A stretch of 64,000 nt of DNA from Aliikangiella marina (lineage in GTDB: Bacteria; Pseudomonadota; Gammaproteobacteria; Enterobacterales; Kangiellaceae). Position 1 is the first letter of the stretch, and each line of letters starts with the position of its first letter. Of the stretch, positions 1 through 64,000 are shown piece by piece. A model generated the notes under the pieces. That model was given only the letters and a program-made list of their open reading frames with translations, did no database searches and was not told the origin of the DNA. Both the position numbers and the translations under genes were made by a program. The stretch lies in the NCBI RefSeq assembly GCF_007004765.1, contig NZ_VIKR01000001.1:1054001-1118000 (forward strand), in the 5' to 3' direction.

Positions 1-1109
1 GTGTTTTTTGCTTCTGTTTCAATAGATTGTAATCCAATCTCATTAAATCCACGGTAAAACAACATGTTTTCGCCTAATGGATTAAATGGATTAGTCGCTG
101 AGATGAAAAAATCTGAGCCTAAAAAGCCGAATGGTACATCAGAAGTTGTATCGATTTGGCTTAAACTTAAGCCGGTGTAAAGTGAATTTTCACCGAAGTA
201 TCGAGACCATTTTAACGACAGAGACATACGTTCATTTTCAGGAATGAGTTGTCTTTGTGCTGCCCAGTCATTGACACAAAAATCGCCTGTGACGCTAACA
301 AAAATATCGGCTGCGTCTTCAACTCGCGCACATTCGCCCGCAGGAGTAGATATCAAGTTACCCATTCCATCCAGAGTGATAAACGTTCCAGGGGAACTAA
401 AGAGGCTGGTTTCAGATAAATTAAGCGAACTCGCTTCGTCAATATCACCACCGAGAAGCGAATCATACTTTTGGAACTCAGCAACAAATACTAAATCATT
501 GTCATTATCTGAGAAGCCACTTAACAGAGAAACGCTGTTGCTTTGGTAATTCGAATCAGTTTGAACAGTATTTACTTTAAGCTCATTGCCAATGAAAGTG
601 CGTTTTGTAATAACATTGACAACACCGGCAATAGCATCAGAACCATATACTGCAGACGCGCCGTCTTTTAAGATTTCAACACTTTCAACCTCTGCAAGAG
701 GAATTGTGTTTAGGTCAACAAAAGCGACGCTGCCGTTTTGCCCGAAAGGATAACTGGCTAAACGACGACCATCAATAAGGACCAACGTACGATCAGAGCG
801 CAATCCTCGGAGGTTATAGCTTGCAGCCCCGGGTGTAAAACCGCTCGTTTGCTGATTATTGAGTGCGCCACCATTGTTTAAGACGGTAGTTTCAAGCAAA
901 CCTGATAAAGTTGTTGCTCCAGAGCGATCGATGTCTTCTCTGTTGATGATAGTTAAGGGAGAAGAAGACTCGTTTTCAATTCGCTTAATATGCGAACCAG
1001 TAATAATGATCTTTTGGTTATCTTGGCTCGCTTCCGCAGCTAAAACTGACTGGCCGCTTGTTGCGAGACAAACAGATACCGCAAGAGCAATGGGGTTTAA
1101 CTTACGCAT
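1..1109 (-). CDS. TonB-dependent outer membrane receptor, N-terminal part (cut by window edge)
   Basis: I translated this from the reverse strand; the reading frame is open from the ATG at 1109-1107 to the window edge, about 369 codons. It begins with a signal peptide (MRKLNPIALAVSVCLA, Ala-rich cleavage near residue 25), then a TonB-box-like stretch (KIIITGSHI) and a plug domain. The plug carries the usual motifs: NLRGLRSDRTLVLIDGRR, VESVEILKDGASAVYGSDAI and AGVVNVITK. The beta-barrel starts after that and continues beyond the window. Such receptors import siderophores, cobalamin, glycans or peptides across the outer membrane using TonB energy; the substrate cannot be told from this part. 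It is divergent from the DUF4197 gene. Family assignment is firm; the cut is due to the window, not a mutation. Confidence 0.93.
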   Translation of the reverse strand, partial: MRKLNPIALAVSVCLATSGQSVLAAEASQDNQKIIITGSHIKRIENESSSPLTIINREDIDRSGATTLSGLLETTVLNNGGALNNQQTSGFTPGAASYNLRGLRSDRTLVLIDGRRLASYPFGQNGSVAFVDLNTIPLAEVESVEILKDGASAVYGSDAIAGVVNVITKRTFIGNELKVNTVQTDSNYQSNSVSLLSGFSDNDNDLVFVAEFQKYDSLLGGDIDEASSLNLSETSLFSSPGTFITLDGMGNLISTPAGECARVEDAADIFVSVTGDFCVNDWAAQRQLIPENERMSLSLKWSRYFGENSLYTGLSLSQIDTTSDVPFGFLGSDFFISATNPFNPLGENMLFYRGFNEIGLQSIETEAKN

Positions 1110-1498
1110 AACTACTCCAAATTCTGTTTGGTGGCTTGAAAAAAGCGCGCAGTTTACGGATTGGTCATTTTTTGTCAATGGTACTATTCACTAAAGGTTG
1201 GACCTGTATTTCAAGTATTTCTACCATCGTTCAAAATATGCATCTCAAAACAAGATGTTAGTAGGGTTTTTAATGCCGGTGTCTAAATTTTGACATATGA
1301 TAAAATATTGAAAAAAAAGCAAAAATATTAAAAATACGCGGAAAAATACATTAGAAAAAACTAATGCATGAACGATTTAAAATGTGCTAGTCATGCTCAT
1401 TGGTCAGTCGTATTTTACGAATGGCCGTATTTTGAGGGGTAGAGCATTTTAGGGGAATGTAATAGCGACAAAAGTAAGCACAAATGGAAGGTATCGAT
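1110..1498. other. Divergent intergenic region
   Basis: This 389-base AT-rich spacer must hold the promoters of the TonB receptor (leftward) and the DUF4197 gene (rightward). I see no strong inverted repeat, RNA gene or conserved coding segment. An open frame that starts inside the receptor gene and runs to about 1194 on the plus strand is antisense noise. Confidence 0.5.
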
Positions 1499-2242
1499 AT
1501 GAAGAGTTTGATTAATTGTTATTGGTTCACATTTAGTTGCTTTAAAAAAGTACTATTTATACCGATTTTAGTCTTTGCAGGTGGATGTAATACCATTGAT
1601 ATTAAACACATTAATGACTCAATTTCTCAGGCGCAATTGCCACTTGATGAAAAGACGGTGATTGCCGGTTTGAAGCAAGCTCTAGAAATTGGCACAGCCA
1701 ATTCAACGGTTAAAACAAGTCGCAAGGATGGCTTTAACCGTAACGCATTGATCAGAATCGAAATCCCACAAGAGCTACAAAAAGTTGCTGATGCACTCAA
1801 TAGATTGGGGCTAAGCCGATATGTTAACGACTTTGAAGTACAAATGAACCGTGCTGCTGAAAACGCTTCTGGTGCGACCAAAGATGTCTTTATTGAGAGT
1901 ATTAGTCGGATGTCTCTGCAAGATGCTTGGTCAATTCTTAACGGTCCGGATGATGCCGCTACCCAGTATTTTCGACGAGATGCAGAGCAGCAGCTAAGAG
2001 GACGAGTAACGCCAATCGTTGAAAACTCGATGCGAAAAGTCGGGGTATATTCTGATTATCGCAAAGTCATGTCGGCCTATAACGCTATTCCATTTGTCAA
2101 AAAGCCGAAGATTAATTTAGAAGCTTATGTTACTCAAAAAACACTAGATGGCCTATTCAAAATGGTAGCAGAGGAAGAAGCAAAGATTCGACGTGACCCC
2201 GGCGCAAGAGTAACCAAGTTGTTACAGCGTGTTTTTAACTAA
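1499..2242 (+). CDS. DUF4197 family lipoprotein
   Basis: The protein resembles the DUF4197 family, small secreted proteins of unknown function common in Proteobacteria. It starts with a hydrophobic segment and a lipobox (FAGGC), so it is probably a lipoprotein. The mature part has the family's signature around QDAWSILNGPDDAATQYFRR and a helical C-terminus. I chose the ATG at 1499 because GGAAGG lies about eight bases upstream; an in-frame ATG at 1484 has no comparable ribosome site. It stands alone between divergent and convergent neighbours. Function is unknown. Confidence 0.85.
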   Translation: MKSLINCYWFTFSCFKKVLFIPILVFAGGCNTIDIKHINDSISQAQLPLDEKTVIAGLKQALEIGTANSTVKTSRKDGFNRNALIRIEIPQELQKVADALNRLGLSRYVNDFEVQMNRAAENASGATKDVFIESISRMSLQDAWSILNGPDDAATQYFRRDAEQQLRGRVTPIVENSMRKVGVYSDYRKVMSAYNAIPFVKKPKINLEAYVTQKTLDGLFKMVAEEEAKIRRDPGARVTKLLQRVFN

Positions 2243-2250
2243 TCGCTAGA

Positions 2251-2868
2251 CTAATTTCGTCGAAGTGGTTTTCTCAATGACATTTTTAAGCCGAGTAGCG
2301 ACAGAATTAGCACGGCAGCGAGGCCGATTACTCCAAGATACTTGTCGAGGGTTTTATTTCCGGTCCATTGTAAATAGTGTATTTTATACATTTGATCGAT
2401 AAACTCAGTATCTGGGCCGATTTGTCTTAAGGACAATGAGTTCCAATCCAATGTAATTTTTATTTGCTTGTCTGTAGTGACAAGAAAGCGACCATTTTCC
2501 AGTGCTTCTATTGACACCGTATTACCGTAACGCTCGCTGTTCATTTGAGTTGCGTCATCGATCAGTTTTTTTATCGCTTGTTTCGTTGGCGACGCCAATC
2601 GCTCATAGCTGCTCGGATCGAGCTGTACCCAGCCCATGTCCTCTTTAATTAATAAATGTTTGCCTAATATCGTTTTGATGACTTTGATTTGTTGCCAATT
2701 TTTTTGAGGCGTATAGCTAATCGTCGCGACTAGTGGATAAGTTCGGACTGATAGGCTCTCATAGGCCGCCTGATAACCAGGTTTAATAAAGAAAAATAGA
2801 CCCGTAATCACCCAACCTATAAAAGGCAGGAGCAATGTGATGCCAAGATATTTATGAAGTTTTCTCAT
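2251..2868 (-). CDS. PepSY-type membrane protein
   Basis: This 205-residue protein has an N-terminal membrane segment after a short basic stretch (HKYLGITLLLPFIGWVITGLFFF), a periplasmic middle of about 145 residues, and a second membrane segment near the C-terminus (YLGVIGLAAVLILSLLGLKM) followed by basic residues. This arrangement, with the HKYLG start and the late HYLQWTGNKTLDKYLG segment, matches PepSY-associated membrane proteins, which often sit near iron uptake genes; a TonB receptor is about 1.2 kb away. It converges on the DUF4197 gene with only eight bases between the stops. Specific role unknown. Confidence 0.7.
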   Translation of the reverse strand: MRKLHKYLGITLLLPFIGWVITGLFFFIKPGYQAAYESLSVRTYPLVATISYTPQKNWQQIKVIKTILGKHLLIKEDMGWVQLDPSSYERLASPTKQAIKKLIDDATQMNSERYGNTVSIEALENGRFLVTTDKQIKITLDWNSLSLRQIGPDTEFIDQMYKIHYLQWTGNKTLDKYLGVIGLAAVLILSLLGLKMSLRKPLRRN

Positions 2869-3002
2869 CGGCTTTTTGTTTTTCTAAATGATGCGGTATT
2901 ATCCAGTTAAATTTGGACGAAGTCATTATCAAGTTTTGTGAGTTGGTTTTTAGTGCTTGATAGTTTGATTAGTAGACCGTTATTTAGTGGGTTAAATCTT
3001 AT

Positions 3003-4106
3003 ATGTCAAAATCAATAAAAACGATACTAGCGCTATTAACCTTGGTTATTGTTACTTTTCTTATCTACTTGCTTTTTTGGCCAACGCCGCTACAACCCCA
3101 AGTCTGGCAACCATTAAAAAACGGCGGTTATACCGGGCACTTTCAACACAATCAGCGGTTAGCACTCGCAAAGCCTTTTTCAATCGGTAGTTTCCGTGGT
3201 CCTGAAGATATCGCGATCGATAATCAAGGGAATGTTTATCTCTCTAGTGATACTGGCGATATCTTGAGAATCGAAGCGGGAAGCAACCGAGTAGAGAGCT
3301 GGATTAGCACGAATGGTCGACCACTTGGAATTGATATTGCATCGGACGGCTCGCTGATTGTAGCGGATGCACATCGAGGTCTTTTATCGATTTCCCCTGA
3401 AAGAAATATTAAGTTGCTCAGTCAGTCGGCAGATGGGGTGGTATTTGGCTTTACCGATGACGTTGATATTGCTGAGAATGGTAAGATTTATTTTTCTGAT
3501 GCGTCAAGTAAATTTAGCGCGAAAAACTTTGGCATTCACGATGCGACAATACTTGATTTATTGGAGCAAGGTGGAGACGGCCGAATTTTAGAATATGATC
3601 CAAAAACGGGTAACACTAAGACGTTAATCGATAACCTTTATTTCGCCAATGGTGTCGTCGTTAGTCCAGACCAAAGATTTATATTATTTACCGAAACCAG
3701 TCGTTACCGGATATCCAAATTTTGGTTAAAGGGAAAGAGGCGGGGAGAGCTGGAAGTTATATTAGATAATCTACCAGCGTTTCCGGATAATATTTCCGTC
3801 GGCGAAGACGGGCGGTTTTGGGTAGCGTTACATGCGCCACGTAATAAGATTGTTGATGCGCTCGCCGGCTCGCCATTTCTAAGAAAATTTGTTTATCGGT
3901 TACCAAAATTATTTCAACCCAAACCGATTCTTTATGGGCATCTGATTGCGATCGATGAAGATGGTAACGTTTTATTTGACCTTCAAGATCCGTCCGGAAA
4001 AGTTTCTAAGTTAACCAGCGTAATCGAAAAAGATGGCACGCTTTATCTAGGAAATTTACAGCACGAATACTTCCATACGATTCAATGGAAAAAGAGCCTC
4101 GATTAG
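3003..4106 (+). CDS. SMP-30/strictosidine synthase-like beta-propeller protein
   Basis: The 367-residue product has one N-terminal membrane anchor (residues about 7-28) and then a six-bladed propeller typical of the strictosidine synthase-like/APMAP/gluconolactonase group. Visible motifs are GPEDIAIDNQGNVYLSS near residue 66, GRPLGIDIASDGSLIVADA, ANGVVVSPDQRFILFTET and FPDNISVGEDGRFWVAL. Relatives hydrolyse lactones or aryl esters, usually with a calcium ion in the propeller. The active face would be periplasmic. The stop codon lies inside the hairpin that serves as terminator for the opposite gene. Family is clear, substrate unknown. Confidence 0.85.
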   Translation: MSKSIKTILALLTLVIVTFLIYLLFWPTPLQPQVWQPLKNGGYTGHFQHNQRLALAKPFSIGSFRGPEDIAIDNQGNVYLSSDTGDILRIEAGSNRVESWISTNGRPLGIDIASDGSLIVADAHRGLLSISPERNIKLLSQSADGVVFGFTDDVDIAENGKIYFSDASSKFSAKNFGIHDATILDLLEQGGDGRILEYDPKTGNTKTLIDNLYFANGVVVSPDQRFILFTETSRYRISKFWLKGKRRGELEVILDNLPAFPDNISVGEDGRFWVALHAPRNKIVDALAGSPFLRKFVYRLPKLFQPKPILYGHLIAIDEDGNVLFDLQDPSGKVSKLTSVIEKDGTLYLGNLQHEYFHTIQWKKSLD

Positions 4107-4115
4107 GAGGCTCTT
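4089..4115 (-). terminator. Rho-independent terminator of the endonuclease gene
   Basis: A perfect 9-bp inverted repeat (AAGAGCCTC at 4092-4100, GAGGCTCTT at 4107-4115) with a 6-base loop is followed, on the minus strand, by a short U run (A run 4089-4093 on the plus strand). It lies 36 bases past the endonuclease stop and overlaps the stop codon of the opposite gene, so it may act in both directions, though the plus strand has no U tract. Confidence 0.75.
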
Positions 4116-4150
4116 CATCGCTCTAACTAAAACAAAAACTAGCAACTAAT

Positions 4151-6463
4151 CTAAAATTGCATCGACCAACTGTTAAGGGTTCCGCTGTCACCGTTGTAGT
4201 GGTCTCTTACGCGTAACGTCCAAACGCCAACAGTGTTGCCTGATAGTTGAACTGAGTAGGTTTCTTTGATGTCTTGGCCACCATCTCGGCCATTTTTCGA
4301 TTTTAGATTGTAGTAGGTTCCATCAGGTGCATAAAGTCGCAAACTAATATCACCCCGATAGCTATGACTGATGTCGACTGATACCGAAGCTGTTGATTGT
4401 GTTGAACTGATTTGCACATCGATATCCCGATACACTGTTGTTCGATCAGGTAGCGCGATTGAGGCTATGTCTTGGTAGTAGGTTGGGGCACTAGTCGGTG
4501 CCGTAACCGTAACCAGTTGAGTGACCAAATCAGTCGTACCCTCTGCTGATGTAACCTCTAATGAAACAGAGTAGGTACCGGCGACACTGAACGCATGATT
4601 GGTTGTTACGCCATTGGCGATATTACTGTCTCCAAAACTCCAATGATAAGTAGTGATTGAAGAACCGGTTACGCTGCTGGTTGACCCATCAAAATTACAA
4701 CTTAAATCATTGCATGAATAAGTAAAACTCGCTACTGGTATTGAAGGGGAAGAGCCACCACCCGTGAAGCTTTGGCCACTGTTAATACTGGCTGAAGTAT
4801 TGGTGGATGGAGCTTGCCACGTAAAATCAGCGTACTTGCTACCGGTTCCAGCGAGTTGTAATGAATAACCAACGGGGGTTGAAGTTGTTTCAGAGACGCC
4901 AATATTGACTGAAGTCATACCTGAAGCTGGGCCGTTGGTCGCGGTCAGAGTACCTTCATAGCTAATAAACTGGACAACGTTTCCAGCGTTATCGACTAAA
5001 GCGAGACCATCAGGAGAACCATTTTGCATACCCGAGAACGCAAAACTTAAAGTGCCAAAACCGTTAGATTGATTAGGAATTACGCCTGAGAGACTAACGG
5101 TTTTGTAGCTAGAACCACCATTACCATTGTATCCGATTACACTCCATCCGGATAAATTAATGCCGGAGCTTCCAGCAATTTCAACAAACTCATTTGTGTC
5201 GGTGCTACTGTTATCGTAATGGAATTCGTTGATCCAAGCTTCATTAGCGCCGCTACCGCCGCCTGAATTAGTGACCGCTGAAGCGACTAAGCTAGCAGAA
5301 GATTCATTGAAACTGGTATCGATCGCAGTGACATAATAGTCATATGCGGTACTTGCTGGAAGTGACGAGTCAGTGTAACTATTTGTCGTTAAAGCCGCAG
5401 AAGTTTGCTTAATAAAGTTATTCGCGCCAGCATTGCTGCGATAGACATGGTAACCGGCGAGATCCGATTCTGAATTGCTGTTCCAACTTAAATTGACCTG
5501 AGCGTCACCGCCGTTCGCCGCGAGTCCAGTTGGTGTATTCGGGGCCGTCGTATCGCCGCTACCTCCTCCTAATCCAGAACAGTCATTGGCAAAAACACAT
5601 GCGACATATTCGGGGTTATCAATAAACGGATTGCGGTTTCCTTGGTAACTATAAACGATGTCGTTTCTTCTTCGCTCCATATCATCGACTGGATCGTCAT
5701 TATGCCACTGAAGGAGAACCGTTTTTAAACCCATATAAGCGACGGATATGTTTGAACCCGTATTAGATTGCTCAATCAAAGCACGATCATCAGTCAACCT
5801 TAAATCAGGTTCACTAAAGCCTGTTATCCCGTGGGTGCCGCCATCATAACGCACAGCCATGTACAATAGTGCTCTTGCAACCTCTCCTCGTCGTCCAGTC
5901 CAAGTTTCCCACTTTCCTTGGGTAAAAGACCCTGCAGTCCAGTTTGATTGGTTGGTAGTGCCGCCGCGGTTGTCATTGAATTCGGTGGTTTTTTCAGTAC
6001 AGCCTGAATCACAATTATCGTAGGGCTTGTTACTCCTGCTTGAGTTGTAACTGCTATCAGAGATAAACAAGTGGTGAGCGTCTGTATAAGCATAGTTACT
6101 GCTGCCATCTGACGGAAAACCATAGGATTTTGGCCAGCTGTGTTCACGGTTATAAAAGGAATTGCCGCCGCCTTGTTTTGCGTAAGAAGCATTTTTGTAG
6201 ATATCGAGAACGTTTGAACTGTTGTTAGGATCTTGGTCGGCTGATTCTAATATATCCCATGTATCTGTCGCAGAAGATGTATAAGGAAAGCGTTGATGGT
6301 CGTCGATGATTTGATGGAGGGAGTCGTGCAGAGCTTGAGGGGAGGAGGTGTTTACAGAGTTGTAATAACCAGGAGGGGCTGCAGCTTGGGCTATCGAACA
6401 TACTCCTACTACTAGCCATATTGAACTAGACCTGACCCAGGTCTTGAAATAGTTAAATTTCAT
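4151..6463 (-). CDS. Secreted endonuclease I with FN3, lamin-tail, PKD and P-domains
   Basis: The 770-residue product has a signal peptide (cleavage after about residue 28), then an endonuclease I domain (about 35-290) with the conserved EHSWPKS at 107-113 and DAHHLF at 128-133, which hold the catalytic His and metal ligands. After it come a fibronectin type III domain (about 305-395), a lamin-tail domain (about 405-520), a PKD domain (about 575-655) and a C-terminal proprotein-convertase P-domain (about 665-770). Endonuclease I enzymes cut DNA or RNA outside the cell or in the periplasm; the extra modules suggest an extracellular enzyme that feeds on nucleic acid or acts on biofilm DNA. A terminator follows at 4089-4115. 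Confidence 0.93.
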   Translation of the reverse strand: MKFNYFKTWVRSSSIWLVVGVCSIAQAAAPPGYYNSVNTSSPQALHDSLHQIIDDHQRFPYTSSATDTWDILESADQDPNNSSNVLDIYKNASYAKQGGGNSFYNREHSWPKSYGFPSDGSSNYAYTDAHHLFISDSSYNSSRSNKPYDNCDSGCTEKTTEFNDNRGGTTNQSNWTAGSFTQGKWETWTGRRGEVARALLYMAVRYDGGTHGITGFSEPDLRLTDDRALIEQSNTGSNISVAYMGLKTVLLQWHNDDPVDDMERRRNDIVYSYQGNRNPFIDNPEYVACVFANDCSGLGGGSGDTTAPNTPTGLAANGGDAQVNLSWNSNSESDLAGYHVYRSNAGANNFIKQTSAALTTNSYTDSSLPASTAYDYYVTAIDTSFNESSASLVASAVTNSGGGSGANEAWINEFHYDNSSTDTNEFVEIAGSSGINLSGWSVIGYNGNGGSSYKTVSLSGVIPNQSNGFGTLSFAFSGMQNGSPDGLALVDNAGNVVQFISYEGTLTATNGPASGMTSVNIGVSETTSTPVGYSLQLAGTGSKYADFTWQAPSTNTSASINSGQSFTGGGSSPSIPVASFTYSCNDLSCNFDGSTSSVTGSSITTYHWSFGDSNIANGVTTNHAFSVAGTYSVSLEVTSAEGTTDLVTQLVTVTAPTSAPTYYQDIASIALPDRTTVYRDIDVQISSTQSTASVSVDISHSYRGDISLRLYAPDGTYYNLKSKNGRDGGQDIKETYSVQLSGNTVGVWTLRVRDHYNGDSGTLNSWSMQF

Positions 6464-7327
6464 GTGAAGTACCTTTTTAGTTTTGTTGTTGTTTAAGTTA
6501 CTGAAATCTCAATTAGTGAGTGGCCGAAATTCTTTATTTATTTTTAAGGGTAAAACCATCGGTCACCGCGCGGCTGTGAGTTTGCTCAGTCTATATGACT
6601 AAAAAGTGACAAGCCATATCTCCCTAATGCGATAAAGCTGACTGATTAGTTAAGTTAGTTGACCGATTGTTTAATTTTTAATAATTTGAAAGGTGTACAA
6701 ATAAATAATTTAAAGAGTTAAGGTTTACTTATTGACCATTTGGACAGGATTCATACAAATGGCGCTTTTTTATACAAATTAATGGGGTGGGAATTGATCG
6801 GCTAAACGACCTGTAAATTCGCCAAATATTTAAAACGAAATCGATGAAATTTTGTGCATTGCGAAATTTATACTCACAAAATAAATTCTTATAGAAGCGT
6901 GGGAAAATTAAGATTAATTGAGATATTTGATTGCAACAACTGTCCAGTAAAACCCTTGTGTGACCGCATTGAATAAGACGCTTTTGGGAATTCACTATCA
7001 AGTCAAGTGTTGTTCGAGCAGGGATCTAAATTGTGTTATTGTTCAAACTGATAAAGTGCTCAAGATGGATATCTTTAAAAGTAGATGAATAAGGAAACAA
7101 ATCACAATTAACTATCTTATAGATGATACGTCTTGATTAAACTGAGAGAATTAAGACGCCAAGACTAATAGCAGATACTGTAAAAGTAGAAACAGCAGAA
7201 ATAGAAAAAGTAGAAATAGAAACAGTAAATGCCGAAAGGAAAGAGTGGTTTACGGATAATAAAAGCTAAATACTAAGAATTAACCAACTTATAATAAATA
7301 ATACTCACTAAACGAGGGACGTTTTGC
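6464..7327. other. 864-base AT-rich intergenic region
   Basis: This gap separates the divergent endonuclease and lipase genes. I see no convincing gene: a 90-codon minus-strand frame at 6729-7001 has a composition unlike a real protein. The right part (about 7182-7270) is purine-rich and internally repetitive. Otherwise nothing recognisable. Confidence 0.5.
7182..7230 (+). repeat. Purine-rich imperfect short repeat
   Basis: The tract is built from variations of GTAGAAA and AGAAATAGAAA, for example AAAGTAGAAACAGCAGAAAT followed by AAAAAGTAGAAATAGAAACA. It lies about 100 bases upstream of the lipase start. It could be a simple-sequence tract or part of an untranslated leader. Confidence 0.5.
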
Positions 7328-8356
7328 ATGGCATATGTATCTTTAAATAAATTAGATATTCAAACGAAGGAAACCGTTATTGGTGCTGCAAATGAGCTAC
7401 TGTCGGCTTCTGATAAGTTGTTTGATAAAGAACCTTTCTTCTCCAACTTTGATGGGAATGCTCAACTTGCAACATTACCCAATCAGTTTCACCATGCAAA
7501 TGCAATTTGTTTAGTCAGAGCTGCAGTCATTGCGTATAAGGGTGAAAAGCTTCAGCAATACGAAACCGAACGGTCTCCGGAACAAGCGGACTACCATTTT
7601 TATGAAAACCAAAAGACCAACAGTCAAGCTTTTACGGCACTCTATCCTAACGACTTGATTGTTTCGTTCAGAGGCACTCAAACTGATGACTTCAGAGATC
7701 AAATCGGTGATATGCTAACTAACATACAAGTCAGTAAGGATAGCTTCGAGAATGGTAAGCAGACCATAGCCCACTATAAAGTCCATAGTGGATTCCAGAA
7801 AGCGCTGCTAAGTCTATGGGATGATGAAGGGCTCGGTAATTATATTGTTGACTGTTTACAAAAACATAGCACGATCAAGGTTTGGTTTACCGGGCATAGT
7901 TTAGGCGGAGCATTGGCCACGATAGCGAGTGCTCGATTGCTCAATTTAGGAGACGGGGAGCATTTTTATTCTAACCGTATTGGCGGTTTATATACTATCG
8001 GTCAACCGAGAGTAGGCGATGCCAATTTTGCAGAAGCATTAAGTAAGGAACTCGGAGAAAATAGAATTACCAGAATGGTAAACAATAATGACATAGTAAC
8101 CATGATTCCTTTTTGGAAGTTTAGTCACATTCATGGACGACGTTATATTTCTAGTAACGGTGAGTTAAAACATAAATTCACCAATTCGGATATCAGAAAT
8201 GACCGAATAAAAGGCATACTTATATTTATATTTTGGTATGGTATCAAATATGCCTTGAACCGATTTATAGGGCTTAAAATTAAATCTAAATCAATTATCG
8301 CTGACCACGACAAATATGGTTATCTTGCGGCGATACGTAAATCTTTAAACAAGTGA
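7328..8356 (+). CDS. Lipase class 3 family protein with C-terminal membrane-like segment
   Basis: This alpha/beta hydrolase of 342 residues has the class 3 lipase signature FTGHSLGGALATIASARLL (nucleophile Ser in GHSLG), preceded by VSFRGTQTDDFRDQIGDML and followed by YTIGQPRVGDANFA, which brings the catalytic Asp region; a His in FSHIHGRRY completes a plausible triad. There is no signal peptide. Near the C-terminus a hydrophobic stretch (GILIFIFWYGIKYALNRFI) could attach it to a membrane. Two small genes follow in the same direction, a lipoprotein and an acidic helical protein. It may be a metabolic lipase or a lipase-type effector; the sequence does not decide. Confidence 0.88.
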   Translation: MAYVSLNKLDIQTKETVIGAANELLSASDKLFDKEPFFSNFDGNAQLATLPNQFHHANAICLVRAAVIAYKGEKLQQYETERSPEQADYHFYENQKTNSQAFTALYPNDLIVSFRGTQTDDFRDQIGDMLTNIQVSKDSFENGKQTIAHYKVHSGFQKALLSLWDDEGLGNYIVDCLQKHSTIKVWFTGHSLGGALATIASARLLNLGDGEHFYSNRIGGLYTIGQPRVGDANFAEALSKELGENRITRMVNNNDIVTMIPFWKFSHIHGRRYISSNGELKHKFTNSDIRNDRIKGILIFIFWYGIKYALNRFIGLKIKSKSIIADHDKYGYLAAIRKSLNK

Positions 8357-8508
8357 AAAAAGTCAAATAGAGTTTTGTTTTTCGTTTAAGACTATGCGCT
8401 AAATTGAATAATTTTTATTAGCGAGAAAGCGAATCTAAAACGAAAATAGCTAGTCTATTACGACTAAGGGTAAGCCCTTTACTACTAACATTAATTGAGG
8501 GAACAAGC

Positions 8509-8952
8509 GTGAAATTATTAATCTCAACAAGACTAACATTTGTATTTCTTATTGCATTATTGTTGATTTCAGGTTGTACAGTTAAGTATGTAGCAGAATA
8601 CGACGCGGAAATTAAGAATGAAATTATCCAGGTCGCCAAAAAAGTCGATTTGTTTTGGGGGGACTTGTTGGATACCGATGTTGACAAGCGGCAATATGAC
8701 AAATTTAAAACTAATTACAATGAAATAGAATCTGACATTCGGTCACTGGTGCTGAAAAACGAAATCCGTCCTTTGAATGAAGAGTCAACAGAGCAGGCTA
8801 AAATAGCGCTTAAGCTCTGGACTGATGATCGAGAGAAACACAAATCAGATGATGGATTTTCCAATGGTAGAGCGAAACTTCATCAACGCCAATTGAGTCG
8901 AGTTTTTGCGGCGATGGCAAAAGGTGAAGCGGTAAAGGATCCATCTAATTAG
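8509..8952 (+). CDS. Small predicted lipoprotein
   Basis: The 147-residue product begins with a clear type II signal peptide and lipobox (LLLISGC), so it is probably anchored in a membrane facing the periplasm. The mature part is charged and mainly helical, with no domain I recognise. It lies 152 bases after the lipase and 96 bases before the next small gene, in the same direction. A role as periplasmic partner or protector for the lipase is conceivable from the arrangement only. Confidence 0.7.
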   Translation: MKLLISTRLTFVFLIALLLISGCTVKYVAEYDAEIKNEIIQVAKKVDLFWGDLLDTDVDKRQYDKFKTNYNEIESDIRSLVLKNEIRPLNEESTEQAKIALKLWTDDREKHKSDDGFSNGRAKLHQRQLSRVFAAMAKGEAVKDPSN

Positions 8953-9048
8953 TTAACCAGTTAAGTGTGTATAATTAGCTAATCGATCCTGTCAAGAAAT
9001 TGAACGTGAGCAAGGATTGAACAATCTGAATAATAAAAGGAGATTTAT

Positions 9049-9366
9049 ATGAGTTTTGATTTAGAAGAATTATTAAAAAGTATGGTCGCCGCCGCGGGCG
9101 AAGAGTTAGCGGATATTGGCGAGGATGTCAGTGCAGAATTAAAGCAGGTACTTGACAATGAGAAAGAATCGCTTGAAATGTTGAAGGAGGCTATCGTTAG
9201 CGGTGATATTGAGTTATCAGAGTTTGATGAAGAGGTTGAGCGGGAAAAGCTTGTTGTAAAAGCGGAACTTTTGACAATAAAAATCATGGTCGAAGCTGCT
9301 GCGGAGCGAGCGATCAATGCAGCCTTCGAAGTGTTCACTGATACAGTGAAAGAGTTGCTAAATTAA
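9049..9366 (+). CDS. Small acidic all-helical protein, function unknown
   Basis: The 105-residue protein is acidic (many Glu/Asp), free of Cys and almost entirely helix-forming, without a signal peptide or membrane segment. A good ribosome site (AAAGGAG about eight bases upstream) supports the ATG. A similar-length frame on the opposite strand at 9045-9338 is Ser-rich and is the antisense shadow. It is the third gene of a row with the lipase and lipoprotein. I do not recognise the family. Confidence 0.65.
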   Translation: MSFDLEELLKSMVAAAGEELADIGEDVSAELKQVLDNEKESLEMLKEAIVSGDIELSEFDEEVEREKLVVKAELLTIKIMVEAAAERAINAAFEVFTDTVKELLN

Positions 9367-9497
9367 ATAATACGTTTTTAAAAACTCATAAAGTTTACAA
9401 GGAACGGCAAACTATATGAAATTTTAAAAGTTGTAATGAGCATGGTAAATAATGTTCTTTTTCGCGATAAAGGGTTTCATCTACGATTGAGTTTTAG

Positions 9498-9953
9498 CTA
9501 TTCTTCGATATCAAATAGACTGTCAGCATCATCCTCATAGGAGAAAGCACCTATAAATTGGGTGTACTCGTCTCTCATTACTCCTGACAGCTTTCCACTG
9601 TACTCATACTCGAATAGTAATATTATCCATGTTATCTCTGAGATTTTGTTTTTATTGGCTTTACTAAGCAAGGGCTGTATGAAGGATTTTGAGAAGGAGC
9701 ACTCGCCGGCCGCACGCTTGACGGTAACTGTACCCGAATGTGAACCGTTTGTTTCCATTAACTCAGGTCTAAAAAATCGCATCAAATAGTTCTTTGACCA
9801 TTGATTGGTTGCTCGAGTGTTTTTTTTGCTAAATGACTCCTCAAAGTAATCATCTGGAATGTCAGCATAGGGATGATTAGAGACCCATACGGATACCTTT
9901 GATTTCTTTGTAAAGTCGAAACCGTTGTCTGATCTTAATTGTTTAGCTGTCAT
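9498..9953 (-). CDS. Imm22-like immunity protein
   Basis: The 151-residue cytosolic protein shows the pattern of the immunity 22 family: an early VSVWVSNHP strand, a following DDYFEESF helix, a central Ser/Phe-rich CSFSKSFIQPL, and an EITWIILLFEYEYSG strand. Imm22 proteins neutralise toxins of polymorphic or contact-dependent systems. No toxin gene is nearby, so it would be an orphan. It is followed on the same strand, after passing upstream to 10019, by another small gene whose stop is about 65 bases before this start, so the two may be one unit. The family call rests on motif recall only. Confidence 0.55.
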   Translation of the reverse strand: MTAKQLRSDNGFDFTKKSKVSVWVSNHPYADIPDDYFEESFSKKNTRATNQWSKNYLMRFFRPELMETNGSHSGTVTVKRAAGECSFSKSFIQPLLSKANKNKISEITWIILLFEYEYSGKLSGVMRDEYTQFIGAFSYEDDADSLFDIEE

Positions 9954-10018
9954 GTTTGGGTTTAATACTCAACTAAAATTATTCTTAAAAGAAGAAATAT
10001 CAATAGCCACAAAGCTGT

Positions 10019-10354
10019 TTAATTGTCTTCAGTGGCAAAATACTTGGCTATCCAGTCATAAAGGATTTGCTCGGTTAGCTCCTTAAAAGCCATAACTTCA
10101 AAGCTGTCAGCTGGATCTTTATCTCGATAGGCAAATTGATAGCTAAGTATGTCTGGTTGTTCATCACTGAGAAGAATAATGATTCTCCGCTGAGTTTTAA
10201 GACAATCTATAGTCATCATATCGGTTGGAAAACCTATATCTCTCATTCCTTGGTGTAAGCCAACTACAGGATTGATGTGTAAATAATCCTTTTGGATACG
10301 AGCATGAGCCGCCTCAGCAAAATCAGAAAGGCTTTCTAGTCTTGTCTTACCCAA
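10019..10354 (-). CDS. Small hypothetical protein next to Imm22-like gene
   Basis: The 111-residue soluble protein has no signal peptide or membrane segment. It has a helical N-terminus (LSDFAEAAHARIQKDY), a middle with the strands RRIIILLSD and DILSYQFAYRD, and a helical C-terminus ending in WIAKYFATEDN. I do not recognise it. Its place upstream of the Imm22-like gene on the same strand, beside repeats and a transposase, suggests accessory DNA, possibly another immunity-type gene. Confidence 0.6.
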   Translation of the reverse strand: MGKTRLESLSDFAEAAHARIQKDYLHINPVVGLHQGMRDIGFPTDMMTIDCLKTQRRIIILLSDEQPDILSYQFAYRDKDPADSFEVMAFKELTEQILYDWIAKYFATEDN

Positions 10355-10991
10355 AATATGTACTCTTTTGTCATCTGAAGATGTTGATTATAGCGGAAGA
10401 GTGCCCACTAGTCCCCAAAAAAGAACTATCTCTAAACCGACTCTTACTACTAATAAGCTCAGAAAGTATTTAATATCGTAAATATACCTAAAATTTCGGA
10501 GGGTTTTTTCAACAATTTTAAAAAACACGCGCAATCAATTTTTACTCTTGTCTTGTCGTTGAATAGCAGGTTGAAAATGGAACCCATAAAACTAGCTCTT
10601 AGAATTAGACAGTCTACTTGTTTAACTAAAATGAGACCGTAGAATTAGACAACCCTAAAATTAGACAGTCTACTTGTTTATCTAGAATGAAATCGCTCAA
10701 CTGAGACCGTAGAATTAGACAGTCTACTTGTTTATATAGAAGAAGCTCGCAGAACTAGACCGCAGAACTAGACTGTCTATTTTCCTTCAGTCTATTTTCC
10801 TTCAAATAAAAGCAGCCGAAAGCACTTCAAGTTGAGGTTAAGAGTCAAATCTTGTCCGTTGAGTCTGTAATTATTAGATGAAATTGATTTAGTAAACCAA
10901 AGTTAAGAAGGTAATTTCTGCGAAGCGAAATTGGGTAGCGTTTTTTACTTCTTACGAAATATTAAGAAACGGCATAGTCGATATGATGGCA
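10355..10991. other. Non-coding region between small genes and RAYT
   Basis: This 637-base gap holds no gene that I can support. Its central part (10603-10779) carries four TAGACNGTCTA palindromes in repeated surroundings, listed separately. The rest is AT-rich. Confidence 0.6.
10603..10779. repeat. Cluster of four TAGACNGTCTA palindromes (RAYT-associated repeats)
   Basis: Perfect 11-base palindromes occur at 10606-10616, 10662-10672, 10716-10726 (all with A in the centre) and 10769-10779 (T in the centre). Longer flanks also repeat: GAGACCGTAGAATTAGAC is at 10633-10650 and 10703-10720, and the first three palindromes are followed by CTTGTTTA. The cluster lies about 210 bases downstream of the RAYT stop codon, the usual place for the cognate repeats of such a transposase. 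Confidence 0.85.
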
Positions 10992-11978
10992 TTAATCGAC
11001 AGCTGAATATAGATTAAAAGCAGACGATATGCCATGCAAGTACTTCTTTGAAAGTTGCTGAGCTTTTCTTCTAATTAATTCTACAGGTCCGATATAATAA
11101 GTGAATTTCGATTCTAATACTTCGACTTGTTTCAGCCAGTGATAAGATTGTAGATTTAACCTTTCTAGGGTAGAAGCCACATGTAGTGGAATTCTTGATT
11201 TATTTGGATAAATAATACTTTTTCCAGCCCAATCTACTAGTTCAATGTAACTTTTTAAGGAGGTTGCTAAAGGTCGGCGTTTGATCTGGCCTGATGTGGG
11301 ATTTATTTGAGTATCGAGATGGCTGTTATCTGACGTTTCTTGCAGCTCATTAAGTCTGGTCTTTATCGATGTGTGATTGGATTGTTCGAGTTTATCCGAA
11401 ATTTTTGCACGAATCGGATTTAAATCAACGTAAGCCATGCAAGACAAAACCGCTGCTTCGTCTAAAAGTGCTTGTGAAGAGAATCGACCTTCCCAAAATT
11501 TTCCAGTACAATTATCTTCTTGGTTGCTTGCCTTAGCAAGAGGTTCATTGAGACGACGCATAAACCAAGACACACTACCAAGCCTTTCTCGATATTTATC
11601 TAATAGTTCCGCGCTATTCAATATGGCTTGAATTTTAAAAGCTCGTTGCTCTTTACATTGAGGGCTATCAAGGCGACTTGGAAAAACTTTAAGCCATCGC
11701 TCTACAACTTCCTCATCTGACCATGAATAAGGCGCCTTAGGATCGACATACATCACAATATGATAGTGGTTACTCATTACAGCATATGCGTATATATCGA
11801 CCGCAAAAATTGAACTTAACGTTTTTATTCTTTGCTCTATATACGTTTTTCGATGCTCATAACTTTGTTGGTTTATTGGATCAAAGCCACATAAAAAAGC
11901 ACGCCTCACACATCGATTCATGCAGTGATAAAAGCCAGGTGATTCTGGGTCGATTAAGTTTTTTCTTGGTATAGCCAT
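10992..11978 (-). CDS. REP-associated tyrosine transposase (RAYT, IS200/IS605-like)
   Basis: The 328-residue protein has the Y1/HUH transposase pattern of RAYTs: GFYHCMNRCVRRAFLCG near the start, the HUH-type motif SNHYHIVMYV (His71, His73), a central LNEPLAKASN, GKFWEGRFSSQALLDE, and AYVDLNPIRAKI, which normally follows the catalytic Tyr helix. It is longer than the E. coli-type enzyme (about 165 residues), with a C-terminal extension of about 110 residues. RAYTs are single-copy domesticated transposases that act on palindromic repeats; matching palindromes lie on both sides (10603-10779 and 12129-12139) and at several other places in the window. Catalytic residues look intact. Confidence 0.9.
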   Translation of the reverse strand: MAIPRKNLIDPESPGFYHCMNRCVRRAFLCGFDPINQQSYEHRKTYIEQRIKTLSSIFAVDIYAYAVMSNHYHIVMYVDPKAPYSWSDEEVVERWLKVFPSRLDSPQCKEQRAFKIQAILNSAELLDKYRERLGSVSWFMRRLNEPLAKASNQEDNCTGKFWEGRFSSQALLDEAAVLSCMAYVDLNPIRAKISDKLEQSNHTSIKTRLNELQETSDNSHLDTQINPTSGQIKRRPLATSLKSYIELVDWAGKSIIYPNKSRIPLHVASTLERLNLQSYHWLKQVEVLESKFTYYIGPVELIRRKAQQLSKKYLHGISSAFNLYSAVD

Positions 11979-12439
11979 CTAGTCATCCTTAACCTCCCTA
12001 ACTAGCATCTTCTACTATTTTAAATTCATTAACAAGCGATAAATTCGCAATCGCGATAACGACTTTATACTATTTCAGCGTAAGCAAAACGACATAATAA
12101 AGTGATTTTAATTTAAATATTTTAGTACTAGACAGTCTAATTCGTTAGTTAGTGAAGGATTGTGACTTTTTATCCAATTTTCCTGACAGTAAATTGAATT
12201 CTAGCCCAGCCGGCTTAATGAATTTCAGATTGTGTGTGAGTTATTTTTGAAGATCTTTTTTGTATGGACGAATAGTTAGCTGTTTGGAGTGATTATTTCG
12301 TTTTAATTTATGAGTTTATTTTAGATTTGGTAACAAAAACTTGATCTAAACCAAGGTTCTCTTCCCTCATAGTGATATTGTTTTAGAAATTCGAGTTTTT
12401 TATGGTTTAAACCAAGCGCACTCGAGGTAGACAATAATA
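11979..12439. other. Intergenic region upstream of RAYT and antiporter
   Basis: This 461-base spacer between the divergent RAYT and antiporter genes is AT-rich. It contains one palindrome of the RAYT-associated type at 12129-12139 and the promoters of both genes. I see no gene or other RNA structure. Confidence 0.5.
12129..12139. repeat. Single TAGACAGTCTA palindrome on the other side of the RAYT gene
   Basis: This perfect 11-base palindrome has the same sequence as three copies downstream of the RAYT gene, so the transposase is bracketed by copies. It lies 150 bases upstream of the RAYT start. Confidence 0.8.
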
Positions 12440-13702
12440 ATGGACATATCCTCATTTTTACTTCAATTACTAGCAATTTTATTGAGTGCTAGAATCCTTG
12501 GCGAGCTCGCTGCCAGTGTTCAAATTCCATCAGTTATTGGCGAACTAGCGGCCGGGATAGTTATAGGGCCAAGCCTACTTGGGTGGATAGAAGCGGATCA
12601 AGTCATACGATTGATGGCTGAAATAGGGGTTATATTATTGTTGTTTCAAGTCGGACTAGAAACCGATATGGGAAAGCTTATCCGTACTGGTGTAAAGTCA
12701 ACGATAGTTGCTTTCGGCGGTTTTATCGCACCTTTTGCCGCAGGATTTGTCACTTGTTTTTACTTTTTCAATCTAAATCTATTGGTTTCTCTGTTCGTTG
12801 GTGGGACTTTGACTGCTACAAGTATTGGAATTACGGTTCGGACTTTATCGGATATTCACAAACAAAACAGCGTTGAAGGACAAATAACGCTTGGGGCAGC
12901 AGTTCTCGACGATATTTTAGGGGTAGTGTTACTCGCGCTGCTTTATGAGTTTACTGTAACTGGTGATGTCAGTTGGATTAATACGACTAAAGTATTTTTA
13001 TTTATTGGCGTTTTTTTCTTGTTAGCGCCTCCTTTAGCCAAGTTAATTTCTCATTTTATTCAATACCTGGATAAACGAATCGATAATCCAGGTCTTATCC
13101 CTTCAACGATTATATCGTTAGTATTATTCTTCGCTTGGTTGTCACACGCGGTTGGGGCACCAGAGCTGCTCGGCGGTTTTGCTGCTGGATTAGCGTTGTC
13201 AAGACGCTTCTTTTTGCCTTTTGGTCTTGCTATTAAAACAGAGGATGCGTTTTCTCAGCGAATTGATAAACAAATGACGCCTATTATTCATTTGTTCACA
13301 CCGATATTTTTTGTCACAGTAGGGCTATCATTGGATTTGCGAGCAATCGATTGGTCTTCTCCATTTTTTTGGTGGTTTAGTTTGATTTTGCTCGCCGTAG
13401 CGATTGTGAGTAAATTTTTTGGGGCTTTTTTCATCAAGGAACCTTGGGCAAGGAAGGTTGTTGTTGGCATGGCAATGGTCCCAAGAGGTGAAGTGGGGTT
13501 AATATTTGCCGGTCTGGGGAGTGCTGCTGGCGTGTTCGATAAGGAGGTCTATACCTCGCTTATTATGGTAATTGCTTATACCACACTACTATCACCGTTC
13601 TGGATTAAGCTTTATTATAAACGGTTTAGAGTTCAGCTAGACGAGATTGAAACGCTAGTACCCCGTGAAGATAAGCATAGTCAAAAGATACGAAATCACT
13701 GA
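12440..13702 (+). CDS. Cation:proton antiporter (CPA2 family)
   Basis: The 420-residue protein has about 12 membrane segments over residues 1-395 and the CPA2/Na+(K+)/H+ exchanger signatures: SVIGELAAGIVIGPSLLGW near the start, VGLETDMGKL, TATSIGITVRTL, and GAAVLDDILGVVLLALL with the paired acidic residues of the ion site. A late MVPRGEVGLIFAGLG segment also fits KefB/NapA-type exchangers. There is no TrkA-N domain, so it is a short, unregulated type. It exchanges Na+ or K+ for protons in the inner membrane. GAGGTAG lies just upstream of the ATG. Confidence 0.92.
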   Translation: MDISSFLLQLLAILLSARILGELAASVQIPSVIGELAAGIVIGPSLLGWIEADQVIRLMAEIGVILLLFQVGLETDMGKLIRTGVKSTIVAFGGFIAPFAAGFVTCFYFFNLNLLVSLFVGGTLTATSIGITVRTLSDIHKQNSVEGQITLGAAVLDDILGVVLLALLYEFTVTGDVSWINTTKVFLFIGVFFLLAPPLAKLISHFIQYLDKRIDNPGLIPSTIISLVLFFAWLSHAVGAPELLGGFAAGLALSRRFFLPFGLAIKTEDAFSQRIDKQMTPIIHLFTPIFFVTVGLSLDLRAIDWSSPFFWWFSLILLAVAIVSKFFGAFFIKEPWARKVVVGMAMVPRGEVGLIFAGLGSAAGVFDKEVYTSLIMVIAYTTLLSPFWIKLYYKRFRVQLDEIETLVPREDKHSQKIRNH

Positions 13703-13849
13703 TTCCTGGAAATTATTGAGTTAAACTACGCCTTATTAACAATCCGATAAATACCTAAATAATTTATCATTAATTTGTAAACGTTTTTGATTATGTTTCC
13801 GTCAAACTAGTTAAAAATTAAGTTATTCTCCTAGTTTTCATTGAGTTTC

Positions 13850-15046
13850 ATGTTGTTTTCTTTATACGAAGTACTACTTTTAATCGGTATCACTCAGGGC
13901 GCTATAACAGCGATATTGCTCTGGAAATCGAAAAACAATCAGTTGAGTAATCGTTTTATTGCGCTCGGCTTAGTCGCTTTTTGTTTGATTTGCGCCAAGC
14001 AAGTCTTAATTAATTTGGGAATAACTCAGTCTCAATGGTTTGCATTTATACCGATAGCTTCGGAGCTTTCAGCTGGTCCATTCTTTTATTTCTACGTTAT
14101 TTCACTCATTAATCCTAAATTTAGGCTGACAGCGGACCAATATTGGCACTTTTTACCGTTTATAATGATTCAACTGTATGTAACCTGGATCTATTTAAAC
14201 GTTGTCGGAATACCCTCCTATGAAGAGAAAATTACTTTTGCTCGTTCACGACATTACAATACGATAAAGCTAATTGAAGATTGTTTGACTGTGGTATCCA
14301 TATTTGGTTATGCAACAGTTGGTTATTTTAAATTAGCAGACTACCGAAAAAACGTATCAGATAACTTATCAGACAATAGCGTTAGCACGTTTTCCTGGAT
14401 ATTGAGGATCATACGACTGTCGGTTGCATTGGGTGTGTTCTTATTGGTTAATTTAATTATTGAGCATTTCGCTTACACCCAATATATGAGCTTGCTTTGG
14501 AAAGTCTTTATTCTCTGCAATGCTGGTCTCGTTTATTATTTTGGATTTTCAGCGTACGCCAATCGCGACCTTCTTTCTTTCGAAACTGAAAAACTAAGCA
14601 AAGTTAACCCAGCAGAGAGGATACCTGACGACGTTGTTCGGCAAATCATTAAGAAAATCGATAGGGCAATTAAAATTGATAAGGTATATCTTAATCCGCA
14701 GGTTAGTGCTCAGCAACTGGCAAAGAAAATCGACGTGAGTCAAACTAATTTATCTTATGTTATTAATAGCCACTATCAACAAAGCTTTCGGGATTTGATT
14801 AATCTTGCGCGAATCGAAGAGGTAAAGGAAAAACTTACGAATAATAGCCAATCTAAGTATTCGATACTTTCCATTGCATTAGACTCAGGGTTTAATTCGG
14901 AAGCGAGCTTTTATCGAGTGTTCAAAAAACAAACGGGGGTTAGTCCGAAGATTTTCATGGAAAATAATCGAGAAAATAGCGTTGAAAGTATTTCAAACTC
15001 TAAGGGAGAGCCGAGTAGTGATTTGCTAAAATCGGTTGAGTCTTAA
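13850..15046 (+). CDS. AraC-family regulator with N-terminal membrane domain
   Basis: The first 240 or so residues form about seven membrane segments; the C-terminal 100 residues are an AraC-type double helix-turn-helix (VSAQQLAKKIDVSQTNLSYVI, then ILSIALDSGFNSEASFYRVF and KKQTGVSPKIF). Such proteins are thought to sense a membrane or external signal and act on nearby genes. I use the ATG at 13850; a TTG three codons upstream (13841) is also possible. It is 147 bases after the antiporter, same strand, and could be separate. The target is unknown. Confidence 0.9.
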   Translation: MLFSLYEVLLLIGITQGAITAILLWKSKNNQLSNRFIALGLVAFCLICAKQVLINLGITQSQWFAFIPIASELSAGPFFYFYVISLINPKFRLTADQYWHFLPFIMIQLYVTWIYLNVVGIPSYEEKITFARSRHYNTIKLIEDCLTVVSIFGYATVGYFKLADYRKNVSDNLSDNSVSTFSWILRIIRLSVALGVFLLVNLIIEHFAYTQYMSLLWKVFILCNAGLVYYFGFSAYANRDLLSFETEKLSKVNPAERIPDDVVRQIIKKIDRAIKIDKVYLNPQVSAQQLAKKIDVSQTNLSYVINSHYQQSFRDLINLARIEEVKEKLTNNSQSKYSILSIALDSGFNSEASFYRVFKKQTGVSPKIFMENNRENSVESISNSKGEPSSDLLKSVES

Positions 15047-15573
15047 CTAAATGCATGATTCAAGTTCAGCTAAACTAAACCAAAGCTCAATGATTTATTC
15101 AACAGTGAGTAATAAAAACAACTTACTCAATTACGTCACGTGAAATTGAGTTGACTACCTAGATGCTCTTAGTCGTATCGTCAAAATTAAAATCTGAAAT
15201 AATTCCAGATGCATTACATCTGTTCTAACATGAATTCACTCTGAAATAATAGGGGCTACGACTTTTAGAGGTTAAGATGTTTAAGCGCTGAAACAACAGG
15301 AATTTGAAAAAACTAGATTGCAGTCATTTCTCTTAGAATGCTCCTTTTTAGTCAGCAGTCATCAACTAATGAGTCAATGTGTAAATACGCAAATAATAAA
15401 GCTCCAACTAGCTAAATAACTAAAACTTTGTTAGTAAAAAATAGTGTTAAAAGCATTAAGATAAATAAATTTAAAGCATACTAATCAGAAAAATAACGAC
15501 TCAATCTAACTATTTGATCGAATTTGATCATACAATTAAGTTTTCGGATACTAATCGAAATCGCCAATAACTT
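15047..15573. other. 527-base intergenic region
   Basis: AT-rich DNA with several short direct repeats and stop codons in all frames. I see no gene, structured RNA or terminator that I would defend. It separates the AraC regulator from the DUF4442 gene. Confidence 0.5.
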
Positions 15574-16035
15574 ATGAACAAAACACTAAAAATATACAAT
15601 CAATTAAAGAATTACCCTTTAGGCAAAAAACTCTTTTCAATAATCGTTTGTCGAACGGCACCATACTTTGGAACCATTAAACCGTTAATCACCCACCTTG
15701 AAGCAAATCATTGTGAGTGTCAGATAAGCAAGCGAAAGCGCGTCCATAACCACATCAATACAGTACATGTAATAGCAATATGTAACGGGCTTGAGATGGC
15801 GATGGGCGTAATGGCCGAAGCGACAGTACCTAAACACTTACGCTGGATTCCAAAAGGGATGAGCGTCGAATATACGGCAAAGGCTGGAACTGATATTCGT
15901 TGTGTCGCAAAAATGCAACCAGAGGATTGGCAGCCGGGTGAGCAAGAGGTAGTCGTAAAGGCTTATGACATCAACAATGTGGTGGTTGTCGAAGGAATCA
16001 TTAGGCTCTGGATCAGTGAGAAAAAGAAGTGCTAG
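15574..16035 (+). CDS. DUF4442 hotdog-fold protein (thioesterase-like)
   Basis: The 153-residue protein fits the DUF4442 family, hotdog-fold proteins related to PaaI/YiiD-C thioesterases. It has the basic helix KRKRVHNHINTVHVIAICNG, where an HN pair and a following helix form the hotdog core, and the terminal strands QEVVVKAYDI and VVVEGIIRLWI. The likely substrate is an acyl-CoA or acyl-carrier thioester, but this is known for few members. It stands alone; start at ATG 15574. Confidence 0.82.
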   Translation: MNKTLKIYNQLKNYPLGKKLFSIIVCRTAPYFGTIKPLITHLEANHCECQISKRKRVHNHINTVHVIAICNGLEMAMGVMAEATVPKHLRWIPKGMSVEYTAKAGTDIRCVAKMQPEDWQPGEQEVVVKAYDINNVVVVEGIIRLWISEKKKC

Positions 16036-16226
16036 TTCTCAAGCTAAACCCAACAAAATTGGCGCGTTAGTAGACTAGCTAGGAATTGAACAACGCCAGA
16101 TATTGTGCCGCTTGCTTTGTTTTAACTAAAGTTAATATCCGATAATGCTCACATAGCTTGCGTATCTCAGGAAGAAAGCTAAAATTATAGGTGTAAGTGG
16201 TATTTTTTAGGTCCTAGCTGTTAAAG

Positions 16227-17018
16227 ATGTCTAAAAGTCTGTTTTCTCAATGCTTATTCTCAGTAGTTTTAATCTTTACTGCGTTAACAAGTGATGCTTC
16301 GTCGGTAAAACCGCAATCAAATAAAACCGATTGCCATCTTATTATGGGCGTTTCTAATTGGTTGCCTTATCAAAGCTATGCCAAAGGTCGAGGCGCATTT
16401 GGTTTACAGATTAATCTGATCGAAGACATTATGGAGGAGGCCAACTGTCTTCTAACCTACAAACCAATGACGTTTCCTATTGGACTTGAAGCACTCCAAA
16501 TGGGTGAGATTGATTTTATGATGAATGCCACAGTCAATGAAAGTAGAAAATCCTTTGCCTATTTTTCAGTGCCATATCGCGACGAATTCTTATCGCTCTA
16601 TTCTACAGACAAATACCTTGAACGTTGCCAAGAAATGTCGCTAAAAGAGTTGATTCGAGATGGCTTTAAATTGAGCGTTCAAGCTGGTTTAGTTTATGGC
16701 CCAGAACTTACCGAAATACAGAAAGATCCAGTCTTAAATAAGAAGCTAAGTTACAGTGAGAATAACATTCAACACGTTGACTTAGTTGAATCCCAACAAT
16801 TAGATGGCGTTATCGACGATCCGGTGGTTGTTGCCTACCGATCGACCATTTATGCGACTGGCGACAAACTGAGTCCTTGCCCGATAGTCATTTCTTCTTC
16901 ACCGGTCTCTCTAATTTTTAGCAAGAAGACAGTTAGCCAGGAAATCGTGGAGCGCGTTAATAATGCTATCGCCAAAGTAAAAGCGACTAAAGAATATCAA
17001 AAACGCTGGATGTTATAG
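16227..17018 (+). CDS. Periplasmic substrate-binding protein, SBP_bac_3 type
   Basis: After a signal peptide (cleavage near ALTSDASS, residue 25) the 263-residue protein follows the type II periplasmic binding fold of amino-acid-binding proteins: GVSNWLPYQSYAKGRGAFGLQ at the start, INLIEDIMEEANC, EALQMGEIDFMMNATVNESRK, and the C-terminal hinge. No permease or ATPase gene is adjacent, so it may be a solitary binding protein or a sensor partner, common in marine gammaproteobacteria. Ligand unknown. Confidence 0.85.
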   Translation: MSKSLFSQCLFSVVLIFTALTSDASSVKPQSNKTDCHLIMGVSNWLPYQSYAKGRGAFGLQINLIEDIMEEANCLLTYKPMTFPIGLEALQMGEIDFMMNATVNESRKSFAYFSVPYRDEFLSLYSTDKYLERCQEMSLKELIRDGFKLSVQAGLVYGPELTEIQKDPVLNKKLSYSENNIQHVDLVESQQLDGVIDDPVVVAYRSTIYATGDKLSPCPIVISSSPVSLIFSKKTVSQEIVERVNNAIAKVKATKEYQKRWML

Positions 17019-17082
17019 TTGTTGTTAGTGATTTACTGAACAAGGCTTACGCGTAGAGGGCTCCTAAAAGGTTTAATTAGCT

Positions 17083-17412
17083 TTAGTCTGTTACTTTTTG
17101 CTTGGCGACCCAGGTCACATGTTTTTGAACGGCAGTATTTTGCTTCAATTTCTCCAACGTATTGAACTGTTTAGCTAAAGTCATTTCGTCAAAAAGCTTG
17201 TGTAGTCCACTGTGACATTTTCGACAGATCCAGATCCCCTGATTTAGCGCATCTCTCGTATGAGTCTTGCGAAAAAATGTTCTTCTATGCATCTTCTTGG
17301 GAATTAAATGATGAAAAGTTAGCGAAATTTTTCGCATACAGAGTTGGCAGTTAGTGGGCTTTGAATGGTATTTGCTGTGGTAACCAAGTATCGAGTTATT
17401 GTTGTTTGTCAT
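17083..17412 (-). CDS. HNH-type nuclease-like protein
   Basis: The 109-residue protein has a CQLC pair, then LTFHHLIPKKMH with the catalytic His and later GIWICRKCHSGLHKLFDE, completing an HNH fold with a zinc knuckle of two CxxC pairs. Small stand-alone HNH proteins of this kind are widespread, and their biological target is mostly unknown. It lies 24 bases downstream of the RNase J-like gene on the same strand, so the two probably form an operon. Family is clear, function inferred. Confidence 0.82.
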   Translation of the reverse strand: MTNNNNSILGYHSKYHSKPTNCQLCMRKISLTFHHLIPKKMHRRTFFRKTHTRDALNQGIWICRKCHSGLHKLFDEMTLAKQFNTLEKLKQNTAVQKHVTWVAKQKVTD

Positions 17413-17436
17413 TGTCAGTTAGTGATTGCAAGTCGG

Positions 17437-18831
17437 TTATCGCTCAAGCGGGAGTCGAGCAACTGTAGTGAAATTTTTACGCACTTTAGCAACGGGTTTA
17501 ATCTCGAACAAGTCGCCATTAAACCCAGTGAGCTGCCTTGAGATACCAACCGTTTTGGCAATATCAGCATTTGCAATCAAATGCTCTGCTTCACCGTGTG
17601 TTGGAATAACTAGTCGCGGTTTTACCCATGAGTACAACTCCTCAAGGTCCTCTTGACTTGGGTGACCGCTGGCATGAATGGGAGCGTCGACATCCTTTTG
17701 CATAATAACATTGATGTTTTTGGCTTTAAGCTTGGTGACAAGCGTTTCTACAGCTTCCTCATTACCAGGTATTATGATGGAACTAAAAATCACCGTATCA
17801 CCAGCATTTAAAGCGATATCTTTGTTTTTATCGTCAGATAACCTGGATAGTGCTGCTTTAGGTTCACCTTGGCTTCCTGTTGCAATAAGCAATACTTCTT
17901 TGTCTGGTAGATAAGCTAAATCATAGGGAGTAATTAGCTCAAAGTCGCTAGGCCAAAAGCCCGCTAAGCGCGCGTTAGCGACCATGTTCATTAAGGAGCG
18001 TCCAATCAAACCAGCATAACGTCTACATTGTTTGGCGATCTTGATCAGTGTGATTAATCGCGCAATGTTACTACCAAAACAACAAACCACAACCTTACCA
18101 CTACACTGGTCGATTACGTGCTTTAAGCCCTTATAACAACTGCCTTCAGACACTGTTTTTCCGGGTCTATTGGCATTTGTTGAATCGCAAACCATCGCAT
18201 CGATACTTTCTCTCGCGAGTTGTTTAAAAGGACTTTCACTGAAAGGTTCTCCAATAACCGGCGTGTTGTCAATCTTCCAGTCTCCCGTATGAAAGACCTT
18301 GGCAACTCGAGTGCGGATAACTATGGCATGTGGTTCGGGTAATGAATGAGTAAGTGCCAGCCATTGAACATTAAAAACGCCAATATCGACAAAGTCACCG
18401 CTAGCGACTTCTATGATTTTTACTTGATCGGCAATACCTTTTTCGTTGAGTTTGCGCCTTAAACAAATTGCAGTAAAAGGCGTTGTGTAAACAGGGCATT
18501 TTAAACGAGGCCATAGATGTGCAACCGCGCCGATATGGTCTTCATGGGCATGGGTAATGATCAGTCCGACGAGCCTTTCCTTCTGGTCGGCTATAAAACC
18601 AGGATCGGCGGATACAATGTCGAATAATGTATCAGAATTTTGTTCGGCGTTGCGCTGTTTATAGTTATTTGAAACAGCGGTTAGCGGCTCTTTAAAGCTC
18701 GCTCCACAATCGACCATCAACCACTGTTCATCATGTCCATAAAGGTTCATGTTCATTCCAATCTCACCAGTCCCACCTAATGGAAGGAACCAAAACTGAT
18801 TGTGGGTTGCGAATAACGTGTTAGTGGAAAT
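17437..18831 (-). CDS. RNase J-like metallo-beta-lactamase nuclease, unusual start
   Basis: The protein has the metallo-beta-lactamase core (HxHxDH in ITHAHEDHIGAVAH; HTGDWKID), a beta-CASP region (DSTNANRPGKT, SGHPSQEDLEELYSWVKP) and IPTHGEAEHL near the C-terminus, all as in RNase J-type RNA nucleases. The first ATG is at 18756, but the conserved family start FLPLGGTGEIGMNMNLYG is encoded upstream of it in the same open frame, which has no ATG, GTG or TTG back to a stop at 18850. I place a possible ATT start at 18831, with AGGTG seven bases before it. That adds 25 residues (464 in total). A sequencing or real frameshift upstream is the alternative. Confidence 0.85.
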   Translation of the reverse strand: MSTNTLFATHNQFWFLPLGGTGEIGMNMNLYGHDEQWLMVDCGASFKEPLTAVSNNYKQRNAEQNSDTLFDIVSADPGFIADQKERLVGLIITHAHEDHIGAVAHLWPRLKCPVYTTPFTAICLRRKLNEKGIADQVKIIEVASGDFVDIGVFNVQWLALTHSLPEPHAIVIRTRVAKVFHTGDWKIDNTPVIGEPFSESPFKQLARESIDAMVCDSTNANRPGKTVSEGSCYKGLKHVIDQCSGKVVVCCFGSNIARLITLIKIAKQCRRYAGLIGRSLMNMVANARLAGFWPSDFELITPYDLAYLPDKEVLLIATGSQGEPKAALSRLSDDKNKDIALNAGDTVIFSSIIIPGNEEAVETLVTKLKAKNINVIMQKDVDAPIHASGHPSQEDLEELYSWVKPRLVIPTHGEAEHLIANADIAKTVGISRQLTGFNGDLFEIKPVAKVRKNFTTVARLPLER

Positions 18832-18878
18832 GACCGAGCACCTATTTATCTAAGGATGATTAAATTATTCTAGATTTT

Positions 18879-19197
18879 CTCGTATGTTGAAAGCTTAAAT
18901 TGTTTAAGTCGAGCTTAAGTAAACCATAAATCTAAATAGGGGATTACGTTTGTGATCCCGTGACTCGATAAATACTTTGGTTTAGGCTTTCGCATTTAGA
19001 CTGTCTAGTTTGTGAGTATGCTTTTAGACTGTCTAGTGTGTGAGCTCGTATGTTGAAAGCTGAAATTGGTTAAGTCGAGCTTAAGTACACCATAAATCTT
19101 AATAGGAAATTACAGTTGTGATCCCGTAACTCGATAAATACTTTGGTTTAGGCTTTCGCATCCAGACTGTCTAATTAGTATGCTATTAGACCGTCTA
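18879..19197. repeat. Two 140-base direct repeats carrying RAYT-type palindromes
   Basis: A unit beginning CTCGTATGTTGAAAGCT at 18879 and ending after a palindrome near 19019 is repeated, at roughly 90% identity by eye, from 19045 to about 19179. Both contain TCGATAAATACTTTGG and end in a TAGACTGTCTA-like palindrome (18997-19007; CAGAC variant at 19163-19173). Further perfect palindromes are at 19025-19035 and 19187-19197. No coding potential is seen. It lies between the RNase J-like gene and the lipoprotein at 19727. Confidence 0.8.
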
Positions 19198-19726
19198 GTT
19201 TGTGAGTCAGAATGTTAAGGTTGGAGGTTAAGAAGGTGCTCTAAATATCTGAATTATAGGCATATACAGCTCGTTATGCTGACTTTCTTATTGATTTGTC
19301 TTTTTTGAATTCGCTGTTTTAATGTTGCCATTGCTTTTCGCGGTTAGTAGAAACACGGTTAATATCGCTTGGAATAAGACCTATTTTCTGAGTTTGGCGA
19401 TATGGTCAGATATATCTAGAAAGAAGATTTCTGGCAGATTGTTTAATTGATTAATATTACATATCAGTGATATTTGGCTAAGATCATTGTGTGCTCCTTT
19501 GTATTCTCCATGCATCGTCTTACACTAACTCCATGCAGCCTTGAAAGGAAACTTGGCGCAGTCTATGAATTCCTCACATCATTTGCGAATGATGCATATT
19601 TTCTTCCAAGCTTGCTTAAGCGGGTCGAGCGCTTCTGATGCGCTTGTCAAATTTACTGTTAATTTTGCGCTACATGCAAAATCAAGCTAAACGACCCTTC
19701 TGTTTTCGTTAAAAGCGGAGCTTCAA
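19198..19726. other. Intergenic region without recognised content
   Basis: About 530 bases of AT-rich DNA between the repeat cluster and the lipoprotein gene. No gene or structured RNA is supported. The last 100 bases must hold the promoter of the lipoprotein gene. Confidence 0.45.
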
Positions 19727-20146
19727 ATGAAAATTCTTACAGTGAAATCTATCTTGGTTGGCTTCTTCGCTCTAGTTTTCCTAATGACTGGTTGCGGTAG
19801 TAGCAAAGTAGAAACCACGCGAATCGATTGTGAACTGAACGATATCAAGATTACCCATGACCTAGTCGGCACCGTATCGACTATCGACACGGTCACTGGA
19901 ACAATCACCATTAAATGCGACGACTCGCCTGTCGAAGGGGTAACTATCTCTGGCAGTGCTGGCTGGTGGAATTTAGTGTCTGTTGGGCCGTCTAATTCAG
20001 TTGGCGTTATACGAGTGGATAAACCGGCCGAATCACTCGGACATGATGACATTGGGACCAATAAAACGGTTTCGATTATCGTTAATGCTTACAGCTCTGG
20101 CAGTGAGAGTTCACGAGCATTTCCGATTACAATTCCGATTAGTTAA
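19727..20146 (+). CDS. Small hypothetical lipoprotein
   Basis: The 139-residue product starts with a type II signal peptide and lipobox (FLMTGCG). The mature part is strand-rich, low in Lys/Arg, with two Cys after the lipid Cys (IDCELND and TIKCDDS) that could form a disulphide; it looks like a small immunoglobulin-like or beta-sandwich domain. I do not recognise the family. The opposite-strand frame over the same bases is a shadow. It converges on the propeller gene with 17 bases between stops. Confidence 0.65.
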   Translation: MKILTVKSILVGFFALVFLMTGCGSSKVETTRIDCELNDIKITHDLVGTVSTIDTVTGTITIKCDDSPVEGVTISGSAGWWNLVSVGPSNSVGVIRVDKPAESLGHDDIGTNKTVSIIVNAYSSGSESSRAFPITIPIS

Positions 20147-20163
20147 ACGTTACTTGTCACGGG

Positions 20164-21045
20164 TTAATTAACAGTAAAAACAGTTAAGCTTCCCCCAACT
20201 TGGGGGACAAATAGCTGTTTAGAACCGATGTCGTAATGAATATCGATTCCTTCAATTGCATCCTGCGATAATGGTAAGGTAGTTCCTTGTGCGTTGATAT
20301 GCCAAATACGAGAGTCGTCAATCACAGTTACAAAATAACCGCCTTTACCATCGTGCGTTATGCCATCAAAGTCGACAAGGTTTGCAGAAGGTCTTTGGGA
20401 TTTATCGTTGTCAATTAAAGAGCCATCTTCGAGGGAGAAGCGATTCCAAAATTGACCACCGTGTATTAAGGTTTCCTTATCAACCAATAGCCCGTTTGCT
20501 TTCAACAATCGTTTTTGATCATCGATAAACACAACCAGCTTTTCGTCTCGCAATTGGTAAATCTTGCGACTCTGACTACCCGAAACAAAGATGTCACCCT
20601 TTTTCGAAATTGCCACATCATTCAAAACCGGTTTCAGGTCACTCTTTGGTGTAGTATACCGATTGATTATCTTTTCAGTTTGCAAGTCAATCTCAATCAG
20701 GCTGTCCATGTCCACGGCGTAGAGTTTATCCTGATAAATTGCTAGACCGGTAGGGCTGTTTAGTGCCGAAATCCACTTAAAATCTAAAATTTCTCCTTCG
20801 TGACTAACTTTAGAAATAAATCCACTGCCATCTTTTGCGTACTTAACGATATTTGAAACATAGATCGTTTTATCTTTGGGGTAGTAGGTCGCTGACTCTG
20901 GTAAAAGAAAAGCATTTTTGATAGTCCAAAGTTGATCTATTTTACTAGTCTCGAATGCATTTACCATGCTGTTCAGCACTGTGTTATTCAGCAGTAAAAC
21001 TACTGACGTCAAAAGTACTCTTATTGGTCTTAAAAATAAAATCAA
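20164..21045 (-). CDS. Secreted SMP-30/gluconolactonase-like propeller protein
   Basis: The 293-residue protein has a signal peptide (first 30 or so residues) and a beta-propeller of the SMP-30/NHL type: LLPESATYYPKDKTIYVSN, SPTGLAIYQDKLYAVDMDSL, LNDVAISKKGDIFVSGS, FDGITHDGKGGYFVTV, and a last blade ending in LFVPQVGGSLTVF. The start is a TTG at 21045; a stop lies four codons upstream and no ATG precedes the signal peptide, so TTG is required. Relatives are lactonases or sugar-acid enzymes; substrate unknown. It is a second propeller of this kind in the window (the other at 3003). Confidence 0.78.
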   Translation of the reverse strand: MILFLRPIRVLLTSVVLLLNNTVLNSMVNAFETSKIDQLWTIKNAFLLPESATYYPKDKTIYVSNIVKYAKDGSGFISKVSHEGEILDFKWISALNSPTGLAIYQDKLYAVDMDSLIEIDLQTEKIINRYTTPKSDLKPVLNDVAISKKGDIFVSGSQSRKIYQLRDEKLVVFIDDQKRLLKANGLLVDKETLIHGGQFWNRFSLEDGSLIDNDKSQRPSANLVDFDGITHDGKGGYFVTVIDDSRIWHINAQGTTLPLSQDAIEGIDIHYDIGSKQLFVPQVGGSLTVFTVN

Positions 21046-21271
21046 TTTTGTTCTCTATTCAATAGCTCATAAGACAAATATACTCGAAAAAACAGCTTAA
21101 AAGGAGTGCAATTGCAACTCGCTTCAAAGTCGCGCTTGACCCAATCGTTTATTGAGATATTTTAAAACCTATCGTATCGCCTATTCAAATTTTGTTGAAT
21201 TACATCTGATAACCAACAATAATCAATTAATACTAAAGATGGTACTAGCAAAATTCAAAGGAAGAATACTC

Positions 21272-21742
21272 ATGCAATTGTCAGAAAAACTCTCTCCTCA
21301 TTTTACATTACGCGAATTGATTCGATCTGATACTGCGGCAAGGAAAGGCATTGACAACTCGCCACCACCTGAACTTGTACCAAAATTAAAGCGCTTATGT
21401 GTTGAAGTCCTTGAGCCAATCCGCACACATTATAATGTTCCTTTTAGCCCTAATAGTGGTTATCGAAGTAAAGCGCTTAACGACGCTATCGGCGGTTCTG
21501 CGAGGTCTCAACATTGCCTGGCCGAAGCGGTTGATATTGAAGTTATCGGTATTAGCAATTATGAACTTGCCAATTGGATTCGTCGTAATCTAGCTTTTGA
21601 CCAACTGATTCTCGAGTGTTATCAACCAGGTGATCCAGCTTCCGGTTGGGTACATGTGAGCATAAAAGACAATGATCAAGCGTATCGAGGTAAGGTATTA
21701 ACTTATTCGGACAAGAAATATCATGACGGATTAATTGCATAA
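21272..21742 (+). CDS. Peptidase M15 family (D-Ala-D-Ala carboxypeptidase-like)
   Basis: The 156-residue protein has the M15A zinc ligands: SQHCLAEAVDIEV gives His81 and Asp88, and WVHVS gives His128. The start LSPHFTLRELIRS and NSGYRSKALN are also typical. These enzymes cut peptidoglycan peptide bonds and are common as phage endolysins. I chose the ATG at 21272 because AAAGGAAG lies upstream and the family starts here; a longer frame from 21152 adds an unlikely 40 residues. There is no signal peptide, as in phage endolysins that depend on a holin. A multispan membrane protein follows 90 bases on. Confidence 0.85.
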   Translation: MQLSEKLSPHFTLRELIRSDTAARKGIDNSPPPELVPKLKRLCVEVLEPIRTHYNVPFSPNSGYRSKALNDAIGGSARSQHCLAEAVDIEVIGISNYELANWIRRNLAFDQLILECYQPGDPASGWVHVSIKDNDQAYRGKVLTYSDKKYHDGLIA

Positions 21743-21832
21743 GATTTAGTTTTGCAATCCAAAAATTAAAATATTTTTGTGCTAAGCACCAAAAAACTAG
21801 ACAACAATAATTTCCAATAGAGGGGCAAGCTT

Positions 21833-22555
21833 ATGTCAAAGAAATATACCTATATCAAACAGGGGCTCAAGGACGATGGGTTTAACCCGAAAGTTTGGTG
21901 GTTTGTGTTAGTGGTTGTTTCTCTACTTGGATCATCGCTTTACGTAATTGATAACTTTACTGTGGTCGACGTAAATGCTGAACTTACCTCTGTCGGCGGC
22001 GATGTATTTCTAAAGTATTTTTTCATTGTCGTCGCAGTTGAGCGCGCCGCGGCAGTTTTTGTTGGAATCTCTCGTAGCCAAAATACAGTTGATTGGGCGT
22101 TACGCATCAAGCGGATCAGTGAAGTTTTAGCGAAAGAAAATCCGAGTAAATCGATTCTGCGCCAAGTATATACCCGAGAGCATCGACTTGTGGCTACGCT
22201 TGAACAAGCCGAAATAATCGGGCAAATTACTAGCGTATCAGAAGATGCAGATGAACAAGATTATTTAGGATACTTAACCTCTGCGAAACATGCTTATGAG
22301 TTTCAAAAAGGCAGTTTTGATTCAATTACAAAGCTTTATGTCAGCCGAATCGTTTTCTTTGCTGGGATTGTTCTTGCTACGCTAGGACTGAGTGTTTTTG
22401 GAGACTTATTTTCGACGATAGTCTTAGAGTCCAAAGTACAAACTTGGTTTTTGCGCGTTTCTGACATTTTAATCACCGGTGGACTACTTGGCGGTGGCAG
22501 TGCCGGACTCAATGCAATGGCAACAAAAATGTCAGATTTTCTCAACAAGAATTAA
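21833..22555 (+). CDS. Hypothetical multispan membrane protein
   Basis: The 240-residue protein has a membrane segment at about residues 22-42, a second at about 60-80, a charged cytosolic-type middle, a third segment (VSRIVFFAGIVLATLGLSVF) and a Gly-rich last segment ILITGGLLGGGSAGLNAMATKMSDF. I do not recognise the family; the Gly-rich end recalls end segments of membrane proteins found next to M15 peptidases. Placed right after an M15 peptidase without signal peptide, it could help export or activate it. AGAGGGGC precedes the ATG by a few bases. Confidence 0.7.
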   Translation: MSKKYTYIKQGLKDDGFNPKVWWFVLVVVSLLGSSLYVIDNFTVVDVNAELTSVGGDVFLKYFFIVVAVERAAAVFVGISRSQNTVDWALRIKRISEVLAKENPSKSILRQVYTREHRLVATLEQAEIIGQITSVSEDADEQDYLGYLTSAKHAYEFQKGSFDSITKLYVSRIVFFAGIVLATLGLSVFGDLFSTIVLESKVQTWFLRVSDILITGGLLGGGSAGLNAMATKMSDFLNKN

Positions 22556-22653
22556 CCAAATAAGTCAGTTTTAAGTTGCGAAAAATTAAATTACCTAGAT
22601 GCAGGCAATGTCTAAATTGCACATTGCCTGACGTAAGGGGTTGCAAGGAGTAG

Positions 22654-24333
22654 TTATTTTAAGGGTTGATAATTATCAAGTATTTTATTGATATCAGTTT
22701 TATCGCCAGTCATTTGCCAGTGTCCTAAGGCAATTGGAATACTACCAACTCGGTTGAGCTCATCCATAAAATCTTTTAATACGAACGGATGACCTTGCTC
22801 TTCTTTTACTTTGCTATAATGAGCCATTGTTTTCTCCAACAAATATTTCCCTGTGATATAGCTGGTTCCGTAACCAGGTTGACGAAGATAAAGATGTTGC
22901 TCAAAAATAAGCAAGTCCGGTTCGGTTTTCATCCAGCCTCTTGGAGTCCAGTCTGAGTGAATTTTTCCAGCATTTTCCATAGTCATATCATTTGAATGAG
23001 CATAAAGTGAACCGAGTCCTCGAGCGGCTCTTTGTGCAAGCATAATCCAAACTAACTCTCTTACTCTTGGTGAATCGTCATACAACCCTGCGTGCATGAA
23101 AATTTCTTCAACAGCAGTTGCCGTACCTTCATTACGACTATCAAAAATATTGTAAAGCAGTGGTTCTCTGCGAATCTGACTTTTATTGGGCGACTTTTCC
23201 ATTCTTGCTAATTCAAACCAATGATAAAAATGGGAGTAGAGCGGTCTTGGGTCATAATGAGATGCGATGTAAAAGAAATGTCGAGTCTTTTTAGGAACAA
23301 ACTGGCCCATATGTTCTCGTAGTGCAGGCTCGAAGTAATCCGCGACTGTCACAATGTCTTGCTGAGATAAAAAATTCATAAATGACTGGACGCTTTTTTC
23401 TGCTAACGCATTATATTCTTCTGGCGACTCCGCGGATTTAAGGGGGGCAAGATTTCGATTTCGATGCTCTTCTAGTTTGAGTGATGACCAGCTGCGATCT
23501 AATTCTCGCTGCAATAACCGCACTTCATCTTGCCAGTTTAACGGCACTAGGTGAACATTATTCAGGTACCAGGTATAATGAGCTTTACCAAGTCCCGATG
23601 GACCTGTTTTATTTTTGGCTTGGGCTTCAAGCCAAGTCGCAAATTCTTGTGTTGATTGAATAGCTTTATCGATTGCACTACTAAGTGGTTTTGAAGACTG
23701 ACCATTTAACTCTTTTTTTAGTTTCAGTAATACTTGATGCTGAGTCTTAATATCTCGAATCCCAGCAATCCAAAGCTCTTTTGCGTTGCCCACAAGATTT
23801 GTTTTTGCTTGTTCGTTCAATGCCGGAATAACTTTAAGGTCGTCAGTGAGCCTCTTTTGCTCACTTGAACCTAATGGAAATTGATAGGTCCATAACTCAG
23901 TTACAGCATGATGGGTAGGTCCCTCATGAGCAGGGACATCACTCTTATAGGTCCAAACCGATTTATAAAAAGCTGGATCTCGCGCCCAAGGTTTTAGTAT
24001 TTTTTGATTAAACTCATAGCCGTTTAGCTCTGCCCATAGAATCATCCAGTCAACTTGCTGGGCAATAGTTAACGTCGATTGGTCGATTGCTTTAAGCCTT
24101 TTTCTCAAAGCTTTAAAGTTTGAAAGTCGCTGTCTAAAAGTTCTTTCTCGATAGTCCGGGGCGCCATTGTAAAGTGGTGGTGACTCAAACTCTCGCCAGT
24201 CCCTAAATAGGTTTTCAAGTGCAAGGTACTGTTCGTTAGCGCGCACTTGTATGCTAGAAACTAATAAATTGAACAGTAGTATCGTTAAAAGGCTAAAGGT
24301 GACTCGCGCGAACATTTTTAATCCTCTATACAA
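22654..24333 (-). CDS. DUF885 family secreted protein
   Basis: The 559-residue protein starts with a signal peptide and fits the DUF885 family, a group distantly like zinc peptidases. Visible features are an [19 protein letters not shown] segment, [17 protein letters not shown], an [19 protein letters not shown]-like stretch (here [19 protein letters not shown]) and [17 protein letters not shown] near the C-terminus. Some members carry HExxH-like sites; here the site reads EEIFMH, so a classical HExxH is not seen. It probably acts in the periplasm or outside. A 42-base gap separates it from the DUF2238 gene upstream on the same strand, so they may be one operon. Confidence 0.85.
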
Positions 24334-24375
24334 GGTTGTTTTTTGATTTTTATGTAGTTCTAATGGTAACTTTAA

Positions 24376-25107
24376 CTAGTTGTCTTTTGAAGACGAACCT
24401 TCAACTAACATTTCTTCAATTTTATCTTCCCCAAGTGGCTCATGATATTTTACTGAAAGGCTCTTGTCCCACTCTTCGTCAAAGTTCTTTTGTAATCTTA
24501 AATTGATTATTAAAGTCACTAACATCGCAATTGCAGCCCCTAAACTAGCAAGCGCCATATCTTTATGTGCATCCCAAATATCGCCTTGCGTTCCCAAATA
24601 AGCGGCACCTAAGTCTCCACCGACAATTTCAGCTGCGGCCCATTCGAATAGTTCGAATACCATCGATGATGCCATGGTGAGTTCGAGGGGAAAAAAATAC
24701 CCCCAAAATCCTTTTGTATCTGCAATTCGATAGTAGAGTTCTCTAATCGGGTATGCCAGGAATAACCCATAAATAAAATGAACAACACGATCATAGTTAT
24801 TACGCTCCCAACCGAAAAGTTCATCAACGCTAAATCCGAAATAGGTTGAAAAGAATTTATCGTAAGGAACCATTGCATAGGTATAGTGAGCACCAATCTC
24901 ATGAAGTACTAAGAAAAGAAAAATTAAAGTATAAGATACACGCGAAAATGGAAATCTACGGTAAGTTGTAGCGAGTATTAAGACGGCGACAAAAACAAGT
25001 AAATTTTCTAAGAGCCAATCCTGCCTATTGTGAGGCTCGATAGCTAATGCGATAAATAACGCAATAAAAATAACAGATAAAACTGCAAAAAAGCGACTGT
25101 GAACCAT
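24376..25107 (-). CDS. DUF2238 (YjdF-like) membrane protein
   Basis: This 243-residue protein has about six membrane segments. Its family marks are FFSTYFGFSVDELFGWERNNYDRVVHFIYGLFLAYPIREL in the middle, and FELFEWAAAEIVGGDLGAAYLGTQGDIWDAHKDM with several acidic residues, both typical of DUF2238. The function of this family is unknown. I use the ATG at 25107, with GGGA upstream; a TTG at 25125 would add six residues. It lies upstream of DUF885 on the same strand. Confidence 0.82.
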   Translation of the reverse strand: MVHSRFFAVLSVIFIALFIALAIEPHNRQDWLLENLLVFVAVLILATTYRRFPFSRVSYTLIFLFLVLHEIGAHYTYAMVPYDKFFSTYFGFSVDELFGWERNNYDRVVHFIYGLFLAYPIRELYYRIADTKGFWGYFFPLELTMASSMVFELFEWAAAEIVGGDLGAAYLGTQGDIWDAHKDMALASLGAAIAMLVTLIINLRLQKNFDEEWDKSLSVKYHEPLGEDKIEEMLVEGSSSKDN

Positions 25108-25269
25108 AATGCATCCCGCAAACAAAAATGGAAATCTAATTAATTGCCTTCAGTGACTATTATCCATGAATTTTTATGCACTGAAATATTTGTACTCTAC
25201 TGCTTGTTGTAAATTGTTATAAAGTTGTAGTTAAAATTTTTCTTTAGAGTAGAGCAGAGCAGAAAAGCT

Positions 25270-25297
25270 CAGCTATGCGCCAATATTAGCATAGCTG
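25270..25297. other. 9-bp stem hairpin in intergenic region
   Basis: CAGCTATGC (25270-25278) and GCATAGCTG (25289-25297) form a perfect 9-bp stem with a 10-base loop. No U run follows, so it is not a standard terminator. It lies in the 321-base spacer (25108-25428) between DUF2238 and DUF1643; nothing else is recognisable there. It might be an operator or an untranslated leader structure. Confidence 0.4.
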
Positions 25298-25428
25298 TAG
25301 GTTTAATTGCAGCGAAGTTTAGGTAACCCAAGCGGCATACTATTGAGTTAAATTGACTTAGATTTCATCTTTCGATTTTCATCTACAGAAGGCTTTACGA
25401 AAGAAGTTTAATCGTCTAAATTAAGTTC

Positions 25429-25944
25429 GTGAATGCTATTGATTGCCAAATTAAAACTGCTAAGTTCAGCGGTTGTGGTCGCTATCGTTATTGGCTTACC
25501 CGACCAACAGATGACCTCTTTACAGCTTTACCTCCCGTTGCGTTCATCATGCTAAACCCCTCAACCGCTGATATAGAAAATGATGATCCGACTATTAGGC
25601 GTTGCATCAACTTCGCTACAAGCTGGGGGGCTTCGGGTCTTGTTGTAGCCAACCTCTACGCCTATAGAACACCAAAGCCAATCGCCTTACTAAAAGCACC
25701 GGACCCTGTGGGGCCGCGAAATTCTTTTTGGTTGAGCTACATATTGGATAATTTCAAAACGGTTGTTTGTGGATGGGGGGAACATGCAAAAATACAACAA
25801 GTTGACTCTTTTACTGAGATGTCGTGTCGTTCCAGGAGGAAGCTTATGTGCCTAGGAATCAATAAAAGTGGAATGCCTAAGCATCCTCTCTATGTAAAAG
25901 CGACTCAAAAACCAAGTCTATGGTTAAACATCAAGAAGGGTTAG
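25429..25944 (+). CDS. DUF1643 family protein
   Basis: The 171-residue protein has the clear DUF1643 pattern: FSGCGRYRYWLTR near the start, FIMLNPSTADIENDDPTIRRC, a following GASGLVVANLYAYRTPKP, and VVCGWGEHAK. Biochemical function is unknown; members are frequent beside mobile and restriction-like genes. The start is GTG at 25429; the ATG nearby is out of frame. A HipBA pair follows after 210 bases. Confidence 0.88.
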   Translation: MNAIDCQIKTAKFSGCGRYRYWLTRPTDDLFTALPPVAFIMLNPSTADIENDDPTIRRCINFATSWGASGLVVANLYAYRTPKPIALLKAPDPVGPRNSFWLSYILDNFKTVVCGWGEHAKIQQVDSFTEMSCRSRRKLMCLGINKSGMPKHPLYVKATQKPSLWLNIKKG

Positions 25945-26055
25945 AGTGATTTATAATGTAAATAAAAACGCGCAAAAAGAAGCAAAATAGCCAATAATGG
26001 TAATAATAATATACATAAAACAGTTTTATTGATATTTTCTATAAAGTATAGTAAT

Positions 26056-26106
26056 TTGTACATTAGAGTACAATAATTTGATTATATGTATATTTATCTA
26101 TACATA
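26056..26106. promoter_or_regulatory. Two inverted repeats, probable HipB operators
   Basis: TTGTAC (26056-26061) and GTACAA (26068-26073) form a perfect 6-bp inverted repeat with a 6-base spacer. TATGTATA (26085-26092) and TATACATA (26099-26106) form a perfect 8-bp inverted repeat, also with a 6-base spacer. Both lie within 100 bases upstream of the antitoxin start, where HipB proteins bind to repress their own operon. The identical spacer length supports a shared binding mode; this is inference. Confidence 0.55.
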
Positions 26107-26154
26107 AATGATGTTTTGTTGATTCAAGTAGCTCTTTGACGTGGATTTTATCTA

Positions 26155-26493
26155 ATGAATTATCAAAAAATGACAGATTTTGCGGTTGCAAAAGATTTGG
26201 GGAAACGTCTCGAGCAACTCCGACTCGAAAAAAATTTAACCCAGCAATACATGGCAGATCAAATAGGTTTGTCCCGATTGAGTTATCGTAAGTTAGAGTC
26301 TGGAGAAGCTAAACTCGTCAATTTTATCGCAGCTCTGCGTGTGTTAGGGAATGTCAGTGCTCTAGATGCTGTCATACCGGAATCTGTTTTTAGCCCAATG
26401 GAACTTTTAAAGCTAAAAGGAAAGCCGCGGAAACGGGCTAGTAAACCTAGAAGCAATGAAAAGTCGGCATCGCCCGACGAGCTCGAGTGGTGA
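26155..26493 (+). CDS. hipB: HipB-like antitoxin (XRE helix-turn-helix)
   Basis: The 112-residue protein has an XRE-type HTH in its first half (LGKRLEQLRLEKNLTQQYMADQIGLSRLSYRKLESGEA) and a basic, Pro/Lys-rich C-terminal tail ending in DELEW, as in HipB-like antitoxins. It would bind the kinase toxin and repress the operon through the inverted repeats upstream. The HipA gene begins 49 bases after its stop. A second ATG lies five codons in. The pair assignment is firm. Confidence 0.85.
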   Translation: MNYQKMTDFAVAKDLGKRLEQLRLEKNLTQQYMADQIGLSRLSYRKLESGEAKLVNFIAALRVLGNVSALDAVIPESVFSPMELLKLKGKPRKRASKPRSNEKSASPDELEW

Positions 26494-26542
26494 AGCAGCT
26501 ACCTACAAAAAACTTTTTACCAGAAGAACGAGAGTATCTTAA

Positions 26543-27865
26543 ATGGAAAACATAGCAGAAGTTAAACTTTGGGGAGACCAAGTCGGCGCTTTAGCCTATG
26601 ATCCTTCTTCTGGATTAACTACTTTTGAGTATTCTCCGGTTTGGCGCAAAAAAAGCATTCAAATTTCGCCAATTCACATGCCATTGTCAGCACAAAAATA
26701 TCAATTTCCAGAGTTATCTTATGAGACTTACAAAGGGTTACCTGCAATATTCGCTGACGCGTTGCCTGATGATTTCGGCAACGCGGTAATAAACGCCTGG
26801 TTAGCCCGTCAAGGAAGAGATCCCGCGTCGTTTACATCGGTCGAAAGATTGCTTTATACCGGTTCTCGAGGGATGGGGGCGTTAGAGTTTGCCCCAGCAA
26901 TAAGAGACCAAAAGAAAGATACGCCGCCTTTGGAAATTGATTCCTTGGTAAATGTGGCTCAACAAGTTCTCGATGAAAGGGCACAAGCTAATCAAAAAAT
27001 AAACCAATTAGACAGTCAAGAAAACGACTTGAGCGCAATTTTACAAGTCGGCACATCAGCCGGCGGTGCTCGTGCAAAAGCTATTGTCGCTGTTAACGCC
27101 GACCGAACAGAAATTCGTTCGGGGCAAGTTGATGCTGGCCAGGGATTTGAGCATTATTTATTAAAACTAGATGGTGTCGAGGAACATAAGACTTCTAGCG
27201 AAACATTCGGCGATCCACAAGGATTTGGACGGATGGAATATGCTTATTATCTAATGGCAAAAGATGCCGGCCTCAATATGTCACATTGTGAACTGCTAGT
27301 TGAAGGCAAGCGAGCTCACTTTTTAACTAAGCGGTTCGACCGAATAGGTAACAAAAAACTTCACTATGCCTCCTTGTGCGCAATGGATCATGCTGATTAT
27401 AAGAAGCCTGGAATCTATAGTTATGAGCAACTATTGATGGTCGCTCGTCAATTAAGCTTACCTCGACAGGATGCGGTGGAAATTTTTAGGCGCATGGTAT
27501 TCAATATTGTTGCAAGAAATCACGACGACCACCCGAAAAACTTCGGTTTCTTGCTGGCTCCGGGCTCCTCACAGTGGCGATTATCACCTGCGTTTGACGT
27601 CGCTTTCAGTTACAAACCAGACTCACCTTGGGTCAATAGTCATCAACTCACGTTAAACGCAAAGCGAGATAACTTTAACCGAGACGATTTGATACAGTTT
27701 TCTAATTTAATCAATAACTTCCGTGAATCGCCTAAGGTGATTTCTCAGGTCGTTGAAGCTGTAGAAAATTGGCCATTCTATGCAAAAAAAGCCCAGGTCT
27801 TTCCCCAGTTAACAGATACAGTAGCTAGTAATCTGAGAGTCGGTAACGGCTTTCATTGGATTTAA
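26543..27865 (+). CDS. hipA: HipA-like serine/threonine kinase toxin
   Basis: The 440-residue protein has the HipA pattern: an N-terminal subdomain with ALPDDFGNAVINAWL and GSRGMGALEF, the kinase lobe with TSAGGARAKAIVAVN and EHYLLKLDGVEEHK, FLTKRFDR, and the catalytic NIVARNHDDHPKNFGFLL followed by LSPAFDVAFSYKPD. E. coli HipA phosphorylates glutamyl-tRNA synthetase and causes persistence; the target here is unknown. Catalytic Asp and metal-binding residues look intact. RAYT-type palindromes follow directly downstream. Confidence 0.92.
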   Translation: MENIAEVKLWGDQVGALAYDPSSGLTTFEYSPVWRKKSIQISPIHMPLSAQKYQFPELSYETYKGLPAIFADALPDDFGNAVINAWLARQGRDPASFTSVERLLYTGSRGMGALEFAPAIRDQKKDTPPLEIDSLVNVAQQVLDERAQANQKINQLDSQENDLSAILQVGTSAGGARAKAIVAVNADRTEIRSGQVDAGQGFEHYLLKLDGVEEHKTSSETFGDPQGFGRMEYAYYLMAKDAGLNMSHCELLVEGKRAHFLTKRFDRIGNKKLHYASLCAMDHADYKKPGIYSYEQLLMVARQLSLPRQDAVEIFRRMVFNIVARNHDDHPKNFGFLLAPGSSQWRLSPAFDVAFSYKPDSPWVNSHQLTLNAKRDNFNRDDLIQFSNLINNFRESPKVISQVVEAVENWPFYAKKAQVFPQLTDTVASNLRVGNGFHWI

Positions 27866-27906
27866 AAGAGTCGTCGGATAGCAGTAAGCTCATCCATTTT
27901 ATTAAT

Positions 27907-28004
27907 CAGACTGTCTAGTAGCTTTATCCAATTAATCAGACTGTCTAATGAAACAGGAGGCAGAGTCGAATCTGAGAATGAGAAGTTACGAATTAGACTG
28001 TCTA
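27907..28004. repeat. Three RAYT-type palindromes downstream of hipA
   Basis: Copies lie at 27907-27917 and 27937-27947 (both CAGACTGTCTA, first base changed) and 27994-28004 (perfect TAGACTGTCTA, which extends to a 15-base palindrome at 27992-28006). The first two are in a longer repeat ATTAATCAGACTGTCTA. They fill the 285-base gap between hipA and the HAD phosphatase. This matches the pattern of REP-like elements scattered from the RAYT. Confidence 0.75.
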
Positions 28005-28150
28005 ATAAATTCGGTCTAATAAATTCAGTTTAAGAGATTTAAGGTTATCATGTGCATCTCCTGCTCCATTATTGACCCAGTTCGTAATACTAAGGGTAAC
28101 TGCTTCTAGCGCTAGTTATACCAAGTCAAATAAACAGGATAGTAAACAAC

Positions 28151-28771
28151 ATGCTGAGACTACGAACCTCTTCTCAAGAGACTCACTCTATCGCTGCAGT
28201 GATCTTTGACCTGGATGGAACGCTTGTCGAATCCAAGCTGGATTTTCGGGCGATTAAGGATTATTTGGGGTGCCCAGAAGAAGTTGATTTACTGGATTTT
28301 GTAGAGCAATTACCGCCTTTGGAGAGGCAATCGGCAATAAACTATATCCAGTCCCAGGAATTAGCGGATGCTGAAGATGCACGCTGGCTACCTTGGGCTG
28401 AGAAACTGGTCGAAAATTTAACACTCACAAACCTGCCGCTGGCAATTGTTACTCGAAACTTTTCTCAAGCGGCCGCAATTAAGGTTGAATCAAATCAGAT
28501 ACCCATTAAACGAGTTGTCACTCGAGAGGATGCTCCGCCGAAACCTAATCCGAAAGCACTACTCGATTTAGCCGCCGAATGGTCAATTAACCCTTCAGAA
28601 ATTCTCTATGTTGGTGATTTTCTCTACGATATACAAGCTGCTAATAATGCCAATATGCACTCTTGCTTGTATTCTCCAGACGAAGAACAAGACTATGCTG
28701 AGTTAGCCTCAATCAGCGTCAAATGCTTCAGTGAGTTGTGGCTGCATTTGTCAAATCAAGACAATTCATAG
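28151..28771 (+). CDS. HAD-superfamily hydrolase (phosphoglycolate phosphatase-like)
   Basis: The 206-residue protein has all HAD motifs: VIFDLDGTLVES (nucleophile Asp), LAIVTRNFS (motif II), KPNPKALL (Lys of motif III) and YVGDFLYDI (motif IV). It has a helical cap of about 60 residues between the first two motifs, as in subfamily IA phosphatases such as Gph. The substrate is unknown. Its start is an ATG at 28151 after a gap with palindromes. Confidence 0.88.
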   Translation: MLRLRTSSQETHSIAAVIFDLDGTLVESKLDFRAIKDYLGCPEEVDLLDFVEQLPPLERQSAINYIQSQELADAEDARWLPWAEKLVENLTLTNLPLAIVTRNFSQAAAIKVESNQIPIKRVVTREDAPPKPNPKALLDLAAEWSINPSEILYVGDFLYDIQAANNANMHSCLYSPDEEQDYAELASISVKCFSELWLHLSNQDNS

Positions 28772-28900
28772 CGCTCTAATTTTAGTGCTCTCTATGTAAC
28801 AAAATTGGATTCGCAAACTCATTAAGCTTGAGTATTTAAAGCTCCTACCAAATCCTCTGCTATATTTATTGATAGCTAGCAAATTCAAGGAAATTAGGAC

Positions 28901-30484
28901 ATGCTTAAATTGTTCAAGTCGATTAGTGGTCGGATCGCATCAGGTTACTTTATCGTTGCCGCATTGGGTGTTGTTTTAACCATCATTTTAATGTCGGTTA
29001 ATGGCATCGTTGATCGGCAGCTGATGAAAGTCAAAGGCCAGTTATTGCCGCAACTCTCGGCGGTGAGTGAAGCAAGAGTGTCTTTAGAAAGATTACAAAT
29101 TGCCGCATACGGGAGGTACGCTTTATCGATTGATCAAAATGAGTTTGAACGATTACGAAGGGAAGAATCTCAGCGACTAGACTCCGATTTGAGTACCCTC
29201 AATCTCGCCGGGAGTTCGCAACTTATTGTCACGCTTGATAAGTTCTCCAACATTATTAATCAAAGTGATGTCGATTGGGATGGCGCACGAGATAGCTTGG
29301 CCGAATTAGCGAGAGAAGCGGCAAAGATTCAAGGCTTGCTTGATAGAAAATCTGAAGATATCAGTCAAACTACCGTCAGGGAGTCGGAAGAAGCAGCCTC
29401 CTTATTAAATAGTGCCTCCAATTTTACTATCACCTTTGCGGTTATTTTGGTGGTAACCGCTGTCCTTGCCTATACACTCGTCAAAAGAACAATTGCCGCG
29501 CCAGTAGAGGTGTTTGCAGAACGAATTGAAGAAGCGGCCTTGAATAAAAATTTAGCAGTTGAGTTTGATGAGTCTTCCAGCTCTGAAGTAGGCATGGCGG
29601 CACGCGCACTGAATAAATTGTTCGCTTCCTTTAAAGCACTCCTCTCCACTACACTAAACGAGGCTCAAGCGCTAACCGCTGCAAGCGAATCGATGAACCA
29701 GGTAATGGAGTCCGCCGGGCACACAGTTGTTAAGCAGCAAGATGAAACTCGTTCTTTAACTGCGACCATCGATGAATTTAGTCATGGCATTGAAAACGTT
29801 ACTGACCAGGCAAAAGATGCTGAATTAGGTGCCGAAGAGGGCGCGAAACAATCTGACGTTGGATATCATGAAGTTCAGAAAACAGTCGATAAAATACAAT
29901 CCTTAGCAGGCGAAGTTGAAAATGTCGGAAATCTTATTACCAAGCTTGAAACTGAAAGTGCGCATATTAAAAGCCTTGTGGAAGTGATCAGGCAAATTGC
30001 GGACCAAACTAATTTGCTCGCATTAAATGCTGCTATTGAAGCGGCGAGAGCTGGGGATTCTGGTCGCGGTTTTGCGGTGGTCGCAGATGAAGTACGGCAG
30101 CTTGCCACTCGAACCCAAGAAGCAACTGAAGAAATTAATGGTGTGATCGAAACGTTGTCGCAAAACATGCATGATTCAGCGAATGCGATGGTTGTGACAA
30201 GAGAGACTGCCGATACTTCTGTTGAACAAGCGCAAGCAGCGGGCGAGTCGTTAATTCAAATTCAAAACGCGATAACAACCATATTAGAAGCCAATAAAAA
30301 CATTGCTCGTACTACCGAAGAGCACAAGCAACAAATGGACAGTTTGAGATCCCGAGTGAGTGAAGTGAATGATTTATCGGAGTCGGTTGCGAGTGAGACA
30401 GAAAAAGTTACCCATGAAACACAAAACGTTTTCGAAACTGTTCGCACGTTACGCCAAGAAGTCACTCAATACACTGGCGTTTGA
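28901..30484 (+). CDS. Methyl-accepting chemotaxis protein
   Basis: The 527-residue protein has one membrane segment at about residues 12-33, a periplasmic helical sensing part of about 140 residues, a second membrane segment (about 172-192), a HAMP domain to about residue 245 and a long signalling coiled coil. The signalling tip is [37 protein letters not shown]. It would signal to CheA/CheW in the inner membrane; no chemotaxis kinase is nearby, so it is an orphan receptor. The ligand is unknown. Confidence 0.95.
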
Positions 30485-30499
30485 TTTTCTCAGTGATGA

Positions 30500-30682
30500 T
30501 TAGCTAGTGCTAAATGATTTGTCAATACAACCAGCAGCAGAGCTCTCCTTAAGTTTTTGTGACGGATTATTCTTATCGCAAATAGGTTCAAACTCGAATT
30601 CGTACTCTTCACCTACAGTGAATAAAACAAAAAACAAAATACTAAAAATAAAGAATGGAAAGAAGGTAATGGGGTAATACAC
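30500..30682 (-). CDS. Possible small single-span membrane protein
   Basis: The 60-codon frame has a GTG start just three bases past the stop of the DTW gene on the same strand, so it could be translated by coupling. It encodes a hydrophobic span (PITFFPFFIFSILFFVLFTVG) followed by an acidic stretch with two Cys (EPICDKN, AAGCIDK). No clear ribosome site is seen and the family is unknown. It may be chance. Confidence 0.3.
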   Translation of the reverse strand: MYYPITFFPFFIFSILFFVLFTVGEEYEFEFEPICDKNNPSQKLKESSAAGCIDKSFSTS

Positions 30683-30684
30683 GG

Positions 30685-31302
30685 TTAATTGATATTTTTT
30701 TTTCGCTCTCTGTTTTTTGGATTCGAAAATTGTGTCTGTAGTTCTATCATACGTTGGAAGGGTTTTAATAGCGCTTTGTAATTCGTTTCCGGTTCTAATT
30801 GTTCTAACGCGAGAGCGATACTTTCAATTGTTGAAAGGCTATCTTTAAATGAGGAGTGTCTAATCTGGTATTGCGATTCATACGCCGGACGTAAACTGAG
30901 TCTCGGCAGGTGCTGTAAAAACGGATTTAGATGCAATATTTTTTTCGATTTGCGCCAAGTAGCATCGATGACGATTAAATGTTTCGTGGCGGGGTCAAGG
31001 TGAAGCCCATCGCCACTTGCGTTATCATTAAAAGCCTTGGGCAACCAATCAAGTTCTGGGTAAAGTAAAAGCGTATTACTGTTATTAAGAACTCGCCGAA
31101 CGTGATCGTTGAGCTTTTCTGCTACTGTGATACGGCAGTTTTCTAGACACAATTGAGCAATTCTACCCGTGTTAAAAGGATGATGTTGTTCACTCGGGTG
31201 TTGAATAATGTGAATAGGGATTTTGTTTTTTATGGTTATAAGTGAGTCGCAAAAGCATACATCAATAGGACGTTTACACTGCTCACAATAATTTCTAGAC
31301 AT
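30685..31302 (-). CDS. DTW domain tRNA-uridine aminocarboxypropyltransferase
   Basis: The protein (205 residues from the ATG at 31302; an in-frame ATG at 31350 would add 16) fits the DTW family, to which TapT/TuaA belong; they add a 3-amino-3-carboxypropyl group from S-adenosylmethionine to uridine in tRNA. Visible are the zinc-binding start YCEQCKRPIDVCFCD, HPSEQHHPFNTGRI, LYPELDWLPK, and the DxTW motif in IDATWRKSKK, then LRPAYESQYQIRHSSFKDSLSTIESIALAL. I chose 31302 because the family starts close to the Cys pair. The DTW residues are intact. Confidence 0.88.
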   Translation of the reverse strand: MSRNYCEQCKRPIDVCFCDSLITIKNKIPIHIIQHPSEQHHPFNTGRIAQLCLENCRITVAEKLNDHVRRVLNNSNTLLLYPELDWLPKAFNDNASGDGLHLDPATKHLIVIDATWRKSKKILHLNPFLQHLPRLSLRPAYESQYQIRHSSFKDSLSTIESIALALEQLEPETNYKALLKPFQRMIELQTQFSNPKNRERKKNIN

Positions 31303-31394
31303 TTTCAAGTACTTTTTGATAATGTTCTTTCGCCTCGATCGTATTAGCATTGTAACTTAACCTAGTCGGCAGTATAAGTGTAAGGAACTCAATA

Positions 31395-32018
31395 ATGGCT
31401 TTAGAATATCACTTTTATGAACCGTCTAAGGGGCATCAACTCAAGCATGATCCATTTAACGCACTGGTTGCGCCTAGACCAATCGGTTGGGTTTCATCGC
31501 AAAGTAAAGCAGATGAAATTAATCTGGCTCCCTATAGCTTTTTCAATGCATTTAATTACACGCCACCGATTATTGGCTTCGCCAGCGTGGGTCACAAAGA
31601 TTCGCTCAAGAATATCGAAGAAACAGGTGAATTTTGTTGGAATCTCGTTACTAAAGCTTTTGCTGAAAAAATGAACCTTACCAGTGCTTCGGTTGAGCAT
31701 GATGTCGACGAGTTTAAGATCGCGGGGTTAGAAACAACAGCTTGTAACTGTATTAGCGTCCCTAGAGTCGCCGGTATCGCTGTTGCAATGGAGTGCCAGT
31801 TGACGCAAATACTGCGTTTAACGACCAAAGAAGGTCACGCGGTTGATACTTGGATGGTTTTCGGTGAAGTAGTCGGCGTCCACATCAATCAGGCTTTTAT
31901 TAAAAATGGAATTTATGACACCGCGTCTGCTGAGCCAATTTTAAGAGGCGGTGGACCAGCCGATTATTTTCAAATTAATGCGGATATGCGGTTCGAAATG
32001 CATAGACCTAAGCTGTGA
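31395..32018 (+). CDS. Flavin reductase family protein (FMN-binding split barrel)
   Basis: The 207-residue protein starts with the family's VAPRPIGWVSSQS, followed by INLAPYSFFNAF and PPIIGFASVGHKDSLKNIEETGEFCWNLV, which form the FMN site of the split barrel. Members reduce flavin or act as partners of oxygenases; this subgroup is usually labelled as flavin reductase without known substrate. It lies just before kynureninase on the same strand with a 135-base gap, so a link to aromatic metabolism is possible but not shown. Confidence 0.88.
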   Translation: MALEYHFYEPSKGHQLKHDPFNALVAPRPIGWVSSQSKADEINLAPYSFFNAFNYTPPIIGFASVGHKDSLKNIEETGEFCWNLVTKAFAEKMNLTSASVEHDVDEFKIAGLETTACNCISVPRVAGIAVAMECQLTQILRLTTKEGHAVDTWMVFGEVVGVHINQAFIKNGIYDTASAEPILRGGGPADYFQINADMRFEMHRPKL

Positions 32019-32153
32019 CATGCAAGAATGTCTACTGTCTGTCTAGTTAGAATAAAGATTTCCTGCCTATCGCTTGACTAGGTTGCCTTGGGCCAATATC
32101 GGACGAATTAACTTTAATGTTATGCTTCTGGCTGGTTTAAATCCCGATAGACA

Positions 32154-33416
32154 GTGAGTAACCGATTGAATACCAAGAACTTAACCCGTGCTGATGTTAG
32201 TTTTATGGATGCCAAAGACCCTTTGGCAGCTAAGAGAGCTGAATTTTATTTACCGGAAAATACCATTTACTTAGACGGTAACTCACTTGGCCCTATGACA
32301 CATGCTGCCAAAGACAGAGTTAACGCTGTTATGACGCAGCAATGGGGCGATGATTTAATTACTAGTTGGAACAAACATCAATGGATTGATTTACCTGAAA
32401 TTGTTGGTGAGAAAATCGCACCAATAATTGGCGCGGGGCCTGGTCAAGTGATTTGCTGTGACAGCGTGTCAATTAATCTCTTTAAGGTGATTTCCGCAGC
32501 TTTATCGCTAAACCCGTCTCGTCATAAAGTCTTGTCGCAAAATGATAATTTTCCAACAGACTTGTACATGACGCAGGGATTAGAAAACCTTCTGGGGCGA
32601 GAAAAATGCCAACTTGTTACCACTAAAGAAGAAGACATTCTCGATTCTTTAGATGAATCAATCGCCGTCCTGATGCTAACTCAGGTGAACTTCCGAACGG
32701 GTCGTATCCATGACATTCAGTCAATCACAGAAAAAGCGCACCAACTCGGAATTTTGGTTATCTGGGACTTAGCGCACAGTGCCGGTGCAATCCCGGTTAA
32801 GGTTGACGAGTGGGGCGTTGATTTTGCGGTTGGTTGTGGCTACAAGTATTTTAATGGTGGACCTGGTGCGCCTGCATTTGTTTACGTCGCAGAGAAGCAC
32901 TTAGCAGCATTGGAGCAACCTTTGAGTGGTTGGATGGGGCATGCGTCGCCGTTTGAGTTCAGCCCAGACTATGAAAAGCCACCAAGTATTAAGCAGTTTT
33001 TGTGTGGTACGCCTGGTGTGGTTTCAATGAGCGTTTTGGATGCAAGTTTGGACTTGTTTACAGATATTAATATCGAAATGATTCGAGAGAAATCGCTAGC
33101 GCTGACTGATTTATTTATTGAGCTAGTCAACCAAGAAGAAAGCCTCAACCAGTTAGAAATAATTACCCCGCTTGAACATGATGAACGCGGCAGTCAGATT
33201 GCTTATTGTCATGACGACGCTTACGCCATTTGCCAGGCATTAATCGCAGAGGGCGTTATCGCCGATTTTCGTGCACCCAATATCCTCCGATTTGGTTTTT
33301 CACCTTTGTTCTTGCGGTATGCCGATATCGAAAAAAGTGTCGAGCTGCTAATCGATGTTGTCAGCGAAAAACGCTACGACAGTGAACAGTTTAGATCACG
33401 TAAAGCGGTAACCTAA
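32154..33416 (+). CDS. kynU: Kynureninase
   Basis: The 420-residue PLP enzyme splits L-kynurenine (or 3-hydroxykynurenine) to (hydroxy)anthranilate and alanine in tryptophan breakdown. The visible marks are YLDGNSLGPM, WIDLPEIVG, the PLP-site pair VIWDLAHSAGAIPV (Asp205, His208), and GCGYKYFNGGPGAPAF with the PLP lysine Lys231. Length and motif order fit KynU. The start is a GTG at 32154. No tryptophan 2,3-dioxygenase gene is in the window. It converges on the RetSat-like gene. Confidence 0.93.
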   Translation: MSNRLNTKNLTRADVSFMDAKDPLAAKRAEFYLPENTIYLDGNSLGPMTHAAKDRVNAVMTQQWGDDLITSWNKHQWIDLPEIVGEKIAPIIGAGPGQVICCDSVSINLFKVISAALSLNPSRHKVLSQNDNFPTDLYMTQGLENLLGREKCQLVTTKEEDILDSLDESIAVLMLTQVNFRTGRIHDIQSITEKAHQLGILVIWDLAHSAGAIPVKVDEWGVDFAVGCGYKYFNGGPGAPAFVYVAEKHLAALEQPLSGWMGHASPFEFSPDYEKPPSIKQFLCGTPGVVSMSVLDASLDLFTDINIEMIREKSLALTDLFIELVNQEESLNQLEIITPLEHDERGSQIAYCHDDAYAICQALIAEGVIADFRAPNILRFGFSPLFLRYADIEKSVELLIDVVSEKRYDSEQFRSRKAVT

Positions 33417-33459
33417 ACCGACAAGTTAGATCATTTAGATTCGCGTTGACCCTCAGGCT

Positions 33460-35148
33460 TTAATTTGCTGAGAACACTTTTTTAGCAAGTTTAAAGCCTT
33501 TTTTAATCCCTAAAATTTTTACTGCCGTTAAAAAGCCAGCAATCATTGCCCCAGCGACACCGCAAGATAATATATCTTGTCCGGTAAGCCAAAGGCCTTT
33601 TATCTTAGTCTTGGGTTGTAGCCAAGCTTGTTTAAACCTTTGCGGATCATGTTCCAGTCCATAAATTTCGCCTTTATCATAAAAGCAGAAAAATTCAGTC
33701 GTCAGTGGCGTAGATACTTCATAATAGTCAATCTGACCTTTTAAATGGGGGAGCTTTTTATAGAGCGCATCCAACATTCTCTCCGCAAACTCATCGCTTA
33801 AATTTTCATAACTGTCACCACGCTTACCCCAAGTGGTTTCCTTCCATTGCGCAAATGCTTCATAGCTTGCTGGTGCGACAATTTCAATTGTGGCTCTACC
33901 GGGATAGCGCTCTTCAAAAGACGGATCTTTAGCGGAGGGAAAGGAAATATAAACCACCGGTAAAGGCGTTGACGAATCCTTAAAAAACGTTGCTATATTC
34001 TTGTCATGTTCTTGATCTAAATAAATCCAAAAATTGGTTCTTGGTAGTTGCAATTCTTCAGCTGTTTTCTTAAGGCCAATAAAAAGCCCCACATTAGCGC
34101 AAGAAGGTTTTACCGTTTTCAGTTTATCTTGATAACCCAGTTGATGGGATACAGTTTGTGGTAGCAGTTTATTATAGGTGTTGAACACGCCGGCGCTGCT
34201 AATGACTAGCGGCGCTTTAATTTCGTGACTGTCAGCCATCAATACACCCGTTACCTTTTCGCCTTCAACTAAAATCTGTTTGACTTGTGCGTAGGTAAAA
34301 ACTTCGCCACCGGCTTTTTGAATTTGAGGAATAATGGTTTCCGCCATTTTAGACGCGCCACCGATGGGATAGAAACCACCATTCAAATAGTGTCTAGCGA
34401 TCAAACTATGGATCAGAAAGCTTCCTTGTTTTGGAGGGACACCACTATCTCCCCATTGGCCGGTTAAAACCGCAATCAACTTTTCGTTCTTGGTAATTGT
34501 TCGTAATACCTCATAAGTATTTTGATTGAAGTAACTAGGCGTTAATAGTTTAAACAAAGGAAAGAATATTTTTTGCCAGAAGGGACTCAGTAGTTTGCTG
34601 AGAGAAAACCAACGCATACCCTTATTGACATTTCTAATCATGCGCAGATAACGAGATATCGCGGCTTTTTCTTCAGGGAAGTGAGTGACTAAATTCTTCT
34701 CAAAAGCTTTTGGTCCAGCGACCAGATCAAACGATTCTTCACCGAGGAATATTCTGTCGTAAGCGTCATCCATTGGCGCCCATTTCAAGTTATTGTTACT
34801 GATAAAATCAAACAGCTTTTTAGTGACGGTAGGATAACCAACATCACCAATATAATGGACCCCAACATCCCATTCATAACCTTCTCTGGAATACGCATGA
34901 GTAAAACCACCTGCAGTATAGTGTTGCTCAAGCACAATTACCTTCCAACCCTCGGCTGATAAGCTTGCAGCTGTCGTTAGCCCACCGATTCCAGAACCGA
35001 TAATAATAGCGTCATAATCCTCGCTGATTCGACTGGATCGATAGCGTGTGCCAATGCGAATGGTACTGGGCTTTTTGGCTCTTTTACTCTTTGGTGAGGA
35101 CTGCTCGGGGTTTACTTTAGCGGGCTTTGCTTCGGTAGAATCGCTCAT
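33460..35148 (-). CDS. FAD-dependent oxidoreductase, RetSat/CrtI-like
   Basis: The 562-residue protein has a basic N-terminal tail, then the dinucleotide-binding start DAIIIGSGIGGLTTAASLS with LEQHYTAGGFTHAY, which is typical of phytoene desaturase/carotenoid isomerase/all-trans-retinol saturase. GVHYIGDVG and the C-terminal LWLTGQDILSCGVAGAMIAGFL fit the retinol saturase-like group. It would use FAD to change double bonds of a polyene or lipid. The carotenoid genes are absent from the window, so the substrate is unknown. Confidence 0.85.
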   Translation of the reverse strand: MSDSTEAKPAKVNPEQSSPKSKRAKKPSTIRIGTRYRSSRISEDYDAIIIGSGIGGLTTAASLSAEGWKVIVLEQHYTAGGFTHAYSREGYEWDVGVHYIGDVGYPTVTKKLFDFISNNNLKWAPMDDAYDRIFLGEESFDLVAGPKAFEKNLVTHFPEEKAAISRYLRMIRNVNKGMRWFSLSKLLSPFWQKIFFPLFKLLTPSYFNQNTYEVLRTITKNEKLIAVLTGQWGDSGVPPKQGSFLIHSLIARHYLNGGFYPIGGASKMAETIIPQIQKAGGEVFTYAQVKQILVEGEKVTGVLMADSHEIKAPLVISSAGVFNTYNKLLPQTVSHQLGYQDKLKTVKPSCANVGLFIGLKKTAEELQLPRTNFWIYLDQEHDKNIATFFKDSSTPLPVVYISFPSAKDPSFEERYPGRATIEIVAPASYEAFAQWKETTWGKRGDSYENLSDEFAERMLDALYKKLPHLKGQIDYYEVSTPLTTEFFCFYDKGEIYGLEHDPQRFKQAWLQPKTKIKGLWLTGQDILSCGVAGAMIAGFLTAVKILGIKKGFKLAKKVFSAN

Positions 35149-35264
35149 GATTTATTAGCTTTGGCTTTTGTTGTGAAATCGATGAAGCCAGTATAAGAGA
35201 AATACTGTCAGGAGGCCAAACATTGAGTTTAATTAGATTTGACAGTTTTTTTTCGCTGAGTGAT

Positions 35265-35361
35265 GCAAAAATAAAAAAGACAGATGCTCGTCTGGTAGAA
35301 AGCGATATCATCGAGAAGGGAAGGAAGTTCTGTTTGCTATCGTTTAAACAAGCATCTGTCT
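35265..35361 (-). terminator. Long-loop stem followed by U run, terminator of TPR gene
   Basis: Reading the minus strand past the TPR gene stop, AGACAGATGCT (plus-strand 35351-35361) pairs perfectly with AGCATCTGTCT (35278-35288), followed by a U-rich run (plus strand 35269-35277 is A-rich). The 62-base loop is long for a simple terminator, so inner pairing is likely. It serves the gene ending at 35395. Confidence 0.55.
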
Positions 35362-35394
35362 GTAAAATGAAAGATAAATGGCGATATATTAGTG

Positions 35395-35901
35395 CTAGTG
35401 GTTAGCAATTTTCGCTTTGATATTTGCCAAATTAGCCATAACGATTTTGTTATCATCAAGTGAAGCGGCCATTTTCAAATCATCGGAAGCCGCAGTCATG
35501 TCACCTTTCAGATAACGCGCTACTCCTCGATTGCTGTAAGCGATTGATTTAAAGTATTTGTAGTTTAAACTGCTTCGGTTTTTGTATTTTTCAATCGCCA
35601 CAGTGCAGGCACCATCGGCCGATTGATAGTCATTGAGCATAATGTTAGCAGCACAACGCGTTAGGGAACGGTTAAAACTTGATTTAGCCGGGGTATCTCG
35701 TTTACTGAGCTTTTTTAATCCGGTTTCGTATTGTCCTTCAATAATTTCCTTGGCCCCAGTGGTATGCTCGACAACCGCTACTTGAAACCCTTTAGTGCTG
35801 GCAGCCGCATTACTGATGTTGAATAAGCTTGCGACTATACAAGCACTTAGCAATTTAAGAATAAGCTTCGATTTTGCGGTTAATGTGTTAAATGGTTTCA
35901 T
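35395..35901 (-). CDS. Secreted TPR-like protein
   Basis: After a signal peptide (LLSACIVASLFNISNAAAS, cleavage near residue 34) the 168-residue protein is helical with two tetratricopeptide-like units: AKSSFNRSLTRCAANIMLNDYQSADGACTVAIE and YKYFKSIAYSNRGVARYLKGDMTAASDDLKMAASLD. Such small periplasmic TPR proteins are frequent in marine gammaproteobacteria and have no known role. It ends with its own terminator. Confidence 0.75.
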   Translation of the reverse strand: MKPFNTLTAKSKLILKLLSACIVASLFNISNAAASTKGFQVAVVEHTTGAKEIIEGQYETGLKKLSKRDTPAKSSFNRSLTRCAANIMLNDYQSADGACTVAIEKYKNRSSLNYKYFKSIAYSNRGVARYLKGDMTAASDDLKMAASLDDNKIVMANLANIKAKIANH

Positions 35902-36056
35902 TGAAAACCTCCTCCAGATAAAAACAAAGGTTGTTGATAGTTCTGATCGTTAAGAGTCAGTTTGGATAAAATGTTTGCTCATTAACGACACTGCAAATTT
36001 TGCGTGAATCGAAATTTTTTACAAACGATAAGATTAAATCCGTGAGATGAAAAAAT

Positions 36057-36941
36057 TTAACCTATGTTTTGATAGGTTGCTTTAATCCATTCGCTAATAG
36101 TTCTCATCGCATAAACGTTTTTCGAACCTTCGTGCTGAACGAGAAAATATCGATCATTGGTCACTAATGCATCTTTATAGATATTGAATAAAAGCTTTTC
36201 TTTAAACCAAGAAGCGCCAATCGGCATCGGGATCAACGCCAACCCCATGCCTTGTTGCGCCGCTCGGGCAATGGCAAACATACTATCAAGCTCGATAATT
36301 TGTTTAGGATTAAAGTCATCAATCATGGCTCGATCGGCCCACTGATGCCACGCCCAAGGACGCGCTCGATGAACAATAAGCGGAAGTTGGTTTAACCCGG
36401 CGTATCCCTGATCGGCATATTCATCGTATATGGTTTGGTTACAAGCAGGAACATAACTCAGTGAAAATAATTCATCTATTAATCCAGCCGAAGGCAAACT
36501 ATTAGACAGGACGATCGACAGATCGCTAGTCTTACTACTAGTTTGTGACGGTTTTAAGGTCACCACTTGTAAATCAAAATCTTTGTGCAAATTGGTCCAT
36601 TCACTGAGTCTAGGAATAAACAGCTCACTGGCGAAAAACTCTGGCATACTGATGGTAATCACCGTATTTTCTTGAGTGCTGGTAAACTCAGAGATCGTCG
36701 AGTCAAGTTCGTGCATTATCGGTTGGATTGCCTTATAAAATTGAATGCCTACTTTAGTTAATGCTAAGGCTCGCGTTTGCCGCTCAAACAAAGTCAAACT
36801 AAGATGTTCCTCAAGTTGTTTCACTTGATGGCTCACTGCAGAGGGTGTGATGTAAAGTTCTTCAGCGGCTTGTTTAAAACTTAAGCATTTAGCGGCTATG
36901 CAAAAAGTTCTCAGTCCACGGATTGATGCTAATCGGCGCAT
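36057..36941 (-). CDS. LysR-family transcriptional regulator
   Basis: The protein (294 residues from the ATG at 36941) starts with the LysR helix-turn-helix RGLRTFCIAAKCLSFKQAAEELYITPSAVSHQVKQLEEHLSLTLFER and has a periplasmic-type effector domain. I chose 36941 because AAGGAA lies seven bases upstream; a longer frame from 37019 would add 26 unlikely residues. It is divergent from the yghU-like gene, so it probably controls that gene; the effector is unknown. Confidence 0.9.
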   Translation of the reverse strand: MRRLASIRGLRTFCIAAKCLSFKQAAEELYITPSAVSHQVKQLEEHLSLTLFERQTRALALTKVGIQFYKAIQPIMHELDSTISEFTSTQENTVITISMPEFFASELFIPRLSEWTNLHKDFDLQVVTLKPSQTSSKTSDLSIVLSNSLPSAGLIDELFSLSYVPACNQTIYDEYADQGYAGLNQLPLIVHRARPWAWHQWADRAMIDDFNPKQIIELDSMFAIARAAQQGMGLALIPMPIGASWFKEKLLFNIYKDALVTNDRYFLVQHEGSKNVYAMRTISEWIKATYQNIG

Positions 36942-37329
36942 AACAAATTCCTTTAATATTCCTACAACAATTCTGAAATATGAAAATTGCCCGTGGCTCT
37001 GCAAATAGGATGCCGACATTTCACCAGTATTCTCAAGAAAGCTAGGCCGGTGGACGCGCGTTTATGCACCAAATCTATCAGCGAAAAAGCTGGGAATTGC
37101 TCAATTTGCACCAAGCTGGGCCGATTTCTTTATTTTCAATGAGATGAGATTTTTTTCACAATCGCCCATAGAGTGAACAACTTAATTGCTGCATACGTAT
37201 GAATTCAGTGGGATAAACTATTTGGCTTGATAAGTATAGTTCTATTCAATTAGACAGTCTGTAATGGAATCACTCAAAGTGCATCTATAAACTATCGAAA
37301 AACAACTTGAACCAAATTGGAGCTTATAA
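36942..37329. other. Divergent regulator/yghU intergenic region
   Basis: This 388-base spacer holds the promoters of the LysR gene and yghU. A degenerate RAYT-type palindrome (TAGACAGTCTG, one end base changed) lies at 37251-37261. I see no gene in it. Confidence 0.5.
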
Positions 37330-38169
37330 ATGACACAAGATGTTTATGAACCACCTAAAGTGTGGCAATGGGAACAAGGAAATGGCGGAAAATTCGCGAA
37401 CATAAACCGTCCGGTTTCAGGTGCAACTCACGATAAGGAGTTGCCGGTCGGTGATCATCCTTTTCAGCTATATTCATTAGCTACGCCAAACGGCGTAAAA
37501 GTCACCATTTTGTTTGAAGAATTACTTGAAAAAGGAATCACAGAAGCTGAGTATGACGCTTTTTTAATTGATATCGGTGAGGGCGATCAGTTTAGCTCCG
37601 GTTTCGTTGCGGTAAACCCTAACTCTAAAATCCCGGCGCTCATTGACCGGTCAGATGGAAAAGAACAGAGAGTTTTTGAGTCGGGTGCGATACTGCTTTA
37701 TTTAGCGGAAAAATTTAATGCGTTTATTCCAAAAGACAGTGCCGCAAGAACAGAGTGTTTATCTTGGTTATTCTGGCAAATGGGCAGCGCGCCTTTCCTA
37801 GGCGGTGGTTTCGGACATTTTTATTCCTATGCCCCGGAAAAATACGAATACCCCATTAATCGCTTTACGATGGAGGTCAAACGACAGTTAGATGTTCTCG
37901 ATAAACAGTTAGCAGACAACCGGTACTTGTGTGGTGATGAATACACCATTGCTGACATAGCTATTTGGTCTTGGTATGGCCAGGTGGTATTGAACTTAGT
38001 TTATGATGCGGCGGAGTTTCTATCAGCTCACGAGTACAAAAATGTCAACCGTTGGGCAAAAGAAATTGCAGAACGACCTGCTGTTATTCGAGGAAAGCGC
38101 GTCAATAAAAGTTGGGGCGATGAGGCAGACCAAGTTAGAGAACGACATAGTGCTGCTGACTTTGAATAA
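37330..38169 (+). CDS. yghU: YghU-type glutathione S-transferase / disulphide-bond oxidoreductase
   Basis: The 279-residue protein matches YghU, a nu-class glutathione transferase that binds two glutathiones and reduces disulphides. The family start YEPPKVWQWEQGNGGKFANINRPVSG is present, then the thioredoxin-like domain (YSLATPNGVKV, PNSKIPALID, ESGAILLYLAEKF) and a C-terminal helical domain with FWQMGSAPFLGGGFGHF and YTIADIAIWSWYG. It probably acts in the cytosol. It is divergent from a LysR regulator. Confidence 0.92.
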   Translation: MTQDVYEPPKVWQWEQGNGGKFANINRPVSGATHDKELPVGDHPFQLYSLATPNGVKVTILFEELLEKGITEAEYDAFLIDIGEGDQFSSGFVAVNPNSKIPALIDRSDGKEQRVFESGAILLYLAEKFNAFIPKDSAARTECLSWLFWQMGSAPFLGGGFGHFYSYAPEKYEYPINRFTMEVKRQLDVLDKQLADNRYLCGDEYTIADIAIWSWYGQVVLNLVYDAAEFLSAHEYKNVNRWAKEIAERPAVIRGKRVNKSWGDEADQVRERHSAADFE

Positions 38170-38176
38170 AGGGTCG

Positions 38177-38220
38177 TTTATACGAAAGCTGTAAAAAGAC
38201 AGCAAAAGTTTTCGTGTAAA
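38177..38220. other. Nested hairpin downstream of yghU
   Basis: An inner GCTGT/ACAGC stem with an AAAAAG loop is flanked by TTTATACGAAA and TTTTCGTGTAAA, which pair with one mismatch to lengthen the stem. No U run follows on the plus strand, so termination is doubtful. It lies between yghU and the tail-tube gene. Confidence 0.45.
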
Positions 38221-38291
38221 TCTTTGGATGCCTGCTAAAATCGAACTCAATAGGACAATACTATTTTAATATGAGCTGAGAGGGAACGAGA

Positions 38292-38744
38292 ATGGCAGGT
38301 GATATTCCAGGTGACGAATCATTATGGCCAGTAGCAAAGTTTTACTTCCAGGTAGAATGGGGCGCTGAAGTATTTAGTTGTCAAGAAGTGACGGGGCTGG
38401 ATATGGAGTCTCAACTTCCAGTATTTCGTCCTGGAGATAGTCTAGAGTTTTCTACAAACAATAGGCTGGACACTCATCTCACTTTGAAGAGAAGTTTCTT
38501 AGCTCCTGATAATCAGATTTTCAATATGCTCAACCCGATTGACGCTAATGACATCAAACCAATGCCGTTAGTCATAAGCTTGGTTGATGAGACTGGCGTC
38601 CCAGTAATGACATGGACACTGACAAATGCTTGGCCGACCAAAATTGTCAGTGCCGCTTCAGAACCTGAAACTAGTGAAGTGGCGGTTGAGTCAATTGAAA
38701 TGGTCTATTCAACGCTTTCTCGAGGCAATGATTTATTGGATTAA
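38292..38744 (+). CDS. Orphan contractile-tail tube protein (T4 gp19-like)
   Basis: The 150-residue protein fits the T4 gp19-like tail tube family used by phages and extracellular contractile injection systems: LWPVAKFYFQVEW at the start, CQEVTGLDMESQ, RPGDSLEFST, LTLKRSFL, and VMTWTLTNAWPTKI followed by EVAVESIEMVYSTL. Tube proteins stack as hexameric rings inside the sheath. No sheath, baseplate, spike or ATPase gene is nearby, so this is an orphan. It is followed after six bases by a GNAT gene and probably forms one unit with it. The motif match is strong; the use of an orphan tube is unknown. Confidence 0.85.
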   Translation: MAGDIPGDESLWPVAKFYFQVEWGAEVFSCQEVTGLDMESQLPVFRPGDSLEFSTNNRLDTHLTLKRSFLAPDNQIFNMLNPIDANDIKPMPLVISLVDETGVPVMTWTLTNAWPTKIVSAASEPETSEVAVESIEMVYSTLSRGNDLLD

Positions 38745-38750
38745 TTTAAG

Positions 38751-39305
38751 ATGGGCAAAAATATTCAACTCACTCATCGAACTGCGACTCAAGAAGATGT
38801 TCCAGCACTCATCGCACTGATGCAAGCTTCGATCGAAGTCAACATGAAGCCATTTTTAAGCGAGTCGGAAATTGAAGCTGCTAAAGAAACCATGGGGGTT
38901 GATAAAACGCTATTGCAAGATAAAACCTATTTCGTTATCGAAACCAGAGTCGATGGTCAAACAGTAATCATAGGCTGCGGCGGCTGGGGTAAGCGACGCA
39001 CGCTCTATGGGGGCGATCATACTAAGGGAAGGGATGATTCGCTTAGTGATCCCATCACAGAACCAGCCAGAATTCGAGCCATGTATACTCACCCTGATTG
39101 GACTCGCTGTGGCGTTGGGGCTTATTTAATCAACTTAGGAGAATCCGAAGCGCGCAAAGCAGGTTTTAAGTCAATAGAGTTGGGCTCAACATTGGCAGGT
39201 GAACCGCTCTATTTAAAGTGCGGATTTGAAGAAGTCAGTCGTGAGGTTCAAATTGGTGAGAATGGCTCGGATAACACCATTATTAAAATGAGAAAGTCGC
39301 TTTAA
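38751..39305 (+). CDS. GNAT-family N-acetyltransferase
   Basis: The 184-residue protein has the GNAT start THRTATQEDVPALIALMQAS and the acetyl-CoA motif IRAMYTHPDWTRCGVGAYLINLGESEARKAGFKSIELGSTL, with LYLKCGFEEV as motif B. The P-loop-like motif reads RCGVGAYL (usual RxGxGxxL with a Cys at the second place). The substrate is unknown. It sits six bases after the tail-tube gene, same strand. Confidence 0.87.
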   Translation: MGKNIQLTHRTATQEDVPALIALMQASIEVNMKPFLSESEIEAAKETMGVDKTLLQDKTYFVIETRVDGQTVIIGCGGWGKRRTLYGGDHTKGRDDSLSDPITEPARIRAMYTHPDWTRCGVGAYLINLGESEARKAGFKSIELGSTLAGEPLYLKCGFEEVSREVQIGENGSDNTIIKMRKSL

Positions 39306-39330
39306 TATCAAGCAAAAAACCAAATCACCA

Positions 39331-40248
39331 TCAAGACGATTTATTCGATTTCGGCGCTAAACTCACAATGCCGATCCCAGTAATAATCATTCCTGCAGCA
39401 AAAACAAACGCGGTTGAGAGCGTTTCATTGACTAAGAAGACACCGCCTACAGCGGCAATGACCGGTACCGAAAGCTGACTTATTGCTGCAACGGTTATGC
39501 TGATACGCTTAACTGTAAAGTACCAAATGGTGTACCCCATACCTGAAGCGAGCGCACCTGAAGCCACCGCTAACCAAAAGCCTTTGCTGGTGAACGAAAG
39601 TGACTCAAAGTAAAATAGCATCACTGGCAAGCAAAGCGGAACACCGCGCAAAAAGTTTTCCGCGGTGTCTGATGTCGGCGACTTAGATTTCTTGCCTTGT
39701 AGGGTATAAAAAGCCCAGCCAATACCAGCGACAAACATTAACATAAAACCTATTAACGGCGGTGTGCTTGCGCTTGGAAGCATCAACCAAACAAACCCAG
39801 CGATTGATAACAATACGCCAAACCATTCTAATAAAGAGAGCCGTTGACCTTTAACGATTTGGAAACCAATCATGCAAAGTTGTACTGTCGCGAAAAGGAT
39901 TAACGCACCAGTTGCGGTATCTAGTTGTAGATATGCGAAAGAGAAAAAGACGGCATAAACGAATAACATCAATGGCGCCACCCAGGTATTCCAACAAAAA
40001 TCTGTCAACATGCGCCGCCACTGAATATCCGGGTTGCGACCCTGTAGTTGGACAATCAATGTCAGAGTCACTGCCCCAGAAACAACCCGAATAAGGGTAA
40101 AACTGCTTGGATCGATTTCGTTATTACCGAGTGCCAAGCGACATAATACTGAATTTGCTGCGAACGCAACTAACGCGGTTAGACAACTGACAGTGACTAA
40201 TAATTGATTAGTCCTATTACTATTTGATTCACTCGTTAGGTTTGTCAT
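39331..40248 (-). CDS. EamA/DMT-family transporter
   Basis: The 305-residue protein has ten membrane segments in two repeated halves, with the EamA marks SVLCRLALGNNEIDPSSFTLIRVVSGA at the start and the second-half GYTIWYFTVKRISITVAAISQLSVPVIAAVGGVFLVNETLS. It probably exports or takes up a small metabolite across the inner membrane. It converges on the GNAT gene with 25 bases between stops. Confidence 0.9.
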   Translation of the reverse strand: MTNLTSESNSNRTNQLLVTVSCLTALVAFAANSVLCRLALGNNEIDPSSFTLIRVVSGAVTLTLIVQLQGRNPDIQWRRMLTDFCWNTWVAPLMLFVYAVFFSFAYLQLDTATGALILFATVQLCMIGFQIVKGQRLSLLEWFGVLLSIAGFVWLMLPSASTPPLIGFMLMFVAGIGWAFYTLQGKKSKSPTSDTAENFLRGVPLCLPVMLFYFESLSFTSKGFWLAVASGALASGMGYTIWYFTVKRISITVAAISQLSVPVIAAVGGVFLVNETLSTAFVFAAGMIITGIGIVSLAPKSNKSS

Positions 40249-40413
40249 TTGTTATGAACACTATTATTTATGTTTACGTTTATGTTAATCGTTATTGAAA
40301 AATTTTTTGGCAGATTTTATTTGCTTATTTTCTTTTGCGGTAGCTTGTCCTATTATGCCGGTTAACTCAAGTATTGGTTCGCCACAAAGCAACATAAATT
40401 AGGAATCGCGCTG

Positions 40414-41523
40414 ATGAAAGATAATTATCGACCTGCTACCAAAATCGTTCATGCAGGTGCAGCAAAGGTCAAACAAGGTGAAGCTTTTAATCAAGGACCC
40501 GTGTTTGCAAGCGCATTCCATCTAAGCGGTGATGTTGATCCTAAAGCCTATCAATATGCTCGATTCCATAATCCAACGTGGGAAGCGATAGAAAGTGGCC
40601 TTGGTGATTTAGAAGGCGGCAGCGTACTTGTTTTTCCTTCGGGCATGGCTGCAGTTGCCGCTGTATTGACAAGTTTTGTTAAGTCGGGTGACAAGATCCT
40701 CGTGCAATCCGACGGTTATTATGCGACTCGAGCATATGCAGAAAATTTTTTGGTGAAGTTTGGCGTAGAAGTTATAGCAGTGCCGACGCTCTCAATACCT
40801 GACCAGGATTTCTCTGATTTTAAGCTGGTTTTTGTTGAATCGCCGAGCAATCCGCTACTCGATGTTTTGGATATCAAACGATTGGCTGAGAAAGTTCATG
40901 CCGCTGATGGCATTCTTGCAATCGATAACACAACGATGACGCCGATAGGCCAACAACCGCTGCGCCTAGGCGCCGATATTTCAATGTGTTCCGATACCAA
41001 AGCATTAAATGGCCATAGTGATGTATTATTCGGCCATGTTGCGACGAAGAACGAATCGATGCTTGAACAAATGCTGCTCTGGCGAAAGCTTTCAGGCAAT
41101 ATTCCTGGCCCAATGGAAACTTGGTTGGTACATCGGGGTATGGCCAGCTTGGATATGCGGCTCCAGAGAATGGTTAATAATGCACAAGTCATCGCAGAGT
41201 TTTTGCAGAACCTTTCATCGGTTAAATCGGTGAGATATCCGGGTTTAAAGGAGGATCCTTCTTATGTTATCGCGACAGAGCAAATGCAACATTATGGCTT
41301 TATCATTAGCTTTGATTTAGGTGAGAAAACTAACGCTGATCGGTTTTTAAAGAAAGCTAAGCTTATCATCGAAGCAACAAGCTTCGGCGGGATGCATACC
41401 ATGGCCGAAAGGCGTGCCCGATGGGGGACGGATAATGTTTCTCCCGGTTTAATTCGCTTGAGCGTCGGTTGTGAAGCGGTTGAAGATATTATCGCGGATA
41501 TAGCACTGGCGCTTGAAGGGTGA
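40414..41523 (+). CDS. Cys/Met metabolism PLP-dependent enzyme (cystathionine gamma-lyase-like)
   Basis: The 369-residue protein belongs to the cystathionine gamma-lyase/synthase family. It has YARFHNPTWEAIESGLGDLEGGSVLVFPSGMAAVAAVL, VFVESPSNPLLDVLDI, LAIDNTTMTP and the PLP lysine in CSDTKALNGHSDVLFGH. The start ATKIVHAGA fits. The lysine site KALNGHSD differs from the usual TKYxxGHSD in detail only. It forms or splits sulphur amino acids; the exact reaction cannot be told. It is preceded by a divergent EamA gene. Confidence 0.88.
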   Translation: MKDNYRPATKIVHAGAAKVKQGEAFNQGPVFASAFHLSGDVDPKAYQYARFHNPTWEAIESGLGDLEGGSVLVFPSGMAAVAAVLTSFVKSGDKILVQSDGYYATRAYAENFLVKFGVEVIAVPTLSIPDQDFSDFKLVFVESPSNPLLDVLDIKRLAEKVHAADGILAIDNTTMTPIGQQPLRLGADISMCSDTKALNGHSDVLFGHVATKNESMLEQMLLWRKLSGNIPGPMETWLVHRGMASLDMRLQRMVNNAQVIAEFLQNLSSVKSVRYPGLKEDPSYVIATEQMQHYGFIISFDLGEKTNADRFLKKAKLIIEATSFGGMHTMAERRARWGTDNVSPGLIRLSVGCEAVEDIIADIALALEG

Positions 41524-41654
41524 TTTTTAAGATCAAGGAGCTAGAGGTTTAATGTCCGGTCTGTAGGTATCAGTATTTAATACCAAAGACAATCTTCGTT
41601 GATTAAAATGAGTCGGATGGTTAGTCTGTTGGGTATTAACCGTATGAAGACTTA

Positions 41655-42806
41655 ATGATGACCCAAGAATACCAATATAAAAAACGCGAAGTGACCTTAG
41701 ATAAAGATCGAGAATTTCGACTCGGTGAAGGGCGTATTAGTGGCTACAGTTCGCTAATTTTAGGGGTATTGAGTCTACTCGCGGTTTTAGCCTACTTATT
41801 TCCATCCTATTTAACGACCACTGAACTGCGACAAGCTTATGATGCCGAGCAGTTGCAGTCTTTGTTGAAATATGGAATGTATTTTTCGCTGTTCTTTGGC
41901 GTCTTGACATTTGTGCTTGGCAAATATCGTCGAATGGGTGCGGCTGGAATATCACTTACTTTAATTGCCTTCGCGCTTGGAGGTTACTCGATTCCGGTTC
42001 AGGATGTTGAGCCTCGAGCCCTTTCTCTGGGGGTTGACTGGCTAATACTTGCTTTTTTAGGCTCCGCGTTTGTTTTTATGACACTCGAAAAATTAATGCC
42101 AAAATACAAAAATCAAGTGATCCTGAGAAAAGAGTGGGGACTCGATCTATTCTATTTTTGTTTTAATCACTTAGCGATTTCAGCGATTCTTCTCTATGCC
42201 AATTACCATGTTAGTCATTTTGAATGGGCATTAAGTCCTGAATTTCAGAACTACATTCAATCAATTCCATTACTTTTACAGGTTGTCATTATCATCTTAT
42301 GTGCAGACTTTGTGCTTTATTGGGAGCATCGGTTTTTTCACGAAGTAAAGGCTATTTGGCCTATTCATGCAGTTCACCACTCTGTTGAGACCATGGATTG
42401 GTTAGCAGGATCTCGTGGTCATTTTTTGCAAGTATTCTCTGAACGAGCAATGGTAATGATTCCACTTTATTTACTGGGTGCTGATAAAGCGGCTTTAGAC
42501 ATCTATGTCACATTCGCTGCACTGCAAGCGGTGCTCATTCATTGCAATACTAAAGTGAAATTTGGTTGGTTAAGGTATATTTTCGTTACACCGCAGTTTC
42601 ATCACTGGCACCATAGTTCAGAGAAGCCGGCAATTGACACCAATTATTCGGCACATTTAGTCCTTTTTGATTGGCTTTTTGGTACTTATCATATGCCAAA
42701 CGATCATTGGCCAGCAGATTATGGTACGACTCGTAAGCTTCCAACCAGCTTTATCGGACAGCTTTTTTACCCGCTAACATCTCATATCAGTGATAAAAAG
42801 TCGTAA
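41655..42806 (+). CDS. Sterol desaturase/fatty acid hydroxylase family protein
   Basis: The 383-residue membrane protein has five or six membrane segments and the three His boxes of the di-iron hydroxylase family: WEHRFFHE, IHAVHHSVETMDWLAGSRGH and FHHWHHSSEKP. The N-terminal 120 residues are extra membrane segments, longer than in the short family members. It probably hydroxylates or desaturates a lipid using oxygen; substrate unknown. An ATG one codon downstream (41658) is also possible. Confidence 0.88.
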   Translation: MMTQEYQYKKREVTLDKDREFRLGEGRISGYSSLILGVLSLLAVLAYLFPSYLTTTELRQAYDAEQLQSLLKYGMYFSLFFGVLTFVLGKYRRMGAAGISLTLIAFALGGYSIPVQDVEPRALSLGVDWLILAFLGSAFVFMTLEKLMPKYKNQVILRKEWGLDLFYFCFNHLAISAILLYANYHVSHFEWALSPEFQNYIQSIPLLLQVVIIILCADFVLYWEHRFFHEVKAIWPIHAVHHSVETMDWLAGSRGHFLQVFSERAMVMIPLYLLGADKAALDIYVTFAALQAVLIHCNTKVKFGWLRYIFVTPQFHHWHHSSEKPAIDTNYSAHLVLFDWLFGTYHMPNDHWPADYGTTRKLPTSFIGQLFYPLTSHISDKKS

Positions 42807-43056
42807 TATGGGCAGCTTGGTGTCGATCGGCGGATGATTCATCGTTTTAGGTCATCAATTCCAACCCGCTAATGGGACTAATCTCATCCTTTTTATGCTG
42901 CACTGCATAAGTTTAAGCACCAACCTAGAAAATTGGCTTTTTTTTAAGCTACGCCTATACTTAGGTAGGGACGTAGGGTTTAGTCGAACCTGAATTATTG
43001 GTATAAATTAAGTAGGTGCATTTGCGATGAAGAGTCGCAGATAGGGAGATTGAAGG

Positions 43057-43623
43057 ATGCCTAGAGTAGCAAGAGCAGCCAGCGCAAAAAATAAAGAGAA
43101 TGGCGACGGACGAACAAGCATAGACCTAACTGGCGCGGAAAAACAACTCAACGAAATTAGAAGTTTGTTGTTTTCAGAAACTGTTCAGGATTTACGTAAG
43201 GAAATGACGCGTAATTTTAGCGAGCATGATAAACGCATTGAAAAACTCTCCGCGCTTCATCAGAAAACCACAGAACAACTCAAACAACAGATTAAAGATC
43301 AAGTCAAACGCATTAATGATGCATTAAAGAAGCAAAACAAAGATCTCCTTAATTCAGAATCTCAACTAAAAAACGAACTTGATAATCTCCACGACCAGGT
43401 TGAACAAAATCGCGATTGGGTAGCCGCTGAACATGAAAATATTTACGGTGAAATAGCCGAAAAATACGAAGCTTCAATGGCTAAACTAGAGGCAGTAGCG
43501 AACGAACTCATTGATAACAAAGTTGAACGACGCAGTTTAGCACAAATGTTTTCGAATATAGCTTCATCACTAGATCCCGAGTTGGCGAAAAATGACAACA
43601 ATTCTAAATCAAAGCGCAAGTAG
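43057..43623 (+). CDS. Coiled-coil protein at head of small-GTPase operon
   Basis: The 188-residue soluble protein is almost fully helical and strongly charged, with heptad-like Leu/Ile spacing from about residue 25 to 165 (NEIRSLLFSETVQDLRKEM, EKLSALHQKTTEQLKQQIKDQ). It has Lys-rich ends and no signal peptide or membrane segment. The ribosome site is good (GGGAGATTGAAGG). Its last 32 bases overlap the OmpA-like gene in another frame, so the two are translationally coupled. It may be a cytoskeletal or scaffold partner of the GTPase; no family is recognised. Confidence 0.8.
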   Translation: MPRVARAASAKNKENGDGRTSIDLTGAEKQLNEIRSLLFSETVQDLRKEMTRNFSEHDKRIEKLSALHQKTTEQLKQQIKDQVKRINDALKKQNKDLLNSESQLKNELDNLHDQVEQNRDWVAAEHENIYGEIAEKYEASMAKLEAVANELIDNKVERRSLAQMFSNIASSLDPELAKNDNNSKSKRK

Positions 43624-45442
43624 CCAACAGACAGACGAATTAAAAAGGCTCAGAGAGCTTGTCCTTGGTGATGAATATCGAGATGCGATTGAACAAGTTG
43701 TTGATAAAGGCTTTTCTCGAAACGTCGCCGACGTTGTCAGCGAAGCGATCGAAATACGAAACCAACAAGATGATACGATCGGTCAAGCGCTCGCGCCAGT
43801 TGTCGATACCGCACTAAAAAAATCAATTGAAAAAAGTCCTCAAAGCATCGTCAATGTTATCTTTCCCATTATCGGTCCGAGTATTCGAAAAGCGGTTTCA
43901 TCGGCAATCCTAGATTTACTTTTGTCAATAAACCAGCTTATTGAACGAAGCGTCGGAATACGCTCATTGAAGTGGCGGATTGAAGCTTGGCGGGAGGGAA
44001 CCCCCTATGCGAAATATATTTTACTTAAAAACATCAAGTACCGTGTTGATCAAGTGTTTCTTATACAAAAAGAAACTGGCATCTTAATGGCTTCAATGAA
44101 CAACCGCTTCTATCAAGATGCCGACAATGATCTCGTTAGCAGTATGTTGACGGCTATTAATGATTTTGTGATTGATTCATTCAACGCTACCGAAGAGGAA
44201 ACATTGGAGCGTATTCGATTTGGCGATAGAGTTATTCAAATTAACGTTGGACAAAAAGTCATATTAGCCGTCGCAGTGACAGGACTAGTGAGCCACGAGG
44301 TTAAAGAGCGAGCCATTGAAACACTTGAAAGTATTGAGCTCAATCAACAAGACTTAATTGCTGAGTTTGATGGCGATACAGAAACGATGCATGCTGTTTT
44401 GCCCGCTTTAGAAAATTGCTTAGTCGAAAAAAAGCATATTCAAGCAGAAAAGAAATCACGCCCTTGGATTGCTTATTCATTAGTATTGGTTGGCGCCCTC
44501 TGGCTAACATTGATGGGTTATCAAAGTTGGGTGGTCAATCAAAAAATTGCACGTAGTATTAGCTTCATTAAAAGTCAGCAAGCCGTCGCGCTTCTCGGTC
44601 ATAAACTTGAGAGTGAACAAGTCACTTTTGATCTATTACAGGACCCTTCGTCAGGCGATCTGAGTGCTCAACTTGAGGCGATTTTCGGCAATGATTATCG
44701 GGTTGTTGTCAATGCGACTTACGCTAATCTTGATCAAAATGAGGTCTGGCTCAACTATCTCAATAACCATTATCGATTTACCAATAAACCTCAAATGGAT
44801 TTAGCTGAAGGTATTCTATTTATACGTGGTGAAATTGACGCCAATGACTTAGCTAAACTTAACCAGGATGATTTAGTCACTAGCAAGTTTACAACCATAG
44901 ACGTATCGGATGCACGAGTTGTTTCACCTTTGACCGCTGAACAGCTACGAAACATTGAAATCAGCAAACTTAAAAATAAAATTAATGCTGTTCAACTATT
45001 CTTTGAAACGTCGAAAACAGCGCTAAACCCGAGTGAGCAGTCAAAACTGCGAGTGTTGGCGGAGGATTTATTGGAATTACAGCGAATGGCTAATGGTGAT
45101 TTAAGCATTCTAGGTCAAGTTTTAATTCTCGGTTTTGCTGATAGCGCGGGTACGGCTCAAAAAAATCTTAACTTAAGTGAAGATAGGGCAAAATATGTCA
45201 GTGATTATTTTGTTGCTCAAGGAATTGATCAAAATTTAATCGTGATTCATCCTATGGGACACGTTGACGTTAAAAATCTCGATGCGAAACAGCAACGAAG
45301 AGTAACTGTATCAGTTATCAGCAGTCGGAGTGGGCGCGCTGAAAAAAATATTGAACAAGAAGGTCAGCTCGATAGAAGTAAAGCCAATCAAGAATCGGAA
45401 CGAAGGTTGTTGAGTAAAGAGAGTGAAGAGGATAGCTCATGA
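43592..45442 (+). CDS. Membrane protein with cytosolic roadblock/longin-like domain and C-terminal OmpA domain
   Basis: The 616-residue protein has no signal peptide. Residues 1-285 are cytosolic in prediction and hold two parts: helices with PVVDTALKKSIEKSPQSIVNVIFPIIGPSIRKAVSSAI, and a segment from about 153 to 245 (QVFLIQKETGILMASMN, then GDRVIQINVGQKVILAVAVTGL) whose strand-helix order resembles roadblock/longin domains that bind small GTPases. One membrane segment is at 292-312. The periplasmic C-terminus ends in an OmpA-like peptidoglycan-binding domain (about 465-575: FADSAGTAQKNLNLSEDRAKYV and QQRRVTVS). It overlaps the GTPase gene by four bases. Relatives with a GTPase neighbour occur in other phyla by recall. 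Confidence 0.87.
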   Translation: MTTILNQSASSQQTDELKRLRELVLGDEYRDAIEQVVDKGFSRNVADVVSEAIEIRNQQDDTIGQALAPVVDTALKKSIEKSPQSIVNVIFPIIGPSIRKAVSSAILDLLLSINQLIERSVGIRSLKWRIEAWREGTPYAKYILLKNIKYRVDQVFLIQKETGILMASMNNRFYQDADNDLVSSMLTAINDFVIDSFNATEEETLERIRFGDRVIQINVGQKVILAVAVTGLVSHEVKERAIETLESIELNQQDLIAEFDGDTETMHAVLPALENCLVEKKHIQAEKKSRPWIAYSLVLVGALWLTLMGYQSWVVNQKIARSISFIKSQQAVALLGHKLESEQVTFDLLQDPSSGDLSAQLEAIFGNDYRVVVNATYANLDQNEVWLNYLNNHYRFTNKPQMDLAEGILFIRGEIDANDLAKLNQDDLVTSKFTTIDVSDARVVSPLTAEQLRNIEISKLKNKINAVQLFFETSKTALNPSEQSKLRVLAEDLLELQRMANGDLSILGQVLILGFADSAGTAQKNLNLSEDRAKYVSDYFVAQGIDQNLIVIHPMGHVDVKNLDAKQQRRVTVSVISSRSGRAEKNIEQEGQLDRSKANQESERRLLSKESEEDSS

Positions 45443-45951
45443 TCTCAAGAAAGATCTGTATGTTGGGCTCTTTTGCTGTCGGTAAAACGAGTCTAGTCAA
45501 GCGTTTCGTTGAAAGTATTTTTAGTGAAAAGTACAAGACAACAATCGGCGTACAAATTTCTAAGAAAGTGGTCACTTTAACCGCTGCGGACGTTCAGTTA
45601 TTAATTTGGGACATCGAGGGGGCCGATGACTTTATCAAAATGAAAACACGATATCTTAGTGGTGCAGCTGGCTGTATTTTGGTTGTAGATGGGACTCGAC
45701 CGAATACCGCAAAGACAGCCAATGAACTCGTTGAACTGATGCAACAAGAACTGGGTGATAAACCATTCGTATTTTTAATTAATAAGCATGATCTTCTTCA
45801 CGAGTGGAGAATTGATGATGCACAACTCAAATTATGGCAAGCAAATGGGTGGGCGCCTATATTCACCAGTGCGAAGACCGGAGAAAACGTTGAATTAGCT
45901 TTTCATCAATTAGCGGAACGGACATTAAAGGAATCGGTAAAACCCACATGA
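45439..45951 (+). CDS. Rab/Ras-like small GTPase lacking the catalytic Gln
   Basis: The 170-residue protein has all GTPase motifs in eukaryote-like form: P-loop GSFAVGKTS (10-18), switch I YKTTIG (Thr34/35), G3 WDIEG (57-61), G4 NKHD (115-118) and G5 TSAKTGENV (143-151). The Gln that follows DxxG in Ras/Rab (DTAGQ) is replaced by Ala (DIEGA), so intrinsic hydrolysis should be slow and need help. There is no C-terminal Cys for prenylation. It overlaps its neighbours by four bases on both sides. It is like MglA/Rup GTPases of bacteria that act in polarity or motility; function here is inferred. Confidence 0.93.
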   Translation: MISRKICMLGSFAVGKTSLVKRFVESIFSEKYKTTIGVQISKKVVTLTAADVQLLIWDIEGADDFIKMKTRYLSGAAGCILVVDGTRPNTAKTANELVELMQQELGDKPFVFLINKHDLLHEWRIDDAQLKLWQANGWAPIFTSAKTGENVELAFHQLAERTLKESVKPT

Positions 45952-48224
45952 ACGGAAGCCAAGAGATATTAAACGCACTCGGCTTTCAAGGGTTTGTTCA
46001 TTTAGGCGAGGGCAACTTTGAATTGATTAATCAAAGTACGGATTGGTTCGAAACCATCGTTACCCAAGCGATCCACGAAGCCAGTGGGTTAGATGATTCG
46101 TCTGCGCAATCAACGAACAATCAAGGTGCCGAAATACCTAGTAGTAGTCAAAGAAACGTTAGGATCGCAAATGGTAAAACTTTTGACGATAATGACCTCG
46201 CGCTTAACAAGCCATTTAAACTTGCCGTACTTTTTCCTTTTATTGAAAACTTCCTAATTGACGCGAACCGAATTTGGTTATCAAACACTGAAACGGTGGT
46301 CGATTCTGGCGTATGGACTGAACAAGGTGCTGACGGCAATGAGTATCAGCTTGTATTAAAAGCTTTTAGTGTCGCCCGTCAATCAATGCTTTTAATTGAA
46401 AATATTTCAGATCAATTTCCCGAGAAGCAAGGTGTCTATCAACGGATGCGTGAACTCGCATTGATTAATGAAAAACTGATCGTTGAACTCAACCGAAGGC
46501 AAAGAAGCTTACAAAAAGAAATTCTTAAAACAATTGAACAAAAAGCTAGCATGAGAGAACTTGAAAAAGAGTATCAACACCATGCGGCAGCAGTGATGAT
46601 TTGTCAAAGTGATGGACATGTGGAAGTCGCTAACAACGCGCTCGTCAATATTTATCGTACCGAGTCCAATGGCGAAAACACCTACCAATCGTTACTTGAA
46701 CACTGGGTGAATGAAGCGGAGCAAATTTATCCAGAAATTAAGACAAATATTGAAGCGGGTCGATACTGGGAAGGTAATTTTCAAACAACGAGCTTTGATG
46801 GTACTAAAAAGGTTATCCAGTTATCTATTTCGCCAGTATGGGGCGAGGACCTAAAAATTAATCATTATGTCTGCATCGCTTACGATCTATCTGACTTTAA
46901 AGTTGAAGACGAAGATAGTGATGAAAGTATTGAGTTTGATTTTACAACTAAACTACCCAATAGACGTTATTTTTGGCACAAGTTTGAACAGCGAAAAGCG
47001 AGCGCAGATTCTCGTCAAGTCGGCTTTGCTTTGGTGCTGATCGATCTTGATAATTTTAAACAAATTAACGATGAGTTTGGCCATATGTCTGCCGATAAAG
47101 TACTGGTTACAATCGGCGGGCGTATTTCTTCGAGTGTTAAGCACGACGATTTCGTCGCACACCTAGGTGGCGACGAATATGCCATTTTATTAGATTACCA
47201 TGCGAATGAGCTGGATACCTCACTGATTACTGAGCGTTTATTAAGAGTCATCAATGAACCTCTCATGATTGAAGATTCGTTAATAAATATTAATTGTAGT
47301 ATTGGCATCACTACTTATCGAGGGGAGGAGATAAGTAATAATGAGCTTTTTAAACAAGCCGATCTCGCACTGCATTACGCCAAACAACAAGGCAAAAACT
47401 GTGCACAGCGTTATCATAAAAAACTAGAGAAAAGGCCAGAGTCCCTCAAAAAGATACAGCACTTACGTGCCGCGATGATTCAACGTCAATTCGAGCTTTA
47501 TTACCAACCACAAGTTCCCTGCGATGGTAGTGACAATTATCGCGCAGAAGCTCTCCTAAGATGGAATCATCCCACCAAAGGCTTGCTGTATCCAGGGGAA
47601 TTTCTCGAGCTTCTCGAAAGCTCAGGTTTAATTGTTAGTTTAGGATATTGGATTATTCATCAAGCTTGTCGACAAATTAAAATTCTTCAGGACGAGGGGC
47701 TTTCGATTGTTGTTGCAGTCAACATTTCTGCGAAACAGTTACACCATGCCAGTTTTTATAAGGAACTCAAAAAGGCCATCAAAAAAGCCAACATAGCGCC
47801 CAGTTCACTTGAACTCGAAATTACCGAGCATTGCTTCGTCGGCGAAGAACAGTCAGTAATTAAACTACTCCAAAAAATTCGCGAACTCGGTGTGCTGGTT
47901 GCTATCGATGATTTTGGGTCGGGCTATTCGTCGCTAAGTTATCTTAAAAAGTTACCTGTCGATGTGCTTAAAATTGACCGTTCCTTTATTACTGAGCTAC
48001 CAGGAGATACTGAGAGCAAAGCGATAATACAATCGATACTACAGTTGGCAGAAGCCTTAGACTTGAAAGTCGTTGCAGAAGGCGTAGAGACTGAACAACA
48101 ATTTCGCTTTTTGCTTGACTATCACTGTCACTACATTCAAGGTTATATTTTCTCACCGGCGGTTAAGTTTAATCAATTAGCAGGTTTACTAAAACGACTT
48201 AAAGTCACTCAGACTAGAAAGTAA
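45948..48224 (+). CDS. PAS-GGDEF-EAL cyclic-di-GMP protein
   Basis: The 758-residue cytosolic protein has an N-terminal region of unknown fold (1-160), a coiled coil (about 165-212), a PAS-like domain (about 210-320), a GGDEF domain (about 335-490) with the active site GGDEY (407-411), and an EAL domain (about 505-750) with EALLRW (534), ITEH, the DDFGSGYSS loop (654-662), LKIDRSF and VAEGVET. The GGDEF site has the allowed GGDE(F/Y) and the EAL residues look complete, so either direction of c-di-GMP turnover is possible. It is the last gene of the coupled operon, overlapping the GTPase by four bases. Confidence 0.95.
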   Translation: MNGSQEILNALGFQGFVHLGEGNFELINQSTDWFETIVTQAIHEASGLDDSSAQSTNNQGAEIPSSSQRNVRIANGKTFDDNDLALNKPFKLAVLFPFIENFLIDANRIWLSNTETVVDSGVWTEQGADGNEYQLVLKAFSVARQSMLLIENISDQFPEKQGVYQRMRELALINEKLIVELNRRQRSLQKEILKTIEQKASMRELEKEYQHHAAAVMICQSDGHVEVANNALVNIYRTESNGENTYQSLLEHWVNEAEQIYPEIKTNIEAGRYWEGNFQTTSFDGTKKVIQLSISPVWGEDLKINHYVCIAYDLSDFKVEDEDSDESIEFDFTTKLPNRRYFWHKFEQRKASADSRQVGFALVLIDLDNFKQINDEFGHMSADKVLVTIGGRISSSVKHDDFVAHLGGDEYAILLDYHANELDTSLITERLLRVINEPLMIEDSLININCSIGITTYRGEEISNNELFKQADLALHYAKQQGKNCAQRYHKKLEKRPESLKKIQHLRAAMIQRQFELYYQPQVPCDGSDNYRAEALLRWNHPTKGLLYPGEFLELLESSGLIVSLGYWIIHQACRQIKILQDEGLSIVVAVNISAKQLHHASFYKELKKAIKKANIAPSSLELEITEHCFVGEEQSVIKLLQKIRELGVLVAIDDFGSGYSSLSYLKKLPVDVLKIDRSFITELPGDTESKAIIQSILQLAEALDLKVVAEGVETEQQFRFLLDYHCHYIQGYIFSPAVKFNQLAGLLKRLKVTQTRK

Positions 48225-48492
48225 CGACGCTTTGGTTTAATCCTAGGTCACATTTGAGTTCAAAATAAATAAGAGTCATATAACAGTAAGTTAAACTGTC
48301 AACGCTAAAATGAGATCTGTTACGAGTATATTGTAACGTTGCGTTTGAAGGTAAAAATTGAATGAGTCAGTACCAGACGACTAATAAGCTAAAACCGCTA
48401 TGATTTGCTATTCAAGTCAAAATCAACCTTACAAAATCTAAATTAAAATTAAAATAAAGTTAAAATCAATATAAATATCAATAGGGCTTAAT

Positions 48493-49644
48493 ATGAAACC
48501 AATTATTCTAATCTGTATCTCCATATTGATGGTGTCACAGGCACACTCCAGTGAATACTTTCCCAGCAAAAATGACTGGCAAACGAAAAAGCCTGCAGAA
48601 TTAGGTCTCAACCCGAAGTCAATCGAGCAAGCAATCAAGTTTGCAAAAGACAACGAATACTCAGGAGATAAAGACCTAAGAGTTGCTATTTTAAAGGGGT
48701 TTGCCAGAGAGCCATTCCACCAAATCCTAGGACCCACTAAAAAGCGCGGCGGTCCAGCCGGTATGATTGTTAAAAATGGGTATATTGTCGGTCAATGGGG
48801 AGATCTCGACCGAGTTGATATGACTTTTAGCGTTACCAAAAGCTATCTTTCAACCGTTGCTGGTCTAGCTGTGGATAAAGGACTGATTAGCAATATCGAT
48901 GATCAAGTAAGCCACTACGTTTGGAGTGGCGAATATGACGGGAAACACAATAGCCAAATTACCTGGGAGCATTTGCTCAATCAATCTTCGGATTGGTCTG
49001 GTGAATTATTTGGTATTAAAGATTGGGCAGATAGACCACCTCAAGAGGGCGGTTTGGATGATTGGAAGTATCGCCAAATTAATAAGCCTGGAACCGTCAT
49101 GGAATACAATGATGTTCGAGTTAATCTACTTGCTTATTCTTTGTTACATGTTTGGCGCAAACCGCTACCGCAAGTCTTAAAAGAACATTTAATGGATCCG
49201 ATCGATGCCTCTCCCACGTGGCGCTGGTTTGGTTATAACGATGCTTGGGTAACCGTTGATGGATTAAAAATGAAATCAGTTACAGGCGGCGGGCATTCAG
49301 GCGGAGGTGTCTTCGTATCGACCTATGATCAAGCTCGTTTTGGTTTGCTTTTTTTGCGAGAAGGGCGTTGGCAAAGTAAACAAATTATTTCTACTGATTG
49401 GGTGAAAGCTGCAATAACACCGTCCGTGCCGAATGAAAGTTATGGATATATGTGGTGGATAAATGGCGGTGAGAGAAAATGGCCGCAAGTGGCTAATAGT
49501 GAACTGTATTACGCAGCGGGTTTTGGTGGTAATTTTATCATAAACGATACTAAAAACGACCTTATGATTGTCACTCGGTGGTTAGAGCCCTCTAAAGTGG
49601 GTGAACTCGTAAAAATGGTTCAATCAAGCTTGAAGTCACGATAA
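48493..49644 (+). CDS. Serine hydrolase of the beta-lactamase family
   Basis: The 383-residue secreted protein has a signal peptide (QAHSS end) and the class C/DD-peptidase-like pattern: the SxxK motif in MTFSVTKSYL, the YxN-like tyrosine motif MEYNDVRVNLLAYSLL, and a late GGGHSGGG. It probably hydrolyses an amide or ester in the periplasm; it need not be a true beta-lactamase. The start is the ATG at 48493; no strong ribosome site. Confidence 0.86.
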   Translation: MKPIILICISILMVSQAHSSEYFPSKNDWQTKKPAELGLNPKSIEQAIKFAKDNEYSGDKDLRVAILKGFAREPFHQILGPTKKRGGPAGMIVKNGYIVGQWGDLDRVDMTFSVTKSYLSTVAGLAVDKGLISNIDDQVSHYVWSGEYDGKHNSQITWEHLLNQSSDWSGELFGIKDWADRPPQEGGLDDWKYRQINKPGTVMEYNDVRVNLLAYSLLHVWRKPLPQVLKEHLMDPIDASPTWRWFGYNDAWVTVDGLKMKSVTGGGHSGGGVFVSTYDQARFGLLFLREGRWQSKQIISTDWVKAAITPSVPNESYGYMWWINGGERKWPQVANSELYYAAGFGGNFIINDTKNDLMIVTRWLEPSKVGELVKMVQSSLKSR

Positions 49645-49689
49645 GGAAACAATTTTCTCGTTGTAATTAATAGTTTATTGAGAAAAATA

Positions 49690-50142
49690 ATGAAAAGTTC
49701 AAACAAAGATTATAATCTAGAACGATTTAAAATAGCTCAGGATAAGTGTTACCACAAAGTCAAAGCGGAGCTTTCAACTGAACGTAAGTTAACTCATTGG
49801 ATGTGGTATATATTTCCCCAAGTTTATGGATTAGGTCAGTCGGCAACAGCTCAGTTTTACTCAATAAAGTCACTCCCTGAAGCGAATGCATATTGGCGAG
49901 ATCCACTACTTGCTGGCCGACTCAAAGAATGTTGCCAATTGTTGATTGACGCGCGAGAAACTAATATCACAAAGATAATGGGTTCACCTGATGATTTAAA
50001 ACTTTGCTCAAGTATGACGTTGTTTGATCATGTGATCGATAATAATTCAGTGTTTAAATTAGTTTTAGAAAAATATTACAATGCCTCGGCCGATCCATTA
50101 ACACTAGAAAAAATAGCATCATGGAACGCCGCATCGGAATAA
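49690..50142 (+). CDS. DUF1810 family protein
   Basis: The 150-residue protein has the clear DUF1810 pattern (LERFKIAQD, LTHWMWYIFPQVYGLGQSATAQFYSI, LGPRLKEC-like LAGRLKECCQLLI, and DDLKLCSSMTLFDHV). Biochemical function is unknown. The ATG at 49690 is preferred; a TTG four codons upstream is possible. Its last 22 bases overlap the metallophosphoesterase gene, so the two are coupled. Confidence 0.88.
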   Translation: MKSSNKDYNLERFKIAQDKCYHKVKAELSTERKLTHWMWYIFPQVYGLGQSATAQFYSIKSLPEANAYWRDPLLAGRLKECCQLLIDARETNITKIMGSPDDLKLCSSMTLFDHVIDNNSVFKLVLEKYYNASADPLTLEKIASWNAASE

Positions 50143-50747
50143 TCAGCGATCCTCATGCGACCTTTGCGCCACTCGAACAAGCGTTGCAAATATTTACGCA
50201 ACAGTCAGTTGAAACGGTTTATTGTTTAGGTGATGTGGCTGGTTATGGACAAGAGCTCAGGCAAGCTCTCACGCTATTAATGGGATATAATGTTAACTGC
50301 ATTTTAGGTAATCATGAGGCATGGTTACTAGAGGAAGGGAATGCTCAGCAACTATCTAAAGAAGCGCTTAGTTTTATTCAAACTTGGCCACGTTATCACG
50401 AATGTATCATTAATAATGTTGCTCTCCATTTGTCTCATTCAAGTCCTTATGGTGTGTTTGACAAAGGGATTAGGTTACTGAATAAAACGGGGACTCGCGA
50501 TAACCGTGCGTGTGAGCATTGGCAAATGGAATTAAAGAAAATAAACTTACAAGCAAACGTTTTGCTGGTCGGACATACCCATCAAATTTTTGCTGAGAGA
50601 CTAAACGATACATTAGTCGTTAATCCAGGAAGTTGTTTGTTTAATCACAGTTGTCTCATTCTCAATCTCCCTTCAATGGATATTGAGTGGATTAATTTAT
50701 CCAATAAATCACTGATTAAAAATTGGCATTGGGGTCATCAAATTTAA
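50121..50747 (+). CDS. Metallophosphoesterase, YfcE/MPP-like
   Basis: The 208-residue protein has the calcineurin-like metal sites in order: GIISDPHATFAPLEQAL (DxH), LGDVAGYG (GDxxGYG), LGNHEAWL (GNHE), and VGHTHQIFAE (GHTH). It resembles small phosphodiesterases related to YfcE and bis-nucleotidase-like proteins. It overlaps DUF1810 and is probably translated together with it. Substrate unknown. Confidence 0.88.
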   Translation: MERRIGIISDPHATFAPLEQALQIFTQQSVETVYCLGDVAGYGQELRQALTLLMGYNVNCILGNHEAWLLEEGNAQQLSKEALSFIQTWPRYHECIINNVALHLSHSSPYGVFDKGIRLLNKTGTRDNRACEHWQMELKKINLQANVLLVGHTHQIFAERLNDTLVVNPGSCLFNHSCLILNLPSMDIEWINLSNKSLIKNWHWGHQI

Positions 50748-50843
50748 AACCCAAACTGGAAAACACGATCTGTTCAATTTCGCGCTACGTATTCTATTAT
50801 CAAATACTCAGGCTATAGTCGATTATTATAAGGAAAACTGATT

Positions 50844-51365
50844 ATGTTACGTATGTTAAGCCTCGTTATGCTTCTGTTACTGACTGTGGGTTGTGCGTCT
50901 CAATATCCCAATCAAAACCCGTTAGGTAAGGTCTTTCCATCGGTAAGCGGTCAATCCCTTGAAAAACAACTAATCGACATGCCCGCTCATTTCGCCGATC
51001 GGCAAGTGTTGATTCTTTTGGGTTATGTTCAAGACTCACAGTTTGATATTGACCGTTGGTTGATAGGTCTGGATATGACACAGACTCAAGTCGATGTATA
51101 TGAGCTCCCTACGATAGCCGGCATGTTTCCAAGAATGTTTAAAACTCAAATCGATAATGGTATGCGCAAGGGCATACCCAAAGAATTATGGAAGGGCGTT
51201 ATCACAATTTACGCTGATGGGGACAAGGTACAGCAATTTACCGGCAATACTAATCCGAACAACGCGAGGGTAATGCTCCTCGACGAACAAAGCAAGATAA
51301 TATACTTTTATGATGAGGGTTTCTCAGTGTCTGCACTAAACAAAGTGAGAGAACTCATAAAATAA
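50844..51365 (+). CDS. Lipoprotein with thioredoxin-like fold, probable
   Basis: The 173-residue product starts with a lipobox (LLTVGC). The mature part has VFPSVSGQSLEKQL, then FADRQVLILLGYVQDSQFDIDRWL, MFPRMFKTQIDNGM and VMLLDEQSKIIYFY, an order that recalls thioredoxin-like/ATP10-type proteins but without a CxxC motif. So it would be a structural or binding relative, not a redox enzyme. Family uncertain. Confidence 0.65.
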   Translation: MLRMLSLVMLLLLTVGCASQYPNQNPLGKVFPSVSGQSLEKQLIDMPAHFADRQVLILLGYVQDSQFDIDRWLIGLDMTQTQVDVYELPTIAGMFPRMFKTQIDNGMRKGIPKELWKGVITIYADGDKVQQFTGNTNPNNARVMLLDEQSKIIYFYDEGFSVSALNKVRELIK

Positions 51366-51484
51366 ACGACAAATTGTTTTACATATAATGGGCGATTGCC
51401 GGTGCTGTACGGCTTGCACATTTTAAACCGAGTCCCTATGATGAGGCTTGAAAATAACCTCTTAAAAGCAAAACGGGACTCAGT

Positions 51485-52360
51485 ATGACGACTCAATCAC
51501 CTTCCATTAAATCTCTCTTCGCTGTGGGTCTGGCGGCGACCTTGAGCTTAGGCGCAAGCTATTCAACTGAAGCAAAGGATAGTAAATCACTCGATGAGAT
51601 ACTTGCAGCACAACCCGAAAAGGTTCAAGCGAGATATACCGCACGAAAACCAAAACAAACGCTAGAGTTTTTTGGTATAAAACCGGGAATGACTGTTGTT
51701 GAAGCTCTGCCTGGCGGAGGCTGGTACTCTAAAATTATCATGCCTTATTTAGGCAAAAAGGGCCATCTCATTGGCGCTGATTATTCTGCAGACATGTTTC
51801 CATTATTTGGTTTCTTTTCTCAAGAGCGCTTGGACGCTAAGAAGACTTGGGTGCAGTCCTGGACTAAAGAGGCTGAGACATGGCGCAGTGATGACAGCGC
51901 AACCGTTGCCGCATTCCAACTTGGAAGCTTACCGAGCGCGATGCAAGAAAAAGCCGATGCGGTATTGTTTATTCGAGCTTTACACAACCTCGCAAGATTT
52001 GAGTCAAAAGGCGGTTATTTGACTCAAGCATTAGCGGACACGAAAAACGTTCTTAAAAAAGGGGGTATTGTCGGTATCGTACAGCATATGGCACCTTCTG
52101 ACGCCAGTGACGAGTGGGCTGATGGTTCAAGAGGTTATTTAAAGAAAGACTTTGTTATCAGCAAAATGGAAGCTGCCGGTTTTGAACTTGTCGCGAGTTC
52201 CGATATTAATGAGAATCCAAAGGACAAACCAACAGGCGATGATATTGTTTGGCGACTGCCACCCTCTTTAGTGACCAGCCGTGAAGATGAAACACTAAAG
52301 AAAAAATATCAAGAGATTGGTGAATCCAATAGAATGACTTTGTTGTTCAGAAAGAAGTAG
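51485..52360 (+). CDS. Class I SAM-dependent methyltransferase-like protein with signal peptide
   Basis: The 291-residue protein has an N-terminal export-type signal (SIKSLFAVGLAATLSLGAS) and a Rossmann methyltransferase core: FFGIKPGMTVVEALPGGGWYSKI holds the SAM site, GHLIGADYSADM follows, and VLFIRALHNL and VGIVQHMAP give later strands. Export of an SAM enzyme is odd because SAM is not known in the periplasm. Relatives with a signal are common in marine gammaproteobacteria. It is followed by a strong terminator. Confidence 0.85.
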   Translation: MTTQSPSIKSLFAVGLAATLSLGASYSTEAKDSKSLDEILAAQPEKVQARYTARKPKQTLEFFGIKPGMTVVEALPGGGWYSKIIMPYLGKKGHLIGADYSADMFPLFGFFSQERLDAKKTWVQSWTKEAETWRSDDSATVAAFQLGSLPSAMQEKADAVLFIRALHNLARFESKGGYLTQALADTKNVLKKGGIVGIVQHMAPSDASDEWADGSRGYLKKDFVISKMEAAGFELVASSDINENPKDKPTGDDIVWRLPPSLVTSREDETLKKKYQEIGESNRMTLLFRKK

Positions 52361-52427
52361 TCGCCCACGAGAAGCGCTCTTATTAGCCTCGCGTCTCCTT
52401 CAGTTATTAACATAAAATAGGAATTTT

Positions 52428-52450
52428 AAGCGGCACCTGTGCCGCTTTTT
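52428..52450 (+). terminator. Rho-independent terminator of the methyltransferase gene
   Basis: AAGCGGCAC (52428-52436) and GTGCCGCTT (52439-52447) pair fully, with CT between them (in practice a four-base CCTG loop), followed by a U run to 52450. It ends the methyltransferase transcript 67 bases after its stop. The M24 peptidase ribosome site starts just after it, so the peptidase may have a promoter within the hairpin region or receive read-through. Confidence 0.85.
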
Positions 52451-52463
52451 CATGGGGATTAAC

Positions 52464-53837
52464 ATGCTCAAATCTTTTATTTTAAACGTTAGTTTGCTTC
52501 AGCTTTTCATTCTGTGTCTTTCGCTCAGCCAACCGTCTTCAGCGAGTGATTTTGAACAAGGCAAGGTGATCGATTATTCTCCCAGTATTTTGTCGCAAAG
52601 AGACCGAGTGGAGCCAGCAAATCGAATCATTCTTGACCGCTTAAATAACTTATTACCTAAAGTCATGGCTGAAACAGACATCGATCTGTGGCTAGTTATC
52701 AACCGAGAATACGAAGAAGACCCATTATTTTATTCTTTAGTACCTCATACCACTTTCGCAGCGCGCCGCACCACCATGCTAGTGTTCAGTAAAGATGAGC
52801 AGGGAAACGTTGAACGTTTTACAGTAAGTCGTTATCCGATCACCGGGTTTTATGAGACTCGTTGGGAAGGTGGTTCACTGGACGAGCAATGGAAACGTTT
52901 AGGTGAAATTATCGCAGAGATTGATCCCAAGAAAATCGCTATCAATACCAGCGAGCATTGGCCCCTCGCGGACGGGCTCACACATGGTTTATATAGGCTG
53001 CTCTATGATGCGTTGGACGAAAAGTATCGCGAACGATTAGTTAGCGCTGAACCACTGGTAATCCGTTGGATGGAAACGCGTACTGCCGCGGAATTGGATA
53101 TTTATCCGCATGTTGTCAATATCGCCAGGAGTGTCATCGCTGAAGCTTTTTCAAGCAAGGTCATTACGCCCGGTGCGACCACAACAGACGATGTTGCTTG
53201 GTATATTCGCGAACGATTTGAATCACTTCAATTGCGTCCTTGGTTTCAACCCTACGTAAATGTGCAGCGCAAAGGGGATAAAATCGACAAGGACTCGCCA
53301 TTTTTCGGTGCATCAGGCGTGGTGATCAAGCCTGGTGACGTATTACATACTGATGTGGGAATATGTTATTTGAAGATGTGTACCGATACTCAAGAAATGG
53401 GGTATGTTCTTCGTTTAGGCGAGTCAGAAGTTCCTCAAGGCTTGGTAAAGGCTTTAGCAGTCGGTAATCAATGGCAAGATAAGTTTACGGATGAGTTTAA
53501 AACTGGTCGAACGGGCAATGAGATCCTGGCCAAAACTAAAAAAGCGATGAAAAGAGCTAAAATTTTGGCGAGCACTTATACCCATCCAATCGGATTTGTT
53601 GGCCACGCGATTGGCCCTACGATAGGTATGTGGGACAACCAAGGTAATACGCCTGTAAGAGGTGATTGGAAACTATTTCCCAACACAGCTTATGCGATCG
53701 AGGGCAATATCAAAACCCAGGTCAAGGAATGGGATAATCAATGGGTTCAGATTAAACTAGAGCAAACAGCTGTTTTTAATGGTAAAAAAGTTATCTATTT
53801 AGCTGGCCGACAAACCGAGTGGCATGTTGTGCGTTAA
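52464..53837 (+). CDS. Secreted M24-family metallopeptidase (Xaa-Pro aminopeptidase-like)
   Basis: The 457-residue protein (from the ATG at 52464, chosen because GGGGATT lies just upstream; the ATG at 52452 lies in the terminator tail) has a signal peptide ending at PSSAS. The M24 pita-bread metal ligands can be followed: HTDVGICYLKMCTDTQE (two Asp), HPIGFVGHAIGP (His), AIEGNI (Glu) and QIKLEQTAVF (Glu). It would trim N-terminal residues from peptides in the periplasm or outside. Confidence 0.88.
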   Translation: MLKSFILNVSLLQLFILCLSLSQPSSASDFEQGKVIDYSPSILSQRDRVEPANRIILDRLNNLLPKVMAETDIDLWLVINREYEEDPLFYSLVPHTTFAARRTTMLVFSKDEQGNVERFTVSRYPITGFYETRWEGGSLDEQWKRLGEIIAEIDPKKIAINTSEHWPLADGLTHGLYRLLYDALDEKYRERLVSAEPLVIRWMETRTAAELDIYPHVVNIARSVIAEAFSSKVITPGATTTDDVAWYIRERFESLQLRPWFQPYVNVQRKGDKIDKDSPFFGASGVVIKPGDVLHTDVGICYLKMCTDTQEMGYVLRLGESEVPQGLVKALAVGNQWQDKFTDEFKTGRTGNEILAKTKKAMKRAKILASTYTHPIGFVGHAIGPTIGMWDNQGNTPVRGDWKLFPNTAYAIEGNIKTQVKEWDNQWVQIKLEQTAVFNGKKVIYLAGRQTEWHVVR

Positions 53838-53958
53838 CAGTGAGTAGTTTTGTCGACTAACGTGTTTATTCCTAATTTGTTGATTCAATCAATTCTTGAA
53901 AGGTCATCTAGCTGAGATACACCGTTAGTAACATGCGGTTAAAAGAGTAAATTTTAGA

Positions 53959-53986
53959 CAAAAAAATAGGGAGCGGGGGGCTCCCT
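53959..53986 (-). terminator. Rho-independent terminator of the 76-residue gene
   Basis: AGGGAGC (53968-53974) and GCTCCCT (53980-53986) form a 7-bp stem with a G-rich loop on the plus strand; on the minus strand the stem is followed by a U run (plus-strand A run from 53961). It lies 68 bases past the stop of the small gene on the minus strand. Confidence 0.8.
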
Positions 53987-54054
53987 TAAATCTCGGGGTT
54001 ACGATCACGAGTTGAAAAAGATTTGTTACTGATTAAAAGTCGCTAAAGCCAATA

Positions 54055-54285
54055 TTAAGTTTTAGTGACTAAATCGAGCCCTTGTTCATCACCGTTAATC
54101 ATCTCTTCGTAAGCACAGTGATAGATAAGTTCGACATCAGCGGCAACGCTACCAATATAGCTTTTTGCCTGAGCAACGTTTTTAAAGATATCACCGATAC
54201 GTCGAGTTCTATCTTTGGTGGTGCGCTCAAAAAGTAAGTAACCGACGCCTTCTACGGATTCAATTTCATACTTTTTCATTCGCAT
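54055..54285 (-). CDS. Small hypothetical protein downstream of radical SAM gene
   Basis: The 76-residue soluble protein starts KKYEIESVEGVGYLLFERT (beta-rich) and continues helical (IGDIFKNVAQAKSYIGSVAAD). It is not a PqqD/RRE domain by its pattern. A second ATG lies two codons in. It has its own terminator and lies 107 bases past the radical SAM stop on the same strand, so it may be independent. Family unknown. Confidence 0.6.
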   Translation of the reverse strand: MRMKKYEIESVEGVGYLLFERTTKDRTRRIGDIFKNVAQAKSYIGSVAADVELIYHCAYEEMINGDEQGLDLVTKT

Positions 54286-54392
54286 TTCACTTGTTGCCCG
54301 TCGTTGGTTAAATATACGGGCAGGATTTATTTTTGGATCAGTGTTTTAGTATTTAGCAGGAAAATTTTTTATTGAGACCACACACGGGTCGA

Positions 54393-55577
54393 TTATTTAA
54401 GAGACGCAAACGATTGAGTTGCAGTAGTTGAATTAAAACGCAACTCAAAATAAGGCATAAGTCTTTGTTTTATATGATTTATAATAGTCTCAAAATCTTT
54501 GCAGAAAACGCTGGGGTTGGCAAAACCGTTAGCGTCGGACCAGCGGGTGACCAATGGGCCACTACCACAAATTTTTTTAAATTCACAATCTTGACATTTT
54601 TGTACAAGATTTATCGAATTAGAGTAAACGGCTTGCCAGAGAGGATCTTCGGTGACTTGTTGAAGTTGATGCGTTTCAATATGTATTTTACTGATTGGTA
54701 GATTCTCAATCATTCGAAGGTCGTCAGTTGCTTCCAAATGGCCATCAGTTAATAGGGTAACGGTGGAAATGAAACCGTATCCTTGAATGCTACTCTTGCC
54801 GCCGACGAGTTGACACATCATCCCATCCAATAATCTGATATTAACCCCCAAATCAAGATATTTATCGAGATATTCATCAAATAGCCGGCAATAATAGTCA
54901 GCGATAGAGAGCTCCTTGTGACCATAATGTAAGTGTGGGATCAAGACATCAAAGTTATACACTTGCAGCTTATTCACAAATAAGTCGATCTGTTCGACAG
55001 GTGAAACTTCAGGGGAAGCGACACTCAGCAAATACACCGGTATACCATGGCGTTTGATGCGTCTTATCTGATTGATAGTTCGTTCAAAAGTACCTCGTCC
55101 TTTGTGATCGATACGGTATTGGTCATGGACTAACTGACTACCGTCTAGACTCACGCCCAGTAGAACTTTAAATTGCTTGATACTGGCCAACCATGCTTTA
55201 TCTAACAACAGGGCGTTGGTTTGCATTGAAAGTTTAAGCTCACAGCCCGTTTCAGCTTGAATAGCAATAAGGCTTTCGCACAATCGATTGAATTTTTCCA
55301 ACGGATAAAGTGTCGGTTCGCCACCATGAAAAGCGATAGATATTTTGTTTAGCTGATATTCTAGAAGGTGTTGGCGAAGTTTTTCTAGAAATAAGTCAAT
55401 GTGTTTGTCGCTTATTATTTTGGGGGACTGGAGCACTAAGGGGTCTTCAAACCAGTAACAATAAGTACAGCGAATATTGCATCGACTTGCGAGTTTAATA
55501 ATGAACTCGTTTACAACTGGGTATTCAATGTGCCCACTTGTACCGTCGAGACCGTTTAGAAAGTGTAAATGACTCAC
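54393..55577 (-). CDS. Radical SAM peptide-modifying enzyme with SPASM-like C-terminus
   Basis: The 394-residue protein starts with the radical SAM site SRCNIRCTYCYWF (Cys33, Cys37, Cys40, binding one Fe-S cluster), followed by FHGGEPTLYP (GGEP, 85-88), LSMQTNALL, and VSLDGSQLVHDQYRIDHKGRGTFERT. The C-terminus has CQDCEFKKICGSG (Cys328, 331, 337) and NPSVFCKDF (Cys359), a SPASM/Twitch-like second-cluster site. This layout is typical of RiPP maturases that make thioether or C-C cross-links. A short repeat-rich peptide gene lies upstream on the same strand; I see it as the substrate. Start at ATG 55577. Confidence 0.88.
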   Translation of the reverse strand: MSHLHFLNGLDGTSGHIEYPVVNEFIIKLASRCNIRCTYCYWFEDPLVLQSPKIISDKHIDLFLEKLRQHLLEYQLNKISIAFHGGEPTLYPLEKFNRLCESLIAIQAETGCELKLSMQTNALLLDKAWLASIKQFKVLLGVSLDGSQLVHDQYRIDHKGRGTFERTINQIRRIKRHGIPVYLLSVASPEVSPVEQIDLFVNKLQVYNFDVLIPHLHYGHKELSIADYYCRLFDEYLDKYLDLGVNIRLLDGMMCQLVGGKSSIQGYGFISTVTLLTDGHLEATDDLRMIENLPISKIHIETHQLQQVTEDPLWQAVYSNSINLVQKCQDCEFKKICGSGPLVTRWSDANGFANPSVFCKDFETIINHIKQRLMPYFELRFNSTTATQSFASLK

Positions 55578-55630
55578 TTAGACTGGGTTAACTAAACTTT
55601 AATGGTATTTGCTAAACGATTAAGCAAAAG

Positions 55631-55684
55631 AGCGAACAATAACAAATTAAAACGGCGTTATTATCTGAGGTGCCACTGTTCGCT
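55631..55684 (-). promoter_or_regulatory. Inverted repeat between precursor and radical SAM genes
   Basis: AGCGAACA (55631-55638) and TGTTCGCT (55677-55684) pair perfectly with 38 bases between, and an inner pair AATAAC/GTTATT can shorten the loop. On the minus strand a CTTTTGC stretch follows. It lies just past the peptide gene stop and before the enzyme start, where partial terminators often set the ratio of peptide to enzyme in RiPP operons. Termination here is inferred. Confidence 0.45.
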
Positions 55685-55697
55685 TTTTTCGCAGAAT

Positions 55698-55904
55698 CTA
55701 GTTGCCTTTCTCGCGATGTTCTTTTTGATCGGGCTGTTCTCGATGTTCTTGCTGATGAGGTTGTTCTCTGTGCTCTTGTTGATCAGGTTGTTCTCGATGG
55801 GCTTTCATCAAATCGTCACTTTGCGTGTCGCGCATAGCATCGAGTTTTTTTATTAACTGCGGTGATAATTGTGCTTTTTGTTCCCCTGTTGACGTTGATT
55901 GCAT
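55698..55904 (-). CDS. Candidate RiPP precursor peptide with three 9-residue repeats
   Basis: The 68-residue peptide starts at ATG 55904, with AAGGA about nine bases upstream; a longer frame to 55967 lacks this site. The first 35 residues look like a leader (LSPQLIKKLDAMRDTQSDDLMKA). Then follow HREQPDQQE (36-44), HREQPHQQE (45-53), HREQPDQKE (54-62) and a partial HREKGN (63-68). Repeated cores with fixed residues (His, Arg, Glu, Gln, Pro) and a radical SAM gene directly downstream on the same strand fit a RiPP precursor. There are no Cys, Ser or Thr in the repeats, so cross-links at His, Arg, Glu or Gln would be expected. No family is recognised. Confidence 0.65.
   Translation of the reverse strand: MQSTSTGEQKAQLSPQLIKKLDAMRDTQSDDLMKAHREQPDQQEHREQPHQQEHREQPDQKEHREKGN
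55719..55799. repeat. Three 27-bp tandem repeats inside the precursor gene
   Basis: The three repeats are each exactly 27 bases (nine codons) and encode HREQP(D/H)Q(Q/K)E on the minus strand. They differ by several bases each but few residues, so the peptide rather than the DNA seems to be held constant. A fourth, partial unit (HRE) follows at the C-terminus. Confidence 0.85.
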
Positions 55905-56001
55905 CTTAATCTTCCTTTTAATTGTTGGGTCAGATAGATTATTAACCAAAGACCGGTTAAATTTCAATAGTTTAGTTGTTGTGGTTGTTTATTGAACAAT
56001 C

Positions 56002-56211
56002 TTGTTTCAGTCTCGCTTCAATAATGATCAAATAGAAAATTTTTCAGCTAAATTAAAGCATTTATGTTTGACGGGGGAACGCGGCTCTGATTCAATAAAT
56101 CCGCAGCACTTGCCAAACTGGGTCAGTATTGTCGCGAGAGAAAAACTAAGGCAAAGACGTCAGATAGACTTAATGCCAATAAAAAGAAAACCGGTATTCT
56201 ATTGTGAATAA
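56002..56211 (+). CDS. Possible small hypothetical protein
   Basis: The 69-codon frame from a TTG has a charged, protein-like C-terminus (LPNWVSIVAREKLRQRRQIDLMPIKRKP) but no clear ribosome site and no known family. It ends 29 bases before the sensor kinase start. It may be a real small gene or chance. Confidence 0.3.
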   Translation: MFQSRFNNDQIENFSAKLKHLCLTGERGSDSINPQHLPNWVSIVAREKLRQRRQIDLMPIKRKPVFYCE

Positions 56212-56240
56212 ATATCTCATCAAGAAATCTGTGAAAAAAA

Positions 56241-59200
56241 GTGAACAGACGCGCACTCGTTAAATCTCAAAACAAGATTAAAACTTGTTTCTTCTCCTGC
56301 ATTTTCAATTTGTCATTGTTGATTGCCGCGCTGATGATGTTCAGCGTTAATGGTGCTGGTTATGCACAGGATTTTCTTGACCAGATTTGGGCACCAAAAT
56401 TTAAACTTTACACAGTGGATAATGGGCTTTCCCAATCACAAGCCAAGGTAATCATCCAAGATAGTGAAGAATATATTTGGTTTTTGACCCCAGTCGGCGT
56501 TGATCGGTTTAACGGTTATGAGTTTGAAAATATTACTTTCAGTAAAGATTGGGAGCGAAAACCTGATAGCAGTGTCGTTAATATTGTGCTCGATAACGAT
56601 AATACCGTAATCGCTATTACCGACACAGGACATGTGTACAAATACTCCGAGTCAAAGCACCAATTTGTCGGTTTATTTAAAAGTGACACACAAGCGAAAG
56701 TCAATACTGCACTAATAAACGACGCGAATGAAATCTTACTGATGACAGAACAGGGGATTCAGGCGCGTCAACTAGAAACTGGCGCGATACTGGATGAAGG
56801 TTTTCAGGCACTGCAGACAATTCGCCAAGTGAACCACGCTCAAATTAATAAAAATATACTCTGGATGGCAACAAGTGAAGGACAGCTATTTTCGTTTCAT
56901 TTCGCAACGCAGCGGCTTGTGGCGCACCAGCTAAGCCAATTGAACATTCTCCAGGGGGAAAATCACCTTGAACTAACGCCCTATCTTGATGGTGTCATCG
57001 CCGCTTCTCGAAATGGCCAGTTTTACGCTTTAAAACATACTCAGATAAGAGCGAATCGCTTACCGGATTTTATCGGGGTCGAAGAACAACCCAAGAAAAT
57101 CATGAGCATGGTGGTCGATGCCCTCCAGAATTTATGGATCTCAACACGAGGACAGGGTATCTATCGCATCAATCTAAGTAACTATAACGGGCGTCAGTAC
57201 GCGTTACAGACTAACCGGCAAGGCACAGTGAGCTCTAACAATCTCTACGACATGTTTATCGATAAACAAGGAGGGCTTTGGGTCGGTGCGGCTAACGCTG
57301 TCAATTACACGAATGCAGAGCAAGTCAGATTCTATGGTCTCGGTGGTACGAGTGCTTATCATATGCCACTAACCTCTACCTACGTGTCGGCGATACTTGA
57401 GGACTCCGACGGCAATTTGTTGGTAGGCTCACATGATTCTGGTTTTAGTGTTTTGTCGGCTATAGATAGTCATCAGAATAACACTAAATCTCTCGCTAAA
57501 TCGCAACGGGCTAAGTTACCTTATCAATTAGAGAAGTATCCTAAACCTAAGTTTATTACCGGAATTGCTCAAGAAAGTAATGGCAATATTTGGATAGGAA
57601 CCCGAGAAGAATTTTTTATTATCGATAGCTTAACACGGGCTCGCGTACCAATAGACGCTAAGTGGCAGGAGTATTCGAAAAATGGCGTGAACGCTTTACG
57701 TTTTGATGGCCCGCACAAATTAATGGTGACAGGCGATAATCAATTATTATACCAGCATGGCGATGATGAATTAGTGGCGCTAGATATCTTTTCAAATCCA
57801 CAACCTTTCCAGTATTTCTCTGTCACAGGCCCCTTCGAAGAAAAGTATTGGTTATCCTCGGAGAGTAAAGGATTTGTTTTTGAGTTTGACGTGGCGACTC
57901 AAACTATTACTTTGCTAACCCCATTAACTCGCACGAGTGTGCCACCGACGGGCATAACAGCAACTTGGATAGCTTCAGATAATACGCTTTGGCTAGGCAC
58001 TGATGGGGATGGCGTAATCAGTTTTAATCTGACCACGAAAGAAACAGAATGGTGGGATAAAACCAATGGACTGCCACACAATGATATTTTTGGAATCTTG
58101 GGAGATGGCAACGATAATGTTTGGATTATGGGTAATAAAGGTCTTACTCGGTTTGATGCGCTAACGCGCGTAATCCAAAATTATACCGTTTCCGACGGCC
58201 TGCAAAGCAATGAGTTTAATCACCAGGCAATGTATCGTAATCAACAAGGTTTGTTATTTTTTGGCGGTATCAATGGAATTACTATCGTCAACGAAAATAC
58301 ATTTAGCCTGAATGCTCACTTACCCAAGACGCATATCGAGGCGGCTTATTTGGTGACCAATAAAGGTCTTCAAAGGTTGACTACCATTGATGGTATCGTT
58401 CAAGAATTGGATTTCACCACGGATTCTTTAAGCTTTAAAATCGGTGCTATCGACTTGCTTAACCCAGATCGAAATACATTTAGTTATCGTCTCGTTGGCA
58501 AAAGTGATGAATGGATAGAATTAGGTCGAACGAGAGATATCACCTTACTAGAATTACCCCGAGGATCATATCGCCTTGAAGTAAAATCCTGTAATAATGA
58601 AGGTGTATGTAATCCGGAACCCGCGACGTTACGTTTTGAAATCCCTGCGGCGCCGTGGTTTAGTGTTTGGGCTTATGTACTTTACAGTCTTGCATTATTA
58701 TCACTTTTCTTGGTCTTTATAAAAAGACAAAAAGCCAAATTAGAATATGAAAAAATGATGACTCAAAAAGAAAGAGTTGTCGCAGATGAACTACGTGAAC
58801 TTAACCAATTAAAAGATCAATTTTTATCCAATACTTCGCATGAGCTTAGAACGCCATTGAATGGGATAATTGGTTTAAGTGAAGTGCTGATGATCGAAGC
58901 TGAAAATACCGGAAAAAAAGACACTTTGGAGTCACTAGAAGCAATCAATAATTGCGGAAAGCAGTTAAAACTACTCGTAGAGGATTTATTGGACTTCACA
59001 CAATTACAAAGTGATCGATTGAGACTGCATATGAGCCGAGTTAATTTACTCGACATCGTTGAAGAAATAACATTGTTACTGAAGCCGCAAGCGGAGAGTA
59101 AGGGCTTGGAATTATTGGTCCAAATTCCTAACGACGATTGTTTAGTCAAAGCCGATCCTAACCGGATCCGTCAAGTGCTTTATAACCTTATCAGTAATGC

Positions 59201-59579
59201 AATAAAATTTTCGCATAAAGGGAAGGTTACGGTTGCGGTCAATCAGCAAGACTTTATCGTTACAATAGCTGTGAGTGATGAAGGTATTGGAATTCCTGAG
59301 AATATGCATGAGAAAGTCTTCGAGTCCTTTACTCAAGTTGACGGTAGTGATACTCGTGCAGAAGGCGGTGTTGGACTTGGACTTGCGATTAGTAAAAATA
59401 TAGTGAAGTTACACGGTAGTCAATTAAGTTTATCTTCGCAAGAAGGTGTTGGCTCTGTATTTCAATTTGAACTTTTATGCGCATCTTTAGATGAGGTTGC
59501 AAGCGCCGATGTTTTAAATCGTAATAAAAATATAGCAAATGAAAAAATGGCCAATGACACTGAAATTAACACCATTTAA
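56241..59579 (+). CDS. Sensor histidine kinase with two-component-regulator propeller
   Basis: The 1112-residue protein has a signal/anchor segment, two seven-bladed propellers made of reg_prop-like repeats (LWMATSEGQLFSFH, LWISTRGQGIYRINL, GLWVGAAN, IWIGTREEFF, LWLGTDGDGVISF, VWIMGNKGLTRFD; about residues 50-700), a Y_Y_Y domain (about 720-800), a membrane segment (about 810-830), and a kinase with FLSNTSHELRTPLNGIIGLSEV, the N-box LYNLISNAIKFSHKGKV, DEGIGIPEN and GVGLGLAISKNIV. No receiver or DNA-binding domain follows, and no partner is adjacent. The propeller would sense an external, perhaps glycan or peptide, signal. The start is a GTG at 56241. Confidence 0.92.
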   Translation: MNRRALVKSQNKIKTCFFSCIFNLSLLIAALMMFSVNGAGYAQDFLDQIWAPKFKLYTVDNGLSQSQAKVIIQDSEEYIWFLTPVGVDRFNGYEFENITFSKDWERKPDSSVVNIVLDNDNTVIAITDTGHVYKYSESKHQFVGLFKSDTQAKVNTALINDANEILLMTEQGIQARQLETGAILDEGFQALQTIRQVNHAQINKNILWMATSEGQLFSFHFATQRLVAHQLSQLNILQGENHLELTPYLDGVIAASRNGQFYALKHTQIRANRLPDFIGVEEQPKKIMSMVVDALQNLWISTRGQGIYRINLSNYNGRQYALQTNRQGTVSSNNLYDMFIDKQGGLWVGAANAVNYTNAEQVRFYGLGGTSAYHMPLTSTYVSAILEDSDGNLLVGSHDSGFSVLSAIDSHQNNTKSLAKSQRAKLPYQLEKYPKPKFITGIAQESNGNIWIGTREEFFIIDSLTRARVPIDAKWQEYSKNGVNALRFDGPHKLMVTGDNQLLYQHGDDELVALDIFSNPQPFQYFSVTGPFEEKYWLSSESKGFVFEFDVATQTITLLTPLTRTSVPPTGITATWIASDNTLWLGTDGDGVISFNLTTKETEWWDKTNGLPHNDIFGILGDGNDNVWIMGNKGLTRFDALTRVIQNYTVSDGLQSNEFNHQAMYRNQQGLLFFGGINGITIVNENTFSLNAHLPKTHIEAAYLVTNKGLQRLTTIDGIVQELDFTTDSLSFKIGAIDLLNPDRNTFSYRLVGKSDEWIELGRTRDITLLELPRGSYRLEVKSCNNEGVCNPEPATLRFEIPAAPWFSVWAYVLYSLALLSLFLVFIKRQKAKLEYEKMMTQKERVVADELRELNQLKDQFLSNTSHELRTPLNGIIGLSEVLMIEAENTGKKDTLESLEAINNCGKQLKLLVEDLLDFTQLQSDRLRLHMSRVNLLDIVEEITLLLKPQAESKGLELLVQIPNDDCLVKADPNRIRQVLYNLISNAIKFSHKGKVTVAVNQQDFIVTIAVSDEGIGIPENMHEKVFESFTQVDGSDTRAEGGVGLGLAISKNIVKLHGSQLSLSSQEGVGSVFQFELLCASLDEVASADVLNRNKNIANEKMANDTEINTI

Positions 59580-59609
59580 GAGAATTAATTATCCGAGAGT
59601 AAAATCAAA

Positions 59610-60296
59610 ATGATTAGTCTTTATACGCACCATGAATTGCGGGTGATTGGTTGTTTAATCGAGAAATCAATTACCACGCCTGATCAATATCCACTTTCAC
59701 TTAATAGCTTAACCAATGCTTGCAATCAGAAAAGTAATCGCGAGCCAGTTGTATCGATGAGCGAAATTGAAGTTCAGGATGCCGTTGACTCATTGATTGA
59801 AAAAAATGTCATTTACCAGCAATTTAGCACATCCTCTCGCGTACCCAAATATCTTCATCGTTTTTGTAATACCGAGTTTGGTGATCTGCAGCTTACCACT
59901 CAAGAACTTGGAATCATCTGTGTGTTATTTTTAAGAGGCCCACAGACGCCGGGTGAATTAAGAACACGAACTAATCGGCTATGTGAGTTTACTAACGTTA
60001 CTGAAACCGAAGCCGTTCTAAATGAGTTAGTATCAAAGCAATATATTATCAAGTTGGCGAAAGAACCTGGTCGCAGAGAGTCAAGATATAAGCACTGTTT
60101 TGGATTAATTACTGATAGTGACTTAAACAGCGAAGATGATAGTAATGCGGATGAGGGCAGTGATATGCTGCAAAGCACTACCTCAGCAAAATCTGCAGAG
60201 AGCAATCATGAAACTGACAAATTTGCAATGCTTGAGGAACGTGTTTTAATGCTCGAGTTAGAGTTGGAGGAGCTCAAAAAAAGACTATCAATCTAA
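59610..60296 (+). CDS. yceH: YceH family (DUF480) protein
   Basis: The 228-residue protein has the YceH marks: [39 protein letters not shown] at the start (two winged helices), a second repeat with [25 protein letters not shown], and a C-terminal coiled coil. Function is unknown. It follows the sensor kinase after 30 bases and may be co-transcribed. The variable region ([20 protein letters not shown]) is acidic. Confidence 0.9.
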
Positions 60297-60365
60297 ATAC
60301 TTAGGCGTGCGTTGATATTATTCAAATTCCCAGACTTAACGCTGTTCAATACAAGAAACGATAAA

Positions 60366-61460
60366 ATGAAATACTTAAAGATAACTAAATTAGTAAGTAA
60401 AGTTTTGCTACCGTTTGTCATCGCTTTTAATTTAGGGTGTGGATCTAATCCGCCGGTATTATCGGATTTTCAAGTATATAAGCAATCGATGAACCCCACT
60501 GAAGGTCAGCCCAACTATCAAGCGGCAAAAGATGCACTCGAAAAAATTATTTATTCGCCGCGTAGTAATTCGAAAATGCGCGAAAGCGCTACGCGGCTTA
60601 TGGCACTGAACCTCTATAGTGGCAAGTTTGGTTATTATGGTGAAGCGGAATTTATTTATTGGGCTAACACGCTAGGGAGTAATAAGGGCTCAGACTTACA
60701 GTTTCGTATTGATCGGATTAAGAAAGTAAGAGAGGTTTTTCCAAATCAGAAAGAACTAATGAATAATTTATACTTGGAATCAATTGTTCATTGTGCACCG
60801 ACAGTCAAGATTATTCCGCAATTATTAATCCAGGATAAGAACTTAGCCCTTTACTATTTAAATGGCGTGGAATGTATTTATCCGAAGCTAGTGAGTCAAC
60901 CTCAACTACGTGAAATTTACTCAAAACATCTTGAATTAGTTGGCGTCCGTGAAACAAAGAATTTAATGACTCGAGGTTTTAATCTTTACGCTCGAAACCC
61001 AACGATGAGCCAATTTAACGCTCTAAAAGAAACTGAGCAATCGGCTTTGTTAATGGCAAAAATTCAAGCGTTTACTTATGCAGCAAAAACATCCCAGCCG
61101 AAATTTCCGGCGGGTGCATATTATCGTTCTGCTGAGGTAAAAAAAATATTTCAGTTTTTCCAGAGTGACAACGACTCTGACTGGTTTAAAGGCAACGCGT
61201 TATTAGAGGAAATATTAAGTGATAATAAATCGAGCGATTTAGAAAAAGCAAAGCTATTTCACTACATCGCCGTATCAGCCTATTTAAAGGATCGATTTGA
61301 CACCTACAAAACCTATAAAGCCCGGCTAATGGAGTTAAACTACCTCAAACCAGCAGAGAAGCTCTATATGGATAGAATGACGATGCTTTTTATGCACAAA
61401 CTAAAACGTTTTGTAAAAGGCAATGAGTTTGTTGAAGAGCGTCTAGTCCAGTTGAAATAA
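60366..61460 (+). CDS. Hypothetical lipoprotein, helical
   Basis: The 364-residue product (from the ATG at 60366; an earlier TTG at 60312 is less likely as the signal peptide would be displaced) has a type II signal peptide (VIAFNLGCGS). The mature part is all helical, with TPR-like repeats by pattern (for example NYQAAKDALEKIIYSPRSN), and a late basic region. No family recognised. Confidence 0.65.
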   Translation: MKYLKITKLVSKVLLPFVIAFNLGCGSNPPVLSDFQVYKQSMNPTEGQPNYQAAKDALEKIIYSPRSNSKMRESATRLMALNLYSGKFGYYGEAEFIYWANTLGSNKGSDLQFRIDRIKKVREVFPNQKELMNNLYLESIVHCAPTVKIIPQLLIQDKNLALYYLNGVECIYPKLVSQPQLREIYSKHLELVGVRETKNLMTRGFNLYARNPTMSQFNALKETEQSALLMAKIQAFTYAAKTSQPKFPAGAYYRSAEVKKIFQFFQSDNDSDWFKGNALLEEILSDNKSSDLEKAKLFHYIAVSAYLKDRFDTYKTYKARLMELNYLKPAEKLYMDRMTMLFMHKLKRFVKGNEFVEERLVQLK

Positions 61461-61971
61461 TCGAAAATATGCAGAATAGAGAAGATGTTGCTTTATTTAT
61501 TGCATAAGCAAGAAGTTACTTATGGTTGTTTTTTATAGTACCGGTGGATCTTAATATCCTCAAAAGAAATGAGATATTTTTGGTTAAAAATTAGGTAGCT
61601 TGCGCGTCTTTGTTTGGCTAATGAGATTAATATCTAATTAGCTTTATCACTCCCAACATAACTGTTTACATGATGCTGTGATGTGTGGCACAGTTTTCCG
61701 AGTTGAATGGATTCTTAACTACAAGTAAGTCTGAAAAAGGCAAAACCACTGAAAGGTGGTGACGCAAAGTTACCGGTCTAACGGGCAACCTATGACAGCG
61801 GGACTACCAGGTCGAATTACTGTGTGGGTAAAGACGCAACACCGCCTATCTGTATTGAAACCTCGATAGCCTCCCTCTGATAACCAATTTGCTGACCGTT
61901 ATTCTTAAACAAAATTGTTACTGTTGATTTTAGTAAGCAATTTCAATTGTATGTTAAGTTGGAGTCAATTT
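61461..61971. other. Leader region of the HDOD gene
   Basis: This 511-base gap contains the c-di-GMP riboswitch at 61735-61815 and 157 bases between it and the HDOD start. The first 270 bases are AT-rich and hold no recognised gene; the promoter is probably around 61650-61710. Confidence 0.55.
61735..61815 (+). ncRNA. Cyclic-di-GMP-I (GEMM-I) riboswitch aptamer
   Basis: The GEMM-I signature is present in order: GGCAAAACCACTGAAAGGTG (helix with GAAA tetraloop), the near-invariant GACGCAAAG (61761-61769), CCGGTCTAA, then the second helix and the closing GACAGCGGGACTACCAGG. This aptamer binds cyclic-di-GMP in the junction of its helices. It lies 157 bases upstream of the HDOD gene on the same strand. 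A switching terminator is not clear, so control could act on translation. Confidence 0.9.
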
Positions 61972-62844
61972 ATGAACTGTGAGGCGCTTTCAAAGAGCAA
62001 AACAACAATACTTTTACACGTTCACAAAGAACTTGTATCAGGTAAACTAATGTTACCTTCATTGCCATCAATTTGTGTCAAGATAAAACAAATTGCTGCG
62101 CGCCCAGAATCAGATGCTTCCAGTCTTGGTAAAGCAGCTAGAGTTGACCCTGCTTTTTGTGGGTATTTGTTAAAGGTGTCAAACTCGCCTCAGTATCGCG
62201 GTAATGTCAAAGTCACTAATATTAATTTAGCGATTGGTCGGCTTGGTATGGAAAACACCTGTAATCTCGCGCGCCTGTATGCTATTCGTTCATTATTTAA
62301 AAGTAAGAAACGCTCGATGCAAGCCTGGTTGCAGAGAAGCTGGGAAATCAGTACTCATACTGCCTCAGTAGCAAGTGTCATTGCAGAAAATATCGATACT
62401 GATGTTGATCCTGAACAAGCGCTACTGGCTGGGTTAGTGCAAGACATTGGCTGCCTTTCGCTTATCTCGGAAGCTAGCGACTATCCCGAACTCATCAATG
62501 ATGACCAAGCAATGGAAGTCCTGTTTGACAGTCATGCGGCGACCTTGGGCGCAGGTATTGTAAAGGAATGGGGACTCGGTGAAGAGTTTATTGAAGTGGT
62601 TCGCAATAGAGACAATTGGTCTTATAACGATTCTTCCGAGGTTAATTTAGTCGATATCGTTCAAGTCGCTAAACTGCACACCTACCTTGCTTATAAAAAG
62701 GCGCTACAGTTACCGAAGCTAAGTAGTGTACCGTCGTTTCAAAAAGTAATGCTCAACCAGCATACTTCGCCTGAGCAAAGTCTTCAATTTGTTGCAGATG
62801 CCAAGCAAAGAATCACATCCATCATTAGAAATCTCGGAGGCTAA
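61972..62844 (+). CDS. HDOD-domain protein under c-di-GMP riboswitch
   Basis: The 290-residue protein is a stand-alone HDOD domain, a phosphodiesterase-like fold without the HD metal residues: LPSLPSICVKIKQIAARPESDASSLGKAARVDPAFCGYLLKVSNS, INLAIGRLGMENTCNLA, and LAGLVQDIGCLSLISE. HDOD proteins act in signalling, often linked to chemotaxis, motility or c-di-GMP. I use the ATG at 61972, with GGAG eight bases upstream; a longer frame from 61915 adds residues unlike the family. The riboswitch upstream suggests control by c-di-GMP. Confidence 0.9.
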   Translation: MNCEALSKSKTTILLHVHKELVSGKLMLPSLPSICVKIKQIAARPESDASSLGKAARVDPAFCGYLLKVSNSPQYRGNVKVTNINLAIGRLGMENTCNLARLYAIRSLFKSKKRSMQAWLQRSWEISTHTASVASVIAENIDTDVDPEQALLAGLVQDIGCLSLISEASDYPELINDDQAMEVLFDSHAATLGAGIVKEWGLGEEFIEVVRNRDNWSYNDSSEVNLVDIVQVAKLHTYLAYKKALQLPKLSSVPSFQKVMLNQHTSPEQSLQFVADAKQRITSIIRNLGG

Positions 62845-63022
62845 AGCGAGCCCCTATAGTCACCGCATGCTTTCTTGCATCGTTTAGAGATGCGAAATCC
62901 TGCAAAGGAAAACGCATCTCCACAAGAGGGGGAACTAAAGTTGCCAGTAATCAGATCATACGATTCTCATCAAGTAAGTAACTCATTGGATGGACAACAA
63001 TCTTAGTAGTAATACTGCAACC

Positions 63023-63418
63023 TTAGTAGTGGTAACTATCTTCGGTGTTTATTTTAAAACCCGCGGACTCCCAAGCTTGTATACCGCCTGACAGCGAGAA
63101 GACGTTATTAAACCCCAATTTTTGTAAAGATTCAGCCGCCAGTGCTGAACGCCCGCCGCTCTTGCAATAGAGGTATATTGGTGTATCCGCGGGATTTTCT
63201 TGCATTGCCGGCTTAATTCTTGGGTGGTCAAAGATTGCAAATTCGATTAGCCCTCGCGGCGCGTTAATCGCATGAGCGATGTATCCTTGAGTATATTCAT
63301 CGGGTTCTCTCACATCGATGACCAGCGATCGGTTGTCAATTGCTTGGCATAAATCTTGGTGATTGCATTCTTTGATAACTGATTTAGCTTGTTTTACAAG
63401 TTCAATTGGTGAAAGCAT
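63023..63418 (-). CDS. Rhodanese-like domain protein
   Basis: The 131-residue protein is a single rhodanese domain, with LVIDVREPDEYTQGYIAHAINAPRG and the active-site loop YLYCKSGGRSALAAESLQKLGF (catalytic Cys in CKSGGRS). There is no signal peptide. I chose the ATG at 63418, where GAGGGA lies seven bases upstream; in-frame ATGs at 63433 and 63466 are weaker. It probably transfers sulphur or handles thiols in the cytosol. Confidence 0.9.
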   Translation of the reverse strand: MLSPIELVKQAKSVIKECNHQDLCQAIDNRSLVIDVREPDEYTQGYIAHAINAPRGLIEFAIFDHPRIKPAMQENPADTPIYLYCKSGGRSALAAESLQKLGFNNVFSLSGGIQAWESAGFKINTEDSYHY

Positions 63419-63623
63419 GTCTGTGTCCCTCATTTTGACTGTCAGATATAGCGCATCGTTTATCAAACTTACGCTTTTCCTAGAAACAATAGTTTGTTGA
63501 ATTGCCTATTAATAGCATAGTTAAAAATAATATATTAGATATTGCTAATATATGGATAATAACCTAAACTAGACGCGAATGAAATAATTTTGCAGATTTT
63601 TAACTTAAAGAAGGGCTACCACC

Positions 63624-64000
63624 TTGTTCGCGAATCGTATCATTGCATTGTCGCTTAACAGACCTCTCATGATTTACTGGGGGCTCGTACTATTTACGCT
63701 CTCAATAGGCGCTTTAATCAGCTTAATAAAAGTCGACACTGACCCGGAGAATATGCTCTCTCGTGATGAACCAGCGAGAATTTATCACAATCAAATCAAG
63801 CAAGAATTTGCATTAAGTGACCTCATCGTTGTTGGTGCCGTCGCCAAAACTGGTGAGACAATCTTCAATCCACAGTCACTGGCAGATCTTAAAGTGTTGT
63901 CCGATGAGATCAAGCAGATCGAAGGGGTTATTGTTAAAGATGTTAACGCCATATCAACCATTGATAACATCGAGCAAGCAGGCGAGGGCGTGATTCGTTT
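63624..64000 (+). CDS. MMPL/RND-family transporter, N-terminal part (cut by window edge)
   Basis: Translated by eye, the frame is open from a TTG at 63624 to the window end, about 125 residues. It starts MFANRIIALSLNRPLMIYWG, has a first membrane segment (GLVLFTLSIGALISLIKV), then VDTDPENMLSRDEPARIYHNQI and a periplasmic-type region with SDLIVVGAV, as in the sterol/hydrophobe exporter group of the RND superfamily. The rest lies outside the window. AAGGGC is a few bases upstream of the TTG. Confidence 0.85.
   Translation, partial: MFANRIIALSLNRPLMIYWGLVLFTLSIGALISLIKVDTDPENMLSRDEPARIYHNQIKQEFALSDLIVVGAVAKTGETIFNPQSLADLKVLSDEIKQIEGVIVKDVNAISTIDNIEQAGEGVIR

Follow-up and report, generated by a model that had tools for sequence, protein, structure and literature searches.

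Triceptides are described as peptides with bonds between residues i and i+2, and Ala, Arg, Asn, Asp, and Ser are the acceptors named in the accessible part of the source, with Glu not among them there (PMC11002830). According to the same partial text, HaaB forms a C2(His)-Cbeta(Ala) bond, YhhB forms both C3(Tyr)-Cbeta(Arg) and C2(His)-Cbeta(Arg) bonds, and the ScaB peptide is still cross-linked when its His is mutated to Tyr (PMC11002830). The YhhB triceptide system corresponds to NF041707 (Sugiyama et al. 2022, JACS, via the accessible part of PMC11002830). Our literature search, which was thin on chemistry journals, found no triceptide linking His to Glu in the partial texts that it returned.

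We analyzed a stretch of 64,000 nucleotides from Aliikangiella marina (the window), in which a peptide gene and a radical SAM gene lie next to each other (Table 1). Our best reading, to which we give odds of roughly two in three, is a minimal triceptide-type RiPP cassette from an uncurated subgroup of three-residue-cyclophane enzymes, with up to four predicted His C2-Glu Cbeta rings in the peptide. The two-gene triceptide-type cassette is real, has an unusual core, and is, as judged from its sequence, probably functional; the preliminary description of the locus as a RiPP system made of a radical SAM/SPASM enzyme and a repeat-core precursor is supported in outline.

Table 1. Features of the peptide-enzyme locus and the adjoining kinase gene (window positions)
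Feature	Position	Strand	Remarks
Radical SAM/SPASM maturase, 394 aa	54393..55577	-	GTG start; YhhB/FxsB/XyeB neighborhood; predicted three-residue-cyclophane-forming
Spacer with hairpin	55578..55697	-	run of 14 pairs
Precursor peptide gene, 68 aa	55698..55904	-	leader ~residues 1-35, core 36-68; ATG start
Partial unit 4, HREKGN	55701..55718	-	residues 63-68
Core unit 3, HREQPDQKE	55719..55745	-	residues 54-62
Core unit 2, HREQPHQQE	55746..55772	-	residues 45-53
Core unit 1, HREQPDQQE	55773..55799	-	residues 36-44
Sensor histidine kinase	56241..59579	+	divergent; Reg_prop, Y_Y_Y, HisKA, HATPase_c

The peptide is as first described, with 68 residues and three 9-residue units of the form HREQP(D/H)Q(Q/K)E followed by an incomplete fourth. 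Its ATG is preceded, 6 nt on the 5' side, by AAAGGAAG, by eye a likely ribosome-binding sequence; a mechanical ORF list opens the same ORF at an upstream TTG, for 89 aa. The underlying DNA repeat (55714-55799) has a period of 27 and 3.2 copies (TRF). Comparison of the three pairs of full units gave 4/1, 3/1, and 5/2 synonymous/nonsynonymous codon changes (P = 0.004, 0.022, and 0.005, respectively, against uniform random substitution). With most differences between the copies being silent, the DNA seems to have drifted under a conserved protein sequence, and the repeat is no chance low-complexity stretch. The DNA pattern CAYMGNGARCARCCN (HREQP or HSEQP) occurs four times in the genome, three times as these core units. 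There is no Cys in the 68 aa, neither in the leader of about 35 residues nor in the core, where sactipeptides and ranthipeptides carry theirs.

The enzyme motifs named in the preliminary description were all confirmed, on the same strand and downstream of the peptide: CxxxCxxC is C33/C37/C40, GGEP occupies residues 85-88, and the second cluster is C328/C331/C337/C359. All of them are invariant across 19 aligned sequences, namely, the window and 18 of the 19 loci from the collection scan presented below (L048, 27% identical, was excluded). In Pfam, Radical_SAM alone exceeded its cutoff. Among the best 25 of 75 NCBIfam families, YhhB (NF041707) came first with 249.4 bits (cutoff, 445), followed by FxsB (TIGR04269; 206.8 bits, cutoff 370), XyeB (TIGR04496; 197.2 bits, cutoff 450), and anaerobic sulfatase maturase (TIGR03942; 146.3 bits, cutoff 349), so that each match missed its cutoff. 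YhhB, FxsB, and XyeB are all families of maturases that form cyclophanes; the usual motifs of FxsB and XyeB begin with Phe or Trp. The 6 of the 18 homologous enzymes that were run against NCBIfam scored 257 to 287 bits with YhhB (260.3 for the congener), all under 445 as well, so the window enzyme apparently belongs to a subgroup close to YhhB that has not been curated.

The closest structures to the AlphaFold model of the enzyme (pLDDT 83.7, pTM 0.83) were four ChlB chains with the precursor ChlA bound (identity 30-31%; query TM 0.81-0.84, target TM 0.85-0.88; lowest E 3e-28), and ChlB also came first by sequence comparison; sulfatase maturases were the next structural matches. The maturase is thus related to known 3-CyFEs by similarity only, below the curated cutoffs. 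PADLOC matches to viperin (54 bits, enzyme) and PDC-M43B (28 bits, kinase) were dismissed as general similarity of radical SAM and ATPase parts, respectively. A viral home was also rejected, the sole match to a viral contig having 29% identity and covering residues 26-207 only.

We then looked for the cassette in relatives. One of the six other genomes of the genus (G006, locus L031) carries a close enzyme, 52% identical, and among 40 family genomes, the window's own included, this close form was found in these two genomes only; the enzyme of G019 is a distant form. In G006, a 56-aa ORF ends 127 nt upstream of the enzyme. Its leader, KLNQKLQSMMDTVDDN, is like that of the window peptide, LIKKLDAMRDTQSDD, and its core reads YTENPHDKN-YTENQQKN, where Tyr replaces the His of the window while Glu at i+2 and the 9-residue spacing are unchanged. 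The two precursors share the motif [H/Y]-x-E-[Q/N], with P after it in some units of both species. Their alignment score was reached by 3/5000 shuffles of the congener peptide for the whole, 29/5000 for the leader, and 102/5000 for the core, a comparison that rests on two sequences because only two species in the material searched have the close subgroup.

An adjacent precursor with an aromatic(i)-x-x(i+2) core, in which His or Tyr is allowed, is what marks a triceptide locus, and the window has one, although Glu is not among the acceptors named in the accessible text. From the His chemistry of HaaB, YhhB, and ScaB, as reported in the accessible part of the source, one would expect His to supply the ring and Glu at i+2 to accept the bond. 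The preliminary description had excluded aromatic cyclophane chemistry; this fails because His is a ring partner in HaaB and YhhB (again in the accessible text), YhhB is the nearest family, and Tyr takes the place of the repeat's His in the congener. Its statement that no described RiPP class fits falls too, given triceptides with a His partner such as those of HaaB and YhhB. What stood is that, of the residues it named (His, Arg, Glu, Gln, or Pro), His and Glu are plausibly involved, and it is plausible that each repeat is one modification site.

We propose that the enzyme would bind the leader, perhaps through LSPQLIKKLDAM, by eye a helix-like segment, and that its CxxxCxxC cluster would reduce SAM. 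In each H-R-E unit, a hydrogen would be taken from Cbeta of the Glu in third position, and this Cbeta would be coupled to C2 of the His ring at position 1. Each unit would become a three-residue His-Arg-Glu ring (-2 Da), with up to four rings along the repeat (-8 Da), and the congener's enzyme, of the same type, would form Tyr-Glu bonds in Y-T-E. We infer leader binding, hydrogen abstraction, bond position, ring number, and the fate of the product from the family. A triceptide-type enzyme could also join other residues of the unit in a different ring, for instance His to Arg at i+1 or by a bond in which Gln or Pro takes part, and Arg is the YhhB acceptor (accessible part of PMC11002830), while Q or N follows Glu in both species and P occurs in some units. 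We nevertheless regard a different bond as unlikely, since Arg is replaced by Thr in the YTE of the congener and the triceptide bonds described in that source run from i to i+2, where the conserved pair is His/Tyr and Glu.

The congener has an additional 206-aa ORF (L031:5477-6097) that overlaps the enzyme stop. By eye it is 2OG-Fe(II) oxygenase-like, with an HxD...H...R pattern that we take to be the one typical of such proteins, and it is a candidate new tailoring enzyme. It had no match in Pfam, NCBIfam, or PADLOC, and its PDB hits were limited to two chains at E 0.2; its single-sequence fold, with a pLDDT of 33, was too poor to be of use. Its similarity to the YhhC-like protein of Blastococcus (see below) was not significant, and it had no match in the window's genome, by a search whose empty answers say little. 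An M20 peptidase gene without known link lies downstream of it.

A collection scan keyed on two short peptide patterns yielded 19 loci, including the congener, with enzymes 27 to 52% identical to that of the window, from Alpha- and Gammaproteobacteria, Actinomycetota, Chloroflexota, Gemmatimonadota, and Bacteroidota. In the enzyme tree, the window and the congener are joined at 88/96, with many open forks and long branches elsewhere. Repeats are frequent in the cores of the upstream ORFs, examples being FYRRFYRR, FDRCFNKFDRCFNK, NFANYAM, and YSKGDRYSKADRYSKAE. As a measure, we counted how often the commonest triplet with F, W, Y, or H in first place occurs in the best same-strand ORF within 900 nt at each of 20 loci, among them the window, the congener, and L048; the background was counted per ORF. 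A score of at least 3 was found upstream in 14/20 loci against 15/2621 other ORFs of the same sequences. For a score of at least 2, the figures were 16/20 and 150/2621, an excess that is weaker evidence because 150 background ORFs reach it and several ORFs were tried per locus. The window scored 4 and the congener 2; the score of 2 at L048 is probably due to chance. The four loci below 2 showed, by eye, FDR/YSR/YDR (L032), WYHRFFRRFYTRY (L041), one YSK (L043), and YSR/YAR in another frame (L033).

Searches at the level of order, class, and phylum covered samples of 394, 369, and 398 genomes. The order and class samples contributed 12 homologues of lower similarity, of which 2 showed a repeated core by eye, L055 with HGSAHGSGHASGH and L062 with YSQSGGGDYSQSGGG. 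The phylum sample gave three further matches, L078 to L080: L079 has AFRRG repeats, and neither L078, a strong homologue from the same genus as L079, nor the weaker L080 has a repeat core within 900 nt. The preliminary description had named homologues of the enzyme without a conserved repeat peptide as evidence against it; the closest homologue and most collection loci have such a peptide, while 10 of the 12 distant homologues show no obvious one and L078 shows none within 900 nt.

These related loci bear on whether a ring is formed at all. A non-cross-linking change of Glu or Gln in each unit (epimerization, hydroxylation, or dehydrogenation) would be in keeping with a tie to cyclophane enzymes that consists of sequence and fold similarity below curated cutoffs. 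Such chemistry needs neither an aromatic residue at position 1, which stays Tyr or His, nor the aromatic triplets that recur in related loci, and we think it has poor odds. That the repeat stays unmodified as a His-rich metal-binding or structural element, which units rich in His, Glu, and Gln could be, while the enzyme works on another target, perhaps as a sulfatase maturase (the next structural match), is very improbable, as both genes stay side by side in two species with differing visible flanks beyond the kinase, YhhB outscores sulfatase maturase by 249 to 146 bits, and repeat peptides lie upstream of other family members too.

The upstream cores of L055:1225-1404 (HGS/HAS) and L062:878-1288 (Y-x-Q-S-GGG) are candidate His- and Tyr-type precursors, respectively. 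In Blastococcus (L032), the homologue is followed by a gene above the cutoff of YhhC, an oxygenase family named for cyclophane peptides (166 versus 150 bits). This single ORF (L032:6143-7822) combines the YhhC part with a weak peptide-arginase/UPF0489 match (below cutoffs), and hydroxylation and Arg-to-ornithine conversion of the same peptide are possible. The alphaproteobacterial Y-x-R precursors (L033-L041, L045, and L049) mostly share a leader like GxSRRxFLDRLKxxGxGFGAA, with variants in L040 and L041. NCBIfam returned nothing above cutoff for 10 precursor ORFs, those of L035, L036, and L037 matching TAT-type families below cutoff. Because these leaders resemble a twin-arginine signal, the Tat system may export the modified Y-x-R peptides. 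In L047:4522-4977 (Mesorhizobium) and L042:4741-4995 (Ktedonobacterium), aromatic repeats precede a C-terminal helix-like stretch (SLDEILQRL and AALLGRLRAQL, respectively), an arrangement that would fit recognition through a follower instead of a leader. L044:3432-3674 (Gemmatimonadota) and L046:4647-4982 (Bacteroidota) have near-identical FDRCFNK repeat cores with one Cys per unit, a likeness that suggests horizontal transfer or strong constraint.

Around the pair, we evaluated the spacer and the flanking genes. The precursor and the enzyme are 120 nt apart, and the fold of the spacer (88 of 120 nt folded) has an MFE z of -2.3, equalled by 5/200 shuffles. The congener spacer folds too (z -3.2; 0/200 shuffles as good). 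The hairpin is possibly a partial terminator or processing site; a terminator scan made no call on it. A gene for a family M24 peptidase (52452-53837 on the plus strand) is convergent with the enzyme gene and ends about 550 nt past its end. It has no match in the cassette-bearing congener and shows no sign of linkage. The earlier statement that transport and protease genes are absent nearby thus holds for transporters, none having been found among 13 window proteins scanned (48.5-62.8 kb), and is not literally true for proteases. Neither of two window flank genes sought in G006 was found there; the G006 contig starts just behind its kinase, which limits the flank comparison.

The kinase, 1112 aa with a propeller-type sensor part, adjoins the peptide gene divergently. 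The congener has a kinase in the same place, 43% identical over 1092 aligned positions, even though the two loci carry different genes past the enzyme. A query of the first 802 residues, with up to 25 candidates scored per genome, found the kinase in 3/40 family genomes (E <= 1e-60), the window's own included. In the third, G012, no peptide-enzyme pair lies beside the kinase and the enzyme had no match, which weakens the kinase as a strict cassette gene. Its position is suggestive of a tie to the cassette and hints at regulation, with the kinase as a putative member. A bolder version, in which the ladder of His C2-Glu Cbeta rings yields a self-signal sensed by the divergent propeller kinase, for communication or feedback and not as an antibiotic, strikes us as rather unlikely. 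The adjoining kinase offers a starting point for tests of why such peptides are made by bacteria.

If the triceptide-type reading is true, glutamate would be added as a partner in histidine cyclophanes, and the natural His/Tyr exchange between related enzymes would be a handle on what sets the aromatic choice. Several like rings per peptide from a two-gene cassette would also make a useful biocatalyst.

Among the known systems, YhhB is the best family match of the window enzyme and, in the accessible description, likewise a SPASM enzyme that acts on Tyr or His at position 1 of three-residue motifs, but its acceptor is Arg, whereas the window cassette would use Glu, has nine-residue tandem repeats, and shows no oxygenase. 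FxsB and XyeB are the second and third NCBIfam matches, with scores under their cutoffs. ChlB/ChlA (PDB 9gm3 and 9gmc) is the closest solved structure; the radical SAM domain of ChlB is described, in the part of the source available, as fused to an alphaKG-HExxH hydroxylase domain, unlike the 394-aa window enzyme, for which Radical_SAM alone exceeded its Pfam cutoff. HaaB and ScaB, likened to the window by chemistry and not by sequence, share the three-residue ring from His C2 to Cbeta, with Ala as the acceptor in the text accessible to us. The tolerance of ScaB for a His-to-Tyr change, as given there, parallels the apparent natural swap of His and Tyr between the window and its congener.
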